Assembly (NCBI RefSeq): GCF_000243115.2
Contig: NZ_CP007035.1
Span: 3,224,001 to 3,288,000 of the forward strand
Length of the DNA: 64,000 nt
Direction of reading: 5' to 3'
Source of the DNA: Niabella soli DSM 19437
GTDB taxonomy: Bacteria; Bacteroidota; Bacteroidia; Chitinophagales; Chitinophagaceae
Shown: positions 1 to 64,000 of the stretch, in pieces
How the letters are laid out: the number at the start of each line of letters is the position of its first letter
How positions within the stretch are numbered: position 1 is the stretch's first letter
Made by a program: the position numbers and the translations under genes
The notes under the pieces: generated by a model
Database searches by the model: none
Seen by the model: the letters and a program-made list of their open reading frames with translations, nothing else
What the model was told of the DNA's origin: nothing

Positions 1-2
1 CC

Positions 3-842
3 TCAGCCTTTCTGCAGCTCATAAATCGTGATCTCCGGCCGCACATTAAACCGCACCTGCCAGGTAAAACCCAGGGCCCGGTTAATATATAAAGTTCTGC
101 CATCAGCAAAATCAAACTTTCCTGCTGTATAGCGCGGGTTATCCACGGGCAAAAGAGGCGGTGGCAAAAACGGGGGCTTGCACTGGCCGCCATGGGTATG
201 CCCGCTGATCACCCAACCATCATATCCGTGCCATACATCCAGGTCCATTACATCCGGGTTATGGCATAAAACCACATGCGCGCTGTTTTTATTCCGGAAA
301 GGCATCACTTTCTCCGGGTGAAAGTTGGTCCCCCATTTATCATCGATGCCAATAAAATTCAACCCGCTGATCTCCTGCTGTGCATTGCGCAAAACCGGGA
401 TCCCTGCTTTTTTAAGGATCGCTTCAATAGTAAAAGCAACCTGATCATTCGACCAGTGTTTTCCGTAATCATGATTTCCAAAGATGGCTATGGTTCCCAG
501 CCTGCCTCTGGGTGCATAAGGGATTAATGTGCTTAACTGTTTATATTGCCGGTCATCGGTATAGGTAATAAAATCACCGGTATAGGCAACAAAATCCGGT
601 TGGTAAGAAGCCGCTTTCACAAACGAATCACGGATATAACTATCCCTTGAAGTGGCGCCGATATGAATATCGCTCAGCTGCATCAATGTTTTCCCCACCA
701 GCGCGTCCGGCAGGTTCTTTATTGGCATGGGAACGCGGGTAAATTCCAGCCAGAAAGGTTCCACTTGCCAACTATACAATCCTGTCAATATACCCGCTCC
801 CCCCAGTATCCCCGCCGTTTTAAAAAATTTTTTCCGGTTCAT
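3..842 (-). CDS. membrane-anchored metallophosphoesterase
   Basis: Calcineurin-type metallophosphoesterase of about 279 residues. The metal-binding motifs are in the expected order: DIH at residues 58-60, TGD at 88-90, GNHD at 122-125, a CHN histidine near 194 and GHTH at 214-217. The N-terminus is basic (MNRKKFFK) and followed by a Gly/Ile/Leu-rich hydrophobic segment at about residues 9-23, so the protein is probably tethered to the inner membrane with its active site outside, like YkuE-type enzymes. An upstream in-frame start exists at 881, but a -7 box for this strand at 849-856 would put the transcript start inside that extension, so 842 is chosen. The substrate cannot be told; a lipid-linked phosphate is one possibility. 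Confidence 0.85.
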   Translation of the reverse strand: MNRKKFFKTAGILGGAGILTGLYSWQVEPFWLEFTRVPMPIKNLPDALVGKTLMQLSDIHIGATSRDSYIRDSFVKAASYQPDFVAYTGDFITYTDDRQYKQLSTLIPYAPRGRLGTIAIFGNHDYGKHWSNDQVAFTIEAILKKAGIPVLRNAQQEISGLNFIGIDDKWGTNFHPEKVMPFRNKNSAHVVLCHNPDVMDLDVWHGYDGWVISGHTHGGQCKPPFLPPPLLPVDNPRYTAGKFDFADGRTLYINRALGFTWQVRFNVRPEITIYELQKG

Positions 843-848
843 CAGGTG

Positions 849-856
849 CAAAAGTA
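849..856 (-). promoter_or_regulatory. -7 promoter box (TACTTTTG) of the phosphoesterase gene
   Basis: On the minus strand the sequence matches the Bacteroidota -7 consensus TAnnTTTG and ends 6 bases before the ATG at 842. It suggests a nearly leaderless transcript and supports the shorter start. No convincing -33 TTTG was identified. Confidence 0.5.
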
Positions 857-990
857 GCCCGCACTGCAATTTTAATCGCAAAACAGAATATTAAACTTTT
901 GTTTTAATGCCCCGTCAAAAGGGTGTTGATAAAATTTTAACAGGCCGAAAGAAGGATTTTCCACAAAACCCCATCTAAAGTAATAACCGT

Positions 991-1692
991 ATGACGCAAA
1001 TTCAGATAAAATATCTCTTAGTGGGCCTCGTGTGCTGTATTGCACTGCAGGTGCCGGCACAGCAGATCCCGTCCAGACCTAACGATGGAGTGCGGCGGGA
1101 CAATACCAAAACCGACCAGCTAAAAGGCTACCAGCAATTACATCTGAGTTCGGTTCAGCAGCAAAAACTACGGGCCCTTCAAAAGGAAGGTCGTCTGCAG
1201 GCAACCGCAATCCGCACCGATCCGCAACTGACCGCTGACGAAAAAAAAGAAAAACTGAAACAGGTTTTTAAAGAGCAAAGCACAAAAAGAAATGCCATGC
1301 TTACCCCGGAGCAACAAAAAACCTGGGAAGAACTGGGTCTGGAGAAACAACAGCGCCGGTCCAATGAAACAGTAAAAGTCGACCAAAGAGCCCCGCAAGC
1401 GGATAAGGATCATGATATAAATGGCCTGCCTCAAAAAAGCGCATTGCCGCGAAACAACCTGAATCTTAGCCAGCGTCAACGTCAAAAGATGACGGATCTG
1501 AACACCCGCCTGAAGGAAAAAGCGGCATCGGTAAAAAGCGATACCACGCTTTCAGATGAGCAGAAGAAAATCCGGTTAACCGCTATGCAGAAAGAAATCC
1601 GGCAACAACGAAAGGAACTTTTAACGCCCGAACAATGGCAGCAATGGAAAGCACTAAATAATCAGCAAAAACGTTCCGTAATCAATTTTTAA
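991..1692 (+). CDS. secreted two-module Spy/CpxP-like protein
   Basis: Hypothetical exported protein of 233 residues. A signal peptide covers about residues 1-23 (cleavage after VPA). The mature part holds two copies of one charged helical module: each begins with a LSxxQ(R)QK-type helix, continues through a TDP/SDT-x-L-(T/S)-x-(D)E-KK turn and ends with a (L)LTPEQ(x)(Q)W motif, at roughly residues 50-115 and 155-227. LTxxQ pairs are the signature of periplasmic Spy/CpxP chaperone-like proteins, which respond to envelope stress or metals in proteobacteria. That function is inferred, not shown. The following gene (32 bases downstream) carries a third copy of the module, so the two are probably one operon produced by duplication. 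Confidence 0.7.
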   Translation: MTQIQIKYLLVGLVCCIALQVPAQQIPSRPNDGVRRDNTKTDQLKGYQQLHLSSVQQQKLRALQKEGRLQATAIRTDPQLTADEKKEKLKQVFKEQSTKRNAMLTPEQQKTWEELGLEKQQRRSNETVKVDQRAPQADKDHDINGLPQKSALPRNNLNLSQRQRQKMTDLNTRLKEKAASVKSDTTLSDEQKKIRLTAMQKEIRQQRKELLTPEQWQQWKALNNQQKRSVINF

Positions 1693-1724
1693 TAAACAGA
1701 TCCTTTAACTTAAAAAAACAAAAA

Positions 1725-2087
1725 ATGAAGAAATCGTATTTAATCGCCGCAACCATAGGCCTTTTCAGCCTTTCAACCAGCTTTGCCCAGGACAGCGCTA
1801 AAGCAAAAAAAGGAATGGAAAACCGCCGGGAGGCCATGTACAGTGATTTGAACCTGACACAGGATCAAAAGGACAAACTGAAAACACTGGATGAAGATGG
1901 TTTTAAACAAATGAAGGCCCTGCGTGATGACCAATCACTGTCCGACGATCAGAAAAAATCAAAAATAATGGAGATGCGTAAAGCACAAAAAGAGGCGCGT
2001 GATAAGATCCTGACCAAAGAGCAATCCGAAAAACTGGATGCAAAAATGAAAGAAATGCGCGCCAAAAGGGGTGGAGCAGGATCATAA
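1725..2087 (+). CDS. secreted single-module Spy/CpxP-like protein
   Basis: Exported protein of 120 residues with a signal peptide (residues 1-21, cleaved after SFA). The mature chain is one highly charged helical module: LNLTQDQKDKL at about 45-55, a DDQSLSDDQKK turn near 72, then ILTKEQSEKL near 97 and a Lys/Arg/Gly-rich tail. It resembles the two modules of the preceding gene, with which it probably forms an operon; a strong intrinsic terminator follows 36 bases after the stop codon. A periplasmic stress or chaperone role is inferred from the LTxxQ family only. Confidence 0.7.
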   Translation: MKKSYLIAATIGLFSLSTSFAQDSAKAKKGMENRREAMYSDLNLTQDQKDKLKTLDEDGFKQMKALRDDQSLSDDQKKSKIMEMRKAQKEARDKILTKEQSEKLDAKMKEMRAKRGGAGS

Positions 2088-2122
2088 CCCTGTCTTATTA
2101 GTTAGTTTACCAGATAGATTAG

Positions 2123-2156
2123 AAGGCCATCCTTAATAGTTAGGATGGCCTTTCTT
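2123..2156 (+). terminator. intrinsic terminator after the Spy-like pair
   Basis: A perfect 11-bp stem (2123-2133 with 2142-2152, core GGCCATCC/GGATGGCC) with an 8-base loop is followed by TTCTTTT. Confidence 0.85.
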
Positions 2157-2159
2157 TTG

Positions 2160-3181
2160 ATACAGATTGTCTAAATTTATTCAACGCAGGCCAGAAAATA
2201 GTTCGATATAGGTCTCCCGCTGATCTCGCGGATAGCTATCCCGTTGTGTGAATACAATTATTGCTTTTTATGTTTTTCTACTTTTTTCCCGATCAATCGG
2301 GACCAAAAAGTAGAGCAAAAAGGGCATGGTCAAACGAATGCCCCCGGCCGTTTGACCAGCCTCGCACACGAAAACTCAAATGGAAAAGCAGCCTCAAAGC
2401 ATAAACGAAGAGAGTAGTTGGAGACACTATTCTCCGATTGTCGTATAGTACTTACTGCGTTTATTTTTTTACGGGGGATTATTTTTTAAAAAACGTTCTT
2501 TCGTTGCGTAAAAAAGAGGCGCTTAATTGCCCTCTGATTTGCGCGATTTCGATTTCGTTCAGAAATAACAATTGTAATGAGTTTCCCGATGAAATCGAAA
2601 TAGTTAAGACACCCGAAGTCTTTATTAGAACGTTGTCCGCAAAACAGCAAAAGAAAAAATCAAGCGGAATGGCGATTTTGACGCCGTAAAGGGACTCTGA
2701 AAGCATAGAGATGGCAGGCGGGCGTCATAATCAGGCCTGAAGCGCAGATTTTTGCGTTCCTGCCGGGCAAAATAAAGGCTGACTCAAAATAAAATGTTTT
2801 AGGCTGGATTTGCCTTTTTGCGGGCGAGATTTTTTGCTCCACTTTTTTATCGACTGAAAAAAGTGGAAAAGAAACAATTAGATAGATTCCTATTCGTCGG
2901 TTTCGATGATTGTGTTACAAAGAATGTCGATCTAAATATCTTACCCCGGATTATTCCGTTTATAGACAATGCAACAGACGCCCACACGACAGGAGCTGTC
3001 GGCACGTAGACTGCCGCAGAACAGGAACTGAGCTCATCTGCACTTCGTCAAAAGCGAAGCGCCGCGGGAAAGCGGTAAAAAGAGGTTGCAGTGCTATAAT
3101 GAAAAAGAATTTGGATTATTATAGATTTACAGGCGGTATTGAACGATATTTGTGCCCTTACTGTTGTAAAAATAGCATAAC
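2160..3181. other. geneless stretch with a decayed inverted repeat
   Basis: No convincing gene is present: the open frames here are short and overlap on both strands. Two places carry related hairpin sequence in opposite orientation. Near 2277-2324, ACTTTTTT and AAAAAGT flank a CCCGAT-CAATCGGG palindrome and are followed by GAGCAAAAAGGGCA. On the minus strand near 2865-2805, CCACTTTTTT and AAAAAAGTGG are followed by GAGCAAAAA and later AAAAAGGCAAATCC. Such hairpin-plus-GAGCAAAAA stretches resemble intergenic repeats I associate with Bacteroidota genomes. The segment between them looks like the remains of an element or a lost gene. Confidence 0.45.
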
Positions 3182-4096
3182 ATGAAAAAAATTGACCCGC
3201 GGTTTGAAAAATTTGCGAACAAAAAAAGCAATGCCGCAATAAAAGAAGCGTTCAAACAGGAAAAAAGAAAATATAAAAAAGAACGCGCCGCATTCTTTGA
3301 ACAAAAAAAAGCGGCCGCAAAAACAGTTGCTGCTGCCCCTGTAATAGAACGTAAGACCACCCCTTCTGCGCCACTGATGCCACTGAACAAATACCTGGCC
3401 CACAGCGGTGTTTGCTCCAGGAGAGATGCCGCAATCTTGATTAAAGACGGAAAAGTAAAAGTAAATGCCTTGGTGGTAATAGAACCGGGATATAAAGTAC
3501 AGCCGGGGGATAGCATCACCGCAAACGGAAAGAAAGTCAGCCCCGAAAAAAACCTGGTGTATATCCTGTTAAACAAACCCAAAGATTATATCACCACCAC
3601 TGATGACCCCCAGAAAAGAAAAACAGTGCTGGATCTTATAAAAACGGCTACCACGGAGCGGGTATACCCCGTGGGACGGTTAGACCGGAATACTTCCGGG
3701 GTACTGCTGATCACTAATGACGGAGATCTGGCGCAGAAACTGACCCACCCCAGTAACGAGGTGAGAAAAATCTACGCCGCCACACTGGATAAGCCATTGG
3801 ATAAAAAAAGCTTTGATCAAATACTGAAAGGCGTGGTGCTGGAGGATGGCCCTGCACCAGTGGACGTGCTGGCCTATGCAGATATGGACGATAAAACCCA
3901 GATAGGGATAGAGTTGCACAGCGGCCGCAACCGCATTGTACGCCGCATTTTTGAGGCGGTTGGTTATGAAGTAAAACACCTGGACCGGGTGATGTTTGGC
4001 GGGTTGACAAAAAAGAATGTGGAGCGCGGCAAATTCCGCTTCCTCACAGAAAAAGAAGTCCGTAACCTTAAGTTTTTCGGCAAAGGAAAAAAATGA
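3182..4096 (+). CDS. S4-domain rRNA pseudouridine synthase (RluB/RsuA type)
   Basis: Converts a specific uridine of ribosomal RNA to pseudouridine. The 304-residue protein begins with a Lys/Ala-rich, probably disordered extension (residues 1-65). An S4 RNA-binding domain follows from about residue 68 (NKYLAHSGVCSRRDA), then the RsuA/RluB/E/F catalytic domain with the motif GRLDRNTSGVLL, whose Asp is the catalytic residue, and a late HSGRNRIVRRIFEA motif typical of the family. The basic N-terminal extension is common in Bacteroidota members. The stop overlaps the next start by 4 bases (ATGA), so two pseudouridine synthases are translationally coupled. The exact target uridine is not clear. Confidence 0.9.
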   Translation: MKKIDPRFEKFANKKSNAAIKEAFKQEKRKYKKERAAFFEQKKAAAKTVAAAPVIERKTTPSAPLMPLNKYLAHSGVCSRRDAAILIKDGKVKVNALVVIEPGYKVQPGDSITANGKKVSPEKNLVYILLNKPKDYITTTDDPQKRKTVLDLIKTATTERVYPVGRLDRNTSGVLLITNDGDLAQKLTHPSNEVRKIYAATLDKPLDKKSFDQILKGVVLEDGPAPVDVLAYADMDDKTQIGIELHSGRNRIVRRIFEAVGYEVKHLDRVMFGGLTKKNVERGKFRFLTEKEVRNLKFFGKGKK

Positions 4097-4809
4097 AACT
4101 AAAAGAGCTCATCGTTTTTGAAACCGGAGAACTGGTTGCGCTGAATAAGCCTTCGGGCCTGCTTTCCATACCCGACAGGGAGGGAAAAGAGCCCTCGTTA
4201 AAAGACCTGCTGCAGGTGCAATATGACGACATTTTTACGGTACACCGCCTGGACCGGGAAACAAGCGGTCTTATTATTTTTGCGAAAACGGCCGCCGCGC
4301 ACAAACACTTCAGCCAGCAATTTGAGGCACGTAAAACAATAAAAGTCTATACCGGGCTGGTGTTAGGCTCCGTAACAGTACCCGAAGGCCATATAGACGC
4401 CCCGATAGCCGAAAACATGGTAAAACGCGGTACCATGATCATTCATCGCCGGGGCAAACAAGCGCTGACGGATTTTAAAGTATTAAAAGATTATGGCCTT
4501 TACACCTGGATGCAGTTCAATATCCACACCGGGCGCACACATCAGATACGGGTACATACAAAGGAGATAGGTCATCCGCTGGTGGGTGATACCCTTTACG
4601 GAGATGGCAAACCCGTTTTTATTTCGTCTTTTAAAAGCAAATTCAACCTGTCAAAAAATGAGCTCGAAGAACGCCCGATTCTGAACCGGTTGGCGCTGCA
4701 CGCGGCTCAATTGAAAATAGCCGGCCCCGACGGAAATGTAATTGCCCTGGAGGCGCCATTGCACAAGGATTTAAGAGCCACCTTGCAGCAGTTGGATAAA
4801 AGACGATAG
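4093..4809 (+). CDS. RluA-family pseudouridine synthase
   Basis: A 238-residue pseudouridine synthase of the RluA superfamily, without an S4 domain. The catalytic motif HRLDRETSGL lies at residues 51-60 with the nucleophilic Asp at 54; the family motif HTGRTHQIRVH and the following GHPLVGDTLYG occur in the second half. It is read directly from the preceding RluB-like gene with a 4-base overlap, so both probably modify structural RNA in the same expression unit. Short RluA proteins of this kind may act on rRNA or tRNA; which one cannot be decided here. An intrinsic terminator stands about 95 bases downstream. Confidence 0.9.
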   Translation: MKLKELIVFETGELVALNKPSGLLSIPDREGKEPSLKDLLQVQYDDIFTVHRLDRETSGLIIFAKTAAAHKHFSQQFEARKTIKVYTGLVLGSVTVPEGHIDAPIAENMVKRGTMIIHRRGKQALTDFKVLKDYGLYTWMQFNIHTGRTHQIRVHTKEIGHPLVGDTLYGDGKPVFISSFKSKFNLSKNELEERPILNRLALHAAQLKIAGPDGNVIALEAPLHKDLRATLQQLDKRR

Positions 4810-4862
4810 CCGTAGCTTATTTAACGCGGATTCGACAAACAAGCAACTTAATATTAATCTTT

Positions 4863-4984
4863 AACCACATAGATTCAAAGGGCTGCAGGAAGTTTAGATA
4901 GTGTAGATTGAAGCTTCGCTTCAATCTTTTGTGCCCCTATAATATTTTGAGAATAAATGGTTTACCCTATATGCCTATGTGGTT
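4863..4984. repeat. AACCACATAG inverted repeat pair
   Basis: AACCACATAG at 4863-4872 and its exact reverse complement CTATGTGGTT at 4975-4984 bracket about 100 bases that include a terminator. A further CTATGTGGTT arm occurs alone at 10427-10436, upstream of the pantothenate kinase gene. It appears to be a dispersed intergenic repeat. Confidence 0.5.
4905..4930 (+). terminator. intrinsic terminator after the pseudouridine synthase operon
   Basis: A perfect 10-bp stem AGATTGAAGC/GCTTCAATCT with a 3-base loop is followed by TTT. It lies about 95 bases after the RluA-type gene. Confidence 0.75.
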
Positions 4985-5011
4985 TTATTTCTTGCTTTTA
5001 TCGAACTGGCG

Positions 5012-5902
5012 TCATTTAAACACTGCCACCAGCGCTTTAAAAAGAGATTTCAATTTTAATAAAACAGAAAGACGGGGCGTTGTTGCCGGCCCCGAATACA
5101 CGGCGCCTCTTCTCAGAAAATAACTGGAGAAAGTGCCCGCCGTAAGGCCCCATTTACGGATAAACTGGTAATACCCTTTATTTTTTTTTATCCGCTTAAC
5201 AGACAGGGATCCGAAATGATAAACCCTGCTGGCTGCTATGCCCCTGAAATAACGGATCCCTGTGTTCCATAACTTCATAGAAAAGTCGGGGTCCGAATAC
5301 ATACCCGGAGAAAACTCGGTACTATAACCTCCCACCAGGTCCCATATGTTTTTGTGCACGACATTCGGAGGCCAGGTGGCGCCCATCCAATCGCTCATGG
5401 GCAGCGTATTAAACTCGTTTAAAAGCGCTTCTTTTTGAAAATGTTCCAGGTCGGCGCCATAATCTTTTGCGATACTGCAACGGCTTTGCGGGCGCCGTTC
5501 AATAGCCGTTGCTGAAATAAAAAAATAATCGTGCCCCACTTCCTGCACCGCCTTCCAAAGGTGCTGATCCCACTGCGGGCACACATACATATCATCATTG
5601 ATATATAAAATATAATCCGTATAGGCCAGCCGGGCAGCGGCGTTCAGGGCATAACAAACACCAATATTTTCTTTGCTGTGCGTATAATCGATGCCGGGCT
5701 GCTCTTTTACCCAATCAAGCGTGCCATCCGCCCCGTCATTTACATGCACAATAATTTGATGCTCAAAATCCGAATGAGATAAAATGCTTGCGATACAGGC
5801 TTTTAAATAATCAAGATTATTCCAGGAGGGCAACAGGATGGAGAACTTTTGATGCAGTTTCTTGGTACGTAAGCAATAAGATATGTCCAACAAGTTATTC
5901 AA
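5012..5902 (-). CDS. family 2 glycosyltransferase
   Basis: GT-A fold glycosyltransferase of 296 residues. The nucleotide-sugar binding start is seen as SILLPSWNNLDYL at about residues 21-33, followed by a HVNDGADGT turn, the ENIGVCYALN loop and a metal-binding YINDDMY motif near residue 100. The C-terminal third is basic and amphipathic (RIKKNKGYYQFIRKWG), consistent with membrane association. The only visible start in frame is TTG at 5902; no ATG precedes the domain. It stands at the edge of a four-gene cluster of GT2 enzymes (5.0-8.7 kb), probably for surface polysaccharide or lipopolysaccharide sugars; donor and acceptor are unknown. Confidence 0.8.
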   Translation of the reverse strand: MNNLLDISYCLRTKKLHQKFSILLPSWNNLDYLKACIASILSHSDFEHQIIVHVNDGADGTLDWVKEQPGIDYTHSKENIGVCYALNAAARLAYTDYILYINDDMYVCPQWDQHLWKAVQEVGHDYFFISATAIERRPQSRCSIAKDYGADLEHFQKEALLNEFNTLPMSDWMGATWPPNVVHKNIWDLVGGYSTEFSPGMYSDPDFSMKLWNTGIRYFRGIAASRVYHFGSLSVKRIKKNKGYYQFIRKWGLTAGTFSSYFLRRGAVYSGPATTPRLSVLLKLKSLFKALVAVFK

Positions 5903-6056
5903 TTGGTTTAAATCCGGTTTTAATATTGCCTCGCACTCCTACCATCAGACGTTTTTTCCCATAAAATCTTGCAATAATTTTTTAAATATTCCGCAAAGTT
6001 GACCTATCTTGTACAATAATTAAACCAAAATCAGGCGCCGCCGTACCTGTTTCATT

Positions 6057-6851
6057 ATGACTGATCCTCATAATATCTCGCTTGTCGTATCCACTTATAA
6101 CTGGCCACAGGCCCTGGAATTGGTATTGCTGGGAGTAGCCGCGCAAAAAAAACTGCCGGCCGAAGTATTAATTGCCGACGACGGATCCGGAGCAGCAACA
6201 AAAGAATTGATCCGTTCTTTTCAGCATAAATTTCCCGTACCGCTACAGCATATCTGGCAGCCGGATGAGGGTTTTCAACTGGCACGCATCCGCAATAAAG
6301 CCATTGCAGCCGCTCAGGCGGATTATATTGTTCAGATCGATGGCGATTCCATCCCGGAAAAGCATTTCATCATGGACCATGCGCGGGTAGCCGAAACCGG
6401 TTGTTTTGTGCGGGGCACCCGCGGGCTGCTGACGCCAGGGGCCAGCCAACGTGCTATAGCTCAAAAAAAAATCGCCTTTCATTTTTATTCCTCCGGCGTA
6501 AAACATCGCAATAATGTCCTGCGGTCGCCCCTGCTGTTGCCACTGGGCATTAAAAAAGAAACAAACTCCTTCCGGGTTAAAGGCAGCAATATGGGGTTTT
6601 GGAGAAAGGATTTTATCCGTGTAAACGGCTACAATAACGCCATGGAAGGCTGGGGGCACGAGGATGAGGAACTGGCCGCGCGCTTTATAAATGCCGGTCT
6701 CCGGAAAAAGAAAGTAAAACTGGCCGCCGTTCAGTATCATTTACACCACAAAACGGCGTCGCAGGAACAGGAACCCCTCCATTGCTTGGTATTGGAAAAC
6801 GTACGTACTCAACTGATTATAGCCTGCACCAATGGCATGGCACAACTTTAA
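6057..6851 (+). CDS. family 2 glycosyltransferase with GT7C-like end (copy 1)
   Basis: A 264-residue GT-A glycosyltransferase. It opens with LVVSTYNWPQALELVL and ADDGSG, carries the IWQPDEGFQLARIRN motif and the metal-binding DGD (VQIDGDS), and closes with NGYNNAMEGWGHEDEELAARF, the galactosyltransferase C-terminal-like (Glyco_transf_7C) signature. The next gene is a close paralogue with the same motifs, 8 bases downstream, so this is a tandem duplication. Likely role: adding a hexose during lipopolysaccharide core or O-antigen synthesis, by family only. The C-terminal part is the most different between the two copies, suggesting different acceptors. Confidence 0.85.
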   Translation: MTDPHNISLVVSTYNWPQALELVLLGVAAQKKLPAEVLIADDGSGAATKELIRSFQHKFPVPLQHIWQPDEGFQLARIRNKAIAAAQADYIVQIDGDSIPEKHFIMDHARVAETGCFVRGTRGLLTPGASQRAIAQKKIAFHFYSSGVKHRNNVLRSPLLLPLGIKKETNSFRVKGSNMGFWRKDFIRVNGYNNAMEGWGHEDEELAARFINAGLRKKKVKLAAVQYHLHHKTASQEQEPLHCLVLENVRTQLIIACTNGMAQL

Positions 6852-6859
6852 CGAAGCAT

Positions 6860-7666
6860 ATGAACCCATCAAAAAAACTGACAGTTTCCCTGGTTATTGC
6901 CACGTATAACTGGCCGCAGGCGCTGGAATGCAGCCTCAAAAGTGTTTTACGCCAAAGCAGACTGCCGGATGAAGTGATCATCGCAGATGACGGATCTACC
7001 CCGCAAACGGCCGCACTTATCGAAACCTACCGGGCGCTGTTTCCCGTACCGCTGCTCCATATCTGGCAGCCGGATGAGGGGTTCCAACTGGCGCGCATCC
7101 GCAACAAGGCCATTGCTGCAGCGCAATCTGACTATATTGTTCAGATCGACGGAGACCTGGTACTGCACCGGAACTTTATCAGCGATCACTGCGCCTTCAG
7201 CGAGCCAGGATTTTTCGCAACCGGCGGCCGGGTGTTACTGGGCAAATCGTTCTCGGAAAAAGTGCTGGCCCAGCCGCAAAAAAACATTTCTTTTTTTAAT
7301 AAAGGCATCAAAAACCGGAAGAACAGCATCCGCTACCGGCCCCTGACCCGCCTGTTTAAGAACTACCGCGCCAGTGACGTTTTTTACCTGCGCGGATGTA
7401 ATATGGCTTTTTGGAGAAAAGACCTGCTCAATATTAATGGCTATAACGAGGCCTTTACCGGCTGGGGCAGGGAAGACAATGAAATTGTAGTGCGACTGTT
7501 GAACAGCGGGGTGCAGAAACATGCATTAAAGCACGGCGCCATTGCCTACCACATTTATCATCCCGAAAAAGAGCGCGGCTCCTTAAGCCGCAATGAAGAA
7601 CTCTTGAGTGCGGCGGTCAGCGGCAGCAGCAAATTTGCGCTTTTGGGGCTGAATCAATACTTGTGA
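6860..7666 (+). CDS. family 2 glycosyltransferase with GT7C-like end (copy 2)
   Basis: Paralogue of the preceding gene, 268 residues. It shares VIATYNWPQALE, ADDGST, IWQPDEGFQLARIRN, KAIAAAQ, VQIDGD, and NGYNEAFTGWGREDNEI. A longer in-frame start at 6782 would overlap the upstream gene by 70 bases; the ATG at 6860 aligns with the N-terminus of copy 1 and is preferred. The two genes are 8 bases apart on the same strand and are presumably co-transcribed. Conservation is strongest over the nucleotide-sugar binding half, which fits a shared donor sugar. Confidence 0.85.
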   Translation: MNPSKKLTVSLVIATYNWPQALECSLKSVLRQSRLPDEVIIADDGSTPQTAALIETYRALFPVPLLHIWQPDEGFQLARIRNKAIAAAQSDYIVQIDGDLVLHRNFISDHCAFSEPGFFATGGRVLLGKSFSEKVLAQPQKNISFFNKGIKNRKNSIRYRPLTRLFKNYRASDVFYLRGCNMAFWRKDLLNINGYNEAFTGWGREDNEIVVRLLNSGVQKHALKHGAIAYHIYHPEKERGSLSRNEELLSAAVSGSSKFALLGLNQYL

Positions 7667-7746
7667 ATCTTACAGGTTTCGCAGAATACACAGAATTCAA
7701 TGCCCTTCTGTAATAATCCCTGGCATCTATGGGCTATTAAATTTAT

Positions 7747-8682
7747 TCATCTTTTTGCCAACCGGTAGGCATGCTTGATTCTGGACAGCAGGCCGCCCAT
7801 TTTTTTCTTCTTCCAAAGCAGTATTTTTTGATGCCGGGCGATAAATAAAAAAAGCCGCCGGCTAAACGGCTTCGTAAGCGCCCCATGCCACAGTCCGTAT
7901 AATTGCTGCATAAATTTTTGATGAGCGCCCGGCAATTGCTGAAAAACATTCAAATGCAGGTCGACAAGGCATTTAAAGGAATGATTCTGCTGTCCGGGCC
8001 TGAATTCAAAGCCACCATTTACCGTTGTATTAGCTGCATGCACCCGTTGCAGCACCATTGTTTGCGGCCAATAGCTTACACCCCCCGAACAGGCGGCTAC
8101 TGCAGCGCCATACCAATCATACACCAGTCCTTCCGGCACCGGAAAAACCCTTGCAACCAACTCCCTTCGCATCAAGAGTGCGTGTCCGCTTACAGTATTA
8201 AAAATAGCGATCTTCCTCAGGTCCGTTCCCTCAAAACGCCGGTAGCTCCGGTTCCCCTTCCGGTTCCAGTCCTTTTCCCCTTCATTAAAAAACCGCACCG
8301 AATTGCAATAGATCAGCGGACTTCCCGGCGGCCAGTTGGCCAACAGCGTCGCAATCTTGTCCGGATGCCAGACATCGTCCTGATCCGCAAATCCCACAAT
8401 TGCGCCGGTAGCCCTGCTTACGGCGCTGTTGAAATTTTTTGCAAACCCCAGGTTTTCAGCGTTTTTTTCCAATCGGATGCGTGGATCTTTTTCTGAGAAC
8501 CGGCTCAGTATCAACATAGTATCATCAGTAGAAGCATCATCGCAAATAATGATCTCCAGGTTTTGGTACCGCTGGTTGCAAATAGAATTCAACTGTTCGG
8601 CAATATATTTTTCACCATTGTATGTGCACAGCACAATACTTACAAGCAACGACTGGTGGGCTTCAGTTTCCCCAGGGAACAT
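7747..8682 (-). CDS. family 2 glycosyltransferase, rhamnosyltransferase-like
   Basis: A 311-residue GT2 enzyme with the classical bacterial layout: VSIVLCTYNGEKYIAEQLNS near the N-terminus, IICDDASTDDT, NLGFAKNFN, and the metal-binding FADQDDVWHPDK motif at about residue 95. This arrangement is common in rhamnosyltransferase-like enzymes of O-antigen and capsule synthesis; the donor is an inference. The C-terminal end is strongly basic with amphipathic helices (RRLFLFIARHQKILLWKKKK), suitable for binding the inner membrane surface. It lies 14 bases after meaB on the same strand, although the two functions appear unrelated. Confidence 0.82.
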   Translation of the reverse strand: MFPGETEAHQSLLVSIVLCTYNGEKYIAEQLNSICNQRYQNLEIIICDDASTDDTMLILSRFSEKDPRIRLEKNAENLGFAKNFNSAVSRATGAIVGFADQDDVWHPDKIATLLANWPPGSPLIYCNSVRFFNEGEKDWNRKGNRSYRRFEGTDLRKIAIFNTVSGHALLMRRELVARVFPVPEGLVYDWYGAAVAACSGGVSYWPQTMVLQRVHAANTTVNGGFEFRPGQQNHSFKCLVDLHLNVFQQLPGAHQKFMQQLYGLWHGALTKPFSRRLFLFIARHQKILLWKKKKMGGLLSRIKHAYRLAKR

Positions 8683-8696
8683 TGGTACGGCTGGTT

Positions 8697-9596
8697 TTAT
8701 AAGTCCTGAATAAATTTATACAAATTGAACGACGGTTCCTCGCTTTGAACTGCAAGGGCAGCCGCAAGCTGCGTTTTATCAATATCAGCCATGCGCTTTT
8801 TCTGGATCAACTGCCAGGCTTTTTCCGTCAGCAGCCAGGTTTTCCTGTCTCTTATTTGGTTACCCGCTGCTGCTTTCTCAATAGCTGTATAAAGCGCTTC
8901 TACTCCCTTCATCGTATGGGCTACGGTGGCGATAACCGGGATAGATGCATGCCCCATCGAAAAAGCCGGTGCCAGCAACTGCCGCAGGTTTTTTGCAAAC
9001 AGATCCGCGCCCGGGCGGTCGCTTTTATTCACCACAAAAATATCGGCCACTTCCATTAAGCCGGCCTTCATGGTTTGTATTTCATCCCCGGCTTCCGGTA
9101 CCAAAACCACCACCGTTACATCAGCAAGGCCGGCAATATCCACTTCGCTCTGCCCAACGCCTACCGTTTCCACAATGATCAAGTCGAACGGTGCGGCCTT
9201 CAGCAGATCCGTTATTTCCATAATTTTAGGATGCAGGCCGCCCAATGCGCCGCGGCTGGCGAGTGACCGGATAAAAACCCGGTCATCCAGATACCATTGG
9301 CTAAGCCGGATGCGGTCGCCCAGCAAGGCCCCCAAATGAAAAGGAGAAGAAGGGTCCACGCAGATAACAGCAACTTTTTTTCCGGCACGCACCGCCAAAC
9401 CGATCAATGCATCCGTAAGGGTGCTTTTCCCTGCCCCGGGCGGGCCGGTAATACCAATGACCGGTTGCTGTTGCCCCTGTAAACCGGCCAGGAATGCGTC
9501 ATACCCTGCTACCTCATTCTCTACCAGGCTGATAGCTCTTGCTATCGCTTTTGTAGCGCCTTCGGCCAAACCTTTTGACAGCGACTCCCACATCAT
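8697..9596 (-). CDS. meaB: methylmalonyl-CoA mutase-associated GTPase MeaB
   Basis: G3E-family GTPase that protects and reloads the adenosylcobalamin enzyme methylmalonyl-CoA mutase. About 299 residues from the ATG at 9596. The Walker A motif GPPGAGKST is at 51-59, followed by VDPSSP, the long DRIRL region, the switch motif ETVGVGQSE, and the guanine-specificity NKSD. An upstream TTG start (9614) would add six residues, but MMWESL fits the family better. The mutase genes are not in this window. The divergent neighbour begins about 57 bases away, so the two share a promoter region. Confidence 0.93.
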   Translation of the reverse strand: MMWESLSKGLAEGATKAIARAISLVENEVAGYDAFLAGLQGQQQPVIGITGPPGAGKSTLTDALIGLAVRAGKKVAVICVDPSSPFHLGALLGDRIRLSQWYLDDRVFIRSLASRGALGGLHPKIMEITDLLKAAPFDLIIVETVGVGQSEVDIAGLADVTVVVLVPEAGDEIQTMKAGLMEVADIFVVNKSDRPGADLFAKNLRQLLAPAFSMGHASIPVIATVAHTMKGVEALYTAIEKAAAGNQIRDRKTWLLTEKAWQLIQKKRMADIDKTQLAAALAVQSEEPSFNLYKFIQDL

Positions 9597-9641
9597 ATCT
9601 GCTAAAATAGTCAAGAATTGACAGGACGGCCTAATATTTTT

Positions 9642-9649
9642 TACCTTTG
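9642..9649 (+). promoter_or_regulatory. -7 promoter box (TACCTTTG) before the Lon-domain gene
   Basis: An exact TAnnTTTG match ends only 3 bases before the ATG at 9653. ATTG at 9617-9620 with a 21-base gap may serve as the -33 element. The mRNA would be leaderless or start within the first codons. Confidence 0.5.
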
Positions 9650-9652
9650 GAC

Positions 9653-10291
9653 ATGACCAATTTCATCCCCATATTCCCCTTATCTATCGTTGTTTTCCCC
9701 CAGGAACAGGTAAACCTGCATATTTTTGAGCCGCGCTATAAACAACTGATCATAGAATCTGTGGCGCAACAAAAGCCTTTTGGCATCCCCGTTGTAATGG
9801 ACAACAAACTGCAGGATTTTGGTTCTTTGGTATTTGTAGAGGAAATTGTTCAAACCTATGAAAATGGAGAAATGGACATCAAAACAAGGGGCAGCGAGCT
9901 CTTCCGGATATTGGAAGTTATAAAAGATATTCCGGAAAAATTATACTCAGGAGCCATTGTCAGCTACCCCGAAAATAACCTCCAGGGTAACGCCCGGATA
10001 ATGGAGCAACTGATGGCACAGCTACGCCGGTTACACCGCTACCTGCAGGTAATAAAGGATTTTAAAAAGACAGACAATGCCCTCACTACCTATGATATTG
10101 CCCACCATTCGGGCCTCACCATTTATGAAGAATATGAATTGCTCCAATTAACGCATGAGCGGCAGCGGCAGGAATATTTAAAGCGTCATTTTGAAAAAAT
10201 AATCCCTGTTTTTGAAAAAATGGAGGAATTAAAGGCAAAAATTCAATCAAATGGCCATTTCAAGAACCTTAGTGGCTTTGATATTAAATAA
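9653..10291 (+). CDS. LON substrate-binding domain protein
   Basis: A 212-residue protein consisting of the N-terminal domain of Lon protease alone, without the AAA+ or protease parts. It starts with FIPIFPLSIVVFPQEQVNLHIFEPRYKQLI, the hallmark of this domain, and continues with an all-helical second half (residues 110-200). Stand-alone LON-domain proteins are widespread; their cellular role is poorly defined, perhaps binding unfolded substrates. A TTG two codons upstream is possible, but the ATG at 9653 follows the promoter box and is more likely. It stands divergently from meaB. Confidence 0.88.
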   Translation: MTNFIPIFPLSIVVFPQEQVNLHIFEPRYKQLIIESVAQQKPFGIPVVMDNKLQDFGSLVFVEEIVQTYENGEMDIKTRGSELFRILEVIKDIPEKLYSGAIVSYPENNLQGNARIMEQLMAQLRRLHRYLQVIKDFKKTDNALTTYDIAHHSGLTIYEEYELLQLTHERQRQEYLKRHFEKIIPVFEKMEELKAKIQSNGHFKNLSGFDIK

Positions 10292-10478
10292 ACTTGTTTT
10301 ATTCCCGGTACCGGATAATTTTGTGTGTCGCTTTTTCCCTGAGCCGGCACTTGCAGGTGGCGTTTAAGGGCGGATAACATTAATGTGTTCTTATGTTTCC
10401 TTTGCCGCTATCATAATTCTATGTATCTATGTGGTTAAATTTAAAATATCTGAACAAACTTTAATTTATTTTCATACT

Positions 10479-11207
10479 ATGTCATCCACTCTTTGCTTTG
10501 ATTTTGGCAATACACGCAAAAAAGTAGCCGTTTTTGAGGGGGATACCATTGTGAAAACATTAGTGTTGCAGGATGATACCTGTGAAACCATCCGGTCGCT
10601 GATAGCAGCGTACCGGCCAAAAAGATCTATTCTTTCTTCGGTGATCAATCACAATCCTGAAATAGAAACCATTTTAAAAGATACCACCCGGTTTCACCTG
10701 CTGAATCATTTATCGAAACTGCCCATCACTACACCTGTTGGCAAACCGGAAACTATTGGGGCAGACCGGCTGGCGATCGCTGCCGGGGGAGTTCATTTTT
10801 ACCCCGGGAAAAATCTTTTATTAATCGGGTTAGGAACCTGCATTACCACAAATTTTGTAAATAAGTATAAAGAACTGGTGGGGGGCTCCATTTCACCAGG
10901 GCTGGAAATGCGGCTAAAATCCTTGCAATATTATACTGCAAAGCTGCCGCTGATCATGCCCAAGACCGATCTGCCCCTGATCGGTTACGATACGGAGACC
11001 AATATTTTATCAGGTGTGATCCTTGGAATGGCCTACGAACTGGACGGATTTATAACGGCTTATGCCGAAAAATTCGACAACTTTAACGTGGTATTAACCG
11101 GTGGTGATTTACAACATTTGGCATCACACATGAAAAGCAGGATATTTGCCGACCCTGAATTACTTTTTAAAGGCCTATATGCTATTAGTGAAGTCAATAA
11201 CGCTTAG
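10479..11207 (+). CDS. coaX: type III pantothenate kinase
   Basis: Catalyses the ATP-dependent phosphorylation of pantothenate, the first step of coenzyme A synthesis. The 242-residue protein shows the N-terminal phosphate-binding DFGNT motif at residues 8-12, the ETIGADRLA motif in the middle, LLIGLGTCITTNFV with the second phosphate loop, GGSISPGLEMR, and VVLTGGD near the end, all typical of CoaX. An upstream ATG at 10383 would add a 32-residue hydrophobic extension that the family lacks, so the start at 10479 is preferred. The next gene overlaps its 3' end by 29 bases. Confidence 0.93.
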   Translation: MSSTLCFDFGNTRKKVAVFEGDTIVKTLVLQDDTCETIRSLIAAYRPKRSILSSVINHNPEIETILKDTTRFHLLNHLSKLPITTPVGKPETIGADRLAIAAGGVHFYPGKNLLLIGLGTCITTNFVNKYKELVGGSISPGLEMRLKSLQYYTAKLPLIMPKTDLPLIGYDTETNILSGVILGMAYELDGFITAYAEKFDNFNVVLTGGDLQHLASHMKSRIFADPELLFKGLYAISEVNNA

Positions 11208-12579
11208 AAAATTGAACGCAACCACCTGTAAATGTCTTGCAGTAGCAATTTGTTGTACAGGTTTTAACCTCCTGGCTTCTGCCCAGGACAACTCTCCTTA
11301 CTCAAGATACGCGCTGGGGGATGAAATATCCTCATCCAGTGCCACCAACAGGGGCATGGGGGGCGTTTCTGCTGCTTATAACAGCCCGTCAACCGTAAAC
11401 TACTCCAATCCGGCCTCTTATTCTTTTTTTCAATCTATAACGGAGGTTGGTACAAAAAAGCAGATCCAGGGACGGGTCGTTCTGGATATCGGATTAGAAG
11501 GCCAGGGCCGGACCATGACCGATAATTTAAAACAGGCCCGGTTTACTTCAACTAATATTTTATTCAACAGGGTTTCGGTAGGAGTGCCCCTGCGGCGCAA
11601 TTGGGGACTTGCCTTTGGATTAAGGCCGCTGAACCGCATCAGCTATGATATCGAGCAAAAAGAGAATCTTAACAGCGAAGGCTCCGGCCAGCGGATCGAC
11701 TCCGCAACCACCAACCACCAGGGATACGGCGGTTTGTACCTGGCTTCAATAGGAACCGGTGTAAAATTCAAGGTAGGAAAAGATCAATACATCTCCCTTG
11801 GGGTAAACGGGGGATATATGTTCGGTTCCCAGAATTATACCACTACAAGAAGCTTGTATAACGACTCTACCTATTATGCAACCGGTACCTGGGATACCCG
11901 GACGGGACTAGGGAGGGTATATGCGGATGCCGGTATCCAGTATATGGGCAAAATAGGTAAGAAGCTATACCTGGGGCTCGGCGCTTATGGCAACTGGAAA
12001 CAAACGATCAATACTTCTTCGGACATTAACACCAGCTCCGTAAATTATAGTTCCACTGCGCCGGATACTTCATACTCTCAAAAAAGTGTAAAAGGAAGCA
12101 TAGTATACCCCACTAATACCACAGTAGGGTTTGTTTTACAAAAACCGCAGTCGGCAACCGAGTCCGGCTGGTTATTCGGGGCAGATTTTACCAGCTCCAA
12201 ATGGCAGCAATTCAGGGTAAATGGTGTTCCCGACTCTGCAGTGGCCAATAACTGGAAACTGAAAGTGGGTGCGGAGTTCAGCCCCATCGGTAAAAAGAAT
12301 TATTTTAGTCATGCCTCTTACCGCATCGGTTTCTATACCGGCCCGGATTATATCACTTATAATGGCAATCAGTTGCCTACTTATGGCGTTTCAGCCGGAA
12401 TAGGATTGCCGCTGGCCAACTATAATCAAATGGCCCAGGGACAGTTTTCAATGATCAACCTGGCCTTTGAGTATTTCAAACGCGGCAACAGTAAAAACCC
12501 CTTGCAGGAAAATGTGTACCGGGTTACTGTTGGGTTCTCTCTTACAGACCTCTGGTTCGGAAAGCGGAGAAGTATGTAA
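11179..12579 (+). CDS. putative outer-membrane beta-barrel protein
   Basis: About 466 residues with an N-terminal signal peptide ending LLASAQD. The mature protein begins with NSPYSRYALGDE, a start that recurs in Bacteroidota outer-membrane proteins distantly related to FadL-type barrels, and it is followed by RGMGGVSAAYNSPSTVNYSNPAS, another shared block. The rest alternates short hydrophobic strands with Gly/Asn/Ser/Thr-rich turns and ends near aromatic VTVGFSLTDLWF, as expected for a barrel. The start at 11179 gives a compact signal peptide; it overlaps coaX by 29 bases. It precedes lptC, so an envelope-biogenesis link is possible but unproven. Confidence 0.65.
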   Translation: MLLVKSITLRKLNATTCKCLAVAICCTGFNLLASAQDNSPYSRYALGDEISSSSATNRGMGGVSAAYNSPSTVNYSNPASYSFFQSITEVGTKKQIQGRVVLDIGLEGQGRTMTDNLKQARFTSTNILFNRVSVGVPLRRNWGLAFGLRPLNRISYDIEQKENLNSEGSGQRIDSATTNHQGYGGLYLASIGTGVKFKVGKDQYISLGVNGGYMFGSQNYTTTRSLYNDSTYYATGTWDTRTGLGRVYADAGIQYMGKIGKKLYLGLGAYGNWKQTINTSSDINTSSVNYSSTAPDTSYSQKSVKGSIVYPTNTTVGFVLQKPQSATESGWLFGADFTSSKWQQFRVNGVPDSAVANNWKLKVGAEFSPIGKKNYFSHASYRIGFYTGPDYITYNGNQLPTYGVSAGIGLPLANYNQMAQGQFSMINLAFEYFKRGNSKNPLQENVYRVTVGFSLTDLWFGKRRSM

Positions 12580-12608
12580 GAAGGAGGCACCTGCCTGCTT
12601 ATGCTTAT

Positions 12609-13289
12609 TTGCTGTTAACTTCGCACCACGAAGAGAATAAAACGCTGAAATCATTTTTTACATATTTAGCTGTATTGGCTGCTCTGGTATCCGTTTTTTC
12701 CTGTGAAAATTCGCAGGAAGAAATTAATGCTTTGAGCAGAAAAGCCTTAATGACGGATAAGGCAATTAAAGTAGTGGGCTATCTTTCCCAGGGAGGCAAG
12801 GTAAAAGCAAAACTAACGGCGCCAGTGATGCTCAGGGTTCAGGCAGATACGGTATATACAGAATTCCCCCAAACCCTGCACGTAGACTTTTATAACGATA
12901 GTGCCAAAGTGGACAGCAAGCTGGACAGCAAGTATGGCAAATACATGGAATCGATCAGCAAGATCTACCTGCGGGACAGTGTGCGGATTGTTTCAGCAAA
13001 AGGCGATACCCTGTATTGCCAGGACCTGTGGTGGGATCAAAACAAACAGCTTTTTTATACCGATAAACCTGCAAAATACAATTCAGCCAACGAGCATTTG
13101 CAAGGCGACCAGGGGCTCGAAGCCACGCAGGATCTTAAAAACGTCACGTTCAAAAACGGGCATGGACAGGGGATGTTCAGGGAAGGAGGAGCGCCGGGGC
13201 CTGCCGACAGTACGGCGCAAAAAGGTGTTCCTCTTCCGGCGGATACTTCCGGTCGTAAAGGAGCACCGGTCAAAGCCCCCGTTCAATAA
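12609..13289 (+). CDS. lptC: LPS export periplasmic protein LptC
   Basis: Bacteroidota-type LptC/OstA-like subunit of the lipopolysaccharide transport bridge. It is a lipoprotein: a hydrophobic stretch leads to the lipobox VFSC near residue 31. The body matches the LptC fold (ALMTDKAIKVVGYLSQGGKVKAKL, then VQADTVYTEFPQTLHVDFY and CQDLWWDQNKQLFYTD). The last 35 residues are Gly/Pro/Ala/Ser-rich, repeated (PADST/PADTS) and probably disordered. No ATG precedes the lipobox; TTG at 12609 is the only ordinary start, so the true start is uncertain. The cognate ATPase gene lptB is 2.2 kb downstream on the other strand. Confidence 0.82.
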   Translation: MLLTSHHEENKTLKSFFTYLAVLAALVSVFSCENSQEEINALSRKALMTDKAIKVVGYLSQGGKVKAKLTAPVMLRVQADTVYTEFPQTLHVDFYNDSAKVDSKLDSKYGKYMESISKIYLRDSVRIVSAKGDTLYCQDLWWDQNKQLFYTDKPAKYNSANEHLQGDQGLEATQDLKNVTFKNGHGQGMFREGGAPGPADSTAQKGVPLPADTSGRKGAPVKAPVQ

Positions 13290-13458
13290 AAAATCAGTGA
13301 GAAACTTATGGCAATTTCCGCCATCTGTGGAAGTGGAATCTTGTAGTTAAAAAAGCAAGTATCCTGGTCCTAAAGGTCGCCTTTGTCCCACAAACTATAA
13401 TGAGACCTGAGGGACTGGTGATAAATAAAATATTCGCTTCAATTTTGTAACTTCCCTT

Positions 13459-14283
13459 ATGATCTTCAAAAACAAAACCGCCGTTATTTCCGGCGCTACG
13501 CGGGGTATTGGAAAAGCCATTGCTTTGAAACTGGCTTCCGAAGGAGCCAATATTGTTATCGCCGCAAAATCGGTCACAGAAAACGAAAAACTAGGGGGCA
13601 CTATTTATTCCGCAGCAAAAGAAGTGGAAGTTGCGGGCGGCCAAGCGCTGCCGATCGCCTGTGATGTAAGAGAGGAAGAACAGGTCCGGCATGTAATGGA
13701 GGAGGCAAAAAAAGCATTTGGCGGCATCGATATAGTGATCAATAATGCATCCGCCATTTCCTTAACCGATACGGCTTCCACCCCTTTAAAACGGTATAAC
13801 CTGATGCAGGAAATCAATGTGCGGGGCAGTTTCCTGATGGTGCAGGCGGCCTTGCCTTACTTAAAAGAATCGGCCGCTGCGCATATTCTTACACTATCGC
13901 CCCCCATCAACCTCAATCCCAAATGGCTAGGGCCGCATATCGCCTATACCTTGTCCAAATACAATATGAGCCTGCTGACCCTGGGCTGGGCGGCTGAATT
14001 TAAAAATATACCCATCGCCGCCAATGCCTTATGGCCCCGAACCACCATCGACACGGCCGCCGTTCGCAACCTGTTGGGCGGAGCGGCCCTTGCCAATATG
14101 AGCCGCACCCCGGAAATTGTGGCCGACGCCGCTTTTTATATCCTGCAAAAACCACCGCAAACCTGCACCGGTAATTGTTTTATTGATGAAGAAGTGCTAA
14201 AGTCTGAGGGTATTACCGATTTTAGCCGGTATGCGGTTGTTCCAGGCGGAAAATTATACAACGATCTGTTTTTGGACGAATAA
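13459..14283 (+). CDS. short-chain dehydrogenase/reductase, HSDL2-like
   Basis: A classical-type SDR of 274 residues. The nucleotide-binding motif is SGATRGIG at 11-18 (first Gly of TGxxxGIG preceded by Ser rather than Thr), NNAS is at 95-98, and the catalytic Tyr and Lys are Y163 and K167 in AYTLSK. Long stretches resemble the dehydrogenase half of HSDL2 (IAAKS, GTIYSAA, SPPINLNPKW, NALWPRTTIDTAA); that resemblance is from memory. NADP preference and substrate are unknown; the SCP2 domain of animal HSDL2 is absent. The gene has no obvious functional neighbour. Confidence 0.88.
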   Translation: MIFKNKTAVISGATRGIGKAIALKLASEGANIVIAAKSVTENEKLGGTIYSAAKEVEVAGGQALPIACDVREEEQVRHVMEEAKKAFGGIDIVINNASAISLTDTASTPLKRYNLMQEINVRGSFLMVQAALPYLKESAAAHILTLSPPINLNPKWLGPHIAYTLSKYNMSLLTLGWAAEFKNIPIAANALWPRTTIDTAAVRNLLGGAALANMSRTPEIVADAAFYILQKPPQTCTGNCFIDEEVLKSEGITDFSRYAVVPGGKLYNDLFLDE

Positions 14284-14434
14284 CGAGTTTTTACAGCTTT
14301 TCTGTTAAAAACCGCAGAAAACGATGTTCCCGCATGGTCTTTGTGTCTTTTTCGCCCGGAGCGTTACTTGTTAAAAGTAAAGGGCATTTTAGTGACCTGA
14401 AAACAGACAATAAGTGCTGATAGACGATACGATA

Positions 14435-14920
14435 ATGACAAACAATAAATTCGACATAAAACTCAGACCAACGGAAATTGTTGATCTGGACACTTTGTTT
14501 CAATTTCAAACTGACAAAGAAGGGGGATACATGGCTGCATTTATGCCTAAAGACCCGACAGACAAAAAGGCTTACATAGAAAAATATACAAAATTGCTGG
14601 GCGACCCAACGGTAAACAATCAAACAATCATCCTTGACAATAAGATTGTGGGAAGTATTGCCAAGTTTATTATACAAGGCGACACAGAAATTACCTATTG
14701 GATTGACAGAAATTTTTGGGGAAAAGGTATTGCAACACAGGCGCTCAAAACTTTTCTTACTATTGAAACGGTAAGACCAATTTGGGGGCGGGTAGCATTT
14801 GATAATTTTGGCTCACAGAAAGTGTTAGAAAAATGTGGTTTTGACAAAATAGGCACCGACAAAGGATTTGCCAATGCCCGACAAGAGGAAACAGAAGAAT
14901 TTATTTATCAACTGACTTAA
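14435..14920 (+). CDS. GNAT-family N-acetyltransferase
   Basis: An acetyl-CoA-dependent acyltransferase of about 161 residues, of the RimJ/RimL-like GNAT branch. The N-terminus (IKLRPTEIVDLDTLFQFQ), the beta-4 strand EITYWIDRNFWGKGIATQAL with the acetyl-CoA pyrophosphate loop, and the terminal VAFDNFGSQKVLEKCGF are all family features. The ATG at 14435 is preferred over 14414, as the extra seven residues are not part of the fold. The stretch is visibly richer in A/T and in codons such as aca, gac and aaa than its neighbours, which suggests recent acquisition. The substrate cannot be predicted. Confidence 0.85.
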   Translation: MTNNKFDIKLRPTEIVDLDTLFQFQTDKEGGYMAAFMPKDPTDKKAYIEKYTKLLGDPTVNNQTIILDNKIVGSIAKFIIQGDTEITYWIDRNFWGKGIATQALKTFLTIETVRPIWGRVAFDNFGSQKVLEKCGFDKIGTDKGFANARQEETEEFIYQLT

Positions 14921-14981
14921 CACAAACGGAACGGTTCGCCGGACCTGCAGAAAATTTGAAAAAGTTTTAAAAAACAATACT

Positions 14982-15269
14982 ATGGATAAAAGAGAAAAGC
15001 TGGATGGTATGGACAAAATTTTAAGAGAACTGGATGATCTTAAAAACAGTGAAACTTCGGTGCTGAAAAAAATAGCGCAGATCGAAGCGGAAAATATAAA
15101 CCTGGGGGTGGGGCTCCTCGACCAGACGCTTCCGGATGTGCATGAAAATATAGATAAAGCTATCGCAGAGATCGATCAGATTATTGGCAAGTTCACCGAA
15201 CATCGCAATAAATTTTCGAAAGATAATAAACTGGAAGAACCTGCAGAGGAAGCATCCGGGGAATCATAA
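14982..15269 (+). CDS. small acidic coiled-coil protein of unknown function
   Basis: Ninety-five residues, rich in Glu, Lys, Asp and Ile, without signal peptide or membrane segment. Heptad-like spacing of Leu/Ile over residues 8-38 (MDKILRELDDLKNSE, VLKKIAQIEAEN) and again over 52-75 predicts two coiled-coil helices joined by a Gly-Val-Gly-Leu turn. The tail is acidic (EEPAEEASGES). I do not recognise the family. A good coding pattern and a purine-rich stretch before the ATG support a real gene; it stands between the GNAT and the convergent lptB. Confidence 0.55.
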   Translation: MDKREKLDGMDKILRELDDLKNSETSVLKKIAQIEAENINLGVGLLDQTLPDVHENIDKAIAEIDQIIGKFTEHRNKFSKDNKLEEPAEEASGES

Positions 15270-15309
15270 GCTATCCAATAAAGAGGTCCGCGGCGGAATT
15301 ACCTCAAAA

Positions 15310-15410
15310 ACCGGGAATTAATGATTGGCCGGAATCCGGAAAGTCGGGGAAGGTTTTGTTTTTCTATCGCTCGCCTAAGAGTTGCCGTCTCATCCGCCCC
15401 GCCGGCCTAA
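15310..15410. repeat. GGCCGG-type inverted heptamer repeat (copy 1)
   Basis: An imperfect inverted repeat. The left arm from 15327 reads GGCCGGAATCCGGAAAGTC as 7-base steps (GCCGGAA, TCCGGAA) and ends in GGGGAAGGTTTTG; the right arm to 15406 contains GACGGC, GGCGGA and GGCCGGCGG on the other strand. It is related to the elements at 60208-60301 and 55955-56010 and lies between two convergent genes. Confidence 0.55.
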
Positions 15411-15447
15411 AAAGTTCTTTAGTCTCCCCGCGATTTCCGCAGGAGTT

Positions 15448-16245
15448 TTAATTTTCTGATTGTAGTTCCTGTTCCCCCTCAGAGTGCTGTTGCGCCTCTT
15501 CGTGCAGATAATCCTTTCGTTTCAATTCGAAATTGCGTCCCAGGTATAGCCGGCGCACCTGCTCATTTGCCGCCAGTTCCTCTGCGGTTCCTCTTTCGAA
15601 GATCTTTCCGTCGATCAGCAGGTAAGCGCGGTCACAGATCGAAAGCGTCTCGTTTACGTTATGGTCGGTGATCAGGATGCCGATATTTTTATATTTCAAC
15701 CGGGCTACGATACTCTGAATGTCTTCCACTGCAATAGGGTCGATGCCGGCAAAAGGCTCATCCAGTAAAATAAATTTAGGGTCCACCGCCAGCGCCCGGG
15801 CAATCTCCGTTCTGCGTCGCTCACCACCGCTCAATACATCCCCGTTGCTTTTACGCACATGTCCCAGGCGGAACTCCCGCAGCAGCAATTCCAGTTTTTC
15901 CTTTTGCTCCCCTTTCGAAAGTTTGGTCATTTCGAGCACCGCTGCGATATTATCCTCCACGCTCAGTTTCCGGAAAACAGAGGCCTCCTGCGGCAGGTAA
16001 CCGATGCCCATTTGTGCCCGCTTGTACATCGGCAGCTTGGTAATATCCTCATCATTTAAAAATACATTTCCTTCATCGGGCTTTATCAGGCCTACTACCT
16101 GGTAGAAAGAAGTGGTCTTCCCCGCTCCGTTAGGACCCAGCAACCCCACAATTTCCCCCTGGTTCACTTCAAACGAAACATGATTCACCACGGTACGCTC
16201 GCCATACCGTTTTACCAGGTCCTTTGTATGTATCTTTAAAAGCAT
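15448..16245 (-). CDS. lptB: LPS export ABC transporter ATPase LptB
   Basis: Cytoplasmic ATPase that powers lipopolysaccharide extraction from the inner membrane (LptB2FG). About 265 residues from the ATG at 16245. Walker [10 protein letters not shown] is at residues 37-45, the Q-loop in [13 protein letters not shown] follows, then the ABC signature LSGGERRR, Walker [14 protein letters not shown] and the switch His in ITDHNV. Compared with E. coli LptB there is a C-terminal tail rich in Glu/Gln/Ser. The nine-residue upstream extension to 16272 lies across a promoter box (16252-16259), so the shorter start is chosen. It is not in an operon with lptF/G here. Confidence 0.93.
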
Positions 16246-16251
16246 GTTGCG

Positions 16252-16259
16252 CAAAAGTA
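16252..16259 (-). promoter_or_regulatory. -7 promoter box (TACTTTTG) of lptB
   Basis: A TAnnTTTG match on the minus strand ends 6 bases before the lptB ATG. It implies a leaderless or nearly leaderless transcript and decides the lptB start. Confidence 0.5.
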
Positions 16260-16277
16260 AGAAAGCTTCCACATTAT

Positions 16278-16342
16278 TCAGTTCCGGGTTTCGTTAAATA
16301 TCAAAGCAGTGCGAACCTGAAACCCGGAACCTGTAACCAGAA
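16278..16342. repeat. inverted heptamer array before metF
   Basis: Four adjoining 7-base units ACCTGAA, ACCCGGA, ACCTGTA, ACCAGAA occupy 16315-16342. The stretch GTTCCGGGTTTC at about 16281-16292 is the exact reverse complement of part of this array, so a hairpin can form. It lies between lptB and metF. Confidence 0.6.
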
Positions 16343-16366
16343 ACAAGATTAGTGCGCTCTTTCCGT

Positions 16367-16374
16367 TAGTTTTG
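16367..16374 (+). promoter_or_regulatory. -7 promoter box (TAGTTTTG) of metF
   Basis: An exact TAnnTTTG match lies 6 bases before the metF ATG at 16381. No clear -33 TTTG was found at the usual distance. Confidence 0.5.
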
Positions 16375-16380
16375 CAGCCT

Positions 16381-17334
16381 ATGAAGGTTATAGACCATAT
16401 AAAGAATGCAAAGGATACCCTGGTTTCATTTGAGATCCTGCCCCCGCTGAAGGGTAAAGGAATTGAAGCCCTGTATGATCACCTGGACCCGTTGATGGGG
16501 TTTAAGCCGGCGTTTATAAACGTTACCTATCATCGCAGCGAGCATATTTTTAAAAGGAACCCTGACGGAAGTTTTAAAAAGGTAGAAGTGCGCAAACGTC
16601 CCGGCACGGAAAGTATCTGCGCCGCCATTATGAATAAATACAATGTGGATACTGTTCCGCATCTGATTTGCGGGGGATTCAGCATTAATGAAACAGAAGA
16701 TGCCCTTATCAATTTAAATTACCTGGGCATCGACAATGTGCTGGTATTGCGCGGGGATGCAGCTAAGAGTGAAACAGCCTTTATTCCCCAGCCGGACGGT
16801 CATAAATATGCCAACGAGTTATTAAAACAGGTAGTAGGCCTGAACAATGGCATTTACCTGGAAGAAGATCTGAAAAGCAGCCGGAAAACGGACTTCTGTA
16901 TTGGCGTGGCCGGATACCCCGAAAAACATTTTGAAGCGCCCAATATGGAAACCGACTTAAATTATCTGAAAGAAAAAGTAGCCGCCGGCGCTGATTATAT
17001 TGTAACGCAGATGTTTTTTGACAATGCCAAATATTATGCGTTCGTAGCGGCCTGCCGGAACGCGGGGATCACCGTTCCGATCATCCCGGGGTTAAAGCCG
17101 GTTTACAGCATAAAACAACTGAATATACTCCCCAAAACCTTTCATATCGACCTGCCAACAGATCTTTCAAAGGAAATGATGAAATGTAAAACCAACGAAG
17201 ATGTTGAAAAAGTAGGCGAGGAGTGGTTGTTAATGCAATCAAAAGACCTGAAGAAAAATGGTGTTCCGGTATTGCATTATTATACACTGGGACGGCCGCA
17301 GATCGTGGCCAACGTGGTAAAGGAAGTATTTTAA
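16381..17334 (+). CDS. metF: methylenetetrahydrofolate reductase
   Basis: FAD-dependent enzyme that reduces 5,10-methylene- to 5-methyl-tetrahydrofolate for methionine synthesis. 317 residues forming one TIM barrel: SFEILPPLKGKG near the N-terminus, FINVTYHRSEH, the conserved LICGGFS and NVLVLRGDAAKSE regions, IGVAGYPEKH, and GADYIVTQMFFDN with the late PIIPGLKPV. All are typical positions for folate and FAD contacts. The ATG at 16381 follows a -7 box directly; a TTG three codons upstream would overlap it. Methionine synthase is not in the window. Confidence 0.94.
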   Translation: MKVIDHIKNAKDTLVSFEILPPLKGKGIEALYDHLDPLMGFKPAFINVTYHRSEHIFKRNPDGSFKKVEVRKRPGTESICAAIMNKYNVDTVPHLICGGFSINETEDALINLNYLGIDNVLVLRGDAAKSETAFIPQPDGHKYANELLKQVVGLNNGIYLEEDLKSSRKTDFCIGVAGYPEKHFEAPNMETDLNYLKEKVAAGADYIVTQMFFDNAKYYAFVAACRNAGITVPIIPGLKPVYSIKQLNILPKTFHIDLPTDLSKEMMKCKTNEDVEKVGEEWLLMQSKDLKKNGVPVLHYYTLGRPQIVANVVKEVF

Positions 17335-17350
17335 GATTTCTGGTTTGACG

Positions 17351-17407
17351 TTTAATGTTTGATGTTGGACCAACATCAAACATCAAACATCAAACATCAA
17401 ACATTGG
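17351..17407. repeat. inverted heptamer array up to the rlmD start
   Basis: Four perfect direct units ACATCAA cover 17373-17400, with a fifth decayed one to 17407. The same unit in reverse (TTTAATG, TTTGATG) precedes them at 17351-17364, around the centre TTGGACCAA. The array ends 2 bases before the ATG at 17410 and replaces any ribosome-binding site. Confidence 0.75.
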
Positions 17408-17409
17408 TA

Positions 17410-18870
17410 ATGGCTCGTAAGAAGAAGCAAAATATTATTCTTGAAAATATCCTGATTGAGGATTATGCGGCGGAAGGGAAATCGATTGCCCGCGTGGATG
17501 GAAAAGTGGTTTTTGTGGAACAGGTAGTGCCCGGCGATGTGGTGGACGTGCGGCTGGGAAAAAATAAAAAGGACTGGGCAGAAGGAGTTCCCATCGCTTT
17601 TAAAGCCTATTCGAAAGAACGGTTGACGCCCTTTTGTTCTCATTTTGGTGTTTGCGGCGGCTGCCAGTGGCAAATGCTGCCTTACCAAAAACAACTGCAA
17701 TACAAACATCAGCAGGTAAAAGATAACCTGCAACGTATCGGGAAAATAGCCTTGCCGGAAATTCCGCCAATCCTGGGCGCCGCGGCTGATAAAGGGTATC
17801 GCAACAAGATCGAATATACTTTTGGTACGGAATTATTCCTGCCGAAAGAGCAATTCAACCAGTTAAAAGAGCAGGGAGTTAATCCCTATGAATTCGGCCG
17901 GCAGCCGGTTGCGGGTTTTCATGCAAAGGGATTCTGGGATAAGATCGTGGACCTACAGACCTGCTACCTGCAACAGGAACCAACCAATGCCATCCGCCTG
18001 GCGATAAAAGATTTTGCTAAAGTGCACGATTACAGTTTTTACGATCTGCGCCAGCATACCGGTTTTTTGAGGACCCTGCAGCTCCGCCTTTGTGAAACAG
18101 GCGAACTTATGGTGAATGTAGTGTTGGGCGAAGACGACGAAGAAAAAAGACTGGGCTTATTGGAGCACCTGCTGAAACAATTCCCGCAGATCACTACGCT
18201 TTTATACACCATCAATACCAAAAGAAACGACAGTCTGCACGACCTGGACCCCATCGCTTACAAAGGAAAAGGCTACGTGGTGGAAAAGCTGGAGGACTAC
18301 TCTTTTAAAATAGGGCCCAAATCATTCTTCCAAACCAATACCCGCCAGGCGGAGCAATTGTACCGGGTAACCCGGGATTTTGCCGAACTTTCGGGCAGTG
18401 AAACACTGTATGACCTGTATTGCGGTACGGGAAGCATCGGTATTTTCTGCAGTAAACAGGCGGGTACCATCATCGGCGTGGAAATGATTGACGCAGCTAT
18501 TGAAGATGCAAAAGAAAATGCGGCACTTAACAGCCTGGAGAAAACGCATTTTTACGCCGGCGATGTAATTGACATTTGTAATGATGCTTTTTTTGAACAA
18601 CATGGCCGCCCGGACGTTATAGTAACCGACCCGCCGCGGGCCGGGATGCACGAAAAGCTGGTACGCAAGATCAATGAAATGGCCGCGCCAACGGTGGTTT
18701 ATGTAAGCTGTAACCCTGCAACACAGGCCAGGGACCTGGCTTTGCTGGATGAGAAATACCAGGTTACAAAAGTGCAGCCCGTGGATATGTTCCCCCACAC
18801 GCTGCATATAGAGAACGTGGTGCAGCTAAAACTCCGGGAGGAGGCCATTAAAACCCAACCGACGGTTTAA
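17410..18870 (+). CDS. rlmD: 23S rRNA (uracil-1939-C5)-methyltransferase RlmD-type
   Basis: SAM-dependent RNA m5U methyltransferase of the TrmA/RlmD family, about 486 residues. A TRAM domain opens the protein. The [4Fe-4S] cluster cysteines are visible as CSHFGVCGGC plus a later LQTCY; the SAM motif is LYDLYCGTGSIG; the catalytic region has TDPPRAGMH and VYVSCNPATQARDL, where Cys is the nucleophile. The alternative start at 17359 would translate the heptamer array, so 17410 is chosen. Bacteroidota often carry one or two such paralogues, and assignment to position 1939 rather than 747 is by similarity only. Confidence 0.88.
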   Translation: MARKKKQNIILENILIEDYAAEGKSIARVDGKVVFVEQVVPGDVVDVRLGKNKKDWAEGVPIAFKAYSKERLTPFCSHFGVCGGCQWQMLPYQKQLQYKHQQVKDNLQRIGKIALPEIPPILGAAADKGYRNKIEYTFGTELFLPKEQFNQLKEQGVNPYEFGRQPVAGFHAKGFWDKIVDLQTCYLQQEPTNAIRLAIKDFAKVHDYSFYDLRQHTGFLRTLQLRLCETGELMVNVVLGEDDEEKRLGLLEHLLKQFPQITTLLYTINTKRNDSLHDLDPIAYKGKGYVVEKLEDYSFKIGPKSFFQTNTRQAEQLYRVTRDFAELSGSETLYDLYCGTGSIGIFCSKQAGTIIGVEMIDAAIEDAKENAALNSLEKTHFYAGDVIDICNDAFFEQHGRPDVIVTDPPRAGMHEKLVRKINEMAAPTVVYVSCNPATQARDLALLDEKYQVTKVQPVDMFPHTLHIENVVQLKLREEAIKTQPTV

Positions 18871-18883
18871 CTTAATTTCATTT

Positions 18884-19552
18884 ATGAGTCAATACTATAC
18901 AAGACCCGAAAAATTTCCCCCCGCTATAAAATACCTTATATCCATTAATGTGGTTATATGGCTGGCGCAGTTATATTTTGACCACCGGTTCCCGCCGGTG
19001 CTAACCACCGGTGAGCCCATCGGCTATCTTACGGCCAAACTGGCCCTATGGCCCATTGGTGACGGGTTTAAGCCCCTGCAGTTGATCACCCATATGTTTG
19101 CCCACGCCGCAGAAGGATCTCAAATGTATTTTCATATATTATTCAATATGTTCACTTTATGGATGTTTGGCCGTATCCTGGAAAACGTATGGGGCACCAA
19201 AAGATTCCTGATTTTTTATTTTATATGCGGTATTGGCGCCGCCATCCTTCATTTAGCCGTACAATATTATTCCGGCCAGGGCAGTATTGCTGTTGGGGCA
19301 TCGGGAGCCGTAATGGGCGTTCTGGTAGCTTTTGCCATGCTTTTTCCGAATACCGAATTATACATCATGTTCATCCCCATTCCCATTAAGGCAAAATGGG
19401 CGATCCTGGGCTTAATTGCCATCGATTTATTTGGCGGTGTTTACCAGGCCTCTGGAGACGGTATTGCACACTACGCCCATCTGGGAGGGGCCATTACGGG
19501 TTTTATCCTTTTAAAACTGTGGAATAAAATAAACCGAAAGACCTTGTATTAA
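18884..19552 (+). CDS. rhomboid intramembrane serine protease (active)
   Basis: A six-helix rhomboid of 222 residues that cleaves membrane helices within the lipid bilayer. All catalytic parts are present: the HILFN motif with H84, the GASG nucleophile loop with S140, and H199 in HYAHLGG, giving the Ser-His dyad. It begins 14 bases after rlmD and is followed, 51 bases on, by a second rhomboid that has lost these residues. The pairing of an active and an inactive member may be functional. Its substrates are unknown. Confidence 0.9.
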   Translation: MSQYYTRPEKFPPAIKYLISINVVIWLAQLYFDHRFPPVLTTGEPIGYLTAKLALWPIGDGFKPLQLITHMFAHAAEGSQMYFHILFNMFTLWMFGRILENVWGTKRFLIFYFICGIGAAILHLAVQYYSGQGSIAVGASGAVMGVLVAFAMLFPNTELYIMFIPIPIKAKWAILGLIAIDLFGGVYQASGDGIAHYAHLGGAITGFILLKLWNKINRKTLY

Positions 19553-19581
19553 AATTTATTAAGAATCAACTTTTGACCCTT

Positions 19582-19589
19582 TAATTTTG
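19582..19589 (+). promoter_or_regulatory. -7 promoter box (TAATTTTG) of the second rhomboid gene
   Basis: An exact TAnnTTTG match stands 14 bases before the ATG at 19604, in the gap between the two rhomboid genes. It suggests independent expression of the second gene. Confidence 0.4.
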
Positions 19590-19603
19590 TTGGTAATTTA
19601 GTT

Positions 19604-20542
19604 ATGGGCATTTCTGACAGAAATTATGATAGCCGGTTGTCGTTCGGTACGCGTGTAAATCCACTGGTCATTTTGATTGCCATCAGCATGATCTTCTTTG
19701 TTGTGCTGGCGTTTTTTAAAGCGCTGATCTATCTCAAATTTCCCGAAGGCGGGGATGTAATGGGTTATTTCAATGAGCATATTCTGAACTATACAGCGCT
19801 TGCTCCAAACGCCGGAACCGCCATTGTAAAACCCTGGACGTTTTTAACATACGCATTCGCGCAGGTAAATGTATGGGAACTGATCGCCAATATGCTTTGG
19901 CTTTGGTGCTTTGGATTCATCTTTATTGACATCACCGGAAATAAAAAACTGGTGCCGCTGTTTTTATATGCTGCTTTTTTTTCCGGCATGGCTTATGTGC
20001 TGGTGTCAAAAGCAATGCATCCCGAAACACATACGCTCCCTTACTATTACGGTTGTGGTGCCTGTATACTGGCGATTGCCGTTGCGGCAACAACCATCTC
20101 GCCCAATTACAAGTTGTTTCCCATGTTAAACGGGGGTATTTCTCTCTGGATCATTACACTCATTTATGGCGTTATTGATATAGCCACCACTCCTGCAGGA
20201 GCGCCTGCGCTTTATTTTTCGCAGATCACAGCGGCACTCACGGGCTTCCTGTTCATTTTTTTGTTGCGAAAAGGATACGATGGCAGCGAGTGGATGAATC
20301 GCCTTTACGATTGGTTTTTCAATTTATTTAACCCTGAAAAAACCCTTTCTCCCAAAAAAATAAAAGACACGTACTTTTATAAAACAACCGGCGAGCCTTT
20401 TACCAAAACAGCAAAATTCACACAGCAACGACTGGATATTATTTTGGATAAGATGAATCAAAAAGGCGGTTACGAGAAGCTTACGCAGGAAGAAAAGGAG
20501 TTTTTACAACGCGCCAGCCGGGAAGACCTCAAAGGCAGCTAA
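19604..20542 (+). CDS. inactive rhomboid-family membrane protein
   Basis: A rhomboid-fold protein of 312 residues with about six membrane helices and a cytoplasmic C-terminal extension. Aligned to its neighbour, the three catalytic positions are replaced: Glu92 for the HxxxN His, Gly152 in GCGA for the nucleophilic Ser, and Gln207 for the dyad His, while the fold-forming ANMLWLWCFG and LTGF blocks remain. It therefore should not be a protease. The tail (LDIILDKMNQKGGYEKLTQEEKEFL) is the DUF6576-like segment often found at the end of Bacteroidota rhomboids. A substrate-binding or chaperone role like that of iRhoms is an inference. Confidence 0.85.
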   Translation: MGISDRNYDSRLSFGTRVNPLVILIAISMIFFVVLAFFKALIYLKFPEGGDVMGYFNEHILNYTALAPNAGTAIVKPWTFLTYAFAQVNVWELIANMLWLWCFGFIFIDITGNKKLVPLFLYAAFFSGMAYVLVSKAMHPETHTLPYYYGCGACILAIAVAATTISPNYKLFPMLNGGISLWIITLIYGVIDIATTPAGAPALYFSQITAALTGFLFIFLLRKGYDGSEWMNRLYDWFFNLFNPEKTLSPKKIKDTYFYKTTGEPFTKTAKFTQQRLDIILDKMNQKGGYEKLTQEEKEFLQRASREDLKGS

Positions 20543-20626
20543 ACCTTTTAACGATCCGTATTTTCCCTATAACTTAACCTAAGTTTGTTCAGACTTAGCT
20601 ATCTTTCATCCTGAAAGGGTTTTGCC

Positions 20627-21748
20627 ATGGGCATTTTTGCAAAAGTCAGCAATAAGGTTTTACTCATCATCAATATTTTGGTGGTGTTTTTTTTCCTGTT
20701 GGCTTGTGTGGCGGCGTATATTAATCCAAGCGATTGGCCAATCCTCTATATTTTTAATCTTGGTTTCCCGTTTTTATTATTATTTGTTCTCTTTTTCCTG
20801 GGGTGGTGGCTTTTTGTTAAAAGAAGGTGGGCACTTATTTCAGGGATGGCCATCCTCATTGGCGGGGGCGCCATTACTAATTTTTTCGCCTTCCATCTAG
20901 AAAAAACATTCCGGCAGGAAAAAAAAGCCGGTCACATTCGCATTGCTACCTGGAATGTTGCCCGGTTTGTAGAGATGGTCATTAATAATAATAAAGGCAG
21001 CCAAACGCGCTACAAGATGCTGGACCAGATCCGGTCGGTTAACGCGGATATTTTATGCTTCCAGGAATTCAGTTCTTCTATAAACCCCGATTGGTATAAT
21101 AATATCGTGGCAATAAGTAAGGGCCTGGGGTATCCCTATTACTATTATTCGCACGACTGGGAGGGGGACCGGCTTTTTAACGGCAGCATCATTTTCAGCC
21201 GGTTTCCCATTGCAGATACGGGCATCGTCCGCTACCCGCGGCCAACACTTCCGGAGGCCCTGCTATTTGTCGACATCAAAAAAAACAAACAACACTTCCG
21301 GATCTATACCACCCATTTGCAGTCTAACCAGTTTCGTAAAGAAGATATTTCAAAAATAGAGGCACTGAAAAAAGCGAAAGGCAATATTATCGGCAATGCT
21401 TTTTATATTTTTACCAAGCTGCGTACGGCCATACAGCACCGGAGCATCCAGGCGGATATGATCAGCGATATTTTAAAAAACAGCCCCAGCCCTACCATCT
21501 TCTGCGGCGATTTAAACGACGTTCCCAATTCATACACGTATCATACAATTCGCGGGAGCATGCAGGACGCCTACCTGAACAAGGGGTTTGGCATTGGGCG
21601 TACGTATAATTCCCTTTCGCCTACCTTGCGGATCGATTATGTCTTTGCTGATCATAATTTTGCTATCGACCAGATCAGGCGCGTCACTACCAATTATTCG
21701 GATCACTATATGGTGGTTTGCGATTTAAAATTACAGCCGGAAGATTGA
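20627..21748 (+). CDS. endonuclease/exonuclease/phosphatase family membrane protein
   Basis: An EEP-superfamily hydrolase of 373 residues. Two or three membrane helices occupy residues 10-85, so the catalytic domain is probably held outside the inner membrane. Catalytic signs in order: IRIATWNVARF, the metal Glu in CFQEFSS, YTTHLQSNQF, FCGDLNDVPNS, IDYVFADHN and the terminal NYSDHYMVV. Substrates in the family include nucleic acids, sphingomyelin and phosphoinositides; none can be assigned. It follows the inactive rhomboid on the same strand after 84 bases and may be co-expressed. Confidence 0.87.
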   Translation: MGIFAKVSNKVLLIINILVVFFFLLACVAAYINPSDWPILYIFNLGFPFLLLFVLFFLGWWLFVKRRWALISGMAILIGGGAITNFFAFHLEKTFRQEKKAGHIRIATWNVARFVEMVINNNKGSQTRYKMLDQIRSVNADILCFQEFSSSINPDWYNNIVAISKGLGYPYYYYSHDWEGDRLFNGSIIFSRFPIADTGIVRYPRPTLPEALLFVDIKKNKQHFRIYTTHLQSNQFRKEDISKIEALKKAKGNIIGNAFYIFTKLRTAIQHRSIQADMISDILKNSPSPTIFCGDLNDVPNSYTYHTIRGSMQDAYLNKGFGIGRTYNSLSPTLRIDYVFADHNFAIDQIRRVTTNYSDHYMVVCDLKLQPED

Positions 21749-21780
21749 CTTGTCCGGTATTTGAGTCTTAACTGAGGGCG

Positions 21781-21903
21781 TCTGATCTCTGATGTCTGAT
21801 ATAAGCAATGAGAAAAGATCTCTCTATTGATTAATAATTTTCATTGCTGAAACCCAATCTACTTTTACATTTCTTATTCAATATTCCTTATTCTACATTC
21901 CCC
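21781..21903. repeat. facing heptamer arrays before cysS
   Basis: Three units TCTGATC, TCTGATG, TCTGATA cover 21781-21801. After about 65 bases there are five units ATTTCTT, ATTCAAT, ATTCCTT, ATTCTAC, ATTCCCC over 21869-21903. The two arrays have the same 7-base period but different sequence; each is imperfect. Confidence 0.6.
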
Positions 21904-21948
21904 GGGATTCCAAGTTTAAGGAAACGACATTGATAGATCAATATCCAT

Positions 21949-21956
21949 TATTTTTG
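21949..21956 (+). promoter_or_regulatory. -7 promoter box (TATTTTTG) of cysS
   Basis: An exact TAnnTTTG match stands 30 bases before the ATG at 21987, downstream of the heptamer arrays. Confidence 0.45.
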
Positions 21957-21986
21957 CAGCCTGAGTTTAATTTAGTTCTGTAGTAT

Positions 21987-23489
21987 ATGAGTGTTTTAAA
22001 AATATATAATTCCTATTCCAGACAAAAAGAAGTGTTTGAACCGATTACCCCGGGGTATGTAGGAATGTATGTTTGCGGGCCTACCGTAAGCGGAGAAAGC
22101 CACCTGGGCCATGCCCGCCCCTATGTTACGTTTGATGTGGTATTCCGGTACCTGCAGCACCTGGGCTATAAAGTACGGTACGTACGCAATATTACCGATG
22201 CCGGACATTTTGAAGAAGAAGGGCGCGAGGCGGAGGATAAAATTTCCAGCAAAGCGGTATTGGAAAAACTGGAACCCATGGAACTGGTACAAAAATATAC
22301 CAACCTGTTTCACTGGGCCATGAACCTGTTTAATACGATTCCTCCTTCTATAGAGCCTACCGCCACGGGGCATATTGTGGAGCAGATCGAAATGATCAAA
22401 CAGATCATAGCAGCCGGCTATGCCTATGAATCCAATGGTTCTGTTTATTTTGATGTAAACAAATATGCCGCAAGCCACGACTATGGAAAGTTGAGCGGAC
22501 GGAAAATAGAAGAGTTACTGGAATCGACAAGAGACCTCGAAGGCCAGGAGGAAAAAAAGGACGGCGCAGATTTTGCGTTGTGGAAGGCCGCGCCGCCCAA
22601 ACATATCATGCGCTGGCAAAGCCCCTGGGGCGAAGGGTTCCCGGGCTGGCATATCGAATGCTCTGCCATGGCCACCAAATATTTAGGCGCCCGTTTTGAC
22701 ATTCATGGCGGCGGAATGGATCTGCAGTTCCCGCATCATGAAAGCGAGATCGCACAAAGCACCATTTGCAATCATACCGCACCGGTAAACTACTGGATGC
22801 ACAATAATATGATCACCATCAACGGCCGCAAGATGGGCAAGAGCTACAATAATGTTATTAAATTAACCGAATTGTTCAGCGGTGATCATCCTTTGTTAAG
22901 CCAGGCTTACCATCCAATGGTGGTGCGCTTTTTCATCTTACAAAGCCACTACCGCAGTACGCTTGATTTTAGTAATGAAGCGCTGCAGGCATCTGAAAAA
23001 GGGTTAAAACGCCTTTGGGAAGCGTATGAGAACCTGGCAAAGCTGGATGAAAGAAGCGATGCGTTCACAGACACTGCCGCGGACCCTGAACTGGATGCCC
23101 GCGTGCAAAAGCTGCTGGCGGGGATGGATGAATTTATGAGCGATGATTTCAATACGGCGAAAGTTCTCGCCAACCTGTTTGAACTGGCGCCCGTTATCAA
23201 CAGCCTTAAGGATAAGCTCATTCCACAGAACAGCCTTTCAAAAGCAACCTTTGAAGCACTGCAGACACAACTGCATTTGTATATTGAAGACATCCTCGGG
23301 CTGCAATCGATCCACGAAGCCGATAATGAAAAGCTAAAGGATGTGATGCAGCTATTGATCGAGATCCGCAGGGAAGCGCGCAGCCGAAAGGATTTTGTTA
23401 CCTCAGACAAGATACGCAACCAACTGGCAAGGATTGGTATCTTATTAAAAGACGAAAAAGACGGGAATATTAGCTGGAGCGTTGAGTAA
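21987..23489 (+). CDS. cysS: cysteine--tRNA ligase
   Basis: Class I aminoacyl-tRNA synthetase that charges tRNA(Cys). 500 residues, a normal bacterial length. The HIGH motif is HLGH at 39-42, the KMSKS loop is KMGKS at 282-286, and zinc ligands are seen as C30, C225 and the HHESE cluster from 250. The DALR anticodon-binding domain fills the C-terminal third (DFSNEALQASEKGLKRLWEAY). The start is clear: no in-frame alternative suits MSVLKIYNS. The gene appears monocistronic with its own -7 box. Confidence 0.96.
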   Translation: MSVLKIYNSYSRQKEVFEPITPGYVGMYVCGPTVSGESHLGHARPYVTFDVVFRYLQHLGYKVRYVRNITDAGHFEEEGREAEDKISSKAVLEKLEPMELVQKYTNLFHWAMNLFNTIPPSIEPTATGHIVEQIEMIKQIIAAGYAYESNGSVYFDVNKYAASHDYGKLSGRKIEELLESTRDLEGQEEKKDGADFALWKAAPPKHIMRWQSPWGEGFPGWHIECSAMATKYLGARFDIHGGGMDLQFPHHESEIAQSTICNHTAPVNYWMHNNMITINGRKMGKSYNNVIKLTELFSGDHPLLSQAYHPMVVRFFILQSHYRSTLDFSNEALQASEKGLKRLWEAYENLAKLDERSDAFTDTAADPELDARVQKLLAGMDEFMSDDFNTAKVLANLFELAPVINSLKDKLIPQNSLSKATFEALQTQLHLYIEDILGLQSIHEADNEKLKDVMQLLIEIRREARSRKDFVTSDKIRNQLARIGILLKDEKDGNISWSVE

Positions 23490-23614
23490 GTTACACGGGC
23501 CCGGTATTTTTTGAAGCAGGTATTGACCGCCCGGACCATTTTTTGAAACGCCAACCTATTTCTAGCTTCACGACTTAGAAAAGCACCAAACAGAAAAGAA
23601 TAACTCCGGTAAGT

Positions 23615-25372
23615 TTACTTATCGTAGTTATAGGAATTGTTATTTACAATTCGCTTCTTTCTGATATATTGAGGAGAAATAAAACTTGCTGTTGTATCAT
23701 ACAATGTGCTTTTAACACCAGTGAAATCCTGAATAAAATGGAAAAAATTGTCATTCATGGCTGGTGTGTTTTGATTCGCAATTAACCTGTTTTCAAGGCC
23801 TTTATTTTTATGCAGATAATTTTCAGAGACATAGACCATAAAAGGAATTTCAACCATTTCAGGTTCAAATTTTTCCAGATTATGCCCGGTGGCAAGAATT
23901 TCGCTGTGATCTGAAAAGTAGATCACGGCATCAGCGCCGTGTTCCTTTGCGATCTCCATAATTCTGGACACCACCCAATCGTTATACAATACAGAGTTCA
24001 GGTATAAACTAACATCATCCTTCTCCCTTTCCTTGAAAAAATTAAATTTGGGCGGATAACGATCGTCATAGTTCCAATGGTTGCCCATCAAATGCACGAA
24101 ATAAACCTCTTTTCCGGTTGAATCTGCAGCTATATATTTTTCAAACGGGGCCAACAAGGTTTCATCATATTTTGTCCCTATCGGGCTTTTCCCATTTTCG
24201 GTGCTATCCTCCAACCCGCTAAAATAAATTTGACTGGCAGTTGTCGATATCACCGTGATGGGGGTAGAGGACTCTCCCAATTGAACCTGATTAGAGATCC
24301 AGTGCGTTTTGTATCCCGCGCTATTAAAATAATCCACAATAGTAAGCGCGTTTTCAAATGGTATGGGATTTCTCTGGCTGACATTCGTTAAGACCTTCTT
24401 TAGGGAAGGCACCGTACTCACCTCCGGAGAAACAACATTTTCAAACTTAAATAACCGGTAAGATGATGTTGAATCCTGCAATAGCGCTGATAAATTAGGC
24501 GTTGTAGGCTTTGCATAACCGTACAATCCCATATAATTCCGGTTAAGGGATTCCCCAACAATGACCACAATTTTTTTAGCAGCAGTAGAATCGGGATGCA
24601 CCGCAAATTTATATTCCTGTAACCGCTGGGAACGCTCCTTGATCATCTGGGTTAACTTTTTAGTCTGGGAGACATTAGAGATATAACCAAACGTTAAAGC
24701 TCCGATGGGGCCGGAAAGACTAAGTGTAAAAAATGAAATAAAAAACAGTGCCCATACGGATAGAGGCAGTTTGGAAAGCGCATTTTTTTTATTAAGACGA
24801 AAGAGAAAAACAACGGTAATAATAAAAATGAAAACAGCTATTGTGTGCCAATAATTTAACCGGGATGCCATATACTCCCCCGCTTCATTCCGGTTCGATA
24901 TAAATAATGTTGCAATCAGGTCCTTTGTAATAAAACTTTTCTCTGAAATAAAGAAAAAAATAGGTGCTACATTGATAATACTGATAATAAAAGCGCCAAT
25001 AAATAAAACTTTCCCAATTGCTGGAGCCGATCTTAAAATTAAAAGCCCCGAAATAAGGAAGCAAACAGACGCATACAGAAAAAGCGCATACGGCCAGTCT
25101 TGCTTTACCAACACCCAACCTCCTAAAAACATCAAAAGCATTAACCCGATAAACAAATTTTGCTTTGCGTTAAATGTTTTCAGGTAAATTTTTGCTCGAA
25201 ACGAAAAAAATACGGTTGCCAAACAACTGGCCAGGTATAGCATATATAAAAACAGGCTGGCAGGAAAATGCCATATATAGTTGTTATAATTTATATACGT
25301 TGTGCCTATTCCAAAGATCAGAGAAAGAAGTAATAAAGTTACTAATAAAGGGTTTTTTTTAGATTGATTCAT
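23615..25372 (-). CDS. phosphoethanolamine transferase, EptA-like sulfatase fold
   Basis: About 585 residues. Five or six membrane helices fill residues 10-240, followed by a periplasmic alkaline-phosphatase-superfamily domain. Metal and substrate motifs: VVIVGESLNRNYMGLYGY, PTTPN, a Ser/Thr-rich VVSPEVSTVPSLKKVL where the acceptor Thr should lie, HLMGNHWNYDDRYPP and YFSDHSEILATGHN. This is the layout of EptA/CptA enzymes, which add phosphoethanolamine to lipid A or core, lowering negative charge and polymyxin binding. The exact acceptor is unknown. A minus-strand promoter sits 10 bases before the ATG. Confidence 0.85.
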   Translation of the reverse strand: MNQSKKNPLLVTLLLLSLIFGIGTTYINYNNYIWHFPASLFLYMLYLASCLATVFFSFRAKIYLKTFNAKQNLFIGLMLLMFLGGWVLVKQDWPYALFLYASVCFLISGLLILRSAPAIGKVLFIGAFIISIINVAPIFFFISEKSFITKDLIATLFISNRNEAGEYMASRLNYWHTIAVFIFIITVVFLFRLNKKNALSKLPLSVWALFFISFFTLSLSGPIGALTFGYISNVSQTKKLTQMIKERSQRLQEYKFAVHPDSTAAKKIVVIVGESLNRNYMGLYGYAKPTTPNLSALLQDSTSSYRLFKFENVVSPEVSTVPSLKKVLTNVSQRNPIPFENALTIVDYFNSAGYKTHWISNQVQLGESSTPITVISTTASQIYFSGLEDSTENGKSPIGTKYDETLLAPFEKYIAADSTGKEVYFVHLMGNHWNYDDRYPPKFNFFKEREKDDVSLYLNSVLYNDWVVSRIMEIAKEHGADAVIYFSDHSEILATGHNLEKFEPEMVEIPFMVYVSENYLHKNKGLENRLIANQNTPAMNDNFFHFIQDFTGVKSTLYDTTASFISPQYIRKKRIVNNNSYNYDK

Positions 25373-25382
25373 AAGCAATTAT

Positions 25383-25416
25383 CAAAAATATTCGTTAGCT
25401 TGACTGCGGCGTCAAA
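25383..25416 (-). promoter_or_regulatory. promoter of the EptA-like gene
   Basis: On the minus strand TTTG (25413-25416) and TATTTTTG (25383-25390) are 22 bases apart, close to the Bacteroidota -33/-7 arrangement. The -7 box ends 10 bases before the ATG at 25372. Apart from this promoter and the array just before 25706, I see no gene in 25373-25705. Confidence 0.5.
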
Positions 25417-25580
25417 TAATTAATTTAATATAAAAATAATGTAAAAAGTATTGCATTTAAGATTTTTTACATTAAGTCAACAAGCCGCGAATATAGGTTA
25501 TAATTACTATATGTATGAATCCGGATACTGCATAAATTACGCCGGCGCTTTTATCTTATCACCAAATTTGGGTAAAAGGT

Positions 25581-25588
25581 TACATTTG
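25581..25588 (+). promoter_or_regulatory. possible -7 promoter box (TACATTTG) of the ABC permease gene
   Basis: A TAnnTTTG match about 118 bases before the ATG at 25706. It would place the heptamer array in the 5' untranslated leader. No -33 element at proper distance was seen. Confidence 0.35.
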
Positions 25589-25649
25589 CTGCCTATTGAG
25601 CGTTACAGGCAAAAAAGAAATATTTGCCGATAGTGCCGAATAATTTGTC

Positions 25650-25705
25650 GTTTATCGTTTGTTGTTTTGGTTTCACCCATAAACAATAAACCTCAAACCA
25701 TAAAC
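25650..25705. repeat. inverted heptamer array ending at the permease start codon
   Basis: Left units GTTTATC, GTTTGTT, GTTTTGG cover 25650-25670. Right units CATAAAC, AATAAAC, CTCAAAC, CATAAAC cover 25678-25705 and are the same motif in reverse. The last unit ends exactly at the ATG at 25706. Confidence 0.75.
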
Positions 25706-26989
25706 ATGTATCGACTTTGGGCAAGTATAAAAAAAGATGGCCGCATTTTAATAAGAGATAAAGTGGGCCTGGCCCTTATGTTCGGGATGCCCATTGTGCT
25801 GGCGATCATTATTGCCTCAGTACAAAACAGCACTTATGAACTGGTCAATAACAAAAAGATCCCGCTGCTGCTTTTAAACAAGGATACCGGGGAGGCTTCC
25901 AGGCAATTAATAACGTCGCTTGAAAAAGGAGGCATGTTTACGTTGAAAAAGCTACCCTTCAACGCTTCAGCAGTTCAACTGAAAAAACAAATGGAAAGCA
26001 AGGAGGCGTTGCTGGGCATGATTATTCCACCGCAATATACGCACGACGTGCTGGCCAAGGCAGAGCGTGTTTCGGGCGAAGCCCTGAAATCCATTGCCAT
26101 AGCAGACAGCAGTGTCAACAATGCTAAAATAACCGTTAGCCCCCTGTTGCTCTACTATCATCCGGTTTTACAAAAATCATTCCGTCAGGGTGTGGACGGT
26201 GCGTTGAACAGCGTGTTGCAGATCGTGCAAAGCAAATACATTGTTCGTTCGTTATACAGCAGTATCAATAATGAGCCCACCATCCCGCAAACGCTGGAAC
26301 AACAGATCCTCACCAATGAAACACCGGTAAACCAACTGCCGGTTTCAAAAGACAACACGCTTCCCGTGCCCAATGCCACCCAGCATAACATACCGGCATG
26401 GACCCTGTTTGCCATGTTCTTTATTGTGATCTCTTTAGGAAGCAGCCTGGTGCGCGAAAAAACCAGCGGCAGTTTTTTGCGGTTGAAAACCATGCCTACC
26501 TCAATGGGCCTTTCCATCATTTCCAAACAGCTTACCTATCTGCTGATAACCCTGCTGCAGGCTGCCGTAATTTTTAGCCTGGGGCGCTGGCTGTTCCCGG
26601 TTATTGGCCTGCCAGCCTTAAATATCCCTTCAGATAAATTCGGGCTGTTGCTCGTCACTTTTCTTTGCGGCTGGTGCGCCACCAGCTTTGCCATTTGTAT
26701 TGGCACTTTTGCCAACACGCAGGAGCAAAGCAATGGTATTGGCGCGATCAGCATCGTATTATTTGCTGCCATTGGCGGATTACTGGTTCCCGCTTTTGCT
26801 ATGCCCGCTTCCTTCCAGGGTATCATGCATATATCACCACTTTATTGGTGCCTGGAAGCTTTTTATGGTTTATTCCTTGAAGGCGGAACGATCGGCGATA
26901 TTTTCAAAAGCCTGGTTCCCATATTAATCATCATCGCATTCCTGCAACTGGCCGGCTGGGCGGGCATGAAACGGAAAGGATTGATCTGA
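25706..26989 (+). CDS. ABC-2 type transporter permease without partner ATPase
   Basis: A permease of about 427 residues. One membrane helix near the N-terminus (GLALMFGMPIVLAIIIASVQ) is followed by a large extracytoplasmic domain (about residues 45-225) and a C-terminal cluster of five helices (PAWTLFAMFFIVISLGSSLVREKTSG onwards), the layout of YhaP/NatB-like ABC-2 permeases. Such proteins need a separate ATP-binding subunit, but none is adjacent: the left neighbour is divergent and unrelated, the right is DUF2975. The ATPase may be elsewhere in the genome. The start at 25706 is chosen as the 25667 alternative would translate the repeat array. Confidence 0.82.
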   Translation: MYRLWASIKKDGRILIRDKVGLALMFGMPIVLAIIIASVQNSTYELVNNKKIPLLLLNKDTGEASRQLITSLEKGGMFTLKKLPFNASAVQLKKQMESKEALLGMIIPPQYTHDVLAKAERVSGEALKSIAIADSSVNNAKITVSPLLLYYHPVLQKSFRQGVDGALNSVLQIVQSKYIVRSLYSSINNEPTIPQTLEQQILTNETPVNQLPVSKDNTLPVPNATQHNIPAWTLFAMFFIVISLGSSLVREKTSGSFLRLKTMPTSMGLSIISKQLTYLLITLLQAAVIFSLGRWLFPVIGLPALNIPSDKFGLLLVTFLCGWCATSFAICIGTFANTQEQSNGIGAISIVLFAAIGGLLVPAFAMPASFQGIMHISPLYWCLEAFYGLFLEGGTIGDIFKSLVPILIIIAFLQLAGWAGMKRKGLI

Positions 26990-27144
26990 TTTTTATGACG
27001 TACCCTACGGGCCTGCATCTTTTGCGCCGCACTGCCTGCCAGGGCCTCGCAAAAGGATGTCGCTGCAACGGCGAAGCCCTCAGCGAGGCAAAAAACAATA
27101 AAAACGATTGGAGCTAATTCCTTACGCGATTTAAAAAATAAAAT

Positions 27145-27184
27145 TTTAAAATAAAACGATAAATATTTTTTGTTTTATTTTAAA
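27145..27184. promoter_or_regulatory. palindromic operator candidate at the DUF2975 promoter
   Basis: TTTAAAATAAAAC (27145-27157) and its exact reverse complement (27172-27184) are separated by 14 bases. The right arm overlaps the -33 TTTG of the promoter. It could be the site of the HTH protein encoded in the same operon. Confidence 0.45.
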
Positions 27185-27199
27185 TTTATACTAGTTTTG
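27169..27199 (+). promoter_or_regulatory. promoter of the DUF2975-HTH operon
   Basis: TTTG at 27169-27172 and TAGTTTTG at 27192-27199 with a 19-base gap fit the Bacteroidota -33/-7 consensus very well. The ATG is 20 bases after the -7 box and is preceded by AAAGGA, one of few clear ribosome-binding sites here. Confidence 0.75.
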
Positions 27200-27218
27200 T
27201 CTTCTAAAGGAACAAATC

Positions 27219-27740
27219 ATGAAACAACGTTTTAAAGTGCACGAAAGCTCCGTTATTGCTTTTATAATCTTAATACTTTCGGTTTTGGTGAACCTGGTTA
27301 CGGTGATCATTAATGCGCGTTCTTCGGACATGCCGGTTATAGAAAGCTACCGGCAAATAATACTGCCCCTAAATATTCTCGACTTTGTCAAGGCAGCCAT
27401 TATCTTTTGGATGGCCTGGCTGCTCTTCCGGATTTTGAAAAATGTTTCGAATGGCATTAAATGGAGCGACCGCTATTTCCGGTCTATTAAACGGATTGGC
27501 TGGTTAAGCGTATTGATCGTAGTCCTGGATGCGATTACTACCACCGGGCGCAACCTGTATATTTACCGGAACACACCCCTTACAGATGAGCTTACCAGCG
27601 GAAAATTTGCTATTGATGTACTGGCGCAGACCCTGTTTGCATCGCCCATTGCCTGGTTTTTAATATTGTGCGTTTTTTTGCTGGCGGACCTGCTGCGTTA
27701 TGCAGGTGAATTGAAAACCGATAGTGAATCAATTATCTAA
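27219..27740 (+). CDS. DUF2975 membrane protein
   Basis: A 173-residue integral membrane protein with four predicted helices (about residues 12-32, 50-72, 94-112 and 130-155), matching DUF2975. Genes of this family are regularly followed by a small YozG-type helix-turn-helix regulator, as here (2-base gap). The pair resembles a membrane sensor plus regulator, but no biochemical function is established. The strong promoter and palindrome upstream suggest that the pair is autoregulated. Confidence 0.85.
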   Translation: MKQRFKVHESSVIAFIILILSVLVNLVTVIINARSSDMPVIESYRQIILPLNILDFVKAAIIFWMAWLLFRILKNVSNGIKWSDRYFRSIKRIGWLSVLIVVLDAITTTGRNLYIYRNTPLTDELTSGKFAIDVLAQTLFASPIAWFLILCVFLLADLLRYAGELKTDSESII

Positions 27741-27742
27741 CT

Positions 27743-27952
27743 ATGTCTATTATCATCAACCTGGACGTAATGCTGGCGAAGCGAAAAATGTCGCTTACCG
27801 AATTATCACAAAAAGTGGGCATCACCATTGTAAACCTGTCTATCTTAAAAACAGGTAAAGCAAAAGGCGTGCGTTTTGATACGCTGGATGCCATTTGCAG
27901 CGCGCTGGACTGTAAGCCGGGAGATATTATTGACCGGGAATCCAATACCTGA
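27743..27952 (+). CDS. YozG/Cro-type HTH transcriptional regulator
   Basis: A 69-residue DNA-binding protein made of one XRE/Cro helix-turn-helix domain: LDVMLAKRKMSLTELSQKVGIT (helices 1-2), then NLSILKTGKAKGVRFDTLDAICSALDCKPGDII, which includes the recognition helix. It belongs to the small regulators that accompany DUF2975 genes. It is translated directly after the DUF2975 stop, and presumably binds the palindrome in front of the operon. Confidence 0.9.
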   Translation: MSIIINLDVMLAKRKMSLTELSQKVGITIVNLSILKTGKAKGVRFDTLDAICSALDCKPGDIIDRESNT

Positions 27953-28073
27953 TCCACGCTACGCGAAAATGATACCCGCTATAAAAAGAAGCAGCTACCT
28001 TCAACAAAAGAACAGCGCCTGCCATTTTAATATCAATGTAGTTGTAAAAGCAAAGAATATTTTATTTTCGTCA

Positions 28074-28108
28074 ATCATAAATCATAAATCATAGATCATA
28101 AATCAAAC
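28074..28108. repeat. heptamer array overlapping the epimerase start
   Basis: Five direct units: ATCATAA, ATCATAA, ATCATAG, ATCATAA, ATCAAAC. The reading frame of the following gene passes through the last three units, and no ATG, GTG or TTG precedes its nucleotide-binding motif. Confidence 0.75.
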
Positions 28109-29101
28109 ATTCTGGTTACTGGTGGTACCGGTTTTCTGGGCGCCTATATTTTGAAAGAACTGGTGCAGCAGGGTGCAGCCGTGCGGGCTGTTAAACGCAG
28201 CACCTCAAAAATGCCTGCGTTTATAGATCCGGATATCCTGAACCAGGTAGAATGGGTGGAAGGCGATATCCTGGATATCATGGCGCTGGAAGCCGCCCTA
28301 CAGGGTATTGACACCGTTATTCATGCTGCAGCTATTGTCTCCTTTTCAAAAAAGGGCCGGAATAACATGTACCATGTAAATATTGAAGGCACTGCCAATG
28401 TAGTGAATGCCGCGCTGCAAACAGGGGTGCGGCGCCTGGTTTACATCAGCTCGGTAGCTGCTTTGGGAAGAAAAAAGAACAGCAGCACCGTTGACGAAAC
28501 CGCGAAATGGGAAGACAGCAAAAACAATACGCATTATGCCATCAGCAAATTCAGGGCAGAGCTGGAAGCCTGGCGCGGATTTGCGGAAGGATTAGAGGGC
28601 GTGGTGCTGAACCCCGCTACCATACTGGGTTACGGCAACTGGAGCGACGGCAGTTGCGCTATATTTAAAAATGCTTACAGGGAATTTGGCTGGTACACCA
28701 ATGGCATCAATGGCTTCGCCGATGTGGAAGATGTTGCCAAAGCCGCTGTACTGCTTGCAGCATCGGATCTTACCGAAGAACGCTTTATCGTTTGTAATGA
28801 TAACTGGCGTTTTAGAAAACTGCTGGATACCATGGCCGATGCTTTTGGCAAAAAAAGACCCGGCAAAGAGGCCACACCCTTTTTATCATCTATCGCCTGG
28901 CGGATAGAAGGACTTAAATCGCGCTTCAGCGGCCATAAACCTTTAATAACCAAAGAAAGCGCAAAAGTCGCCAACAGTGCTACCTCGTTCGACGGATCAA
29001 AACTGGTAAAGACATTGCCCGGTTTTCAATACCGGCCGTTGGAAGAAACGATCCGGAAGGCCTGCGATCAATATGGTAAGGAGGATAGTAAGGACAAATG
29101 A
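28109..29101 (+). CDS. NAD-dependent epimerase/dehydratase with missing start codon
   Basis: Extended SDR of about 330 residues, similar to dihydroflavonol-4-reductase-like proteins. The Rossmann motif ILVTGGTGFLGAYILKELV starts at the very first codons; YISSVAALG and the catalytic YAISKFRAE follow. The frame is open only from 28088, just after a TAA. Between there and the motif no ATG, GTG or TTG occurs; the first normal start (TTG, 28151) lies after the Gly-rich loop and would give a protein without its cofactor site. A near-cognate start (ATT at 28109, or ATA/ATC in the repeat) is likely, otherwise the gene is a fresh pseudogene or the assembly has an error. The coding part is intact. It ends directly against the convergent receptor gene. 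Confidence 0.75.
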   Translation: MLVTGGTGFLGAYILKELVQQGAAVRAVKRSTSKMPAFIDPDILNQVEWVEGDILDIMALEAALQGIDTVIHAAAIVSFSKKGRNNMYHVNIEGTANVVNAALQTGVRRLVYISSVAALGRKKNSSTVDETAKWEDSKNNTHYAISKFRAELEAWRGFAEGLEGVVLNPATILGYGNWSDGSCAIFKNAYREFGWYTNGINGFADVEDVAKAAVLLAASDLTEERFIVCNDNWRFRKLLDTMADAFGKKRPGKEATPFLSSIAWRIEGLKSRFSGHKPLITKESAKVANSATSFDGSKLVKTLPGFQYRPLEETIRKACDQYGKEDSKDK

Positions 29102-29116
29102 TTATTTGTCCTTACT
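29087..29116. terminator. coding hairpin shared by two convergent genes
   Basis: A perfect 13-bp stem (AGTAAGGACAAAT and its reverse complement) with loop GATT spans the two stop codons. Both convergent proteins end in the same Ser-Lys-Asp-Lys because each reads one arm. There is no U-run, so it may stall or protect mRNA ends rather than act as a classical terminator. Confidence 0.6.
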
Positions 29117-31027
29117 CCAACGAAAACTCAGTCCCCCCTGCACCCATCTCCCCGGCATTGGCGCACCCAGCAGGTCGCTATAGGTCCGGTTAAAAATATT
29201 ATCCACCTGTACAAAAGCCGCAAGCGTTTTCCCGATAATCCGGTAAGTAGCTCTTCCATTTAATAAAAAATAATCTTTCGTAATGACGGCATCAATCGCA
29301 GATGCCTGCTGTGGGTTCCGCACTTTATAAATGCCGGTAAAACTTATTGAAACCGGTCCTGCTTCATAGACCGCCGCGGCATTCGCCAGAAACCGGGCAT
29401 GGGATAAAATGTAAAACGAAGGGTTCGTTTCGCTGCTGCTGCTGTACATCCATACAAAACCACCGTTAAACAACAGGGAATGCCCCTCAGCGAAGGCCTG
29501 CGTATAAGTAAGGTCTGTTTCCCAGCCGGTGGTATTCACTTCTGCCACATTTTTTGCAAATGCGTAAACACTTCCTGCCTGCAGGTTATCTTTCCGCGGC
29601 ATATCAGCATAAGGCGTCGTTACCCAGTCGATCAGCTTCGAATGAAAGCGTTGAAAAAAGGAGGTGGAAACTTTCAGCTTCGATTGATAAAACCAATCCA
29701 TCCCCGCTTCATAGGTCCAGGACTTTTCTGCAACCAACCCGGGATTTCCAATGCTGCCGCTCGTTACCAGGGTCTTGTTATAATTATTATAGAGTTCGGT
29801 AAAGTCTGCATTCCGGATCGTTTTACCACCGCTGGCACGAAACTGAAGGTTTTTAATTTTATACGAGGTCGTCAGTTGCGGTACCCACTCCGGAGCCAAT
29901 GCGCCATAGAACTCTGCCCGCAATGAGGGGTTCAGCATAAAATGTTCGCCAAATTTTTGAACAAGGGAAACAAATGGCGCCGCCGTATTTATGGTATGAT
30001 TCCCCCTGTCATTGGAGCGAATATCCCTGTTTTGCGTATTAAACCCTGCTATAAGCTGCGTATGTTCGGTAAAATGCTGCTGCAAGGTTGCCTGTGCCTG
30101 AAACAGATGCGATTTATTGTCGTTAGGAATGGCAGAAGAATTGTACGCGTATTGATCTTCGAGGCTTTTATATCCTGCATCCAGACTCACCTGCGTATTG
30201 CCTTTTTGATACTGCAGCCGCGCCTGGTTCCACCAGGAGCTTATTTTTTCTGAGGCGGTATCTGATGCATAAGTGGTGTAAAAATTCTGTGCAGCAAAAT
30301 CCCGCTTGTCATAGGCGGTCCTTAACGACAGGCTCCAGTATGGGTTTAAGTGGATCGCGGCCCCCACCGATGCCGCAGTGTTATGAAAATAGCCCCTGGC
30401 GCCCCGCTGCAATACCCCTGATGAGTTATTGGAGATGAAGCCGGCATCTATAGTTACGCGGTCATTTTGATAATAGCCGCCCGCGTTCGCATTGAGCAAA
30501 CCATACTCACCCGCAGCCACCTGCCCGGCTACCTGCATATGCTCCGGCTGCATTTTATTGCTGAACGCTTTTGTGATCACATTGATAACGCCGCCCACCG
30601 CATCCGAGCCATAAACCGCCGAGGAGGCGCCTTTTAATATTTCTATCCGTTCTATTTCCGCGGGGCTGATGGGAATATAGCCGGTAAAATGCCCGGTATT
30701 GGGATCATTCATCCGTAACCCGTCCAGTATCACCAATACCTGCTGAAAAGTGCCCCCGCGTATCGAAATATCGGCCTGTGATCCCTGCGGGCCGCGCATT
30801 TGGGCTTCCACACCAGGAATGTATTTCAACAGCTCGTCTAATGAATGAACGGGTAATTTCGCGATCGTTTCGCCTTTTATAATCGTAATATTTCTCCCGG
30901 TTTCTGAACTTCTTTTTTCAATAAGCGAAGAAGTCACCGTTACAGGATCCAATAAGGTATCCTGTGCCGCCAGTTTCGTAAAAACGGTGCTTAACATTAT
31001 AATTCCGATCAAATACAGCTTTCTCAT
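29102..31027 (-). CDS. TonB-dependent outer-membrane receptor, BtuB-like
   Basis: A 641-residue TonB-dependent receptor with signal peptide (cleavage near KLAAQD). The plug domain is clear: ETIAKLPVHSLDELLKYIPGVEAQMRGPQ, DISIRGGTFQQVLVILDGLRMNDP and SSAVYGSDAVGGVINVITK. A 22-stranded barrel fills the rest and ends with aromatic-rich GGLSFRWSKDK. Its size and the IERIEILKG block resemble BtuB-type vitamin or siderophore receptors, not SusC (no CarboxypepD repeat). It is divergent from a MocR-type regulator that probably controls it. The ligand is unknown; cobalamin is the default guess. Confidence 0.85.
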   Translation of the reverse strand: MRKLYLIGIIMLSTVFTKLAAQDTLLDPVTVTSSLIEKRSSETGRNITIIKGETIAKLPVHSLDELLKYIPGVEAQMRGPQGSQADISIRGGTFQQVLVILDGLRMNDPNTGHFTGYIPISPAEIERIEILKGASSAVYGSDAVGGVINVITKAFSNKMQPEHMQVAGQVAAGEYGLLNANAGGYYQNDRVTIDAGFISNNSSGVLQRGARGYFHNTAASVGAAIHLNPYWSLSLRTAYDKRDFAAQNFYTTYASDTASEKISSWWNQARLQYQKGNTQVSLDAGYKSLEDQYAYNSSAIPNDNKSHLFQAQATLQQHFTEHTQLIAGFNTQNRDIRSNDRGNHTINTAAPFVSLVQKFGEHFMLNPSLRAEFYGALAPEWVPQLTTSYKIKNLQFRASGGKTIRNADFTELYNNYNKTLVTSGSIGNPGLVAEKSWTYEAGMDWFYQSKLKVSTSFFQRFHSKLIDWVTTPYADMPRKDNLQAGSVYAFAKNVAEVNTTGWETDLTYTQAFAEGHSLLFNGGFVWMYSSSSETNPSFYILSHARFLANAAAVYEAGPVSISFTGIYKVRNPQQASAIDAVITKDYFLLNGRATYRIIGKTLAAFVQVDNIFNRTYSDLLGAPMPGRWVQGGLSFRWSKDK

Positions 31028-31064
31028 ATTCGTTTTTCTTTGATGATCCTCGTAAAATTTTCGG

Positions 31065-31072
31065 CAAAACTA
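31065..31072 (-). promoter_or_regulatory. -7 promoter box (TAGTTTTG) of the TonB receptor gene
   Basis: A minus-strand TAnnTTTG match 37 bases before the receptor ATG. It lies beside the MocR operator candidate at 31081-31127. Confidence 0.45.
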
Positions 31073-31080
31073 TTACCTTT

Positions 31081-31127
31081 CCGGACGACTAAAGTAGTCC
31101 GGTTTTTATATTATGAGTAGTCCGGTT
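31081..31127. promoter_or_regulatory. operator candidate: direct repeats AGTAGTCCGGTT
   Basis: AGTAGTCCGGTT occurs at 31093-31104 and again at 31116-31127 (23-base period), the second copy inside codons 2-6 of the regulator. CCGGACGACT at 31081-31090 adds an inverted half. Paired direct repeats are typical for MocR-type regulators. Confidence 0.55.
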
Positions 31128-32591
31128 GTATTTCCCTGGCAAACCCTGATCCCCGTCGACCGGGACAGCGCTACGGCAGTTTATCTGCAGATCACGCACC
31201 AGGTCATCAATGCCATCCAGCGGGGCTATCTCCCCGGCGGCGCCCGGCTGCCGGGTACCCGCATGATGAGCACCTTGCTGGGCGTGCACCGCAAAACTAT
31301 TATTGCCGCATATGAGGAACTGGATGCCCAGGGCTGGATCTATTCCCTGCCTAATAAAGGCACTTTTGTAAAATCAGAGGGCAGGGAAAACAAAAAGAAA
31401 AAACTCGGTACGTTCCCGCTAAACCAGTATCCTTCAAAAACGGGTTTTCATTTTACAAAAAGCAACTTATTGGATATATCGGTAGCGCCTGGCGACCAAC
31501 CCTATCTTTTCACAGATGGTGCGCCTGATTTCCGGCTGTCACCAACAGACCAGCTCGCGCGTTACTACACGGCGGCACTACGCAGGAAGATCAACCGCCG
31601 GCATCTGGGGTATGGCTCCAGCGGCACAGATACCTTTTATAAAATTCAGCTTTCTAATTATCTGAATCAATCGCGGGGGCTCCACATCGCCCCAAAAAAT
31701 ATCCTGGCTACCCGGGGGATGGAAATGAGCATGTATGTGGCCGCCAGCACTTTGCTTTCGAAAGAAGACGTGGTGTTAGTAGGTGCATTGAGCTACTATA
31801 AGGCGAATATGATCTTTCAGCAGGCGGGAGCACAAATAAAAGCTGTCCCGGTTGATAAGGAAGGGGTTGACGTGGAGGTTATTGAACGCCTCTGCAAAAA
31901 ACAAAAAGTGCGTATGTTGTACCTTACCCCTCATCATCATTATCCCACAACCGTTACCCTCAGCGCCCGGCGCAGGATCGAACTGCTGAACCTTGCCGCC
32001 ACTTATGGGTTCATCATCCTGGAAGACGATTATGAATACGATTTTCATTATCAGACAAGTCCCATCCTTCCGCTGGCCAGTGCCGATGAAAAGGGGATGG
32101 TCGTGTACCTGGGATCCTTTGGAAAAACGCTGGCGCCCGGCTTCCGAACGGGTTTCCTGGTTGCCCCGGAAAACCTGATCGCTGAAATGCAAAAAATACA
32201 GGCCATTATTGACCAACAGGGCGATTCTATAACGGAGCAGGTTTTAGGAGAATTGATTACCGAAGGAGAGATACACCGGCATTTGAAAAAGACGCAAAAG
32301 ATCTACCAGCAACGAAGGGATCATTTTTGTGAAACACTAAAGAGCCAGCTCGGCAATATAGTTTCTTTTACATTGCCGCCGGGGGGATTAGCTGTGTGGA
32401 CGGAATGGGATCCGACCCTGAATTTATTAAGAGTAAGTAAAGCCTGCTCAGAGCAAGGAGTTCAGCTTCCTTCATTTTTGTTGTACCAAACACAACAATT
32501 AACAGCTGCGCGATTAGGTTTTGGAAACTTTACAACGGCAGAAGCAACGGTGGTGTTAAAGCTATTGAAAACGGCGGCGCAACAGGCATAA
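31113..32591 (+). CDS. MocR-type regulator (GntR HTH fused to PLP aminotransferase domain)
   Basis: A 492-residue fusion: winged helix-turn-helix of the GntR family at about residues 15-80 (ITHQVINAIQRGYLPGGARLPGTRMMSTLLGVHRKTIIAAYEEL is split by normal spacing of the domain), then a fold-type I aminotransferase domain. The PLP lysine lies near residue 337 in LGSFGKTLAPGFR; LTPHHHYPT and LEDDYEYDF are also present. MocR proteins sense PLP or amino compounds and bind direct repeats; a good repeat pair lies at its own start. The divergent TonB receptor is the obvious target. It may regulate vitamin B6-related genes, but none is nearby. Confidence 0.9.
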   Translation: MSSPVVFPWQTLIPVDRDSATAVYLQITHQVINAIQRGYLPGGARLPGTRMMSTLLGVHRKTIIAAYEELDAQGWIYSLPNKGTFVKSEGRENKKKKLGTFPLNQYPSKTGFHFTKSNLLDISVAPGDQPYLFTDGAPDFRLSPTDQLARYYTAALRRKINRRHLGYGSSGTDTFYKIQLSNYLNQSRGLHIAPKNILATRGMEMSMYVAASTLLSKEDVVLVGALSYYKANMIFQQAGAQIKAVPVDKEGVDVEVIERLCKKQKVRMLYLTPHHHYPTTVTLSARRRIELLNLAATYGFIILEDDYEYDFHYQTSPILPLASADEKGMVVYLGSFGKTLAPGFRTGFLVAPENLIAEMQKIQAIIDQQGDSITEQVLGELITEGEIHRHLKKTQKIYQQRRDHFCETLKSQLGNIVSFTLPPGGLAVWTEWDPTLNLLRVSKACSEQGVQLPSFLLYQTQQLTAARLGFGNFTTAEATVVLKLLKTAAQQA

Positions 32592-32607
32592 GCCACGATT
32601 CAGAATA

Positions 32608-32919
32608 TCATGGGGCCGCTACTGCATTCAGCTTTCCTTCCATACGATCTGTATATCCCACACTGCCCAGCCGGAACCGAAGCGAGGTTTTTGTAATCTT
32701 TTCCATCTTTACTTCCTGCCGGCACATGAACCCTAAACGGTCATAATAAACGGTGCTGAGCGAAAGGGGTTTTACCGCTCGAAAAGAGCTATCGGATGCA
32801 GTGAATTTAAACACGCCACTTCCGATACCCCCTTTTTTACTATTGGTGGGAACGGCACCCTGCTGTGCCATTGATTGCAGGTAACAACAACTCAAAAGAA
32901 GAAAAAGGATCGTTTTCAT
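32608..32919 (-). CDS. small exported protein of unknown function
   Basis: About 103 residues from the ATG at 32919, beginning with a good signal peptide (MKTILFLLLSCCYLQSMAQQ). The mature 84 residues are basic and soluble-looking, with VFKFTASDSSFRAV and TSLRFRLGSVGYTDRMEGK suggesting beta strands. I do not recognise a family. A five-residue longer start at 32934 exists but dilutes the signal peptide. It is convergent with the MocR gene, with stops 16 bases apart. Confidence 0.6.
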   Translation of the reverse strand: MKTILFLLLSCCYLQSMAQQGAVPTNSKKGGIGSGVFKFTASDSSFRAVKPLSLSTVYYDRLGFMCRQEVKMEKITKTSLRFRLGSVGYTDRMEGKLNAVAAP

Positions 32920-33010
32920 CTGCGCAGCTTTCAATTATTGCATAAGTAAAATTACTACTCTTATCGACAAAAAAGCTGTTTTCTTTATTCAACGTCAATC
33001 ATCTTATTAT

Positions 33011-33165
33011 CGTCATTTCGACTAGAGGATTTGTATGCACAAAATCCATGAGGCAATGACACATAGTCGAGTGTCGTCACGAACCCGAGTCAGGAGGGAG
33101 AGAAATCTCGTTCTCTAATGATGAGATTTCTCCTCGCCCTTCTGCGTTTGGCTCATCGAAATGGC
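33011..33165. repeat. MITE-like CFB inverted repeat
   Basis: Terminal arms CGTCATTTCGA (33011-33021) and TCGAAATGGCG (33155-33165) are complementary with one mismatch. An inner pair GAGAAATCTC and GAGATTTCTC forms a second stem. The GTCATTTCGA...GAGAAATCTC layout is one I know as a common intergenic repeat in Bacteroidota. No gene is inside. Confidence 0.7.
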
Positions 33166-33193
33166 GATGGGCCCGCCGGGATATATTCCTTCT

Positions 33194-34615
33194 TTATATC
33201 TTATAATAATCTTCCCAGCCCTTACGCGGCGGAATACCGGTTAAGAACGCATCCGCAAATGCATCATTTTTTATGCGGTGGGTAGCGCGATCAAAAACAA
33301 TTTTGCGTCCCAGTCGCTGCGCCATCACACCCAAACAAAATACCTGGCTGAGCGGACCGGCAATCTCAAACGGAGAGCGGGTTTTTTCCTTGCCCTGGCA
33401 GCTCAATAAGAAATTAGCGAAGTGGTTGGACGGGCTTTTGGGCACTACCGGTAATTTCTTTTCCATTTCCTTTGCTTTTTCTTCAGGGATAATGGAAAGG
33501 GTACTGGCGTGTGAGCCTCCTTTAAACGTAAGCGTTTTACTATAAATTTCTTTTCCCGGGTTCAGTTTTACTGCCTGGATCTGTTTGCCGCCTACCGTAG
33601 GAATGGTTGAATCTAATTTGGAAGCACCAAAGCCTTCCGGTAGCTTGGGAATATTATCCAGTCCGTCATACCAGGTAACCACTACCGGTGGCATTTTTCC
33701 ACGGGCAGGGAATTTAAATTCAATGGTGCTGGCCATGGGATAAAAATAATCGTTATGTCCGTCCAGCCGGGTGGGGTTCACTTCCTCTGGTAAGCCCAGG
33801 TCCAGGAACTGGTGGGCCGTATCCAAAATATGCGCTCCCCAATCGCCCAGGGCGCCCATGCCGAAGTCGTACCAGCAGCGCCACTGTCCGTAATGGAAGT
33901 CTTTATTAAAGTCATGATACATTTGCGAAGAGAGCCAGGTATCCCAATCCAGCGTTTCGGGAATAGGTTCCGCTGCGGGGAATTTTTTAATATTAGTATC
34001 CCAGCCAAACCAGCGGCGCGGGCTGTTCATATGCGCCGTTATTTTTGTAACATCTTTAATAATGCCGGCTTCCACCCAGGCCTTAAACTGAAAATAGTTC
34101 CCTTCAGAATGCCCCTGGTTGCCCATTTGCGTAACTATTTTGGGATATTTTTTTGCAGCTTTGATCATCAGCTCCACTTCATTAAACGTACGCGCCATAG
34201 GCTTTTCGCAATACACATGCTTGCCCAATGCCATTGAATGTACGGTAATCGGGAAATGCGCAAAATCAGGTACAGCAATCGTTACGGCATCGATATCTTT
34301 TGCCATTTTATCGTACATCTTCCTGAAATCCTGGAATTGTGGTGCGTTCGGAAATTTTGCGATGGTGGCCTGGGTATGCTTGGCACCCATGTCCACATCG
34401 CATAAAGCCACCACGTTGGCCAGTTGTGTTTTGGCAAAATCACCAATGATCTCGCCGCCCCGGTTACCGATGCCAATATGGGCCAGGTTTACTTTGCCGT
34501 TGGCACCGATGATGCGGTTATAACTGGATGCGCTCACTTTTGTGAACATACCGCTTAGAGCAACGCCACTGGTGGCCAGTGCCGAATTGCGGATAAAGGT
34601 TCTTCTTGTTGTCAT
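33194..34615 (-). CDS. Gfo/Idh/MocA oxidoreductase with Tat-like signal
   Basis: A 473-residue NAD(P)-dependent sugar oxidoreductase. The N-terminus TTRRTFIRNSALATSGVALSG is a twin-arginine export signal, so it should act in the periplasm. The Rossmann domain starts HIGIGNRGGEI, the conserved EKPMARTFNE lies near residue 140, and the C-terminal domain carries the WYDFGMGALGDWGAHILD block seen in exported members of the family. Such proteins are common near carbohydrate loci; cofactor and substrate are not predictable. It is a single gene here, 8 kb from the sugar locus. Confidence 0.88.
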   Translation of the reverse strand: MTTRRTFIRNSALATSGVALSGMFTKVSASSYNRIIGANGKVNLAHIGIGNRGGEIIGDFAKTQLANVVALCDVDMGAKHTQATIAKFPNAPQFQDFRKMYDKMAKDIDAVTIAVPDFAHFPITVHSMALGKHVYCEKPMARTFNEVELMIKAAKKYPKIVTQMGNQGHSEGNYFQFKAWVEAGIIKDVTKITAHMNSPRRWFGWDTNIKKFPAAEPIPETLDWDTWLSSQMYHDFNKDFHYGQWRCWYDFGMGALGDWGAHILDTAHQFLDLGLPEEVNPTRLDGHNDYFYPMASTIEFKFPARGKMPPVVVTWYDGLDNIPKLPEGFGASKLDSTIPTVGGKQIQAVKLNPGKEIYSKTLTFKGGSHASTLSIIPEEKAKEMEKKLPVVPKSPSNHFANFLLSCQGKEKTRSPFEIAGPLSQVFCLGVMAQRLGRKIVFDRATHRIKNDAFADAFLTGIPPRKGWEDYYKI

Positions 34616-34748
34616 AATTGAAAAATCGTTAAAATTTATGGCGCATGGCGGGGTAGATGTTCCGCAGCGTAGATAGCGAATTTATGCAATTTAGTTTTTG
34701 AGCATTCAGAAGATAGCGAAATCGTTTTAGTTGCGATGGCAGTTCCCC

Positions 34749-35141
34749 TTAAAACAATTCTTCCAGCGGATTCCAGAACTTTGTTTTGAAATCCATCACT
34801 TTATCGTTTTTTACTTTGACTCCTTCCCTCTCCAGTAATTCCTGCATATACGTGATCGTTTTAAAAGCATGTTTACCCGAAAGCAGTCCCATGCTGTTGA
34901 CCACGCGATGGGCAGGTATTTTAGGCTTCACACGCCCGGCATTGCTCATGGCCCAGCCCACGATCCGTGCTGATTTTCCTGAGCCAATGGCTTTTGCAAT
35001 AGCGCCATACGAAGTAACGCGGCCCCGGGGTATCTGGCGGGCAATAGCATAAATGAGGTCAAAGATCGTGTCATCGGTTTTGCCCGATGGGCGTACCGGC
35101 TTCAGCTTTTCGTCATTCCTGCTTTTTTTTGTTGCGCTCAT
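34749..35141 (-). CDS. alkyltransferase-like protein (ATL), active Cys replaced
   Basis: A 130-residue member of the O6-alkylguanine-DNA alkyltransferase family. The DNA-binding HTH and its Arg finger (SARIVGWAM, R59) are present, but the PCHRV active-site motif reads IPAHRVV at 75-80: the acceptor cysteine is Ala77. This makes it an ATL, which binds alkylated guanine and hands it to nucleotide excision repair rather than removing the alkyl group. It is the last gene of an overlapping operon (DUF3078, trmB, DUF5522, ATL). The 20 N-terminal residues are Lys/Arg-rich and probably disordered. Confidence 0.88.
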   Translation of the reverse strand: MSATKKSRNDEKLKPVRPSGKTDDTIFDLIYAIARQIPRGRVTSYGAIAKAIGSGKSARIVGWAMSNAGRVKPKIPAHRVVNSMGLLSGKHAFKTITYMQELLEREGVKVKNDKVMDFKTKFWNPLEELF

Positions 35142-35304
35142 TTAATAACTGTGTTTTCTTTGGCTCGGGAACATTTTCATAATTATACGGGCAATGCAAA
35201 CAACCATTGCTACAACAGTACCCCCGCTTTAAATGATACCGGGCCGTAAGTACTACCAGGCCTGCTTCATTTATATAATAATCTTCTCCCTCAATCAAGC
35301 TCAT
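35113..35304 (-). CDS. DUF5522-type small Cys-rich protein
   Basis: Sixty-three residues with a compact cysteine cluster GYCCSNGCLHCPY at about 28-40, the signature of DUF5522, a short Bacteroidota family probably binding zinc or an iron-sulfur centre. The C-terminal third is Lys/Asn/Glu-rich. Its stop lies 29 bases inside the following ATL gene and its start overlaps trmB by 14 bases, so the three are translationally coupled. Function unknown; the operon suggests nucleic-acid maintenance or modification. Confidence 0.8.
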   Translation of the reverse strand: MSLIEGEDYYINEAGLVVLTARYHLKRGYCCSNGCLHCPYNYENVPEPKKTQLLNERNKKKQE

Positions 35305-35995
35305 AACGGATGGCTTCTTTTAGCTCACGGTCTTTTTCTTCCGGCGCCAGCATCGCCGGTAACTGAAAGGAGATATAATGGATGCGGTTACTTTCCGCAA
35401 TATCCAGACTTTCGTAATAAGTTTTTATTTTCAATTCCGCTGCCAGATCGGTTTCTTTGTAGAGGTCATCCGTTGCGCGGAGCACTGTACAGCCATACAT
35501 CGCTGCTACCTCTTTTGTAAAGCGGAACAAAGCAGGGCTATCCGTTTTTAAATGAATGATCCCGCCGGGTTTTAATACCTGTTGATAGATCCTGAGGAAC
35601 CGGGGATGCGTTAATCTTTTTTTCGCCTTAGAAAAGCGCAATTGTGGGTCGGGGAAGGTGATCCACAGTTCCTCTGCTTCGCCTGGTGCAAAATACTGGT
35701 GGAGTTGTTCAATCTGCACGCGCAGAAAAGAAACATTGGTCAGCCCTTCTTTTGATGCTTTTTTCGCGCCGGCCCAAAGCCGGTTCCCTTTTATATCTAC
35801 CCCTATAAAATTTTTGCGTGGGTGCAGGCGCCCCAGGCCCAGGGCGTATTCACCTTTACCACAGGCCAGTTCCAACACAATCGGGTGCCCGTTTTTAAAA
35901 TGACTATTCCAGTTGCCCGGCATTCCCTCCGGAAACTGCAACACATTGGTAAAGGTGTTCAGTTCGGCAAAACGTATTAATTTTTTCTGCGCCAT
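35291..35995 (-). CDS. trmB: tRNA (guanine-46-N7)-methyltransferase
   Basis: SAM-dependent enzyme forming m7G46 in the tRNA variable loop. 234 residues. The SAM motif LELACGKGEYALGL is at about residue 39, ADP-binding FIGVDIKGNRLW follows, and the catalytic ITFPDPQLRFSKAKKRLTHPRFL segment is typical of TrmB. Its start codon shares one base with the DUF3078 stop (TAATG), showing tight coupling. Confidence 0.94.
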   Translation of the reverse strand: MAQKKLIRFAELNTFTNVLQFPEGMPGNWNSHFKNGHPIVLELACGKGEYALGLGRLHPRKNFIGVDIKGNRLWAGAKKASKEGLTNVSFLRVQIEQLHQYFAPGEAEELWITFPDPQLRFSKAKKRLTHPRFLRIYQQVLKPGGIIHLKTDSPALFRFTKEVAAMYGCTVLRATDDLYKETDLAAELKIKTYYESLDIAESNRIHYISFQLPAMLAPEEKDRELKEAIRYELD

Positions 35996-36933
35996 TATCG
36001 GTTACTAAAACTATAGGATAATCCAATTCCCAGCATGGATCGTATCTGTGCCCGCGGGGCATCGCTGTGAGGGCCGAACAATCGTACATCATCATCATAA
36101 ATAAGATCCAGGGCGTAGGTGAGCGCAAAGCCTTTTCCCAATTTAATTGCCAGGAGGTTGGTCCAGTACACATCAATATTCTGTGGGTTGTGCAGGTAAT
36201 TGGAGTAAAAATCTGCCCGGCTCTTAAAAGAGATGGTTTTACTGAACTCTTTAAAAAATCGAACTGTAGCAAATGCGCCGAATTCTGTTTTATAATGACT
36301 GCCGGAATCCACACCATACGCGCCTTTAGCCGCTAAAGAATCGTCCATTACAATGGTTCCTCTTACAGTAACAGGGGAAAGAAATATTGAAAAGCTTTTA
36401 TCCGGCTTATAGGTAAGCCCCGGGCTAATGAGCCCATATGCAGGGGAAAAGAACTTTGATGTCAGCGTTCTTGAGGAATCCGTATAATCATATCCATTCA
36501 GCATCTGCGAACGAAAGTTTGCCAGTACACCCACATCCCATTTTTTGCTGATATCATATGCATATTTGGTAACCAGGTCAATACGGTCATCATTTTTACG
36601 TGTTCCCTGCGATGTAGTATTTATGTATCCCAGGTTAAGATCAAGCGTATTGTCCCAGTGACGCCTTCCATCCTCATAAAAGGCATAAGTGCTCAATAAG
36701 GAGTTTAATGCCAATGAAAACTTATCACCGCCCGCAGCCCAGTTACTTAAAGACCCCTGCGCTATATTAAAATTGAAAACACCGCCTGTTTTCCAGGTTT
36801 TGGAAAGGGTGTCATTGGGGTCTTTTTTAAAAGTATACGTGGCATCCGTTTGAAGTTTTTTTACTGTTGTATCCTGAGCCTGACCCGCCAAACCGGCTGC
36901 CAATAATAGCCCTGCAAAAAGAAAGCGCTTCAT
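35995..36933 (-). CDS. DUF3078 outer-membrane-type protein
   Basis: A 312-residue exported protein with a signal peptide (cleavage after AGQAQD). The mature part is WKTGGVFNFNIAQGSLSNWAAGGDKFSLALNS followed by alternating beta strands, and ends LGIGLSYSFSNR with a terminal aromatic, as in small outer-membrane barrels; this is the Bacteroidota DUF3078 family. Function unknown. It is the first gene of a four-gene operon and has a -7 box 22 bases upstream of its ATG. Confidence 0.85.
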   Translation of the reverse strand: MKRFLFAGLLLAAGLAGQAQDTTVKKLQTDATYTFKKDPNDTLSKTWKTGGVFNFNIAQGSLSNWAAGGDKFSLALNSLLSTYAFYEDGRRHWDNTLDLNLGYINTTSQGTRKNDDRIDLVTKYAYDISKKWDVGVLANFRSQMLNGYDYTDSSRTLTSKFFSPAYGLISPGLTYKPDKSFSIFLSPVTVRGTIVMDDSLAAKGAYGVDSGSHYKTEFGAFATVRFFKEFSKTISFKSRADFYSNYLHNPQNIDVYWTNLLAIKLGKGFALTYALDLIYDDDVRLFGPHSDAPRAQIRSMLGIGLSYSFSNR

Positions 36934-36955
36934 AAAGATTGGTTTTTTTCAGGGG

Positions 36956-36963
36956 CAAAAATA
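36956..36963 (-). promoter_or_regulatory. -7 promoter box (TATTTTTG) of the DUF3078-trmB operon
   Basis: A minus-strand TAnnTTTG match 22 bases before the ATG at 36933; no certain -33 element. Confidence 0.45.
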
Positions 36964-37072
36964 AGTGTATGTTTTTAAAGGAGCATAAGAATCGGCACTT
37001 CTTTGACTAACTGCAATAAAAACTTTATAAAGGGCCTTATAAATCTTTCCCTGATTATGTTATCTTGCGCGT

Positions 37073-38206
37073 ATGTCAGATCATTTGAATATTGAAGCGT
37101 TTTTATCTCCGGTAAATCTTATAGCGATTGCGGGTGATACTATTTATCAATCGAACCAGGTAGGCAGCAGTATCGCCATTTATGATGTTGAGTTTCCCGA
37201 TCTGGAACTAACCGAATTGGTTTTGGTAGGCTGCGGAGAACAGCGGGGCAATGGTGTACTGGGAGCCCCCGGGGCTGCTCCGGATTGTATCCGCAGGCAG
37301 TTTTATTCTTTATTCTTCTGGCATGAAGGAATAAAAATTGCAGACATCGGTGATGTAAAACAAGGCGCTTCCTATACAGATACTATCGCCGCCTTAAGAA
37401 CCGTAATCGCAGCGTTGATTGATGAAGGGAAAATGGTAATAGTCCTGGGCGGATCCCATGATCTTACTATGGCACAATACGGCGCCTGCGCCTTGCAAAA
37501 GAAAGTAATGGATATTTCCGTAGTAGATGCGATCATCGATCTGGATATGGAATCACCTTTCCCGAATGATCATTTCCTTATGGAGATGCTTACAGGAGAA
37601 CCGAATTATATCCGCCACTACAATCATATCGGCTTTCAAAGTTACCTGGTGCACCCGGGGATGTTGCAAACCCTCGATAAATTGAAATTCGATTTTCACC
37701 GCGTAGGGCACGTCAAAGAAGATATTGAACAGATGGAGCCATCCATAAGGGGGAGTCAGCTACTTTCATTTGACGTTAACGCCATTGCAAACGCTTATGC
37801 GCCTGCGAACCTCCTTACCCCTAACGGCCTTAATGGAGAGGAGGCCTGTATCCTGATGCAATATGCGGGAATGAGCACGGCAATGCAAACAATTGGCATT
37901 TTCGGATACGATGCAAAAAACGACCGGGATGAGTTAACCGCCAAACAGATCGGTCATATGCTCTGGTACGCAATTGACGGCGTTCACCGGAAGAAAAAAG
38001 AAGCCGCTCTTGAAGAACGGGAATCGTTTAATGAATACGAGGTGATCTTTTCGGAAACAGCCACCCGTTTTCTCCAGAGTAAAAAAACAGGCCGCTGGTG
38101 GATGGAGCTTTCCAATAAACACTTTGTTCCCTGCAGCTACAACGATTATCAACTGGCCGCCAATGGTGAAATTCCCGAAAGATGGTTCCGGGAACACCAG
38201 CGGTAA
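37073..38206 (+). CDS. arginase-fold protein, formimidoylglutamase-like, degenerate metal site
   Basis: A 377-residue ureohydrolase-fold protein of the Bacteroidota group usually named formimidoylglutamase. The three metal motifs are altered: GGSHDLT keeps the His, VDAIIDLDM lacks the His of DAHxD, and SFDVNAIANA keeps only the first Asp of SFDxD. A normal two-manganese site is therefore unlikely, although one metal may still bind. The C-terminal domain (residues 290-377) is longer than in arginase. Other members of this group show similar changes as I remember them, so the name may be misleading; no Hut genes are adjacent. Confidence 0.75.
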   Translation: MSDHLNIEAFLSPVNLIAIAGDTIYQSNQVGSSIAIYDVEFPDLELTELVLVGCGEQRGNGVLGAPGAAPDCIRRQFYSLFFWHEGIKIADIGDVKQGASYTDTIAALRTVIAALIDEGKMVIVLGGSHDLTMAQYGACALQKKVMDISVVDAIIDLDMESPFPNDHFLMEMLTGEPNYIRHYNHIGFQSYLVHPGMLQTLDKLKFDFHRVGHVKEDIEQMEPSIRGSQLLSFDVNAIANAYAPANLLTPNGLNGEEACILMQYAGMSTAMQTIGIFGYDAKNDRDELTAKQIGHMLWYAIDGVHRKKKEAALEERESFNEYEVIFSETATRFLQSKKTGRWWMELSNKHFVPCSYNDYQLAANGEIPERWFREHQR

Positions 38207-38291
38207 CTATACTTCACGAGAGATAAATTAATGCGTTTTTATAGCTAATCAATTCACTTATATCCCTTGTTTAGCATAAATGTAAGATATC

Positions 38292-38382
38292 GAATACAGA
38301 ATGTAAAATGAAAAAAAGGATGCGTTTATGAAAGAGAACCGGTCGATTTTACCGGACTCAATTCTGCATTTTTCATTTTCCT
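38292..38382. repeat. inverted heptamer array before the second Gfo/Idh gene
   Basis: Left units GAATACA, GAATGTA, AAATGAA (38292-38312) and right units TTCTGCA, TTTTTCA, TTTTCCT (38362-38382) are roughly reverse complements. The centre is about 50 bases. Confidence 0.55.
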
Positions 38383-38461
38383 GACGTTTATTAAAGAATA
38401 TTTTTTTCCTTGCCCAATATATAACGAATTAGGTACTTTTACTTTTCTTTAAACTACGATC

Positions 38462-39511
38462 ATGAGTCAACCCATTATCACCGGTATTGCCTCTTTTGGC
38501 ATGAGTGGAAAATTGTTTCACGCCCCCTTTATTGATGCGAGCCCTCATTATGAGTTAAGAGCCATCGTGGAGCGGCATAAAGAAGAATCCCGGGAACGCT
38601 ACCCCAACGCAAAGCTGTACCGTTCTTTCGACGAGCTGATAGCGGACCCGGAAATAGAACTGGTGATCGTTAATACCCCGGTGCAAACTCATTTTGAATA
38701 TTCAAAAAAAGCGCTGGAAGCGGGAAAAAATATTGTGGTGGAAAAGCCCTTTATGGTCAATGCCGGGCAAGCAGCACAAATAGACGCCCTGGCAAACGAA
38801 AAAAACCTGTTCCTGAGCGTATACCAGAACCGCCGGTATGATGGCGATTACAAGGCGATAAAGGATGTGGTGTCAGAAAATATGCTGGGCGAACTGAAGG
38901 AGGTAGAACTTCGCTATGACCGGTACCGGCCCGGCCACAGCGGTAAGGCACATAAAGAAGGCGACCAGCCGGGCGCCGGCAACTTGCACGACCTGGGTGC
39001 CCATCTTATTGACCAGGCGCTGCAGTTATTTGGTTTTCCCGAAGCTGTTTTTGCCGACATTTTAACCATGCGGACGGAACTGATCGCCAATGATTATTTT
39101 GAAGTACTCCTTTTTTATCCCAGGCCCTTCAGGGTACGAATTAAAGGAACCGTTTTTGCTAAGGAATCGCCCTATCCGTTTGTGCTCCAGGGCGAGAATG
39201 GCACTTTTTTACAGCAGCGGTCGGACCTGCAGGAATCTAAACTGCTGGAAGGCGTGAAACCCTCTATCGAACCATGGATTTCTACGCCGGAAGGATTTGA
39301 CGGGGTACTCCACACCACCATCAACGGCCTGGACGTGCAGCAACAAACACGCTCTGAAATGGGGAACTATATGAACTATTATGAAGATGTTTATCGTGCG
39401 CTGCGCAACCACGGGCCTAACCCTGTGCCGGCTTCGGATGCAGTTTTAACCATGCGCGTGATCGATGCGGCACTGCAAAGCAGTAAGGAAAGAAGAGTGG
39501 TGACGCTTTAA
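38462..39511 (+). CDS. Gfo/Idh/MocA oxidoreductase (cytoplasmic)
   Basis: A 349-residue NAD(P)-dependent oxidoreductase without a signal peptide. Rossmann start GIASFGMSGKLFHAPFI, the conserved EKPFM near residue 98, then YQNRRYDGDY and the catalytic-domain HDLGAHLIDQALQLFG. The sequence resembles the YdgJ/YvaA-type branch of the family, acting on inositol or sugar-like alcohols; the substrate is not defined. It stands alone between an arginase-fold gene and a convergent helical protein gene. Confidence 0.88.
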   Translation: MSQPIITGIASFGMSGKLFHAPFIDASPHYELRAIVERHKEESRERYPNAKLYRSFDELIADPEIELVIVNTPVQTHFEYSKKALEAGKNIVVEKPFMVNAGQAAQIDALANEKNLFLSVYQNRRYDGDYKAIKDVVSENMLGELKEVELRYDRYRPGHSGKAHKEGDQPGAGNLHDLGAHLIDQALQLFGFPEAVFADILTMRTELIANDYFEVLLFYPRPFRVRIKGTVFAKESPYPFVLQGENGTFLQQRSDLQESKLLEGVKPSIEPWISTPEGFDGVLHTTINGLDVQQQTRSEMGNYMNYYEDVYRALRNHGPNPVPASDAVLTMRVIDAALQSSKERRVVTL

Positions 39512-41085
39512 TGATCCACCTCCACCGGAACCACATTTTTGCTATGCTTGCTTTGCCGGAACTTTTCTTCTATAATGGTGCGCATTGATTTGCCTTCCAC
39601 CTTGCTTTCCAGCCAGGAAATTATATCCAGGTACGCAAACGACCGGGTCTCAAACCGGTTCCCTTCCAGGTGTTTTACTTTATGCAGGAATTTTGCGAAC
39701 TCCGGCTTTAACTCATTCCTTGAATAATGAAACGAGCCCCGGAAGAAACGAAAGATCTCCTGCTCAATAACCGTAAGATTTTTCATTTTTGACATATAGC
39801 GGAATACAGACCGCGTCAGCGAATCCATCAGCTCGAGGTTGCCCAACTCATAATGCGCCAGCAAATGCACCAGCCGGGCATAACATTGCAGATCGGTCCT
39901 TAAATCTGATGAATCATTAATGATCTTCTGCAGATAGTCAATACTGGTGCTGTAATCGCCCGAAAGGAAGTACAGCATCGCTATTTTATAATTAATCACC
40001 ATTACCCGGTGCCGGTCCAGGAATAAGGCATATTCCGACAACTTATCCTCGATATAAGGCACTTCCCGCAGGCCCGCTGCGGTTTGCCCGGTTATGGTAA
40101 AATAATTGATCTTGGCGCTGGCAATATACACAAAGGACTGTACCCGAAAATTCTCATTACTTTGTACCCGCTTGGTATGACTAAAGTCCTCGAACTGATG
40201 CAGATCGATCGTAAATTTCTCGTAATTCCTCAAGTCAAAATGGGCGTTCAATAAATTATGATATCCCCGGATAAAATGCCCGGTTTCCGCCCGCTGCATG
40301 GTGGGCTTTTCATAAAACAGGTCTACCCATTTCTGCACATACCGGTAATACAATAAAAAGTCCTGCCGGATAAAAGCGTACCAGGTATAACTCTGATAAT
40401 AATACAGGCGTTCATAAAACCCTCCCTGCTGCGCCGACCCGGAGGGAAGATTTTGCCGGAAAAACTTTTTCACTTTATCCTCTTCCGCCTCGTTCCGCGC
40501 ATGCCCGTTGGCTATAAAAAAGCCGTACATCTGCAGGGAAAGGTTAGAGAGGCGGGTGATCATATTCAGCTTGGTATTGGCTTCGTTCGATTCTTCGGCC
40601 AGTTCATCCATGCGGCTCACAAAACTATTGGTAACGTTCAGCGCCTCAATACGTTTCTCCAGCGATAGCAATTGTGGTAAAAAGAAAAATTTCTGGTTCA
40701 GCTTGGCCGTTTCCTTTGCCTTATCAATAACCCGCAGACTTTGGTAAAATAATCCTTTTTTATAGAGAATATGAGCGGTATCGAATAATTCATTTAATTG
40801 AAGATCAAGACTTTCGCTGCTTTTCAGCAAGCGCAGCCCTGCCAAAATTTCCCGGTACAGGTGCGATTTAAGGTTAGATAGCTGTGGTTTGGTTACGTCT
40901 TTCAGCTTTTTCAGCAACGCCTTTTCATCGTATTGCGGCATTTTGTCCAGCGCATCAAAAAGCTTGATCACTTTAAGATCTTCGTTTCCGGAGCTACGGG
41001 TAATATACAGCTTAAAATGCCGTTTCTCAGACTTTTCTAATGATTTGATCAATTGAAATAATATATCTCCGGGCTTGCTTGGCAT
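39508..41085 (-). CDS. helical-repeat (TPR-like) protein of unknown function
   Basis: About 525 residues, nearly all alpha-helical, no signal peptide. Helix pairs with TPR-like spacing are evident (LFDTAHILYKKGLFYQSLRVIDKAKETA; LYFLSGDYSTSIDYLQKIIND). The N-terminus MPSKPGDILFQLIKSLEKSEKRHFKLYI recurs in Chitinophagaceae proteins as far as I remember, with no known function. The start at 41085 is preferred over 41106 because a good promoter (-7 box 41092-41099) lies between them. The stop overlaps the convergent oxidoreductase stop by 4 bases. It borders the small-RNA array. Confidence 0.65.
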   Translation of the reverse strand: MPSKPGDILFQLIKSLEKSEKRHFKLYITRSSGNEDLKVIKLFDALDKMPQYDEKALLKKLKDVTKPQLSNLKSHLYREILAGLRLLKSSESLDLQLNELFDTAHILYKKGLFYQSLRVIDKAKETAKLNQKFFFLPQLLSLEKRIEALNVTNSFVSRMDELAEESNEANTKLNMITRLSNLSLQMYGFFIANGHARNEAEEDKVKKFFRQNLPSGSAQQGGFYERLYYYQSYTWYAFIRQDFLLYYRYVQKWVDLFYEKPTMQRAETGHFIRGYHNLLNAHFDLRNYEKFTIDLHQFEDFSHTKRVQSNENFRVQSFVYIASAKINYFTITGQTAAGLREVPYIEDKLSEYALFLDRHRVMVINYKIAMLYFLSGDYSTSIDYLQKIINDSSDLRTDLQCYARLVHLLAHYELGNLELMDSLTRSVFRYMSKMKNLTVIEQEIFRFFRGSFHYSRNELKPEFAKFLHKVKHLEGNRFETRSFAYLDIISWLESKVEGKSMRTIIEEKFRQSKHSKNVVPVEVDH

Positions 41086-41091
41086 AATGCG

Positions 41092-41121
41092 CAAATTTAA
41101 CGGCAATCATTACATAAACAA
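41092..41121 (-). promoter_or_regulatory. promoter of the helical-repeat protein gene
   Basis: On the minus strand TTG (41119-41121) and TAAATTTG (41092-41099) are 19 bases apart. The -7 box ends 6 bases before the ATG at 41085 and fixes that start. A second match (41132-41139) lies further upstream. Confidence 0.6.
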
Positions 41122-41239
41122 TAATATCGAGCAAAAATAGCCTTGGACATCGGAAGCATAACAACGCAAACCACAGTACTGTAAAGGGTTTTAGCGTTTT
41201 TATAACGCTTTAGCCATACGAGCCGGGTCCAATTGTTGG

Positions 41240-41272
41240 TTTGGAAGCCCCTCATCAAAAGGACTATCTTTG
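41240..41272 (+). promoter_or_regulatory. promoter of small-RNA element A
   Basis: TTTG at 41240-41243 and TATCTTTG at 41265-41272, 21 bases apart. It is followed by the RNA-like element ending at 41396. Confidence 0.65.
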
Positions 41273-41277
41273 TGTAA

Positions 41278-41396
41278 CAAATGAGGGGTTGAATAAGTGA
41301 GACAAAAGCTGTAAGCAGCAAAAGCAGATTTTTACTTTTTTTCATATGGCAAGCAATCGTTAGAGGTCAGTCCGTTTCTACGGAAGGACCTTTTTT
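41278..41396 (+). ncRNA. putative small RNA A with intrinsic terminator
   Basis: About 119 bases from the expected transcript start to the U-run. It contains GCTG-TAAG-CAGC (small hairpin), a T-run, CATATGGCAAGCAATCGTTAG, and the terminator: stem AGGTC/GACCT, a 2x2 AG/AG internal loop, inner stem TCCGT/ACGGA, loop TTCT, then TTTTTT. Element C is a near copy over the whole length, with the same promoter layout. A minus-strand open frame (41097-41345) overlaps it, but the conservation is better explained by RNA. Confidence 0.6.
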
Positions 41397-41507
41397 CTTT
41401 AGCATTATTTTAACGATTGAAGAAGAATCTTTTTAATTGATTCATCGTCCTATTACCAGAACTGTTTTATTAAATAAGTATAAAACAGTACAATAAAGAG
41501 TTTTACA

Positions 41508-41570
41508 TTTTTTTCATATGGCAAGCAATTGTTAGAGGTCGGTCTGTTTCTACAGAAAGACCCTTTTTTT
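41508..41570 (+). ncRNA. terminator-like RNA element B
   Basis: Copy of the conserved 60-base core. The inner stem is TCTGT/ACAGA in place of TCCGT/ACGGA of element A: a compensatory pair change. The internal loop is GG/AA. The segment upstream differs from A and C; a CTGTTTTAT/ATAAAACAG inverted repeat lies before it. No full promoter was found. Confidence 0.5.
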
Positions 41571-41629
41571 TAACTGTGTAATTTTCGCCAGAGAATAAAT
41601 TGGTTACCGATCATCCAGTACGCTAAATA

Positions 41630-41697
41630 AAAAAAGCAACCATCAGAGGCAATCAAAGTTAGAGGTCATTATAAATAACTTTCGTTATTTATGATCA
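41630..41697 (+). ncRNA. divergent element E (GGCAA...AGAGGTCA plus hairpin)
   Basis: Shares GGCAA-n-CAA and GTTAGAGGTCA with the core but carries a different hairpin: ATAAATAAC, loop TTTC, GTTATTTAT. It is preceded by AAATAAAAAAAGC, as is element F. No U-run follows. Confidence 0.35.
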
Positions 41698-41956
41698 ATA
41701 GCAACTTAATACGGTTAATAAAAAGTTAATTGATTTCGAGCAACTAAAATAGCGGTATTTTTTAACAGCAAGTTATTTTATTTGAAGATTTTTTTAACTT
41801 TTTGATTTTCTCCAGTAATTATTGATTTAATTATACAATTTTCAAAAAAATAAATGCCTTGGATATAATTATTCTTTGGCCGTGTATTGCAGACACAGCC
41901 TGCATTTCACTCTTTTTTTGATGAATTGAAAGTGATAGGATCCGCAATAGTTTGTG

Positions 41957-41987
41957 TTTGCAGGCGGTTCCAGGGGTGTTAACTTTG
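41957..41987 (+). promoter_or_regulatory. promoter of small-RNA element C
   Basis: TTTG at 41957-41960 and TAACTTTG at 41980-41987 with a 19-base gap: a very good Bacteroidota promoter, in the same place as that of element A. Confidence 0.7.
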
Positions 41988-41992
41988 TGTAA

Positions 41993-42117
41993 CAATTGAG
42001 GGGAGAGTTGGAAAGTGAGACAAAAGCTGTAGGCAGCAAAAATTGTAGTTTTTTAAGTTTTTTCATATGGCAAGCAATCGTTAGAGGTCAGTCCGTTTCT
42101 ACGGAAGGACCTTTTTT
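41993..42117 (+). ncRNA. putative small RNA C with intrinsic terminator
   Basis: About 124 bases, a near copy of element A: the same GTGTAACAA start, GAGGGG, GTGAGACAAAAGCTG, hairpin GCTG-TAGG-CAGC and the identical 55-base terminator core. Small insertions of 3 bases separate the two. The overlapping minus-strand open frame (41869-42066) shows amino-acid changes at second codon positions, which speaks against protein selection. Confidence 0.6.
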
Positions 42118-42130
42118 GTATTGATTATCA

Positions 42131-42220
42131 ACAAATAAAAAAAGCGAACTCCAGGAGAAATTCGCTGATTCATTTAAGGCAAGGTCACTCGCAGAGGTCA
42201 TTAAAATGCGTTGATCATGG
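42131..42220 (+). ncRNA. divergent element F (hairpin plus GGCAA...AGAGGTCA)
   Basis: Begins with AAATAAAAAAAGCG, then a hairpin AGCGAA/TTCGCT with inner CTCC/GGAG, followed by GGCAAGGTCACTCGCAGAGGTCATTA. It resembles element E in its lead and the core in its AGAGGTCA part. No U-run. Confidence 0.35.
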
Positions 42221-42435
42221 GTAATTTAACACTAATATAGGATATATATTATTAAAATGTTAAACGGGGCGATAATATTTTTGTTTTTAAAATTTTCACC
42301 CGTTTTTATTAGTTTTTATTCAATGCTGAAAGTTAAGCAATCCAGATTCGCGTGTTAATTGTACCCGATTATTAGCTTTTTTGATTGTTAACTTAACTGT
42401 AACATTAGCAATGTTTTAAAGTGGCACGAATTCTG

Positions 42436-42527
42436 TTTACTTTGTATCAGAAGTTATTTATTAACTTTTTTCATATGGCAAGCAATCGTTAGAGGTCAGT
42501 CTGTTTCTACAGAAGGACCTTTTTTTA
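42436..42527 (+). ncRNA. terminator-like RNA element D overlapping the GH28-like stop
   Basis: The conserved core starts near 42464; inner stem TCTGT/ACAGA as in B, internal loop AG/AG as in A. A weaker promoter-like TTACTTTG lies at about 42437-42444. The terminal T-run supplies the stop codon (TAA, read on the other strand at 42525-42527) of the shortened GH28-like gene. Confidence 0.5.
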
Positions 42528-43265
42528 TTCCCGGATACTTTTCCCCCGGGGGTCAATTGTCCGGTCTACCCGGATATTAGTACTTTGTAACGCTTCCAAT
42601 AACGGGCGTTGCAACACATCAATATAGGAATCCTTTATTGCTATTTTTTCCGATTTAAGAATCAGAATGCCCCCGGCGCCCCTGGCCTGCTTACTCGTTA
42701 TATTTATATTTTCAACGCTCACATCCCTGCAATGATCAAAAAGCTGGGCTTTCCCGCATCCGTTCCAGAGGTTTACCGAATCAATCTTTATGTTGGCACA
42801 ATTGGTAAATGCCATTAATGCGGCGTTTGCAAGGTCCTTTTGCCCCGCATATCCCTTTTTTTGAAGCATAGCAATATTTTCGAGCAGGGCAGGACCGTTT
42901 CCGTCAATTACCCCTTTTCCTGAGATCCCGATATTCTTCTGGCCGTCTGCGCTGATCAGGGCTTTTATTTTTGCAGTATCATTATAGTCATAAATGGAGG
43001 AGGCGCCTACCAGCACTGCCCCTTCCTCAAGCTTAAGGATCACATTTGATTTAAGCAGTATACTTCCGGTTACATAACGGCCTACATAGAATACCAGCCG
43101 GCCGCCCCCGTTTTCATGAATAAAATCAATTGCCTTTTGTATAGACCGGGTATTATTGGTTACACCGTCTGACAGGATCCCAAACAGGGAGGCTTTGTAA
43201 TCTTTTGCCCCTGCCAGCAAAGGAAAAGCAATTATTAAAAGCAGTATTACTTTCAGCTTTTTCAT
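42525..43265 (-). CDS. shortened GH28-like right-handed beta-helix protein
   Basis: A 246-residue exported protein (signal peptide ending LLAGAKD) related to the 493-residue GH28 enzyme encoded next to it. It aligns over the first half (NGGGRLVFYVGRYVTGSILLKSNVILKLEEGAV; ISGKGVIDGNG; FDHCRDVSVENINI) and stops just after the catalytic region. There the NNDGID and DD catalytic acids of the neighbour are replaced by GAGGIL and DV, so it should be inactive. The stop codon is formed by the T-run of RNA element D. It is probably a decayed or truncated duplicate; a binding role is possible. Confidence 0.7.
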   Translation of the reverse strand: MKKLKVILLLIIAFPLLAGAKDYKASLFGILSDGVTNNTRSIQKAIDFIHENGGGRLVFYVGRYVTGSILLKSNVILKLEEGAVLVGASSIYDYNDTAKIKALISADGQKNIGISGKGVIDGNGPALLENIAMLQKKGYAGQKDLANAALMAFTNCANIKIDSVNLWNGCGKAQLFDHCRDVSVENINITSKQARGAGGILILKSEKIAIKDSYIDVLQRPLLEALQSTNIRVDRTIDPRGKSIRE

Positions 43266-43293
43266 TTTAAAACTTTTTAATAAACAAATGAAC

Positions 43294-44775
43294 TTATCGC
43301 GTGCGGGTGGTACGGTGCAGGAAAATTTCTTTTTTATTTCCGGAACCGGGCTCTGTTATATTGATCTTATTAAGGGTTGCTCCTTTTACATCATCGAATA
43401 CTATTGCCGGGCGATAATCTTTCTCCTTTGCGCGCAGGCGGATATTATCGAACCGGATCCCTTCCGCATGGCGTACATAAAATCCCCAGGCCGGCAACTC
43501 TTTGAACTGCGAGAATTCGGGGTAGGCCGTTGGCATTTCAGGAATACTGTCCAGATCCGCCTCACTTAAGCCCCGTTTTGCATAACTGGGATTACCGCCG
43601 CCGGGGTATACGATCTCAATATTCTGCAGGGTTACGTCCCGGATCTTATATTGTGGCAGCCCAACAATACTTGCCGGAGAAATATTACGGGGCAGGTCTT
43701 CCACCGGTCCTTCGTAACTGTAACCCGCATCGGGCTTGGTTAGGGGCACTTCGGCATAAACGTTTTTGATCAATATGTTTTTCATTACAGGATGCTTCCC
43801 ATTGCTCCACCGGTCGCCGATACGCAGGTAAATAACATTTCCGGTATTAATCGACCGCACACCATCTACCACAATATTTTCGATAAGAGCGCCATCCACA
43901 GCAGCGAACGTAATGGCGGAGCGATACGTATCTACTATTTTAAGATTGGTTACTTTAAAATTGCGAAAGCCCCCACGGGAAACCGTTCCAAACTTGAGGC
44001 CGTTGGCGCTGGACCGGCCGGTACAATTGTCTACTACCACATTCTGACAGATCTTTGTGGCATCATGCGACTTAAAACAGATCACATCATCGGCTGCATC
44101 AAAATAGGAATTCTTAATAACAACGGAATCACAATCCACCACGTCGATGCCGTCGTTGTTCCAGTAATTTTTACTGTCCACTTTAATGCCGTCCACATAT
44201 AAATTTTTACACTGGTCATAGGTCTGGTTCCAACTGGCGGGATTTTTCAACGTTATATTTGTGATCCGCACATTACTGCATTCCCTGAAATAAATATTTT
44301 GCGGGCGATTCGTTTCGTTGGGGCGGTCATATTTGAGCGGATCGTTTACAATCCCCTTCTGGATAAGCGCCACCATATTATTTGCTGTACGGAAGCCCCG
44401 GCCGTCAATCATCCCTTCGCCGGTAATACCAATGTTCTGTTGCTTTATGGCAAAGATCATGGCCGTCCATCCCACATAAGTATTCTTCTCATAATCCAGG
44501 GGATTAACGGAGCCGAATAAAACCGCGCCCTTTTCCAGATGCAGGGTAACGTTTGATTTCAAAAAAATGGTTCCCGTAAGGTAGCGGCCTTCCTTAAAGA
44601 CCAGCCGGCCTCCGCCGTTTTGGGTGATGTAGTCTATGGCATGCTGAATGATCGCACTGTTTAACGTAACGCCATCCGCTTTTGCGCCAAAATCCATGAT
44701 ATTATAATCTTTCGCCTGCGCAATCATTATTTGGGTGATCGCAACAATTGCCAGGATAATTTTTTTAAACTGCAT
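43294..44775 (-). CDS. glycoside hydrolase family 28 (polygalacturonase-like)
   Basis: About 493 residues from the ATG at 44775, with a signal peptide (IMIAQAKD). It is a right-handed beta-helix GH28 enzyme: ADGVTLNSAIIQHAIDYI and GRLVFKEGRYLTG at the start, and the catalytic NNDGID plus FDAADDVICFKSHD region in the middle. GH28 includes polygalacturonases and rhamnogalacturonan hydrolases; the neighbouring GH106 favours a rhamnogalacturonan target. The gene is the last complete enzyme of the susC-led locus. The start at 44805 would place extra residues before the signal peptide. Confidence 0.85.
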   Translation of the reverse strand: MQFKKIILAIVAITQIMIAQAKDYNIMDFGAKADGVTLNSAIIQHAIDYITQNGGGRLVFKEGRYLTGTIFLKSNVTLHLEKGAVLFGSVNPLDYEKNTYVGWTAMIFAIKQQNIGITGEGMIDGRGFRTANNMVALIQKGIVNDPLKYDRPNETNRPQNIYFRECSNVRITNITLKNPASWNQTYDQCKNLYVDGIKVDSKNYWNNDGIDVVDCDSVVIKNSYFDAADDVICFKSHDATKICQNVVVDNCTGRSSANGLKFGTVSRGGFRNFKVTNLKIVDTYRSAITFAAVDGALIENIVVDGVRSINTGNVIYLRIGDRWSNGKHPVMKNILIKNVYAEVPLTKPDAGYSYEGPVEDLPRNISPASIVGLPQYKIRDVTLQNIEIVYPGGGNPSYAKRGLSEADLDSIPEMPTAYPEFSQFKELPAWGFYVRHAEGIRFDNIRLRAKEKDYRPAIVFDDVKGATLNKINITEPGSGNKKEIFLHRTTRTR

Positions 44776-44822
44776 ATTTTCTTTTTTTAAACAACACAAC
44801 CTCAAATGATGTTGATCTCAGT

Positions 44823-44912
44823 TTTCCCGCTGATTTCAGGCAGATCTAATACACCGCTGATCACCGCAGATTGATCTTCTGCGCAAAAAAATCTGCGATG
44901 ATCCGCGGGAAA
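44823..44912. repeat. intergenic inverted repeat with TTTCCCGC/GCGGGAAA ends
   Basis: TTTCCCGC at 44823-44830 pairs with GCGGGAAA at 44905-44912; CAGAT/ATCTG and internal CGCTGATCACCGCAGATT repeats lie between. It belongs to a CFB-type repeat I have seen in Bacteroidota and may act as an attenuator between GH106 and GH28. Confidence 0.5.
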
Positions 44913-44966
44913 CGCAAAAGAACCTGAAGGTCTAAACAACTTCATTTATTATTTATCGAACCTATA

Positions 44967-47813
44967 TTAAAAATAAGTGACCGGGCCTATTAACCCCATG
45001 GACCGCATGGGTTGTGGTTTTCTTTTACCATTGGTCCAGTATTGCGCAACGGGGTTATCTTTTAATGATTTCATATAATTGCCCATGGTGGTGGTTACGG
45101 CAATTTCAATGGAATTTTCTCCTGCTTTTATAAAGGGTTTTACCTCGTACAGGTAGCGGCCAAACCAACGCGCGTCCAGTTTTTTACCATTAATAGTGAG
45201 CTGCGCGATACCCAGTACTTCCCCCAGATCTATATAGTTTGTCCCCGCCTGCCCTTTTACGAAGGAATTGCGGTAAATGACCGTACCGGCAAAGCTTTCA
45301 TGATCCGGTAAATCCTTCAGATCTTTTAGCGCGGGTAAAACGGCTTCTTTTACAGAGCCATCAATATGCCGGAACTCGGCCTTCCAGGGCGTGCTGATTA
45401 TGGAAGATTGATCATTAACCGCCGGCACTTCCACATACACGGGCGCTTTTTTCCTTTTGGTTTTTTCAAAAACGAAAATGCGCATGTCTGCAGGATACAA
45501 TGTCAGACTTATTTTCCGGTCGTTTTCCAGTTGATACAATTGCCCGGTAACGGCATCCCAGTAATGCCCGAATGTATTCTGGTACTGATCTGCCCCCGGG
45601 TTGATGGTAACGGCAGTACTGTTGCTGATACTGGAATTAAAGATCAGCAGCATATCCACCGTTTCATTCGTATAACGTACCTGTTGTATAAACCGGTTTC
45701 CTTTTTCTATGGTTACATAAGCCGGAATATGATATTTGGCCTGCACTTGTTTATACCATTCGGGGTAGTTCTCCTGCGGAGCCTTTTCGAAAATAAACCG
45801 ATCGCTGAAGGTTTTCAGTTCTTCCATTATTTTACGAACCAGACCGGTTTGTTCTATAGCATTCGACTTGCCAACCGATCGATCCGGAACATTTTGCACA
45901 CAAACAACCCTGCCGCCCGACTGTACAAACTGCAATAATTTATTAGCCGTTACCGGTTGCAGGCTTTCTACCTGTACCAGGAAAAGGGTATGGTATTTTC
46001 TGGGGCCGTAGTGGAGGAATCCATTTTCCACAGTTGCCTGATTGATGATATTGTCTGAAATATAATCGCAGCCATTGCCATTCTGATGTATTGCTTCCCA
46101 GATCAAAGATAAATTAGTGGGGTAAGTCAACGAGGGAAAAGGCTCATTACCTGCTCCAAATTTTGCCCACGCATCATACAGGGGCGGCAGGATGGCGATA
46201 TCTGCGAAAAAATCGGCGTGCTGCAACAGCGCGGAGATACGGGCTTTGTAATCATTGATCAGTTTAAAAAACGGCCAGTAGGTATTGCGCTCGTTCATAA
46301 AATTCCCGTACCGGATCCAGCCGGGAAAGGGTGCATTCTTAGGCGAATAGTTAAACCCGTGATAAACGGAATGCGTAATCCCCGTTATTAAACTTTGGTC
46401 TGACGCCAGTTTAAGTGTTTCCAGCGAGGCGTTAAAAACCATGTCGGTATTGGTACATTCTTCGCAACTGATCACCCGTTTGCCCGCCAGATGCGCTCCG
46501 GAGGAAACAAATTTGTTTACCATGGAATAGCCCCGCCCGATCCGGTAATCCGTTTCGGGCATTTCCTCACCCACGCCATACTTGATCCAGGTTTCCCCTT
46601 CAGGAATATCCATTCCCATTGATCCTTCCAATGGGTGATAGCCTCTGCCATAGGCCTGCGCGCGGGATAATAGCCCATTTTTTTTACACAATTCCTCGAA
46701 AGAATCCACAAACCGTTCTTTGAGCAGTTCTATTTTGGTACGGTCAAAATCGCAGCGCACCCGCTCAATAGTATCCTGAAACTCCGGGGAAAACTGCACC
46801 CCGTAATTATAATCATAAACATTACCCATTCCCCCGGTTTTGAAGAGAATGAGGGGCAGGTAGGGCATCAGGTCGTACCCTCTTCTTTTTTGAAACTCAG
46901 CAGCCATATCGGGGGTCCAGTTGGCGCCTTCCAGCTCCAGGCTGTCTACAAAAAGCGCCCGCACCCTGCCTTTCAGCGGGCCGATCCGGCGCTGGATGGT
47001 ATCCGTCATATGATTAAGGTATTTTTCAACGGCTGCTTTGTTATAGTGGTTTAATACCGGACCATTGGCGCCCGGCGCCCCGTTGATCACCTCTAAAAAG
47101 GCGTTTGTTTTCAGCAAAGCATATATCGCATAATTTCCCCGCGGTACTTTCGTTTTGATAAATCCGGAGGGGATCTGATCCGACAGGTCCACTATTTCAT
47201 CCAGTGACTTCATCGGGTCGGGTAGCATAAAAACCTTTTGAATTTCCAGCTCGCGGCGCGGGTAAGGACTGGTGGTGGCAGGATCTGCTTCCTTTATAAA
47301 ATCAAGCAGCGGCGCCTCAAAATCCATCAACCCTATTACCTTTTTTACTCCGATGGTCATCACCGAAGCCCGCTCATCCCCGGTAAGGTATTCTGCACCA
47401 AAGGGCCAGCCAGACCCCACGATGAGGTCGCAGGTGAGGTCCAGTTTTTTTGCTTGCGTCAGTGTAAAATCCAGCGCGTCGATCCAGCCGTCGCTCAGCC
47501 AGGTTAGCGAAGGAATATTCATGTCATCTGTTCGCTGGGGGAATTTTATGGGATTGATCTCCACACCGCCAATACCGGCTTCTTTTAGCAGTTGCAGTTC
47601 CCGCAGCAGTTCCGGTTGCTCCACTTTATCACCATTCCACCACCAGCGTACGAAGGGACGGTACACCGGTTTGGGTGTTTTAAATAACTCGTACAATGAA
47701 TCGTGGGCAACTGTTTGCACCCTGTTATTGTCCAGTGCCCAGGCGATGTTGTTGTACAGTATTCCCCCCAGGGTTAGTAAAGAGCCCCGTTCCAGAAAAG
47801 TTCTACGCTTCAT
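44967..47813 (-). CDS. GH106-like glycoside hydrolase (alpha-L-rhamnosidase type)
   Basis: A 948-residue exported enzyme with a MKRRTFLERGSLLTLGG signal. The N-terminal catalytic part carries the GH106 hallmark YRPFVRWWWNGDKVEQPELLRELQLLK split as PFVRWWW and a GGVEINP strand end, then SGWPFGAEYL and RALFVDSLELEGANW. A C-terminal beta-sandwich (residues 820-948; GTVIYRNSF, ILGIAQLTINGK-like) may bind sugar. GH106 enzymes remove alpha-L-rhamnose, commonly from rhamnogalacturonan. The stop is 153 bases before the GH28 gene and its start overlaps the next upstream gene by 11 bases, so they are one operon. Confidence 0.82.
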   Translation of the reverse strand: MKRRTFLERGSLLTLGGILYNNIAWALDNNRVQTVAHDSLYELFKTPKPVYRPFVRWWWNGDKVEQPELLRELQLLKEAGIGGVEINPIKFPQRTDDMNIPSLTWLSDGWIDALDFTLTQAKKLDLTCDLIVGSGWPFGAEYLTGDERASVMTIGVKKVIGLMDFEAPLLDFIKEADPATTSPYPRRELEIQKVFMLPDPMKSLDEIVDLSDQIPSGFIKTKVPRGNYAIYALLKTNAFLEVINGAPGANGPVLNHYNKAAVEKYLNHMTDTIQRRIGPLKGRVRALFVDSLELEGANWTPDMAAEFQKRRGYDLMPYLPLILFKTGGMGNVYDYNYGVQFSPEFQDTIERVRCDFDRTKIELLKERFVDSFEELCKKNGLLSRAQAYGRGYHPLEGSMGMDIPEGETWIKYGVGEEMPETDYRIGRGYSMVNKFVSSGAHLAGKRVISCEECTNTDMVFNASLETLKLASDQSLITGITHSVYHGFNYSPKNAPFPGWIRYGNFMNERNTYWPFFKLINDYKARISALLQHADFFADIAILPPLYDAWAKFGAGNEPFPSLTYPTNLSLIWEAIHQNGNGCDYISDNIINQATVENGFLHYGPRKYHTLFLVQVESLQPVTANKLLQFVQSGGRVVCVQNVPDRSVGKSNAIEQTGLVRKIMEELKTFSDRFIFEKAPQENYPEWYKQVQAKYHIPAYVTIEKGNRFIQQVRYTNETVDMLLIFNSSISNSTAVTINPGADQYQNTFGHYWDAVTGQLYQLENDRKISLTLYPADMRIFVFEKTKRKKAPVYVEVPAVNDQSSIISTPWKAEFRHIDGSVKEAVLPALKDLKDLPDHESFAGTVIYRNSFVKGQAGTNYIDLGEVLGIAQLTINGKKLDARWFGRYLYEVKPFIKAGENSIEIAVTTTMGNYMKSLKDNPVAQYWTNGKRKPQPMRSMGLIGPVTYF

Positions 47814-48657
47814 ATCCCGCTTTCGTTTTGTTATATCGTTCGTTCAAAAAATTTTTCATCCACAGGTTTAACCGCCATTGCTCCTCCCGGAGGTCTGTCG
47901 TTCTATTGGCCGGCACCATATAGGGCGGCGGTCCAAATTCAGGGGTGATGGTGATTTGCTTTCTGCCCTGACCGCGGCAATAGTCCACCCATTCATCCCA
48001 GATCTTCAAATGCGCTGTTAATGCCGCAGCATATTCCGGCAACGCCGGGTCAAATACCTGTGGCCCTTCGGTATGCCCTACCCGGGCATGTAAATGGAAG
48101 GTTTGTTTGATTGCTGCCTGCACCGCTTCCTGCTGATCTTCCAGGTAACTTTCCGAAACACAGAACCAATGCGACACATCCAGTGTTAGCGCCAATTCCG
48201 GCGTTTGCAGCAGCAACGGGTACACTGTATGTGCGGCATACGACCATTTATTGCGGTGCGTTTCCTGGCAGATCTTAATGCCCGTTTCCTGCGCTACTTT
48301 TTCGCATACGTCCAGACAGGCCACTATTTGTTCGTTGGTAAAAAACTCTCTTCCCCCCTGCACGCTGATAAAAAGGGGGCGTTTCCCGGCACTGCTTATT
48401 GTTGCCAATCTTCGAAGATCCTTTTCCAGGTCTTTCAAATACGAGTTGACATTGCGATAGGGCTGCGCCACCTGCATTACGATAGAGAAATCCAGGTCGA
48501 ATTTTTCCAACAGGCCCAACACGTCTTCCGCATCGAATGGTTCGCCAAAAGGGAACCATTCGATGCCCGCATAACCGGCATCTTTTACTTCTTTCAGGAA
48601 TAGGGTCCATGCTACCTGTTCCGAGCCCCAGCGCGGACAAAGAAATTTTATTTCCAA
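47803..48657 (-). CDS. sugar phosphate isomerase/epimerase (AP endonuclease-2 fold)
   Basis: A 284-residue TIM-barrel protein. Metal ligands are probable at QETH (CQETHRNKW), LTLDVSHW, HLHARVGH and TPEFGPPPY, as in the xylose isomerase-like family. No signal peptide, so it should handle the sugars after uptake. Translation begins at TTG 48657; it overlaps the GH106 start by 11 bases and follows the dioxygenase gene by 5 bases. The substrate could be rhamnose- or galacturonate-derived, but this is inference. Confidence 0.82.
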   Translation of the reverse strand: MEIKFLCPRWGSEQVAWTLFLKEVKDAGYAGIEWFPFGEPFDAEDVLGLLEKFDLDFSIVMQVAQPYRNVNSYLKDLEKDLRRLATISSAGKRPLFISVQGGREFFTNEQIVACLDVCEKVAQETGIKICQETHRNKWSYAAHTVYPLLLQTPELALTLDVSHWFCVSESYLEDQQEAVQAAIKQTFHLHARVGHTEGPQVFDPALPEYAAALTAHLKIWDEWVDYCRGQGRKQITITPEFGPPPYMVPANRTTDLREEQWRLNLWMKNFLNERYNKTKAGYEA

Positions 48658-48662
48658 GGAAT

Positions 48663-49478
48663 TTATTTATGATAGATCAATGGATTTTGTTCCTCATTAT
48701 TCAGCAGGTCGCCAACGGCCAGCGTTTTAAGATAGTCTTCCGGCAGAATATTGGGCTCCCCGTTAAAAATATTTCCGTCCGGCATGTAGGCACAGGTCAT
48801 TGCCCTGCGATGGCCGCTGGTCATATTGGCGCCGGCGCCATGAATAGTCAACCCGTTATGAAAGGAGCAACTGCCGGCTTTCATTTTTGCCGCAACAGAA
48901 TTTACTTTTTTAAACTGCGGATATACCTCAAAAATCCCATCCATATTTTTACCGATCCCCTTGTTTTCAAAAGTAGTTTCTTTAAACGAGCCGGGGATAA
49001 AATAAAGACAGCCATTCTCCAGCGTTGCATCATCTAATGCCACCCAGATGGATAGGGCTCTACGATCCGAAAAAGACCAGAAGGGCGTGTCCAGGTGCCA
49101 GGAAGTGGGATTGGCCCAGGGTTTTTTAAACAGGGCCTGGTCATGCCAGATCCGTATTCCGTCTGCCCCTGAAAGTTCGGCCAGCATTTTCCCAATGCGT
49201 TCATCACACATTATCTTTTTGACCCGTTCATTTGTTTGCCACAAGTTCAACAGTTGATCAAAAACCTTGGAGAAATATTCTGCATCTTCGTTAATCCCGT
49301 CGTCCATTCCAACTTTTATGTTCTGCCCGGGGATCTTGATCCCGTTCCGTTCGGCGATGGCGTCTGTAACTGCTTCCCGCCATTCCTGCAATTCTGTAGG
49401 CGATAAAAAATCATCAACTACTAAAAAACCGTTTTCCCGGTAATAGCCGATCTGTTCCTGTGTTAATTCGCTCTTCAT
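48663..49478 (-). CDS. phytanoyl-CoA dioxygenase-like Fe(II)/2-oxoglutarate oxygenase
   Basis: A 271-residue double-stranded beta-helix oxygenase. The HxD iron ligands are in WHLDTPFWSF, the distal His in LTIHGAGANM and the 2-oxoglutarate-binding Arg in SGHRRAMT. Members act on diverse small molecules. Its presence inside a sugar utilisation operon, between susD and an isomerase gene, suggests oxidation of a methylated or otherwise decorated sugar; this is unproven. Confidence 0.85.
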   Translation of the reverse strand: MKSELTQEQIGYYRENGFLVVDDFLSPTELQEWREAVTDAIAERNGIKIPGQNIKVGMDDGINEDAEYFSKVFDQLLNLWQTNERVKKIMCDERIGKMLAELSGADGIRIWHDQALFKKPWANPTSWHLDTPFWSFSDRRALSIWVALDDATLENGCLYFIPGSFKETTFENKGIGKNMDGIFEVYPQFKKVNSVAAKMKAGSCSFHNGLTIHGAGANMTSGHRRAMTCAYMPDGNIFNGEPNILPEDYLKTLAVGDLLNNEEQNPLIYHK

Positions 49479-49500
49479 TGTTTATTGTGTTTAGAGGGCA

Positions 49501-51066
49501 TTAATACCCCGGATTTTGTGTTAATTGGCTATTGAGATTTCGCTCGTTTTGTGGAATCGGGTATAACAATTTGTTTTGCGTTACCGTAAAGGACTGTGGC
49601 AGCATATAGGGATATTTTTGTTTTGCTGTAATCCCATAGGCTGTCATTACAGTAACTGCCTGACCGGTACGGATCAAATCCTGCCATCTTTTATTTTCAA
49701 ACGCCAGCTCCCTTCTTCTTTCCAAAGCAATGGCATTGCGCAATTGAGCCTGATCCGTTGTTGTAATGTTGTGCGCGGCATCGCCAAAAGCACGCGTTCT
49801 TACCTGGTTGATATAAGGCAGCGCATCACCCGAAGCCCCGGTTTCGTTTAGGCAATCGGCCAGCATTAGCAACACGTCTCCGTAGCGATATAAGGGCCAG
49901 TTTTGATCTGTATTCTGATTGGTATTCGGGTAGGGCGGGAAATAATATTTCTTACAAAAATATTTTGCTGTAACCCCTGCAGGTGCGGTGTAATTTACCG
50001 CGCTTACCACTTTTGTGGGAACAAAATCCTGGTTGCTGTTGATGGTTCCTTCTACCACGCCCACGGAAGCCGCAAACCGGGTATCACCGGGTTCAAATGC
50101 GGCTATCAGGTTGTCTGTAGGCACATCCCATCCGCCATAGGCGTTTACGTTAAAGTTTACGCCCAACAAAACGGTTGTAGCCGGCATGTTTGGAATAAAA
50201 CGATAAATAAAGGCGCTGGATTGACCTGTGGTACCGGATTGATACTGCACGTCGAATATGAGCTCCCTGTTTTTACTGGCTAGTTTATTTGCGGGATCAA
50301 AAATGGAGCTAAAATTGGTCAGAAGCGTGTAGCCCATTTTCGTAACACTCTGCAGCAACGGCAGCGCACTGGTATAATCTTTACGCTGCATATAAACCGC
50401 CGCCAGTTCTGTTGACACAACGCCTTTATTCATCCTGCCGGTTTGCGCATCCGCAAAAGTAGGCGCCGGTAACAGGTTTACAGCATCCTTCAGGTCGCTG
50501 ATCACCTGTGTATATACATCGGCAGCAGGAGTTCTTGGAAGAAATGCCTGGTCGTAAGCAGCCGTTTCATGCAAATGGAGCGGCACATCCCCGAAATTAC
50601 GAACCAGGTCAAAATAATAATGTCCTCTTAAGGCTTTGGCCTCGCCTGTGATCAGGTTTTTCAGAGAATCTGACATAGTCGTGTTCTTTTCCAAATGATC
50701 CAGCACCGCATTCACACGGTTGATACCCGTATAGGCGGCCTGGTAGCGCACCAGGGTTACGCCGTTGGTGGCATCGTCCAGGAAGGTGGAAATATTCTCG
50801 CGGGCGGCATTTCCCCGGTCTTTGGCGTAATAATCGTAGGTGGCATTATCCGAGCGCATTTCATCCATCCAGAATGCGTTGTTAGCGATATCCCGTAACG
50901 AGGTATAAGCTCCCACTACTGCCTGCTGATAATCTGCATCTGTTTTGTAAAAGATGCCTTCATTCAAATTGCCTTCGGGATACAGGGTCAGAAAATCTTT
51001 CTTACAGGAAGACAGCAGTATTATTATTGCCAGGCAAGTGGCAGTTGTATATTTAAATCTTTTCAT
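49501..51066 (-). CDS. SusD/RagB-family glycan-binding lipoprotein
   Basis: A 521-residue surface lipoprotein: signal sequence with lipobox LLSSC, Cys at about residue 21, then DFLTLYPEGNLNEGIFYKTDADYQQAVVGAYTSLR split over the normal SusD N-terminal fold, TPR-like helices, and the conserved C-terminal ERRRELAFENKRWQDLIRTG. It binds the target glycan and caps the SusC partner encoded 21 bases upstream. It ends PQNERNLNSQLTQNPGY, a standard SusD end. Confidence 0.93.
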   Translation of the reverse strand: MKRFKYTTATCLAIIILLSSCKKDFLTLYPEGNLNEGIFYKTDADYQQAVVGAYTSLRDIANNAFWMDEMRSDNATYDYYAKDRGNAARENISTFLDDATNGVTLVRYQAAYTGINRVNAVLDHLEKNTTMSDSLKNLITGEAKALRGHYYFDLVRNFGDVPLHLHETAAYDQAFLPRTPAADVYTQVISDLKDAVNLLPAPTFADAQTGRMNKGVVSTELAAVYMQRKDYTSALPLLQSVTKMGYTLLTNFSSIFDPANKLASKNRELIFDVQYQSGTTGQSSAFIYRFIPNMPATTVLLGVNFNVNAYGGWDVPTDNLIAAFEPGDTRFAASVGVVEGTINSNQDFVPTKVVSAVNYTAPAGVTAKYFCKKYYFPPYPNTNQNTDQNWPLYRYGDVLLMLADCLNETGASGDALPYINQVRTRAFGDAAHNITTTDQAQLRNAIALERRRELAFENKRWQDLIRTGQAVTVMTAYGITAKQKYPYMLPQSFTVTQNKLLYPIPQNERNLNSQLTQNPGY

Positions 51067-51087
51067 GATCTTTTTTAATTGTGCGTT

Positions 51088-54000
51088 TTAAAAACTAAAA
51101 TTGGCCCCGATCATAAACGTACGGGGGATAGGGAAGGTGCTCAGGTCCTGTCCGTAAGTTCCCGTAATATTATCCTTGGTAGAATTTGCCTCCGGGTTCA
51201 TCCCTGAATAATGGGTGAAAACAAAGGCCTGCTGCACGCTGGCATAGATGCGGGCCGACCGTACATATTTCAATATATTTTGGCGGAACGTGTACCCCAG
51301 CGCAATATTTTTTATTGTAAAAAAGTTACCGTTTTCCACCCAGGTCGAATTTGCCAGGCGGTAGAGCTCGGTGGTTCCGCTGCGGGTGCTGGGCACCAGG
51401 CCGTTGCCCGGGTTGGCTTCGGAACGCCACCGGTTCATCATATCCTTTGCAACATTCATTACTCCATCCAGATTGGTCCAGTCTGCCCGGTTGGCATTCA
51501 GGATCTGGTTGCCTCCCTGGCCATAACCCACAATGTTCAGGTCAAAATTCTTATAGCGAAAGGTATTAGTGATCCCATAATTATATTTGGGGTTGGGATC
51601 GCCGATGAGGGTACGGTCGTTGGCATCCACCACCCCGTTTCCGTCCACATCCTTCATGCGGGCAGATCCCGGTGCGGAGGTAACATATTTAGGCTGGCTA
51701 TTATATTCCGCCTGCGTTTTATAGATCCCGTCAAACACATATCCGTAAAACTGACCGATCGGGCCGTGCAGCACTGTGCGGTTGTAGCCCGCATAGGTGG
51801 TGTTGTTACCAATAAACTTTATATTATTCGATGGCAACTCCAGTAACTCATTCTTCATTAGGGAAATATTGAAATCTGTTGTCCACTCAAAAGCACCTAC
51901 CAGGTTACGGGAGCTGATCGAAAATTCATGACCCCACATTCTTAACTTACCTACGTTCATCTGCACGTTGCTAAATCCTGACTCATAGGGAAGACTGAGC
52001 TGGTAAAGCATCCCGGAGGTGATCTTGCTATAATAATCGTAGGAAAAAACGATCCGGTTCTTCAGGAAATTGATGTCGGCACCGGCATCCACCTGTGCAG
52101 AGCTTTCCCAGGTAACATTCGGATTACCTAAACTTGGGCTCAATACAAACCCGGGGGTAAGGGTTCCGCCAAAAACATAGTTAGACCCCGTAACGTTGGT
52201 GACCATCGTGTAATTCCCAATGTTAAAATTACCGGTTTTACCATAGCTGGCTCTTAATTTTAAGAAAGACACCACATCATTTTTCTTAAAAAACCCTTCA
52301 TCGCTAATGATCCACCCTGCAGAAACGGAGGGGAAGTCTGCATATTTTACAGACGGCCCAAAACGGGAAGAGCCATCCCTTCTAAAAGTCGCCGTCAGCA
52401 GGTATTTACCTTTGAAATCATAATTCAACCGGCCAAAAGCAGACGCCATAGACCAGGCGTCTTTATTGGTAGACCCGCTGGTAACTGCGGCCCCGGAGAT
52501 CCAGTATATCTGATCGTTGGCAAAATTGGAGCCGTTGATGTTCCGGTATTCCCGGTTCCACTTCTGAGCACTGTAGCCGGCTAAAACATCCAAATGATGA
52601 TCGTTAACCTGCAAATTGTAGTTAAGCGTATTTTCATTCAGCCAGGATACATAATTATAGGAGGCGTGTGCCCCGGTGGAGCTGGATGTTGGCCGGGGCA
52701 AGGTTGACGCGCCTAATCCAATACCATACATCGTTCCCTGATAGTTATCCTGCTGGTAAGTGCCCAGATCCCCGTTAATGGTGGACTTGATATGGAGATT
52801 TTTTAAAAGAGCGATATCAAGATAGGCATTACCCAACAAGCGAAGCGATTTAAAACGCGCATCTGCCAGCAGCAATTGCTGTACCGGGTTGTTAAGGTTC
52901 AGCATACCAAAAGAGCTTACGTTGCTGTTGAATGTTCCGTCGGCATTATAAATGGGCTTTAAGGGCGATGCGGCCGTAGCGTTTGCTATGATCTGACGAT
53001 TGCCATCGGTATAGCTCCGTGTATTTTCCTCCACCTGGTAGGAGGGCGCCAGGTTCAGGCCGATCTTGAACCGGTCGCCGGGACGATATTCCGTATTGGA
53101 CCGGAAAGAAAACCGTTTCAGGTTGGTATTCAACAGTACGCCGTCCTGGTCAAAAAAAGACAGGGTAGAAGATGAAGAAAGTTTCTCGGTCCCAGAAGAT
53201 AAATTGAGCGAATAATTCTGCATAGGAGCCGTACGCAACAGCGCGTCATACCAGTTGGTGCCCTTGCCATACTGATCGGGGTTGGCATAGTCGTTAGGAA
53301 TGCCTTTTGTATAGCCTTCGTATGCTATTTTATCCTCGTAAACGCCTTTCATGTAAGTGGCAAATTCATGGGCATCCATCATATTGGGCCGGCCCTGCTG
53401 TGGTACGGTTTGCCAGCCCTGGTAGGTATTAAAGGTAACGCTGGTGCGGCCCGCCTTTGCCTGTTTGGTGGTAATTAAGATAACGCCATTCCCTGCGCGG
53501 GAACCGTAAAGCGCCGCTGCTGCTGCATCTTTTAAAACAGTAAAGGTTTCAATATCGTCCGGATTGATCAGGCTCATATCTCCATTTTTGGTGTCGGCGC
53601 CTGATAAGATCTGTCCGTCAACCACCACTAATGGCTGGTACCCGCCGCTTAGCGAAGCCGCTCCCCGGATACGCATGTCGATACCCTGGCCCGGGCGCCC
53701 GTTGGCCATATTAATTTGTACGCCGGAAACGCGCCCCTGGAGCTTTTGTCCAAATTCTGCCGCCGGAATATCCTGTGCCTTGGCAGCATTAAGCGTACTC
53801 ACGGCACTGGTAATGTCTTTGGCTTGCCGGGTACCATAACTTACCACTACTACTTCGTTCAAATTATTATTTCCTTCCGTTAGCAAGAGGTTAACCGGGT
53901 CGGTTGCTGTTACCGTTACCTCCTGTGTGCCATAGCCCACGCGCGATACGATTAATACCGCCGGCAGCCGCGTTTTCAACTGAAAACTTCCCTTGCGGTC

Positions 54001-54198
54001 TGTTGTGGTGGCCGCCAACCGGCCTTTTACATTTACAGAGGTACCCGATAATTCATCGGATGTACGGCTCAGGGTAATGGTTCCGGAAATTGTTTGTTCG
54101 CCTTGCTGGGCATGCGCCAGTCCTCCAACAAACAGGAGTAATAATAGCAGGCATCGTTTAAAAAACGATACTGTTTTTGGTAATGTGTACAACATCAT
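51088..54198 (-). CDS. SusC/RagA-family TonB-linked outer-membrane transporter
   Basis: About 1036 residues from ATG 54198. A signal peptide (cleaved after AHAQQ) is followed by a CarboxypepD_reg-like domain (TISGTITLSRTSDELSGTSVNVKG), a TonB box region, the plug (AAEFGQKLQGRVSGVQI; MRIRGAASLSGGYQPLVVVDG) and a 22-strand barrel with the SusC end GANFSF. There is no STN domain, so it does not signal to an anti-sigma factor; regulation should come from the divergent AraC gene. It imports oligosaccharides released at the surface. The upstream start 54240 would precede the signal peptide. Confidence 0.93.
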   Translation of the reverse strand: MMLYTLPKTVSFFKRCLLLLLLFVGGLAHAQQGEQTISGTITLSRTSDELSGTSVNVKGRLAATTTDRKGSFQLKTRLPAVLIVSRVGYGTQEVTVTATDPVNLLLTEGNNNLNEVVVVSYGTRQAKDITSAVSTLNAAKAQDIPAAEFGQKLQGRVSGVQINMANGRPGQGIDMRIRGAASLSGGYQPLVVVDGQILSGADTKNGDMSLINPDDIETFTVLKDAAAAALYGSRAGNGVILITTKQAKAGRTSVTFNTYQGWQTVPQQGRPNMMDAHEFATYMKGVYEDKIAYEGYTKGIPNDYANPDQYGKGTNWYDALLRTAPMQNYSLNLSSGTEKLSSSSTLSFFDQDGVLLNTNLKRFSFRSNTEYRPGDRFKIGLNLAPSYQVEENTRSYTDGNRQIIANATAASPLKPIYNADGTFNSNVSSFGMLNLNNPVQQLLLADARFKSLRLLGNAYLDIALLKNLHIKSTINGDLGTYQQDNYQGTMYGIGLGASTLPRPTSSSTGAHASYNYVSWLNENTLNYNLQVNDHHLDVLAGYSAQKWNREYRNINGSNFANDQIYWISGAAVTSGSTNKDAWSMASAFGRLNYDFKGKYLLTATFRRDGSSRFGPSVKYADFPSVSAGWIISDEGFFKKNDVVSFLKLRASYGKTGNFNIGNYTMVTNVTGSNYVFGGTLTPGFVLSPSLGNPNVTWESSAQVDAGADINFLKNRIVFSYDYYSKITSGMLYQLSLPYESGFSNVQMNVGKLRMWGHEFSISSRNLVGAFEWTTDFNISLMKNELLELPSNNIKFIGNNTTYAGYNRTVLHGPIGQFYGYVFDGIYKTQAEYNSQPKYVTSAPGSARMKDVDGNGVVDANDRTLIGDPNPKYNYGITNTFRYKNFDLNIVGYGQGGNQILNANRADWTNLDGVMNVAKDMMNRWRSEANPGNGLVPSTRSGTTELYRLANSTWVENGNFFTIKNIALGYTFRQNILKYVRSARIYASVQQAFVFTHYSGMNPEANSTKDNITGTYGQDLSTFPIPRTFMIGANFSF

Positions 54199-54769
54199 AA
54201 GTGCTCTTTTAAAATAGACAATAAAGGTGATCTCCGGCAAACGACGGAGTATTAATTTACATTTTCTGATTTATCAAAAACAAGTCCCCGGGGTACAGGC
54301 TTTCGTACCCGGCCATTTAAATACCTGGCTAACCCATCTTATAGAACACAGATTCCCCACAAACGCCCGCTACGACGGTTCGTATACTTTTTTTCATATC
54401 ATAAACAAAATGTGCCTGTTACCACACAAAATGGTATGAACTTATAAAAACAACACTTAACCGGGCTTTCGGGCCAATCGTTCACACGCCCCACAACCGT
54501 TTATCGAATATACTATACCAACTACCCAAACCACATACACAATCGAGTTTTTAATTTATACTTTTTGATATTTTCCATATTTTTGAAGAGAGAAGATTAT
54601 TTGTTTTTGAGAAGCTTTAAAACGGCATAAATACACGGATCCCGCCGGCAGGTCAGTTATAACATCTGACGCAGTTATACTTTCTGAGTCCGGCCAGGTG
54701 AAGTACTTCGGCAACTATTTCGTAAGTCAGTGGCGTTTGTATTAACAACCAAAAAATATTCAGTTAAAA
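54199..54769. promoter_or_regulatory. divergent control region of the sugar locus
   Basis: 571 bases without a gene between susC and the AraC gene. CAGTTATA occurs at 54654-54661 and 54672-54679, an 18-base spaced direct pair that is a candidate AraC-type site. No exact TAnnTTTG box for either gene was found. Confidence 0.45.
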
Positions 54770-55669
54770 ATGTTGAACTTTCACAAATACCTGGCAAAAA
54801 CATCTGTAGAGGATAGCTGGGGGCTTTATGTAACCACTGTAGGCTATTCAAAGATCCGGGAACACCAGCCTTACCCGGTGAGTAAAGATCACCCGAACAC
54901 CCACCGTTTTACCTGGAACAAAGGGCGCATCCTTAATGATTATTATATCGTTTTTATATCGAAGGGGAGCGGCGTATTTGAGACCGCCCACCAGGAGGCC
55001 TCCACGGTTAATGAAGGAAGCTGTTTTTTATTGTTTCCCGGCACCTGGCACCGTTATAAACCTTTGTCAAAAATAGGGTGGGAAGAATACTGGATCGGGT
55101 TCAACGGCTTTTATCCGCAGCACCTGATGGAATCGGATTTTTTTAATAAAAAAAACCCGGTCATTCATGTGGGGCTGAACGAAAGCCTCCTGATGGCCTT
55201 TCATGACCTGATCGGCACCATTAAAACCGCGGCACCCGGGTATCACCAGCTAATTGCCGGATTCGCCCTGCAAATAATATCGCAGGTTTATACGGCCTCT
55301 GTTTATAAAAAGGAAAATATCAATGATGCGCTGCAGTATATTTCTAAAGCCAAATTTTTATTACAGGAAGCATTAGAAAGCGATGTGTCTATGACGGCGA
55401 TAGCCAAACAGCTTATGGTGAGCTATTCCAAATTCAGAAAAGACTTTAAGCAGGTAACCGGGATGTCGCCCAACCAGTACCACTTGGAATTGAGGCTGGG
55501 AAAGGCATCGGAATTACTGCGCGCCTCCAACCTTCCCGTGATTGAAGTGGCTGACCAAACAGGGTTTGAGACCCTTTTCTATTTTTCCAGGATTTTTAAA
55601 AAGAAATTCAACGTATCTCCCAGGGAATACCGGCAGTTGCATCGAACCACGCAGCACGCGGCTTATTGA
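54770..55669 (+). CDS. AraC-family transcriptional regulator of the sugar locus
   Basis: A 299-residue activator with an N-terminal cupin sensor (residues 35-150, including GSGVFETAHQEASTVNEGSCFLLFPGTWHRYKP split over the sugar-binding barrel) and a C-terminal double HTH: MTAIAKQLMVSYSKFRKDFKQVTGMSPNQYHLELRL and the signature FETLFYFSRIFKKKFNVSPREYRQL. It faces the susC-led operon and presumably switches it on in response to a sugar. This replaces the hybrid two-component or sigma/anti-sigma systems used by other loci. Confidence 0.9.
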   Translation: MLNFHKYLAKTSVEDSWGLYVTTVGYSKIREHQPYPVSKDHPNTHRFTWNKGRILNDYYIVFISKGSGVFETAHQEASTVNEGSCFLLFPGTWHRYKPLSKIGWEEYWIGFNGFYPQHLMESDFFNKKNPVIHVGLNESLLMAFHDLIGTIKTAAPGYHQLIAGFALQIISQVYTASVYKKENINDALQYISKAKFLLQEALESDVSMTAIAKQLMVSYSKFRKDFKQVTGMSPNQYHLELRLGKASELLRASNLPVIEVADQTGFETLFYFSRIFKKKFNVSPREYRQLHRTTQHAAY

Positions 55670-55938
55670 TCCAATTTCCAGTAACGGCCAAACACCCCTA
55701 CATATTTTTCTTTTCGTGCGGGCGCCACCAGCCGGCCGTTTTCGGTTACCGGGTTTTGCGCATCTACATAAACAGCGGTTACCGTCGCATACAGGAACTT
55801 ATCCTGGTAATCGACCACCGGCGGCAGTTGATGGGCAGACTGAATAAATGTCATAAAGCGCTCCTTTTGGGGTTTGGTAAAGTAAGCGATGAGAACGAGG
55901 CCTATGATAAAAAGCAATATGGATCTTCTGAATTTCAT
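55663..55938 (-). CDS. small membrane-anchored protein, DUF4359-like
   Basis: Ninety-one residues: one N-terminal helix (RRSILLFIIGLVLIAYF), then KPQKERFMTFIQ and a beta-rich end LYATVTAVYV, KYVGVFGRYWKLDQ. The YVGVFGxYW ending resembles small DUF4359-type proteins from memory. Its stop overlaps the AraC gene by 7 bases on the opposite strand. Function unknown. Confidence 0.6.
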   Translation of the reverse strand: MKFRRSILLFIIGLVLIAYFTKPQKERFMTFIQSAHQLPPVVDYQDKFLYATVTAVYVDAQNPVTENGRLVAPARKEKYVGVFGRYWKLDQ

Positions 55939-55954
55939 TGTTTGTTTTATTTAC

Positions 55955-56010
55955 GGCCGGGGCGGAAAAACGGGAAGCTTTTATTTTCCCGGCTTACCGC
56001 CTTCCCGGCG
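55955..56010. repeat. GGCCGG-type inverted heptamer repeat (copy 2)
   Basis: Left arm GGCCGGGGCGG...ACGGGAAGC (55955-55978), right arm TTCCCGGCTTACCGCC...CCGGCG (55986-56010). Related to 15310-15410 and 60208-60301. Confidence 0.55.
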
Positions 56011-56011
56011 A

Positions 56012-56299
56012 AAAAGATATTTTATGACATTCTTATTTTTACATATGCCATATAAGATGTATGACAAATGCACTTTTGATAAAGAAACGCTCAACTCAGA
56101 CGGGGTATTTTGGTTCCGGGGGAGCCCAGTGTTTCTAGCATCGTTGTGCAAAGACACATCGGCTCTCCCGCCTCAGCGGGACCGCGTAAACACGGGGCAC
56201 CTATGGGGCCCAATCTCCCCTCGCACATTCTCTACAAACACGCCGCTCCTGCCGGAGCTGAAAAGATATTTTCTACCATCCTTATTTTTACACATACCC
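56012..56299. repeat. imperfect 37-bp direct repeat flanking about 210 bases
   Basis: AAAAGATATTTT...CTTATTTTTACA occurs at 56012-56049 and again at 56261-56299, with about 30 of 37 positions equal by eye. No gene lies between; the stretch has GC-rich and AT-rich patches. Together with the repeats at either side it makes up the geneless region 55939-56395. Confidence 0.5.
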
Positions 56300-56337
56300 T
56301 AATACGCTTAGATTAATTGCAGAATGGCGTATAGTTT

Positions 56338-56391
56338 CGGAAGACGCGAAACGATAAACGAGCGTTATTTACGTTTATCGTTTCACCTTTC
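56338..56391. repeat. inverted heptamer array after the SNF2 gene
   Basis: GAAACGATAAACG and CGTTTATCGTTTC form a perfect 13-bp inverted repeat with an 11-base loop; the right side continues in 7-base steps CGTTTAT, CGTTTCA, CCTTTCA, CGATTAA into the helicase stop. It could terminate the helicase mRNA. Confidence 0.6.
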
Positions 56392-56395
56392 ACGA

Positions 56396-59300
56396 TTAAC
56401 TAAATAGATATTCCACATCTTCCCTGGTTAATGATTTTACAAATCCCGATTCATCAGAAATAAGGTCTTTTGCCAATGCTTTTTTCTTATCCTGTAATTT
56501 AAGGATCTTGTCTTCAATGGTATCCTTACAAATCATACGATAAGCAAAAATATTTTTTGTTTGCCCGATCCGGTGCGTACGGTCGATCGCCTGTTGTTCC
56601 ACTGCCGGGTTCCACCAGGGATCTACGATGTAAACATAATCTGCCGCGGTAAGGTTGAGCCCCACCCCGCCGGCTTTTAACGAGATCAGGAATACCCGTA
56701 CTTCTTCATTTTTCTGAAAGCTTTGAATCGCTTTTTCACGATCCGGCGCAGAAGTGCTTCCGTCAAAATATTCGTATTTAATGCCCAGTTCATCCATTTT
56801 TTGCCGGATAAGCCCCAGCATTCCCAAAAACTGGGAGAAGATCAGGGCTTTATGATCGCCCATATTTTCTGAGATCTCCCGTACCAGCTCATCTATTTTT
56901 ATCGAATGATTTTCGAACGATTCTTCTTCATTCAGGATGGCGGGAGAATCACAGATCTGGCGCAGTTTCATCAGCCCCTGCAAAATGGTCATTTGCGACC
57001 GGCCGATGCCCTGTGCTTCAATATTGCCGAGGATCTTATCGCGGTAATCGTTCCTATAAGCGTCGTATATGGAGCGTTGCTCGGCTTCCATTTCGCACCA
57101 AAGGATCATTTCCTGTTTTTCCGGGAGGTCCTTCGCCACCTGCTCTTTTGTGCGCCTTAAAATAAACGGGTACAGTAATTTTCTCAGATGTTCTTTTCGA
57201 TCGGCTTCGCCCAGTTTATCGATGGGGATGGCAAATTCCTGCCGGAAGAATTCAATACTACCCAGCATGCCGGGGTTCAGGAAATTCATTTGCGCGTAAA
57301 TATCAAAGGTATTGTTCTGCAGGGGCGTACCGCTCATACAGATACGGTGTTTTGCATTAATGAGGTAGGCCGCCTTTGTAACCTTGCTGGCAGGATTTTT
57401 AATAGCCTGACTTTCATCCAGCACTGCATAATCGAAGGGAATACCCACAAATAATTTTATATCGCTCCGCAGGGTTCCGTAGGTGGTAATAATTACATCC
57501 TGTTTAACTATATCTTCGGTATTCCGGGTACGGGTGGGGCCGTGGTGGATCCGGTAGGATAAGGAAGGCGTGAATTTTTTTATTTCATTCTCCCAGTTAT
57601 AGATCAACGTGGTGGGGCAAATTACCAGGATCTTTGCATCCGGGTGCTCCTGCTTATAATGCTCCAGATAAGAAAGGGCCTGTACGGTTTTACCCAAACC
57701 CATATCATCCGCCAGGATGCCGCCCCAGTTCACATTGCGTAAGTAATTGATCCACTGAAAGCCGGCCATCTGGTAAGGGCGCAACACGGTTTGCAGGTGC
57801 TCCGGCGGGTCGATCTCATGAATTTTTTCAAAGTCCCTCAAGCGGTTATATTTTTCTTCCAGCTCAAACACCAGCTCTTCTTCATTTTTTAATTCAAAGA
57901 GCTCATCCACCACGCTTTTATGGTATTTGGAAAGCTTCAGGTTTTGATTGGCGCCTTCGCCCACGCGGAATAACAGGGAGTATTTCTTTAGCCACTCTTC
58001 CGGCAAAACGCCCAGGGTGCCGTCATTCAACTGCACATACATTTGTTTGTTGGCCAGCGCCCGTTTTACCTCGGCAATAGATACCTGCTGATCGCCAAAT
58101 AAAATATCCACTTTGGCATCAAACCAGTCTGTATTACTCGAGATAAATATTTTGGTTTGCGGTTTGGCGGTATTAAAACGAAAGTTACGCAGGGCGTCAT
58201 ATCCAAACACCGGCACCTGCATTTCCTTCATGGCATCCACGAATAAAAAGAACCAGTTGTCTTTTAATATTTCTGTGCCTTTTAATGACAGCGTGCCATT
58301 TTCTTCATTCATTATCAAATTGGAATGAAGGTTTTTTAACCGTGCAACAAAGGCTTGTTCTTTTTCTTTATTGCGATGAATGGCCATGATCTTATCTCCT
58401 TCCGGGATCAGAAAAACTTCTTTCCCCAAAAGGTCCGTTTCATAGCCCTTATAAGAAAACTGTGGTTTAAACACAAGGTGCTCCCCTTTTTCTATCAGCA
58501 GCAGCCGGGCCTCGGGGACAATATTTTTCATCACATGCAGCATGGAGGCGTCAAAATCCACCTTGTGCTCTTTTGCCAGGGGCAGAATAAACTCGTGTAA
58601 GGTTGCCGCCCATTCAGACGCCGGTATGATCATTTTACCACCGGGTAAAAATTTTTCAATCAGGCTGATCGTTTCTGAATTATTAAATAAAAACAGTTGG
58701 TGGTTATACAGGAACACCAGCGGCGAGGGGCTCTCATTCTGCTCTACCCCGTGCACCATGCCTCTTAAGCGCACCAAACAATCGCAGCTAAAGGCATCTG
58801 CACCTTCGCGGTCCACATAAAACTCCGTAACCGCCGGTTCAGGAAAAATATCTATCTGTTCTATATTAGCCGTAACAAATTCCTTTCCTTTCGGGAGCAT
58901 AAACGCGAGCGCATCCGTTCCAGCGTCGGCGATCAGCCTGCGCAGGCGGGGCAACATGTATTCATTAACGAGCTGCACGATTTCTTTGCCGGGCATCGCG
59001 TCCGGCAATTCTTCTTCCCAGGAGGTATTGAACGGTGTATTGCGACTGATATATTTGTTGATTTCTATATCCTGCAGGCGGCGCACGGCATTCAGCAGGT
59101 TAATGTCATTTTCATTATATTCGCTGGTATCAATAAAATGGGTAATATCCAGCGCGGCAGTGTTCCCCGCAAAACCCGTTCCGGCTTCGTTCAGTTCCCC
59201 CGAAACTACGTGCACCTGGAAAAACGGGTAGGCCGATTTGTTAAAGTCGAACACCAGCCCCAGTTTGCGGTCGGGGGGCGTTTCTGCCACGGCAACATCA

Positions 59301-60157
59301 TCTTTCTCAACCAACTGTTGTTGTTTTGCCTGTACTGCGGCCGGCTTGTCGGTCAGCACTGTCGTATTGATCCTTTTGATCTTTGGATCCAATACCCGCA
59401 AAAAAGGTTTTCCGTCTTTGAAAACAAATTCAAATTTTCCTTTAAGGTTATCACTTAAAGAGTATCCATACGCTTCCAGGAGTTTGTTCTTTTCAACATC
59501 CCGGTTACGGATGGTATCAAAATAATCGGCGCCATGTTGTTTTATTAACTGAAGGAACACGATCACTTTGGGCAAACAAAGCGGATGATCGGTATCCTCG
59601 TACTCGCAACTGGTATCAAAATTCCGCTCATCATTCTTTTTGATCGCCACTTTATAATCCGTTTCGTTTAACGATACAATGGCCCGTACCGTTTCATCCT
59701 GTGCGTAGAGGATCTTTGCTTTCTTTTTTTGCAGGAATTTTTCTGCTTCGTTAAACGTCTCCGGAGCACACAGATAGCGAATAGACCTTACGTCCAGGCT
59801 GCGGATCTTTACCACTGTATGGCGCTGATCGTAGTACACTTCTTCATCATCCAACTGTCCCTTGTCGATCAGCTCCTGCAGTTGGAACAAAGACGCTACT
59901 TCATGTTTGCAAACTTCGCCCAGGTTGTAGGGACAATTACATTTTAAGGAAATGTTCCTGGGATCATTGAATTTTTGAATATGTACTTTGTAAAAAGTGC
60001 TGTAGGTATCATCTTTTACCCTGAAGAAGATGCTACCGGTTAGCTTGTCGTATTCTATCAGTTCAACAAAACCCAGCGCAAATGTTTTCTTTCCCCTGCG
60101 AATGACTTCATCCGTTCCAAATGTGTAAACGTGTTTTAATAAATGTGGTAATGCCAA
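56396..60157 (-). CDS. SWIM-zinc-finger SNF2-family helicase
   Basis: A 1253-residue Swi2/Snf2-type ATPase of the bacterial HepA/RapA-like branch. A SWIM zinc motif CNCP...CKH is at residues 73-85. The long middle part (100-780) carries family-specific beta-rich domains. The helicase core follows: DDMGLGKT (Walker A, about residue 815), LDESQAIKN, SGTPLQNN, SLKAGGVGLNL and DRTHRIGQ (about residue 1194). It may remodel nucleic-acid-protein complexes or recycle RNA polymerase. Translation seems to start at TTG 60157, as no ATG precedes the conserved start. Confidence 0.9.
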   Translation of the reverse strand: MALPHLLKHVYTFGTDEVIRRGKKTFALGFVELIEYDKLTGSIFFRVKDDTYSTFYKVHIQKFNDPRNISLKCNCPYNLGEVCKHEVASLFQLQELIDKGQLDDEEVYYDQRHTVVKIRSLDVRSIRYLCAPETFNEAEKFLQKKKAKILYAQDETVRAIVSLNETDYKVAIKKNDERNFDTSCEYEDTDHPLCLPKVIVFLQLIKQHGADYFDTIRNRDVEKNKLLEAYGYSLSDNLKGKFEFVFKDGKPFLRVLDPKIKRINTTVLTDKPAAVQAKQQQLVEKDDVAVAETPPDRKLGLVFDFNKSAYPFFQVHVVSGELNEAGTGFAGNTAALDITHFIDTSEYNENDINLLNAVRRLQDIEINKYISRNTPFNTSWEEELPDAMPGKEIVQLVNEYMLPRLRRLIADAGTDALAFMLPKGKEFVTANIEQIDIFPEPAVTEFYVDREGADAFSCDCLVRLRGMVHGVEQNESPSPLVFLYNHQLFLFNNSETISLIEKFLPGGKMIIPASEWAATLHEFILPLAKEHKVDFDASMLHVMKNIVPEARLLLIEKGEHLVFKPQFSYKGYETDLLGKEVFLIPEGDKIMAIHRNKEKEQAFVARLKNLHSNLIMNEENGTLSLKGTEILKDNWFFLFVDAMKEMQVPVFGYDALRNFRFNTAKPQTKIFISSNTDWFDAKVDILFGDQQVSIAEVKRALANKQMYVQLNDGTLGVLPEEWLKKYSLLFRVGEGANQNLKLSKYHKSVVDELFELKNEEELVFELEEKYNRLRDFEKIHEIDPPEHLQTVLRPYQMAGFQWINYLRNVNWGGILADDMGLGKTVQALSYLEHYKQEHPDAKILVICPTTLIYNWENEIKKFTPSLSYRIHHGPTRTRNTEDIVKQDVIITTYGTLRSDIKLFVGIPFDYAVLDESQAIKNPASKVTKAAYLINAKHRICMSGTPLQNNTFDIYAQMNFLNPGMLGSIEFFRQEFAIPIDKLGEADRKEHLRKLLYPFILRRTKEQVAKDLPEKQEMILWCEMEAEQRSIYDAYRNDYRDKILGNIEAQGIGRSQMTILQGLMKLRQICDSPAILNEEESFENHSIKIDELVREISENMGDHKALIFSQFLGMLGLIRQKMDELGIKYEYFDGSTSAPDREKAIQSFQKNEEVRVFLISLKAGGVGLNLTAADYVYIVDPWWNPAVEQQAIDRTHRIGQTKNIFAYRMICKDTIEDKILKLQDKKKALAKDLISDESGFVKSLTREDVEYLFS

Positions 60158-60484
60158 TCTATTGAATTATGCTTAGTTAAAAATTATTTTTTGGGGTGAC
60201 CAAAAAGCCGGAAACTAATAATTAGCCGGGAAGCCTGTAAAAACGGGAAGTTTTGTTTTTTTTCGATCTTTTAAAACTTTCCGTCTTACCGCATTACCGG
60301 CATAAAACATTTTTTAGTCAGCCACTTTTCATAATCAAAACAAAGGCCCTGTTTGAGGGTTTGATTACAAAAAAGACAATCGGCAAAAATAAATGAATCT
60401 TATCGGCTTTTCCTAGTATTTGGGCAAGATTTTAAGAAAATTTAGTGCGCGTATTACACAGAAAAAAATTGTACCTTTGGGGGT
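60158..60484. other. geneless gap with related repeat
   Basis: No gene seen in these 327 bases. They contain the inverted repeat at 60208-60301 and a plus-strand TACCTTTG near 60471 that has no gene behind it. Confidence 0.5.
60208..60301. repeat. GGCCGG-type inverted heptamer repeat (copy 3)
   Basis: GCCGGGAAGCC...ACGGGAAGTTTT (60224-60252) faces AAAACTTTCCGTC...ACCGGC (60273-60301). The lead GCCGGAAACTAATAATTAG is nearly the same as at 15310-15327. Confidence 0.6.
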
Positions 60485-61210
60485 TTATCCCGCTACCAGA
60501 TGTCCGTCTTTATATAGCGGCAACACATCTGCACTATCTTCTTCCAGGCAAAAAGCAATATCATCAATATACCCGAACCGGTTTACCAGGCGATGATAAT
60601 GCGTCAGGTTTTTTGCAAAGCTCAATAAATCAGCCTTATTATGGGTATACATATATTCCGCCATAAACGAACTGTCGCAATGAATGGAGAAATGGTCTTT
60701 AATGCGATTGATAACGGCGCCCGCAAAAAGCGTGTCCTCAAGGTTAAATTTATCTTTCCATCCGGCACAGGCCAGAACCGTATTTTTCTTTTGCTGCAAC
60801 AGGTAATTACATACAGAAGACAGGTTCGGAAACGATCCGGTCACAATATCATCCGCCCCCAGCTCCAAAGCCATGTGCAGCAACCGGGTGCCATTGGTTG
60901 TGGTAAGTACCAGGACTTTATCTTCAATAAATTCCCGTTTATATTCCATGGGAGAGTTGCCGTGGCTAAGCCCTTCCGCCAATTTACCGTCGCGTTCGCC
61001 GGCAGCGATCCCTCCAACCTCTTTACTGATCTTAATGGCTTCGGAAACGGAATCAACCGGGATCACAGATCCGGCGCCGTTATGCAAGGCTGCCGCTATG
61101 GTTGAAGTAGCGCGGAACACATCAATAATAACCACTACGGTATCCTGCAGATCATATAAATGGATCAGCGCCGGGGATAACGATGTATACAGTGTGGGTT
61201 TATCGTTCAT
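60485..61210 (-). CDS. comB: 2-phosphosulfolactate phosphatase (ComB-like)
   Basis: A 241-residue ComB-family phosphatase that releases 3-sulfolactate from 2-phosphosulfolactate. Family blocks seen: VVIIDVFRATSTIAAAL near the N-terminus, GERDGKLAEGLSHGNSPMEY, VLTTTNGTRLLHMAL and CAGWKDKFNLEDTLFAGAVI. In archaea it serves coenzyme M; in Bacteroidota a link to sulfonated compounds or sulfonolipids is possible but not shown. ComA and ComC are not nearby. Confidence 0.88.
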   Translation of the reverse strand: MNDKPTLYTSLSPALIHLYDLQDTVVVIIDVFRATSTIAAALHNGAGSVIPVDSVSEAIKISKEVGGIAAGERDGKLAEGLSHGNSPMEYKREFIEDKVLVLTTTNGTRLLHMALELGADDIVTGSFPNLSSVCNYLLQQKKNTVLACAGWKDKFNLEDTLFAGAVINRIKDHFSIHCDSSFMAEYMYTHNKADLLSFAKNLTHYHRLVNRFGYIDDIAFCLEEDSADVLPLYKDGHLVAG

Positions 61211-61242
61211 TAAAAACAGGTCTTTACAATCAAAAACAGCGC

Positions 61243-62328
61243 TCAGGCAAAGGGTAGTTTCACCACTTTTGCTTTCAGTAATTTATCACGCACCTTAATA
61301 AAGAGCGCCGTATCAAAAATGGCAAACTCCTTTTTTACATAACCCAGCCCGATCGCTTTACCCAGCGATGGTGCTTGTGTGCCAGATGTTACGGTTCCGA
61401 TATTATTTCCACCGGCATCACAGATCTCGTATCCATGACGCGGAATGCCTTTATCTGTTAATTCAAAGCCGACCAGTTTGCGTTCCACGCCCGCTTCTTT
61501 TTGTTTTTTAAGCCGTTCACTGGCCGTAAAATCTTTGGTGAATTTTGTGATCCAACCCAGGCCTGCTTCCAGCGGGGTGGTGGTGTCATCCAGATCATTA
61601 CCATAGAGGCAATAGCCCATTTCAAGGCGCAAGGTATCGCGGGCTGCCAGGCCTATTGGTTTTAGTCCCTTCGGGCCGCCTTCGGCAAACAGTGCCTCCC
61701 ATATTTTGTCAGCAGCGCCATCACTGTTTTCAAAATAGATCTCAATACCACCGGCTCCGGTATAACCCGTGGCGCTTATTAAAACGTTTTTTACACCGGC
61801 AAACGTACCCTTTTCGAAAGTATAGTACTTTAAATTGAGGATGTCCACATCCGTTAAGGGCTGCAAGAGGGCCGTGGCATTGGGTCCCTGAATCGCCAGA
61901 AGGCAGGTTTTATCTGAGATATTATGCAGCTCTGCGCTGTTGCTGTTATGACTGGTGAGCCAGTTCCAGTCTTTGTCGATATTTGCCGCATTAACAACAA
62001 TCATATAAACCGCATTCTCTTCAATACAATAAACGATCAGGTCGTCGATTATACCGCCCTGGTCATTGGTAAAACAACTGTATTGCGCCTGGTTCTTTTT
62101 TAATTTGGCTGCATCATTACTGGTCACCCGCTGGATCAGTTCCAGCGCCTGCGGGCCCTTTACAATAAATTCGCCCATATGGCTTACGTCAAACACTCCT
62201 GCATTTTTCCTCACGGTTTGATGTTCTTCATTTATTCCCGAATAACTGATCGGCATATTATACCCTGCAAATTCAGCCATTTTGGCTCCCAGGTTGATGT
62301 GTTTTTGCGTAAACGGAGTTTCCTTCAT
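61243..62328 (-). CDS. gcvT: glycine cleavage system aminomethyltransferase
   Basis: T-protein of the glycine cleavage system: transfers the methylene group from aminomethyl-lipoate to tetrahydrofolate. 361 residues. Signatures: [67 protein letters not shown], and a C-terminal barrel ([15 protein letters not shown]). The H and P proteins are not in the window. It lies 32 bases upstream of comB on the same strand. Confidence 0.96.
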
Positions 62329-62346
62329 ATAAAACTAATATTGGCA

Positions 62347-62354
62347 CAAATGTA
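62347..62354 (-). promoter_or_regulatory. -7 promoter box (TACATTTG) of gcvT
   Basis: A minus-strand TAnnTTTG match 18 bases before the ATG at 62328. Confidence 0.45.
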
Positions 62355-62616
62355 AGTGGATTCGGGGAAGGGAAAATAAGATTTTTGTTTCCCGCAGAAG
62401 GCACAGAATAACACAGGTTCTTTCTGGAAGCCATAGTTTTTTAAGGTTGGGCATTAAAAACAAACCCTGTGTTAGTTTGGTTTCCTGGTGAGACACGGGA
62501 GACTGGGGCGATGCGCGGCAGAATTGTACTATTGCTGTCACACAAGTCCCCTGGTCGCGGGCTTCCCGGCTGAATATTCCTTTTGAAACAATTTCACGAT
62601 GTTGTATCTTTTCCGA

Positions 62617-63861
62617 ATGAAACGTACTTGTTGTTTGATCCTTTTATTCCTTTGTTCGATGGCTACTACTGCTCAAATCAAAAATGACGGCTTCTTTGAA
62701 CAATTATTGCGGAAAAATGCTTCGCCCTTGCTGACGGATGTTTTAAACAAACCGGATACCTTTCAATACCAGCTTATTTATACGGAAATAAAAAGAAATA
62801 AAAACCAGGAACCGCAGTTTATCGATCATTACCTTAATGTGGACCGAAACCGTTACTTCAATCCGGCGTCCACCGTAAAAATGCCCGTGGCCTTTGCCGC
62901 GCTGGAAAAGATCAACCAGCTTAACGGTAAGATCACGGTGCAGGATGTAATGCTTACGGACAGTTCCTACAGCGGCCAAACAGCCGTTACCACCGATTCT
63001 ACAGCGGAAAATAACCTGCCTTCTATTGCCCACTATATAAAAAAAATATTCCTGGTCAGCGATAATGAGGCCTACAACCGGTTATATGAATTTGACGGAC
63101 AGCAATACTTAAACGAGTCTCTTTGGAAAAAAGGATACAACGATATCCGCATCACCCGCCGGTTTACACCTATGACCGAAGAAGAGAACCGGCATACCAA
63201 TGCCATTCGTTTTTTTAACAAGGGGCAATTAATTTACACACAGCCCCCGGCTTACAGCACTATCCGTTTCCGGTTCCCCAAAAACAAGATCCTTGTTGGC
63301 AAAGGCCATTGGGACAAAAACGACAGTCTCATCAACACGCCGATGGATTTTACCACGCACAACAATCTTCCATTGGAGGATGGCTATCATTTGTTGCGCT
63401 CCGTATTATTTCCTTCATCGGTTCCAGCCAGCCAGCGGTTCCAGCTTAAGAAAGAAGACTATGAATTGCTGTACACGTATCTATCTGAACTTCCTTATGA
63501 AAGCCGTTTCCCGAAATATGATACCACCGAATTTTTTGACAGTTATACCAAGTTTTTCTTTTTCCGCGCGGGCAAAGAAAAAATACTTTCTTATATAAGA
63601 GTATTCAATAAAGCCGGCTGGAGCTATGGGTTTTTAACGGATTATTGTTATGTGGTGGATTTTAAAAATAATGTTGAGTTTATGCTGAGCGGCACCATTT
63701 ATGTAAACAGTGACGGCATATTGAATGATAACAAATACGAATATGAAACCATCGGCTACCCCTTTTTTAAAGAAGTAGGAAATATCATCTATCGCCATGA
63801 ATTGAATAAAAAACGGACTGTGACGCCTGATTTAAGCAACTGGCGCAAGACATACAACTGA
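62617..63861 (+). CDS. exported class A beta-lactamase-like serine hydrolase
   Basis: About 414 residues with a signal peptide ending in MATTAQ. The penicillin-recognising fold is evident: SxxK as STVK at 85-88 (FNPASTVKMPVAFA), SDN at 148-150 (VSDNEAYNRL); a KTG-like motif is not obvious, as the third box seems altered. Length exceeds normal class A enzymes (about 290), with an insertion between residues 200 and 330. It may cleave peptides or esters rather than beta-lactams. The 62599 start would precede the signal peptide by six residues. Confidence 0.78.
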   Translation: MKRTCCLILLFLCSMATTAQIKNDGFFEQLLRKNASPLLTDVLNKPDTFQYQLIYTEIKRNKNQEPQFIDHYLNVDRNRYFNPASTVKMPVAFAALEKINQLNGKITVQDVMLTDSSYSGQTAVTTDSTAENNLPSIAHYIKKIFLVSDNEAYNRLYEFDGQQYLNESLWKKGYNDIRITRRFTPMTEEENRHTNAIRFFNKGQLIYTQPPAYSTIRFRFPKNKILVGKGHWDKNDSLINTPMDFTTHNNLPLEDGYHLLRSVLFPSSVPASQRFQLKKEDYELLYTYLSELPYESRFPKYDTTEFFDSYTKFFFFRAGKEKILSYIRVFNKAGWSYGFLTDYCYVVDFKNNVEFMLSGTIYVNSDGILNDNKYEYETIGYPFFKEVGNIIYRHELNKKRTVTPDLSNWRKTYN

Positions 63862-64000
63862 TCGTTTTGATTTAACTCTTATAAACACTAACGCGCCAAA
63901 AGCAACAGGGCCGCTTCTTCCAGGAATACCCGTACTATAACTTACGCACACCCTGCAACAATATATCGCAATTATTGGTTATTTGACAGAGGTCATACCA

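Follow-up and report, generated by a model that had tools for sequence, protein, structure and literature searches.

In Bacteroides thetaiotaomicron, the FopS sRNAs pair next to the start codon of SusC mRNAs and so block their translation; in-line probing and in-vitro translation back this pairing, and RbpB counteracts the RNAs. According to the accessible part of the same report, FopS has been deposited in Rfam (PMC11697453). A second Bacteroides sRNA, GibS, resembles the RNAs described below in pairing across the start codons of metabolic mRNAs and differs from them in being a single sRNA of ~145 nt; its seed region is long and 5'-located, and its two direct targets named in the accessible text, BT_0771 and BT_3893, are not SusC genes (PMC7366714). 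Among the open-licence papers listed for sRNAs in Chitinophagaceae, in Niabella, in Chitinophaga together with SusC, and in Chitinophagales, none concerns a family of the present kind, and as far as this literature was surveyed, sRNA control of SusC transporters is described only for FopS of gut Bacteroides. In another phylum, the Hfq-dependent sigma-E sRNAs RybB, MicA and MicL of enterobacteria silence many outer-membrane protein mRNAs at the translation start, one of them being derived from a 3' end; we know of no sequence relation between these RNAs and the present family.

Here we analyze an array of short RNA units within a 64,000-nt stretch of the Niabella soli DSM 19437 genome (hereafter the window). 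We consider it probable, at roughly 75%, that the array consists of paralogous trans-acting sRNAs of a Chitinophagaceae-wide family that silence SusC translation. As far as the accessible text on FopS goes, the likeness covers paralogous, multicopy Bacteroidota sRNAs with a single-stranded seed and an intrinsic terminator, the origin of one FopS member from a 3' UTR, and pairing at the SusC start codon, which for the present RNAs is computed only (PMC11697453). FopS is, however, described from Bacteroidaceae with 12–15 copies, whereas the present RNAs occur in Chitinophagaceae with 1–9 copies in carriers, and its seed lies in an unpaired 5' stretch with the terminator downstream, whereas the present core touches its terminator (PMC11697453, accessible part). 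The present RNAs differ further in their two recurring genomic contexts and in having no Rfam match. On this comparison they would work like FopS, which does not imply identity with it: copy number, seed position and host range set the two apart.

Four predicted RNA units between a TPR-like and a GH28-like gene

The array is flanked by two minus-strand genes, a TPR-like gene starting at 41085 and a GH28-like gene whose stop lies at 42525. A preliminary description of this DNA had reported four copies of a core followed by a hairpin, which own-genome BLAST and a covariance model (R2) both confirm. Copy 1 (41278..41396, plus strand) is a predicted RNA of ~120 nt, its start placed according to the promoter, with the core CATATGGCAAGCAATCGTTAGAGGTC at 41343-41368, the terminator at 41365-41396 and an R2 match at 41331-41394. 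Copy 2 (41503..41566, plus strand) combines a core with one change (CGT to TGT; 41515-41540) with a terminator. Copy 3 (41993..42117, plus strand), a predicted RNA of ~125 nt whose start is likewise placed by its promoter, has its model match at 42052-42115 and its core at 42064-42089, and copy 4 (42460..42523, plus strand) carries the core at 42472-42497 together with the terminator. The order of elements is the same in all four, namely a U-run, the core (with the single change in copy 2), the hairpin and then Ts, and copies 1 and 3 additionally have the 5' module GTGAGACAAAAGCTGTARGCAGCA in common. The hairpin with its U-run and the stem change between TCCGT/ACGGA and TCTGT/ACAGA are as originally claimed. 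Together, the four copies constitute repeat family D1 of the window.

R2 scores these copies at 86.9–91.9 bits (E 1.1e-17 to 8.1e-19), values that are partly by construction because the four are among the model's 34 rows, and the next best plus-strand match reaches 3.5 bits with filters off. Independently of the model, BLAST against the own genome (4.70 Mb) recovered the four copies at E 1e-19 or better, all other listed matches having E values of at least 0.165. Compared with shuffled sequences, copies 1 to 4 fold with z-scores of −2.42, −1.94, −2.24 and −3.08. A scan for sigma-70 promoters and simple terminators was uninformative: its counts were near those of shuffles, and it missed the four family hairpins, which have interrupted stems. 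The earlier statement that no named RNA family fits agrees with the Rfam comparison, in which no family reached its gathering score in the window; a permissive search of 41000-42700 (E up to 5) gave four matches, all to other families and far below their cut-offs, and FopS was not among them (release 15, which may or may not include FopS).

Two full TTTG-19/21-TAnnTTTG promoters had been proposed, and both are present on the plus strand and of the Bacteroidota -33/-7 type. The promoter of copy 1 (41240..41272) reads TTTG (41240-41243), 21 nt and TATCTTTG (41265-41272), that of copy 3 (41957..41987) TTTG (41957-41960), 19 nt and TAACTTTG (41980-41987), and copy 4 has TTACTTTG upstream in place of its relatives' TATCTTTG. 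Taken alone, TAnnTTTG is neither rarer nor commoner in the window than expected (63 occurrences vs 64.8 by chance). Upstream of standalone cores, it was found at a distance of 30–215 nt in 94 of 138 cases (shuffle mean 16.5; other strand 19), with the -7 box mostly 50–140 nt upstream of the core. By motif only, the standalone copies have their own promoter.

The two divergent relatives noted earlier within the array also prove to be real, as judged by their counterparts in the 16 same-genus loci (L021-L036, some of them incomplete). Relative 1 (CAACCATCAGAGGCAATCAAAGTTAGAGGTCAT; 41637..41669, plus strand) has a counterpart in 12 of these 16 loci, reading GCAATCGTYAGAGGCAATCAAWTTAGAGGTC or similar, and relative 2 (TCATTTAAGGCAAGGTCACTCGCAGAGGTCATT; 42170..42202, plus strand) has one in 6 of 16, most of them identical to GACAATCGTTAGAGGTCA. 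Some of these counterparts resemble the core more than those of the window do (GACAATCGTTAGAGGTCAT). This holds although R2, with filters off, puts relative 1 at noise (41632-41684, 1.8 bits, E 4.4) and lists no match near 42131; the folding z-scores are −2.58 and −0.82, respectively. The sequences near 41625 and 42133 resemble each other (repeat family D4), and at the second place part of this resemblance falls on a U-tailed minus-strand hairpin (42166-42143). We mention this hairpin for context, as an element outside the family; it is a possible terminator of the GH28-side operon after an antisense run through copy 4. A free-standing double motif between sRNA copies, for example GGCAATCGTTAGAGGCAATCAATTAGAGGTC, was observed in L030, L031, L032, L034, L035 and at 41637-41669 of the window.

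Distribution, conservation and genomic neighbors

With R2, in a search whose filters can cost weak matches, the sRNA was found in 80 of 117 Chitinophagaceae genomes (own included) and 70 of 100 genera, at 1–9 copies per carrier. A DNA search of 99 genomes, again including the own one, gave matches in 48, comprising the own genome, all 16 others of the genus and 31 of 43 other family members, one of which (G017) matches over 23 promoter-side bases only and has no model match; none of the 39 genomes from other families of the order matched. In a phylum-wide sample of 148 genomes, six had a match, four within the family (own included) and two outside. The latter two, L178 and L179 from another family (35.9 and 34.6 bits), share the hairpin and were not counted as members because the core is absent, and nothing convincing emerged outside Chitinophagaceae among the genomes searched with the model. 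An exact 24-mer of the core occurs in at least 120 stretches of a named genome collection, and nearly all of 80 titles among these are labeled Chitinophagaceae, a genus of that family, Chitinophagales, Sphingobacteriales or plain Bacteroidetes/Bacteroidota. The matches listed also include one metagenome bin labeled Flavobacterium and one labeled Pedobacter. Most of the 20 family genomes listed as lacking the sRNA are smaller than 4.5 Mb, the exception being G022 at 8.0 Mb, and presence of the sRNA may track the number of SusC genes; G041, which lacks it, has one SusC over the cut-off.

Within the family, the core CATATGGCAAGCAATCGTTAGAGG is nearly invariant, and the adjoining terminator stem varies in compensating pairs. 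We counted core variation on loci obtained by BLAST or model search, since loci found through the 24-mer cannot show it, and 57 of these 64 cores contain the 24-mer unchanged, a proportion that leans high because the loci are the best matches of the searches and some genomes enter twice. Four diverged copies retain CATATRGCAAGCAATCGTTA, the letters beyond it changing along with the stem. For the terminator, a first model (R1) was discarded for its wrong fold, the alignment having shifted the terminator arms, and was replaced by R2, built from rows of one geometry: 81 of 133 unique sequences were long enough, 73 had at least 7 of 8 pairs, and 34 of these 73 were used. In the helix of these 34 selected sequences, changes on both sides occur at 5 of 8 pairs, with 37 double-changed cells compared to 13.2 in shuffles; the pairing percentage follows by construction from the pre-selection of rows for geometry, whereas the double changes do not. 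Judging from this alignment, the terminator is kept through compensating changes. The combination of constant unpaired letters with a covarying terminator suggests an RNA whose unpaired letters contact something, and near invariance across 24 nt seems to exceed what SusC pairing alone needs.

The preliminary description had proposed an sRNA family that arose by local duplication. Promoter motif, near-invariant unpaired core and covarying terminator support this proposal, and the covariance-model search extends the family beyond the array over the Chitinophagaceae. On sequence grounds, it is a real, so far unnamed sRNA family of Chitinophagaceae-wide extent, whose transcription we infer.

Two genomic contexts recur. 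The first is the TPR-like gene (39508..41085, minus strand; motif SEKRHFKLY), which diverges from the first copy in the window and lies opposite the first copy in 63 of 144 loci, a set that is partly non-independent because some genomes occur twice and some loci are second copies; a protein search gave 62 of 136. Its SEKRHF motif is located ~20 codons into the gene and 192–316 nt from the core. The best named relative of the window's TPR-like protein is NCBIfam BT_2802_fam ('ribose utilization protein'), of which it is not a member, since its 124.8 bits fall below the cut-off of 550. BT2802 is presumably RusR, the regulator of the ribose-uptake locus. RusR and BT2803-2809 are named in the accessible part of PMC12596196. 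The TPR-like protein is possibly a regulator linked to the sRNA.

In the second context, comprising 32 of 180 cores, the unit starts 6–86 nt past the stop of a gene for a small lipoprotein. These genes have 57 to 94 codons, in most cases no more than 70, and one of the proteins matches the PG1828 lipoprotein family at 34.1 bits, below the cut-off of 50. None of these 32 copies has TAnnTTTG 30–215 nt upstream, and 30 of the 32 lipoprotein genes have an upstream element of their own, GGTTAC...GTATWAA (or GGATWAA), with a total length of 28–29 and ending 28–40 nt before the ATG; for both reasons, the lipoprotein-linked copies are probably 3' UTR-derived. The element, in the form GGTTAC[CTA]...GTATWAA (L046, L061, L063 and others), resembles a promoter of an alternative sigma factor, and by eye AAAAGTAACCC is often seen further upstream. 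The two GH28 genes of the window recur in none of 136 other loci, most of which are 3–8 kb long. The link to glycans that had been suggested is thus upheld through predicted SusC targets elsewhere in the genome and not through the adjoining pectin locus.

Complementarity to SusC start regions

The complement of UUUUUUCAU reads as a start codon with lysine codons behind it. Among 27 genes with AACGAT at their start, taken from sampled stretches of several genomes, inspection by eye brought out a few for SusC, SusD and other proteins of sugar use, and it is from these that the SusC hypothesis arose; L126, an 8-kb record assigned to G250, was within this sample and gave none of its matches. We therefore identified SusC genes by TIGR04056, averaged the duplex energies between the 30-nt core and their start regions (-60 to +40, start codons chosen by rule), and compared this mean to that of 200 shuffled cores. 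At most the best 56 SusC matches per genome were scored, so that true totals may be higher, and the regions used were 50 of 56 in the own genome, 50 of 56 in G250, 30 of 56 in G265 and 49 of 56 in G022, as well as 10 of the 11 over the cut-off in G098 and 30 of 50 SusD genes of the own genome; L386 and L399 were left out owing to a stop in the expected frame.

In the own genome (n = 50), the mean energy was −14.70 vs −12.22 for shuffled cores (z −3.33, 0/200 shuffles as good), and the same was found in G250 from another genus (n = 50; z −3.12, 0/200) and in G265 from a third (n = 30; z −4.67, 0/200). No such preference appeared in G022 (n = 49; z +0.35, 129/200), a member of the same family in which neither DNA nor model search found the sRNA, nor in susD of the own genome (n = 30; z +0.76, 154/200), which removes SusD as a candidate target, in 330 other genes of the own genome (z +0.09, 55/100), or in the G265 SusC genes when regions 200–300 nt upstream (z +0.94) or inside the genes (z +0.42) were used. 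Dinucleotide shuffles gave 0/100, 1/100 and 0/100 in the three carriers and 78/100 in G022. G022 is the only well-powered genome among those tested that lack the sRNA; G098, with 10 SusC sequences used, gave z −0.10, and G041 had been considered as a third and was unusable with its one SusC over the cut-off.

Word counts point in the same direction. A perfect 7-base complement of GGCAAGCAATCGTTA, from the 3' part of the core, is present in 39 of 130 carrier SusC starts across the three genera (mean of 5.0 per 130 for shuffled sites, with 0/500 reaching 39), compared to 2 of 49 in G022 (Fisher 1e-4), 24 of 330 among the other own genes (Fisher 1.7e-9) and 1 of 30 in susD. The corresponding 8-mer count sets carriers (18 of 130) apart from other genes, while the difference to G022 (2 of 49) is not significant (Fisher 0.11). 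Tested in parts, the terminator showed nothing against shuffles, the core 3' segment had a modest effect, with z between −1.0 and −1.3 in carriers and at +1.3 in G022, and the anti-start segment UUUUUUCAUAUGGCAA beat shuffles in G022 too (z −3.65, 0/60) because ATGAAA starts are common. The contrast between carriers and non-carrier is one of the whole core together with the word counts. An unbiased ranking of the 7-mers that precede start codons puts AACGATT (14 vs 4.1 expected) only ~167th of 1027; over all starts the enrichment of complement words is weak and unexceptional, and the signal appears only after genes are split by class. The best predicted duplexes span the start codon, for instance with 15 neighboring pairs in L251 and at least two blocks in L249 and L234; L246 is another strong prediction in the own genome. 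The SusC gene of the window itself matches only weakly, with −14.0 at -55 to -35 and −8.8 nearer the start. In conclusion, complementarity between the core and SusC start regions is seen in three carrier genera.

Two further candidate partners were rejected. The TPR-like gene showed no preference over its 63 start regions (z +1.12), yet its copy in the window is the best among window genes (−16.9). A full-length antisense partner was sought with the reverse complement of 21 core bases; even with up to 3 mismatches allowed, the own genome offers no other site for it. Separately, other apparent sugar-use genes with AACGATTG words at the start codon (L193, L207, L216; by eye a sugar MFS transporter, a DUF3826-like gene and a LacI-type gene) may be targets.

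Competing explanations and proposed role

The core might alternatively be a binding site for a protein, with the repeated motif GCAATCGTTAGAGG making the RNA a sponge or carrier and the SusC complementarity secondary. A repeated motif can sequester a protein, as in CsrB, and the core is more invariant than most base-pairing seeds. In 43 of 138 standalone cases, against 0.04 in shuffles, the core is preceded by an additional, split version of the motif (GCAAGCAATCG...TTAGAGGC), which by eye is sometimes placed between short complementary stretches resembling AAATGAG and CTCATTT (L143, L083 and L165, from other genera); the free-standing double motifs of this genus would suit the same reading, as would the binding of FopS by the Bacteroides protein RbpB (PMC11697453, accessible part). 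The split motif is, however, missing from 95 of the 138 standalone copies and from all 32 lipoprotein-linked ones, and a protein site gives no reason to expect that SusC starts match the core in three carriers and fail to do so in G022. We consider this explanation improbable, though the best placed of the alternatives.

Far less credible is a micro-ORF, in which the core would read ATG GCA AGC AAT CGT TAG (MASNR, stop), with selection acting on the peptide or on the act of translating it. The frame is intact in nearly all counted cores, but two diverged copies of one genome (L177, L183) have CATATA for CATATG, and the near fixation extends to the flanks of the frame (TTTCAT on the 5' side, AGAGG on the 3' side) and to its silent positions. 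Slightly less plausible still are mobile-element remnants, or mere terminator repeats, of no regulatory role: the units are indeed short, shared, tandem and multi-copy, but their neighbors recur in the two contexts above, the constant part is the core and not the terminator, and neither the array region in phage and plasmid records nor the exact 24-mer in viral contigs found a match. A cis-acting leader or attenuator, the second option of the preliminary description, is about equally improbable: terminator-bearing RNAs can act as attenuators, but the gene downstream of the array is on the opposite strand, which leaves no same-strand gene to control, a terminator closes every single copy, and in other loci the unit directly follows a gene.

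For the preferred reading, trans-acting sRNAs that silence SusC translation, we propose the following steps. Each standalone RNA would be transcribed from its own -33/-7 promoter and ended by the intrinsic terminator, and in other genomes some copies would instead form the end of a lipoprotein mRNA. The near-invariant core UUUUUCAUAUGGCAAGCAAUCGUUAGAGG, predicted to be unpaired directly before the terminator, would offer its 5' half to the start codon and its surroundings (e.g. UUGYCRUAUGAAAAAA) and its 3' half to AACGAUUGC words nearby. Pairing with the start of SusC-type transporter mRNAs would keep ribosomes off, and many glycan-uptake systems would thereby be turned down together. Transcription, binding in the cell, the direction of repression, the inducing signal and any protein partner are what we infer in this scheme.

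More speculatively, and with the odds against it, the two contexts may belong to one family-wide outer-membrane circuit, independent of FopS and the sigma-E RNAs, in which the anti-SusC core is carried in two ways, by free-standing RNAs that diverge from the TPR gene with its remote likeness to RusR, and by the 3' end of a lipoprotein mRNA under its separate promoter-like element, so that lipoprotein synthesis shuts down SusC. If true, this would amount to an envelope-load switch by which lipoprotein synthesis automatically shuts SusC transporters.

The RNAs described here are a candidate for a new Rfam family, and the 26-base core, the two recurring loci and the predicted target list make the proposal directly testable in cultivated Chitinophagaceae. 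If it is true, a second family in another order would make SusC silencing at the start codon by multicopy sRNAs a wider strategy of Bacteroidota, either old or reached twice.
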